Positions 1 to 5,620 of a stretch of 5,620 nt of DNA are shown piece by piece (position 1 is the stretch's first letter; every line of letters starts with the position of its first letter). Source of the DNA: Kiritimatiellia bacterium (GTDB lineage: Bacteria > Verrucomicrobiota > Kiritimatiellia > RFP12 > UBA1067); assembly GCA_024405255.1 (NCBI GenBank), contig JAKSOY010000268.1, positions 1 to 5,620 of the forward strand, written 5' to 3'. The notes under the pieces are model-generated. The model saw only the letters and a program-made list of their open reading frames with translations, did not search any database and had not been told where the DNA came from. Made by a program: the position numbers and the translations under genes.

Positions 1-1204
1 TGCGCCCCTTCTCGCGCCCGGCCATCGAGAGGATGCCGTAGTAGTGGAAGAGCGAACGGAAATTCGCAGGTTCAATGAGGCGGTCCGCCGGGAAGCTCGG
101 CACGAGCTCGAACGGGATGCGTCCCGTGGCGGCGATTTCCTCGGTGAGCGGCGAGACGTCCTCGACATTCGGTTCGCCCGCGAGTCGCTGCAGGTCGACG
201 ATCGTCTCGAGCTTGTCGTAGTCGGTCGCGATGTTCACGTCCACCATGTTCTCGGGCGGCAGGCCGTCCGCGACAAGATGCTTCAAATGGTAGAGCACCA
301 TGTCGCTGTTGAACACACTTTCCTTGCCGACCTTCGCCTTCGCGAAGCAGTAGCCATCATACCAGGGCTTGATGCCGGCGACGATCCTCTCCGGGTCGCC
401 CTCCTGAAATTCTCCCGTTCCCTTGAAGTCGCGGTAGAGCTGCAGCGTCTCAGTCTCGGAGAAACCGAGCATCGCATTGAAAGCCGCATCCTGCGAAATG
501 TTCGCGGCGATGTTGAATCCGCTCGTCAGGTCGTCCATCGTCACGGGTGAGACGCCCGTCATGAAGATGCGATCGAAACTGCCCTTGAAGGACTTGAACC
601 ATTCGCGGTAGAATCCTGTTCCGTGGGTAAGGGTCTTGTAAGGTTCATTGCCCGTCGCCCGCAAAAGCGAATTCGTGAAATTGTCATATTCGTCAATGAC
701 CAGATACGTGGGGATGCCGCGCAGTTTCGCACGGCTCATGACGAGATTGAACTTGAGGCCAACTTCCGCCTGTTTGAACTCGACGACAAAATCCGCATCA
801 AAGCAATCAGGGTAGGCTTCGAGCATCATGCGGAGCTTGCCACTCATATAGGAAGCGAAACGATCCTCGAGCGACGACGTTGAACTTCCCTTGTTGACTT
901 CCGAGAAGTCAAGCATAAGCACCATGTAGCGGTTACGGTTCGGCGTCGGATGCGCGCCGATCCAGAGGCCGCCGAAAAGCATCTCGAAGTTCGCCGCCTC
1001 GCGCCGGTCGTAGTAGCACTGCAGCATGCTGGTGAAGAGCGACTTGCCGAAACGCCGCGGCCTGACGAAGAACACAAACCGATCCCGCGCCTCCAGCTTC
1101 GCCAGATACTCGGTCTTGTCCACATAGTACAGTCCCTCGTTGCGGATTACCTTGAAATCCGAAACACCGTAGGGAATCATCAGGTTGTTCTTTGGTTCAC
1201 TCAT
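1..1204 (-). CDS. AAA-ATPase-like protein (PF09820 family), C-terminus beyond the window
   Basis: The frame is open from the ATG at 1204 to the left edge, giving 401 codons with no stop. The opening is MSEPKNNLMIPYGVSDFKVI, followed by YYVDKTEYL. Residues 48-55 read RPRRFGKS, the P-loop-like motif typical of the 'predicted AAA-ATPase' family. A Walker B-like IDEYDNF starts at I170, and MTGVSP starts at M215. WYDGYCF and NSDMVLYHLKH lie further on, and FRSLFHYYGILS lies near the edge. These mark the AAA-ATPase-like domain and its linker. Members are usually about 500-600 residues and end in a PD-(D/E)XK nuclease-type domain (DUF1703/PF08011), which would lie left of base 1. The cellular role is not established. 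The genes are often multicopy, and links to mobile or defence functions are guesses. It lies 843 nt downstream of rsr, beyond a repeat array, and has its own promoter, so it is probably not in the same operon. Family call firm; function unknown. Confidence 0.9.
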   Translation of the reverse strand, partial: MSEPKNNLMIPYGVSDFKVIRNEGLYYVDKTEYLAKLEARDRFVFFVRPRRFGKSLFTSMLQCYYDRREAANFEMLFGGLWIGAHPTPNRNRYMVLMLDFSEVNKGSSTSSLEDRFASYMSGKLRMMLEAYPDCFDADFVVEFKQAEVGLKFNLVMSRAKLRGIPTYLVIDEYDNFTNSLLRATGNEPYKTLTHGTGFYREWFKSFKGSFDRIFMTGVSPVTMDDLTSGFNIAANISQDAAFNAMLGFSETETLQLYRDFKGTGEFQEGDPERIVAGIKPWYDGYCFAKAKVGKESVFNSDMVLYHLKHLVADGLPPENMVDVNIATDYDKLETIVDLQRLAGEPNVEDVSPLTEEIAATGRIPFELVPSFPADRLIEPANFRSLFHYYGILSMAGREKGR

Positions 1205-1221
1205 CGACTGATATTATATCA
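1205..1221 (-). promoter_or_regulatory. Extended -10 promoter of the AAA-ATPase-like gene, probably leaderless
   Basis: Read on the minus strand, TGATATAAT (1221-1213) is a perfect TGnTATAAT extended -10 element. Only 8 nt separate the hexamer from the ATG at 1204. Sigma70 transcription normally starts about 6-8 nt after the -10 box, so the predicted start falls on or next to the ATG. No Shine-Dalgarno sequence is present in those 8 nt. No good -35 box is seen at 16-18 bp, which is tolerated by extended -10 promoters. A leaderless or near-leaderless mRNA is inferred. Confidence 0.6.
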
Positions 1222-1511
1222 CATTTGAGTTTTGGAAGGTTTGGATTTTTCCATTTCATGGGTGACCGTCCCCACAGAGGCTCGCCAAGCCTTCTTCGTA
1301 CCAACCCCACAGCCTGCGGCGGCTCCACAAGCTAACTCCCCAAAAGGACCATCAAAATGCATCTGTTTTCCGCTCGAGAATTTCCGCTCGCCGACAGATG
1401 CGCAAACCGTTCCCCAAAATCAGCGGAGCATTTGCAAGAAAGCGGCTCATTCACTGTTCGACGACTCAATTATGAAAATCAATCCCATCCCCAAGCCTAT
1501 ATGACCCATTA

Positions 1512-1745
1512 TGATCAATCCCATCTCTCCCATCAGGCCCAGAAACAAAAGAATCGGTCCCATCCGTCCGATCCGTCCCATCCGTCCCAGCGAAGACAAC
1601 AAGGCACCCATCATGCAATACCGGGTGCCTAGTTTTTGTTTTGGGACCGATGGGACGGATGGGACCGATGGGACCGATCTCCTGTGATCGGTCAGATGGG
1701 ATTGGTGGGATTGATTGCTGTATAGGTTTGATAGGATTGATTTTG
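1512..1745. repeat. Imperfect inverted repeat built from 9-bp tandem units
   Basis: The right half is a tandem array: four TGGGACSGA units from 1642 to 1678, then degenerate TGGGATTGR and AGGATTGAT units to about 1745. The left half carries the same units inverted (CCCATCCGT type). The best arm pair, 1553-1589 against the reverse complement of 1642-1678, matches at 34 of 37 positions. Similarity continues outward, with ATCAATCCC on the left facing GGGATTGAT on the right. The centre is a separate perfect 8-bp hairpin. The 9-bp period preserves frame and yields Gly-X-Met triplets when translated, but nothing else suggests coding. It could extrude as a cruciform or form a very long RNA hairpin. 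It may be a dispersed element of this genome, which one window cannot show. Confidence 0.8.
1602..1642 (+). terminator. Terminator-like hairpin at the centre of the inverted array
   Basis: AGGCACCC (1602-1609) pairs perfectly with GGGTGCCT (1623-1630) across a 13-nt loop. On the plus strand it is followed, after AG, by TTTTTGTTTT, the form of a rho-independent terminator. No plus-strand gene lies upstream, so it would stop antisense transcription coming from the left. On the minus strand the same hairpin is followed only by TGTTGT, a weak tract that could still end the rsr transcript some 420 nt after its stop codon. The shape is clear; the direction of use is uncertain. Confidence 0.5.
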
Positions 1746-2047
1746 GTAATGGACCAAGACCTGTCGGAACGGAATCCTTTGACACCTCACCAACTTGTGA
1801 ACCGAATCCAACCGAGGGACGCAACTTTGTAACCGACCTCCCATTCCCTTCGTGCCTCCGTCCCCTCCGTGTTAAGCGCCGCAGGCCGGAGGGAACTTCA
1901 CCACAGAAAGCGCGGAAACCGGCTCCGCCGGACACGGAAGGCGATTGGAAGTTTTCGCTTCGCGCCTTCCATCGACCCTTCGCCCCAAGTCCATGTCCTG
2001 CGGGAGGATTGCCAGTACCAGGTCCGAAGGGAGCCCCTTGTGCGGCG

Positions 2048-3583
2048 TTAGCTGCACGCGACTTTTCGCTTCGCCAGCACAAACTTCATGTAATCCATGA
2101 CGGAATCGTTCCATCCGAAGATCTGGTACACGTTCAGTTCCGCCGCCTGGTCCTCCGGAATCGGCGCGGTCATATAGGAATCTCCTCGAAGCACAAAGGC
2201 CACCGCCTTCGGATACTTGCGATGATATTCCTTCCAGGACGCCAGCCAGCCCTTTCCATACTCCATCGTATCCGTCAGGAAGACCGCGTAGTCCGCCTCG
2301 ATGCGATTGAGAAGCATGTACTTGACGCTCGCCTCCATATGCGTACCGCCAGCGACCATCGACGTGATCGCCTCGATGTGCTTCATGATCGGCTCGGCGG
2401 CAGGAACGGAGTATTCCTGCACCTCCGTGTCCCACGGGAGCACCGCCACGTCCTTCAGACCTTTCATGAAGAATCCGGCGAACATCGCGCTCACGGCGGC
2501 ATACGTCAGGACCGAAGAGCCGCCAATCGAAGACAACATCGACCCCGAGATGTCGGGGGCAACGACCCACCTCGCCTCTGCGAAGTCCGCCCAGTCGTAG
2601 GTCCTGGCATACTCGTCCATCACCTCGGCCAAGTACGCGAGCACCTTGCGATCCTTTCGCTCCAAGTCACGTGATACGGCACGATAGGCCGTGTAAAGAC
2701 GGAACGGAAAAACCTTTGCCTGCTTGAGTACCTCGACGTTCTCCTTGCTTCGGAGGAGTTCCTCCGTCAGGACATCCTCGCGGATGAACTTGGCAAGGTA
2801 CTTAACGAAACGCATCACGGGGGAACGGGCGGCAACGGCGGACCAAAGTCCCTTGTCGAACTTGTCATACCAAGCGGTCAGCGAATTGACATCGATGTTC
2901 TTCGCGCGCAGAATCTCCTCCCCCCCACGGAGATCTCCCGCCTCGACGGCCGCGACGAAATCACGATGCGCCGCCAAGTCGGGATACTCGGCATAGGCCT
3001 TCTCCAGTTTCTCGACCGTCGCGCCCTTCACGCCCGAATAGGCATTCAAGATGTAGGCATAGATCGAGTCCTCGCCCTTGAAGCGCGAGAGTCGAATGGC
3101 ATCGGCGATCTGCTTGCGGTACTTCTGCGCGTAGTAGGGGGTCGCGTTCTTCCTGATCCAGTCGGAGATCGCTTTTTTGATCGAGCGTCCGAACCCTCGC
3201 ACCGCCTTCGCCATCTCGATGAAGTCCACGAGATCGTTGCCCGTGAGAACCACCTTGCAGAACGTCTCCTGAAAGAGCGCCGAATCCTTCTTCGACAGGT
3301 AGACGAGGCCAAGAATCGGGAAGGTACGGATGAATCCTTCGTTGCGCCCCTTCACGATCGCGGCGGCGAGCTCACCGGCATCCGCGCGCTCCAACAGCGC
3401 CACGGCGTCTTTCGCCGCATCCTTGGCATTGGCGTAGAAGGAGTTGCCCAGCGTACCAGTCATCGCGAGCTGTTCCAAGAGCGTCGTATCGGACGGCGTC
3501 CAGGCCGAGAACCCCTCGGCATTGACCGTGTCCGCTCCCGCGTAGACCGTCATGGTCTTCAGATTTTCCTTCAACGTCTTCAT
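2048..3583 (-). CDS. rsr: Ro60-like TROVE/vWA RNA-binding protein
   Basis: This 511-residue protein has the layout of bacterial Ro60 orthologues (Rsr, usually about 510-540 residues). An N-terminal TROVE HEAT-repeat ring spans roughly residues 15-320. A C-terminal von Willebrand A domain spans about 335-511. The vWA metal site (MIDAS) looks intact: DISGSM at 344-349, GGTHME with T414, and LTDTMEYG with D438. Ro60 proteins bind the 3' ends of misfolded or damaged RNAs through the ring cavity. They bind Y RNAs on the outer surface, and in bacteria some Y RNAs tether Rsr to PNPase for structured-RNA decay. The start at 3583 is chosen because AAGGA (3596-3592) lies 8 nt upstream. In-frame ATGs further up lack such a site, and the extra residues do not look like the family. 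It lies downstream of rtcA on the same strand, across a structured 383-nt gap. No frameshift or missing key residue is seen. Confidence 0.95.
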   Translation of the reverse strand: MKTLKENLKTMTVYAGADTVNAEGFSAWTPSDTTLLEQLAMTGTLGNSFYANAKDAAKDAVALLERADAGELAAAIVKGRNEGFIRTFPILGLVYLSKKDSALFQETFCKVVLTGNDLVDFIEMAKAVRGFGRSIKKAISDWIRKNATPYYAQKYRKQIADAIRLSRFKGEDSIYAYILNAYSGVKGATVEKLEKAYAEYPDLAAHRDFVAAVEAGDLRGGEEILRAKNIDVNSLTAWYDKFDKGLWSAVAARSPVMRFVKYLAKFIREDVLTEELLRSKENVEVLKQAKVFPFRLYTAYRAVSRDLERKDRKVLAYLAEVMDEYARTYDWADFAEARWVVAPDISGSMLSSIGGSSVLTYAAVSAMFAGFFMKGLKDVAVLPWDTEVQEYSVPAAEPIMKHIEAITSMVAGGTHMEASVKYMLLNRIEADYAVFLTDTMEYGKGWLASWKEYHRKYPKAVAFVLRGDSYMTAPIPEDQAAELNVYQIFGWNDSVMDYMKFVLAKRKVACS

Positions 3584-3601
3584 TTGTCTTTTCCTTTCCA
3601 T

Positions 3602-3910
3602 GGAAGCCAACTGTCTCCTTGTGAGATTCCGCACGCGAGGAATGGAGCATGACTGGCATAAATCCGGAGAACATCCGGTGTCGGTTACCAGGCCGACGAT
3701 CAATAAGGAGGTTGAAACCAGTCGAAACACCTCGTTTACGAAAGAGGGGGCGAGGAATAATACGCGTGGAATTACTCAATTACTCCGGTAGGTCAATCGA
3801 GAGATTCTCAAAAGCCTTCAACCGGACCTCGGAAGTTGAACCCACAGCAGCACCTCGCAAATCGAATGTGAAAAGCAAAATTTGCCTTCACAAGGAAACA
3901 GTCGGCTTTC
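3602..3910 (-). ncRNA. Candidate structured RNA upstream of rsr (possible Y RNA locus)
   Basis: Two 23-nt arms, 3888-3910 and 3602-3624, are inverted copies matching at 20 of 23 positions. As minus-strand RNA two of the differences are G-U pairs, so 22 of 23 pair, leaving one A-C mismatch. The closed 263-nt interior contains more hairpins: 3868-3891 (10 bp with a bulged U, sharing its first bases with the outer arm), the Ro-like stem 3783-3835, GTCGG/CCGAC (3680-3697) and CCGGA/TCCGG (3663-3678). A UUCGAUU sequence matching the tRNA T-loop consensus lies near 3860, flanked by a 4-of-5 pairable stem. Bacterial Y RNAs are commonly encoded next to rsr and carry a tRNA-like module. About 309 nt is long for one, so the true RNA may be a processed part. 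Alternatives are a long structured 5' leader of rsr, or a small element with 23-bp terminal inverted repeats. The ends are set by the arms, not by mapped transcripts. Confidence 0.42.
3783..3835 (-). ncRNA. Stem with bulged C resembling the Ro-binding stem of Y RNAs
   Basis: On the minus strand AGGUC (3829-3825) pairs with GACCU (3794-3790). C3824 is bulged, then GGUUGA (3823-3818) pairs with UCGAUU (3800-3795). A lower extension CUUCCG/CCGGAG has one C-C mismatch and a bulged A. Known Y RNAs bind Ro through GGUC, a bulged C, then GA on the 5' strand and UUGACC on the 3' strand. Here the strands read GGUCCGG and AUUGACC, the second A-U pair being replaced by G-U. At least four pairs are G-U, which would be A-C mismatches on the other strand, so the structure favours a minus-strand RNA. 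The 17-nt loop is much shorter than in known Y RNAs. Confidence 0.5.
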
Positions 3911-3966
3911 AAAGATCAACGTCGCATCCGTGCGACACGCAACAAACAACATGAACCCTACATCAG

Positions 3967-4992
3967 TCAAACTTTCTGACAGTCGAACTTCCTGATCACG
4001 TCCGCATTGGTCAGATAATGCATTGTTTCCTGCTGGACGTCCAGATCCCAGGGTTCCCTGTACACATCGTCACATGCGTCATAATCATAGCCGAGCAGGA
4101 TATTGAGCGGTACGAGCAGTTGGTCGGCGAGATGCTTTTCACACGCCTTGTCGGCTTTGAGGAAGTCGCGTACCGCCGTCACCACCTCGTGGGCGACCTG
4201 CTTGCGCGACTTGTTGTAGGTTCCAACCGCCGACAGCACGACCGAGCCTCGCGCATAGTCGAGTTGCACATAGCAGTAGTTGCCAGGGCCGAACGCCTCG
4301 ACCGTGCGGATCTCGGACGTCAACCCCAATTCCGCGAACTGTCGTTGCACGATGCCGACTTCCGCCTCGGCGATCCCCGTGGGAATCGCCGAAACGACAC
4401 CTACGACCTTGCCGCCACGATACGCACCGAGTTCCGTCAATTTGAAGGAATCGATTTTCTTCGTCTTGTCGTACGGCCAGACCTTCAGCTTCACCACCCC
4501 GCCGGCCGCCGGATAGAATCCGCAGCATTCAAGCTCGGCCTCCACCTGTGCGCCCATACGGCGGAGTTCCGGCAGATACGTCTCGACCAAGAACTCCCAG
4601 ATCGGTGCGAACGGCACATGCGTTCCGCCCGTGATCGTCACCGTCGAGGGCTTGTCCGCCTTCAGCAAGACGGGAATGACCGTCTGGGCGACGAGCGTCA
4701 CGCTTCCGGCCGTACCGACATCGAACCGATAGTCGCCGCCCTTGATCGGCCCCGGCTTGAACGAGAGCTCCATCGAACCGACCGTCACGTCCGAAACCTG
4801 CGCACCGCAGATTTCCGCCACCGCCTTGACACACGTCAAATGCTGTCGCTTCAATCCCGGCTTCGAACGTCCGGCACGAATCTTCTTGAGCGCGATCTCC
4901 GTACCCGTGATCGCACTCAGCGACAACGACGTACGGAGGACTTGTCCTCCGCCCTCGCCCATCGATCCGTCAATTTCAATATAATCGGCCAT
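3967..4992 (-). CDS. rtcA: RNA 3'-terminal phosphate cyclase
   Basis: RtcA uses ATP to convert an RNA 3'-phosphate to a 2',3'-cyclic phosphate through covalent enzyme-AMP and RNA(3')pp(5')A intermediates. The product can be sealed by RtcB. The predicted protein is 341 residues (E. coli RtcA is 338). It begins with the family signature IEIDGSMGEGGGQVLRTSLS (residues 5-24). It has GFYPAAGG (158-165) where many members have GFYPAGGG, and ends with LADQLLVP and TMHYLTNADV. H325 in the last motif corresponds to the adenylated histidine (H309 in E. coli). All expected parts are present, so it should be active. The ATG at 4992 is chosen over the one at 5001 because AGAGGA (5007-5002) lies 9 nt before it but directly abuts the upstream ATG. 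A sigma54-type promoter and a structured leader precede it. A Ro60-like gene follows after 383 nt. rtcB is not adjacent on the downstream side. Confidence 0.97.
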   Translation of the reverse strand: MADYIEIDGSMGEGGGQVLRTSLSLSAITGTEIALKKIRAGRSKPGLKRQHLTCVKAVAEICGAQVSDVTVGSMELSFKPGPIKGGDYRFDVGTAGSVTLVAQTVIPVLLKADKPSTVTITGGTHVPFAPIWEFLVETYLPELRRMGAQVEAELECCGFYPAAGGVVKLKVWPYDKTKKIDSFKLTELGAYRGGKVVGVVSAIPTGIAEAEVGIVQRQFAELGLTSEIRTVEAFGPGNYCYVQLDYARGSVVLSAVGTYNKSRKQVAHEVVTAVRDFLKADKACEKHLADQLLVPLNILLGYDYDACDDVYREPWDLDVQQETMHYLTNADVIRKFDCQKV

Positions 4993-5001
4993 GTCTAACA
5001 T

Positions 5002-5007
5002 TCCTCT
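5002..5007 (-). promoter_or_regulatory. Shine-Dalgarno of rtcA that decides the start
   Basis: AGAGGA on the minus strand sits 9 nt before the ATG at 4992 and has no usable spacing to the in-frame ATG at 4999-5001. It lies in an unpaired A-rich linker (TTGATTTGAAAAA) just after the 76-nt structured element, so the site should be open when the leader is folded as predicted. Confidence 0.7.
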
Positions 5008-5020
5008 TTTTTCAAATCAA

Positions 5021-5096
5021 TGTCGTCGAAGGCGGGTGTCAAACCCGCAGCGGCCGGTTCGGAACTCGTTTGTTCCCCCGAGCCTCATCGACGACA
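5021..5096 (-). ncRNA. 76-nt structured leader element of rtcA
   Basis: TGTCGTCGA (5021-5029) and TCGACGACA (5088-5096) form a perfect 9-bp closing stem. Inside are a 6-bp hairpin, GCGGGT with loop TTGAC (5032-5048), and a 5-bp hairpin, GGAAC with loop AAACGA (5061-5076). The whole would be a three-way junction. The element begins where transcription from the adjacent sigma54 site should start (about 5095) and ends 13 nt before the rtcA Shine-Dalgarno. Its size and the GCGGG-7 nt-CCCGC arm recall a tRNA acceptor plus T-arm. However, no cloverleaf, anticodon arm or CCA end can be drawn. It may be a regulatory leader, a stable or processed small RNA, or a palindromic DNA element. On the plus strand the second hairpin extends slightly better (7 bp with one G-U), so RNA polarity rests on context. 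Confidence 0.5.
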
Positions 5097-5105
5097 CTCA
5101 CCATT

Positions 5106-5121
5106 AGCACAAAGCGTGCCA
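5106..5121 (-). promoter_or_regulatory. Sigma54 (-24/-12) promoter for rtcA
   Basis: The minus strand reads TGGCACGCTTTGTGCT. Against the consensus TGGCACG-N4-TTGCW only one conserved base differs (first T of TTGC). The GG and GC dinucleotides have the required spacing. The predicted start is near 5095, giving a leader of about 100 nt. E. coli rtcBA and the Salmonella rsr-Y RNA-rtcBA operon are transcribed by sigma54 RNA polymerase with the enhancer-binding protein RtcR, so the site is where family knowledge predicts it. No rtcR gene is in the window. Confidence 0.75.
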
Positions 5122-5170
5122 ACATCTTGAAATACCCGAAATTCGCAACTAACACCCCCAAAAATGGTAG

Positions 5171-5191
5171 GGCGCGCTCTCCGAGCGCGCC
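5171..5191. repeat. Perfect GC-rich hairpin, REP-like
   Basis: GGCGCGCT (5171-5178) and AGCGCGCC (5184-5191) form a perfect 8-bp stem around loop CTCCG, preceded by TGGTAG. It lacks a T tract on either strand, so it is not an ordinary terminator. Composition and shape resemble short dispersed palindromic elements. It lies about 75-95 bp upstream of the predicted sigma54 start, so a regulatory role is possible but unsupported. Confidence 0.5.
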
Positions 5192-5251
5192 GCAATGCAG
5201 AACCACCCGTCATTTTCTGACATCCAGACATCCAATCCCAACACTGCCAAC

Positions 5252-5268
5252 AAGATAGTTCCTATCTT
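5252..5268. promoter_or_regulatory. Inverted repeat upstream of the sigma54 promoter, possible activator site
   Basis: AAGATAG (5252-5258) and CTATCTT (5262-5268) are perfect 7-bp inverted copies with a 3-bp spacer, centred about 165 bp upstream of the predicted rtcA start. That is a usual distance for an enhancer-binding protein of sigma54 promoters. On the plus strand three more T residues follow, so a weak AT-rich terminator is the alternative. A tandem GACATCCA duplication lies at 5219-5234. The binding protein is not known from sequence. Confidence 0.3.
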
Positions 5269-5343
5269 TTTAAAGAGTCTTCTGGCACAAGTGTGGGTCA
5301 AAAGAACCCCTCTCACGGCACCTCCAGTCAGATAACTCATCGC

Positions 5344-5363
5344 GTGCGGCAATATTTCCGCAC
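5344..5363. promoter_or_regulatory. 20-bp near-perfect palindrome, operator candidate
   Basis: GTGCGGCAATATTTCCGCAC is symmetric except for one base pair (C against T, third pair from the inner AATATT edge outward). Its right end is 18 bp before the -35 region of the plus-strand gene at 5419 and about 250 bp upstream of the rtcA sigma54 site. It could bind a dimeric regulator acting on either divergent gene. No follow-on T tract is present, so a terminator is unlikely. Confidence 0.4.
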
Positions 5364-5381
5364 CTAAAATCAATTTTCCCC

Positions 5382-5410
5382 TTGCTCCTCCCTTCCGGCT
5401 TTGCTATACT
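5382..5410 (+). promoter_or_regulatory. Sigma70-type promoter of the right-edge gene, probably leaderless
   Basis: TTGCTC (5382-5387), a 17-bp spacer and TATACT (5405-5410) form a recognisable -35/-10 pair. TG at 5402-5403 adds an extended -10 (TGCTATACT). Eight bases separate the -10 hexamer from the ATG at 5419, exactly as in the AAA-like gene at the other end. The predicted start falls at the ATG, and TTTACCCG in between contains no Shine-Dalgarno sequence. Confidence 0.6.
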
Positions 5411-5418
5411 TTTACCCG

Positions 5419-5620
5419 ATGAACCGCACAATCCAGAAACGCCTCCTCGCCGCCGGCCACGCCCTCGCCCCGAAAGAACCGCCCGCAAAACCCTTCTTCG
5501 CGTGGTTCTCGGAGGACGTGCTCGGCCTCGATTCGGAGGACTACCGCCGCGCCTTCTGGCGCGAGGTCAACCGCACGGGCCATTCGATCGGCCGCACCCC
5601 GCGCACGCTCGAGAGCTGGC
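5419..5620 (+). CDS. Unrecognised protein, N-terminal 67 codons only
   Basis: An ATG at 5419 opens a frame that runs to the right edge without a stop. It starts MNRTIQKRLLAAGHALAPKE and continues with FFAWFSEDVLGLDSEDYRRAFWREVNRTGHSIG. Codons are strongly GC-ending (CGC, GCC, CTC, GAG), unlike the AT-richer leader before it, which supports real coding. The sequence is basic at the extreme N-terminus, then acidic and aromatic. No signal peptide, membrane segment or known motif is evident, and it does not match the start of RtcR or RtcB as far as I can recall. It is divergent from rtcA across about 420 bp, so it may share regulatory DNA with it. No function is proposed. Confidence 0.7.
   Translation, partial: MNRTIQKRLLAAGHALAPKEPPAKPFFAWFSEDVLGLDSEDYRRAFWREVNRTGHSIGRTPRTLESW

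Follow-up and report, generated by a model that had tools for sequence, protein, structure and literature searches.

The closest described system is that of Salmonella, in which the tRNA-like RNA YrlA lies in rsr-yrlBA-rtcBA operons (PMC7790460, available text). YrlA consists of a stem and a domain resembling the D, T and acceptor arms of a tRNA, according to the accessible part of PMC8394870. As reported in the available sections of PMC7790460, the activator RtcR binds 5' tRNA halves ending in a 2',3'-cyclic phosphate; halves of tRNA-Trp(CCA) were among those tested, and the best binding was seen with tRNA-Leu(UAG) halves. Among the tRNAs cleaved in Salmonella are those for Trp(CCA), Tyr, Cys(GCA) and Phe(GAA), and most of the 5' fragments end at position 36. 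Fragments of YrlA, the operon's own tRNA-like RNA, were not detected, and the authors propose that YrlA, through its tRNA-like domain, might act as a competitive inhibitor of the nuclease (same sections of PMC7790460). Cleavage in the anticodon loop of tRNA-Trp(CCA) is described for VapC37 (PMC6118392, accessible part). The words leader, untranslated and transcription start are absent from the accessible portion of PMC9650030. In literature on rtc genes, Y RNAs, sigma54 and decoys, covering few of the subscription journals, no element of the kind described below was recognized from titles and the beginnings of abstracts among the matches listed.

The stretch of DNA analyzed here (the window) comprises 5,620 nucleotides from a Kiritimatiellia bacterium. 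Its transcript, predicted to start at a sigma54 promoter, would open with a 76-nt element that is very probably derived from a tRNA or mimics one. The rtcA gene, an array of structured RNA modules and a divergent rsr gene follow on the same strand. A preliminary description of this DNA had correctly placed the onset of the element at the predicted +1; it had missed the likeness of the element to tRNA and the Ro60/Rsr homologue behind the array. The features of the window are the following:

5254-5277, plus: UAS-like motif GATAG-N3-CTATC-N6-GATAG with 2 mismatches, a candidate RtcR-type activator site
5121-5107, minus: sigma54 -24/-12 promoter element TGGCACGCTTTGTGC (15-mer), matching 10 of 11 scored consensus positions
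5021..5096, minus: 76-nt tRNA-like element at the predicted +1 (5095)
5072..5083, minus: D-arm-like stretch GCUC-GGGG-GAAC with one mismatch (alignment A2)
5058..5064, minus: anticodon-loop-like remnant UUCCGAA, flanking stem lost (from the alignment)
5032..5048, minus: T-arm-like hairpin of 5 bp with the 7-nt loop UUUGACA (drawn with 6 bp and a 5-nt loop in the minimum free energy structure)
3967..4992, minus: rtcA, RNA 3'-terminal phosphate cyclase (PF01137, E 2.1e-67; TIGR03399 above cut-off)
3602..3936, minus: structured rtcA-rsr intergenic RNA with two tandem Y-RNA/tRNA-like modules (from its fold and the relatives' layout)
3936-3921, minus: 5' hairpin of the intergenic RNA
3910-3888 with 3626-3602, minus: long outer stem of the intergenic RNA
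3749..3859, minus: array module 1, GAGGUG...AUUCCUC frame
3634..3736, minus: array module 2, aligning to the relatives' modules through the invariant GAGGUG, UGGUUUCAAC and AUUCCUC blocks
2048..3583, minus: rsr, divergent bacterial Ro60 homologue (PF25045 vWA_Ro60, E 1.4e-8, above cut-off)
Downstream of rsr: AAA-ATPase_like gene (PF09820)

Promoter and fold of the element in the window

Besides TGGCACGCTTTGTGC at 5121-5107, no second sigma54 site with a score of at least 9 was found on either strand of the window, and in first-order Markov simulations a site scoring at least 10 is expected 0.085 times per window, counting both strands. The same null model was used for part of the UAS comparisons; the others relied on single-base shuffles, and dinucleotide shuffles served for the module hairpins (see below). 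Counting twelve nucleotides from the C of the -12 element, the +1 is predicted at 5095, accurate to approximately 2 nt. The element begins at 5096 with a 9-bp closing stem (5096-5088 with 5029-5021), which is present in the minimum free energy (MFE) structure. Alone, the 76-mer has a predicted stability of -37.8 kcal/mol (z -3.87), which is equaled by 0 of 200 shuffles; folded together with the downstream leader, it has z -3.14 and is matched in stability by 1 of 200 shuffles. With the leader folded along, the Shine-Dalgarno sequence AGAGG (5007-5003) is unpaired. These predictions bear out what the preliminary description had proposed for the window, namely a sigma54 start at about 5095 on the first base of the stem and a Shine-Dalgarno sequence left free behind the element. 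Its view of the element as the 5' end of the message agrees with the onset at the predicted +1 and with the recurrence of this placement in the nine members found (see below). The coincidence of the predicted sigma54 +1 with the onset of the element is confirmed.

Upstream of the sigma54 site we observed a strong G+C palindrome, GGCGCGCTCTCCGAGCGCGCC, at 5169-5191; its exact form, searched for as a shared repeat, was found in 0 of 177 loci. Farther upstream the start of a divergent ORF (5419-5620, plus strand, at least 67 aa) is without a Pfam match, and tblastn against the loci searched gave nothing for it.

A family of tRNA-like RNAs

A plain DNA search of 114 genomes with the element and its promoter yielded short matches alone, the best of which was the sigma54 site. 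Covariance models were required to find homologues. R1 was built from the single window copy, R2 from eight copies and R3 with the window copy left out. Among the individual loci searched, R1 detected a relative at 35 bits. In the 114 genomes it gave matches at E <=0.1 in nine, of which six were kept as members (G033, G063, G001, G106, G042 and G039; E 1.6e-6 to 7.4e-4). The match in G107 was dropped as an ordinary tRNA-His, and those in G053 and G035 were dropped, having no sigma54 site. One further locus, L050 in G111, reached only 19.8 bits with R1; it was retained because of its sigma54 site and is independently backed by ARAGORN and Rfam. L044 (21.6 bits) as well as L112 and L113 (23.6-23.7 bits) outscored it, yet were dropped since no site lies near the match.

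R2 was run over 345 genomes of the class and gave matches in 295 of them. Among the matches listed, eight places score at least 59.9 bits, which adds L138 in G022, and the remainder score 46 bits or less; we regard the latter as ordinary tRNAs, given the 39.5-41.6 bits of housekeeping tRNA-Trp genes. Six of the 30 R2 loci were already known, and the other 24 were scanned for sigma54 sites. The strict TGGC pattern missed the site of L138, which reads TGGT; it was seen by eye and is matched by a looser pattern (same place, L166). Among the R2 matches listed, the family has at least nine members including the window copy. All eight member genomes belong to the family of G001, and five of the eight (L106, L108, L109, L110 and L138, whose 154-aa proteins share 91-100% identity with the L106 protein) are closely related, so that few independent events are represented.

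Counted from the T of the sigma54 TGG, the element starts after 25 nt in the window and after 26 nt in the other eight members, which were accepted partly for having such a site (for L109, R1 trims the onset to 29, R2 gives 26). In the six best relatives found with the window-only model R1, the site lies at exactly 26 nt in all. Scored with R3, a model that it did not help to train, the window copy reaches 50.1 bits (E 3.6e-9 over 138 kb), above the 39.5-41.3 bits of four tRNA-Trp genes, and its onset at the predicted sigma54 +1 matches that of its relatives.

RNAalifold, unprompted, folded the eight-copy alignment into acceptor, D, anticodon and T arms, with two-sided changes in 9 of 21 pairs. 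In a count over a 20-pair cloverleaf 93.1% of 160 cells are paired and 8 pairs show two-sided changes; the members are related, so that these counts overstate independence. The paired fraction, the two-sided count and the covariation score were each reached by 0 of 500 shuffles, the measure of covariation by further pair types by 42 of 500, and slid controls of the cloverleaf stay at or below 58% paired. By computation, the members are homologues that share a covarying cloverleaf and stand at the predicted +1 of sigma54 transcripts.

ARAGORN calls six of the nine members tRNA-Trp or tRNA-Arg: tRNA-Trp(CCA) for L055, L108, L109 and L110, tRNA-Arg(CCG) for L107 and tRNA-Arg(TCG) for L050. It makes no call for L106, L138 or the window copy. 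The Rfam tRNA threshold (29 bits) is passed by three of the eight relatives; three of the other five match tRNA-Sec below threshold, and two have no match. A 7-nt Trp/Arg-type anticodon loop is closed by 4-5 bp in seven of the nine members, by 3 bp in L107 and not at all in the window copy. The loop region reads CUCCAAA, UUCCAAA or CUCCGAA in the relatives and UUUCGGG in L050. A CCA (Trp) loop is present in six of the eight, and in G033 the element and the native tRNA-Trp have the same anticodon arm.

Several features set the elements apart from ordinary tRNAs. The D loop has 4 nt, additional nucleotides stand between the acceptor-like and D stems, and 2-3 more lie between the T and acceptor-like stems (alignment A2). 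In none of the elements is the CCA end encoded, and for six relatives the cloverleaf is not the MFE structure but lies 5-12 kcal/mol above it. All seven member genomes checked (G022 left out) have, at another place, a normal tRNA-Trp gene that encodes its CCA end, which rules out that the element is the cell's own tRNA-Trp. The case for the identity of the element as a tRNA-like RNA is strong; its function we infer.

The copy in the window is diverged. It retains the closing stem, the D-like stretch and the T-arm-like hairpin, in whose loop U replaces C. The anticodon stem, in contrast to that of the relatives, does not close a 7-nt loop: two of four aligned pairs can form, and the MFE structure differs. 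Its cloverleaf has -15.6 kcal/mol compared with -37.8 kcal/mol for the MFE, a difference of 22 kcal/mol, and the window copy is thus probably not folded as a tRNA. With the Rfam tRNA model it scores 17.2 bits, below the gathering score of 29; apart from tRNA the only Rfam model matched by the element, likewise below threshold, is a microRNA, and no riboswitch or other RNA family was found there. An anticodon-linked role for this copy is doubtful.

The regulatory setting would be that of an RtcR/sigma54 regulon, to which the -24/-12 site in the window conforms. RtcR (PF06956) was matched in 21 of the 22 tested genomes with rtcA or rsr, above 200 bits in 18. For the six member genomes tested, a count that leaves out G039 and G063, the score exceeds 200 bits in G022, G033, G042, G106 and G111 and is 46 bits in G001. 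The sigma54 DNA-binding domain was detected in 11 of 11 relative genomes checked. In the window the UAS-like motif lies 132 nt from the sigma54 site. Judged by the shuffles that do as well, this motif, which we framed only after seeing the window and related sites, is strong in the window (0/200), G111 (0/200) and G063 (1/200), weak in five other element loci (7-15/200) and absent at G106 (164/200). Copies with 0-1 mismatch lie upstream of the sigma54 sites of L001, L031, L038, L039, L040, L045 and L054.

Genes behind the element and the array before rsr

The closest relatives found for RtcA and Rsr of the window have 75% identity each and belong to one family, reached through genome RUG10619. 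For rtcA of the window, the second ATG (4992) is the more likely start, judging from the starts of the relatives; the ORF is open from the first ATG (5001). Twenty rtcA matches were obtained in the 114 genomes, of which L032 and L035 were excluded as consisting of the C-terminal part alone, leaving 18 upstream regions. The element directly precedes rtcA in 0 of these 18. Eight have a sigma54 site whose predicted start puts the first codon of rtcA at about +1 to +6 (L016/L049, L019/L052, L021/L054, L022/L055 (8964), L024/L118, L031, L033 and L034/L125). These sigma54-driven rtcA transcripts would, by their predicted starts, be almost leaderless. In six regions rtcA lies behind an upstream gene, which is rtcB (PF01139) in L037, the sole case tested, the others being judged by eye, and four have other arrangements. 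A leader of rtc operons in general, as the preliminary description had considered, is accordingly too broad a claim, and a conserved rtcA leader is refuted by the 0 of 18 upstream regions. Homologous loci with a sigma54 site and no stem at +1 thus exist at rtcA, whereas the placement at the sigma54 +1 holds at other genes. Two of the ideas raised with it, a cleavable small RNA and a sensor linked to RNA ends, are still live.

In seven of the eight relatives the gene behind the element encodes a 154-aa protein. The two such proteins tested have no Pfam or NCBIfam match, and 260 homologues were found (120 listed). Genes of this family (for instance L106:6057-6521, minus strand) are preceded by sigma54 sites, and some of them stand between rtcR and rtcA. 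Among ten close loci, seven have the cloverleaf at +1. L168 has kept a 7-bp closing stem near +1 and has no cloverleaf; L170, behind its sigma54 site, folds differently, and its MFE structure shows no closing stem at +1; and L167 has the sigma54 site and no element. Four distant homologues (L172-L175) gave nothing with R2. At the G106 locus the element and rtcR are transcribed divergently, about 115 nt separate the RtcR match from the sigma54 site, and the element is followed by no more than a short ORF remnant. In G087 rtcR is followed by the divergent 154-aa gene and then rtcA; in G111 it is followed by the element, the 154-aa gene and rtcA, with other genes interspersed. From these arrangements the sigma54-element-rtcA order of the window would correspond to the head of an rtc cluster minus the 154-aa gene. 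A unit that is kept before different genes (154-aa gene, rtcA, ORF remnant) points to the RNA itself.

The rsr gene of the window has no further Pfam family, and the NCBIfam Rsr model gives 32.5 bits against a cut-off of 900. It is encoded on the same strand as the element, behind rtcA and the array. The rtcA-rsr intergenic region spans 0.38 kb, and its fold (3580-3966) has z -3.55, with 0 of 100 shuffles as stable. Rsr matches were found in 11 genomes of the class (the G112 gene is cut by a contig end; the weak G102 match was left unread). All eight rsr loci whose upstream region was read show a sigma54 site, then a 5' hairpin, a long outer stem and one to three modules, a layout judged by eye in L001, L037, L038, L039, L041, L042, L043 and L045. 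The modules of the relatives have the GAGGUG...AUUCCUC frame with a UGGUUUCAAC-type block inside. The window array, with two modules between rtcA and rsr, has no sigma54 site of its own, and none was found at the threshold used before the distant rsr of G282. Arrays apart from rsr occur in L037, L042, L043 and L044 and possibly in L047, in which no full module was found.

An anticodon-type hairpin (5 bp, 7-nt loop) is present in 9 of 21 distinct modules compared with 0.08 expected from dinucleotide shuffles, a comparison to be read with the loop rule having been set after some hairpins were seen and the modules sharing ancestry. T-loop hairpins occur in 5 of the 21 (0.01 expected), and 0 of 300 shuffles reach either count. 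The two modules of the window have neither type of hairpin. The idea that the anticodon arms of the arrays are exact copies of native tRNA arms found no support: one 17-mer, searched in the 114 genomes, matched the array alone. Between rsr and the AAA-ATPase gene we also observed a long near-palindromic tract with GGGACGGAT/GGGACCGAT-type repeats (1550-1690), which matches the MIR1862 microRNA model far below threshold.

Possible roles and comparison with known systems

What emerges is apparently a small, undescribed family of tRNA look-alikes at the head of stress-type messages in apparent Kiritimatiellae. Our preferred reading is that these RNAs of 75-77 nt open the sigma54 transcripts of an RtcR-type RNA-repair response and act as bait; we give it a probability of about 0.45. 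Upon tRNA breakage RtcR would fire its promoters, and repair enzymes and tRNA mimics would be made together. Transcription from the base of the acceptor-like stem would make 5' trimming unnecessary, and a cut behind the stem could release the tRNA-like RNA from the mRNA. The mimics might then occupy or absorb enzymes that cut or handle tRNAs; that baiting tRNA-acting enzymes is their main role is plausible, if short of even odds. The window copy, with its closing stem and T arm kept and its anticodon stem lost, may bait a partner of the T arm and acceptor stem. Alternatively, it may have decayed to a plain 5' structure, with which L168, a stem near +1 without cloverleaf, is consistent. More tentative is a wider reading that takes in the arrays. 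Here RtcR would drive an arsenal of sacrificial targets or reporters for anticodon nucleases, made up of Trp/Arg-like RNAs fused to repair mRNAs and of arrays in which one to three modules, before or apart from rsr, mimic anticodon and T arms. The anticodon-type triplets found in the loops of the mimics are CCA, CCG, UCG, CCU, CGU, GAA, CCC and UCC.

Several other explanations have to be weighed against bait. The element could be a cis-acting stem-loop that only guards or shapes the 5' end of the mRNA, slowing 5'-dependent decay or keeping the ribosome site open, with a tRNA-derived sequence recruited for its stability. The closing stem at the predicted +1, the free Shine-Dalgarno sequence, the survival of this stem beyond the cloverleaf in the window and in L168, and the retention of the element ahead of different genes would all suit such a role. 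However, the D, T and anticodon stems show two-sided changes as well, an anticodon loop on a stem of 4-5 bp persists in seven of nine members, rtcA follows its sigma54 site almost leaderless in eight relatives, and the MFE structure of L170 lacks the closing stem at +1, so that we consider a purely cis-acting stem-loop rather unlikely. A damage sensor or amplifier is less probable again. Nucleases would cut the anticodon loop of the mimic, the 5' half with its cyclic phosphate would become an RtcR ligand, and the remaining mRNA could gain a 5'-OH resealable by RtcB. The ligands reported for RtcR (PMC7790460, available sections) agree with this, as do the CCA loop in six of eight relatives and the arm in G033 that equals that of native tRNA-Trp. 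The missing anticodon stem of the window copy argues against it, and so does the failure to detect YrlA fragments in Salmonella, as stated in the same sections.

With rsr downstream on the same strand, and with a window copy closer to the YrlA layout than to a full tRNA, the element might instead be the Y RNA of the encoded Rsr, combining a Ro-binding stem with a tRNA-like end. Against this YrlA-type identity, which we regard as improbable, stands that no Rfam Y RNA model matches at E <=1, nor on the element at E <=10 (Rfam 15 may hold no bacterial YrlA model), that the closing stem is a plain helix, and that rsr is matched in only G001, G033 and G042 of the eight member genomes. The array directly before rsr, found in 8 of 8 rsr loci read, is the better candidate for a Y RNA. 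By eye, the 5' strand of some members resembles what we take to be the sequence of vertebrate Y RNA, a likeness not used as evidence. Least probable is a working, stress-induced Trp or Arg isoacceptor. The six ARAGORN calls among nine members and the three that pass the Rfam threshold speak for a functional tRNA; yet CCA is not encoded, whereas the tRNA-Trp genes of the clade encode it, the D loop has 4 nt, 2-3 extra nucleotides separate the T and acceptor-like stems, a housekeeping tRNA-Trp is present in 7 of 7 genomes checked, and the window copy has no anticodon stem.

The family suggests that cells make tRNA mimics while their own tRNAs are being broken. If the bait reading is true, a single stress regulon both detects broken tRNAs and produces tRNA look-alikes, one of them tied to the first base of a repair mRNA; if the wider reading with the arrays is true, the repair message itself carries a target of the damage. 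Because the mimics are single and separable and have defined anticodon loops, they would then offer a direct test of the roles of Y RNAs and tRNA-like RNAs beside RtcA and RtcB.

Mimicry of tRNAs by transcripts that are not tRNAs, some of them mRNA leaders, is shared with tmRNA, the T-box and the thrS operator, all named in the accessible part of PMC8394870; unlike these, the window has no ARAGORN tmRNA call and no synthetase gene. The Salmonella rsr-yrlBA-rtcBA operon with YrlA resembles the window in its RtcR/sigma54 control, its rtcA and Ro60 homologue and its tRNA-mimicking operon RNA, as far as the available texts of PMC7790460 and PMC8394870 describe it. In contrast to YrlA, the tRNA-like RNA of the family starts at the predicted +1, has no recognizable Ro-binding stem and no Rfam Y RNA match, usually includes an anticodon arm and mostly stands ahead of the 154-aa gene. 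Non-canonical cloverleafs are known from allo-tRNAs and irregular tRNA polycistrons (Mukai et al. 2017, reviewed in PMC7609411, accessible part). According to this review some have extra nucleotides between acceptor and D stems, non-translational roles are suspected, the acceptor/T stems are of the 8/4 or 9/3 type, and Ser or Ala identity is suggested. The family differs in that its T stem has 5 bp in the alignment, so that the 12-bp acceptor branch of either type is not found, and in its acceptor-like stem of 7-8 bp or longer, its Trp/Arg-type anticodons and its position at a sigma54 +1. In the trn operon and TrcR regulon of Anabaena, tRNA genes and rtcB are likewise co-induced, by translational stress (PMC10272220, available text); that system comprises 26 tRNA genes under a repressor, compared with single mimics fused to sigma54 mRNAs here.
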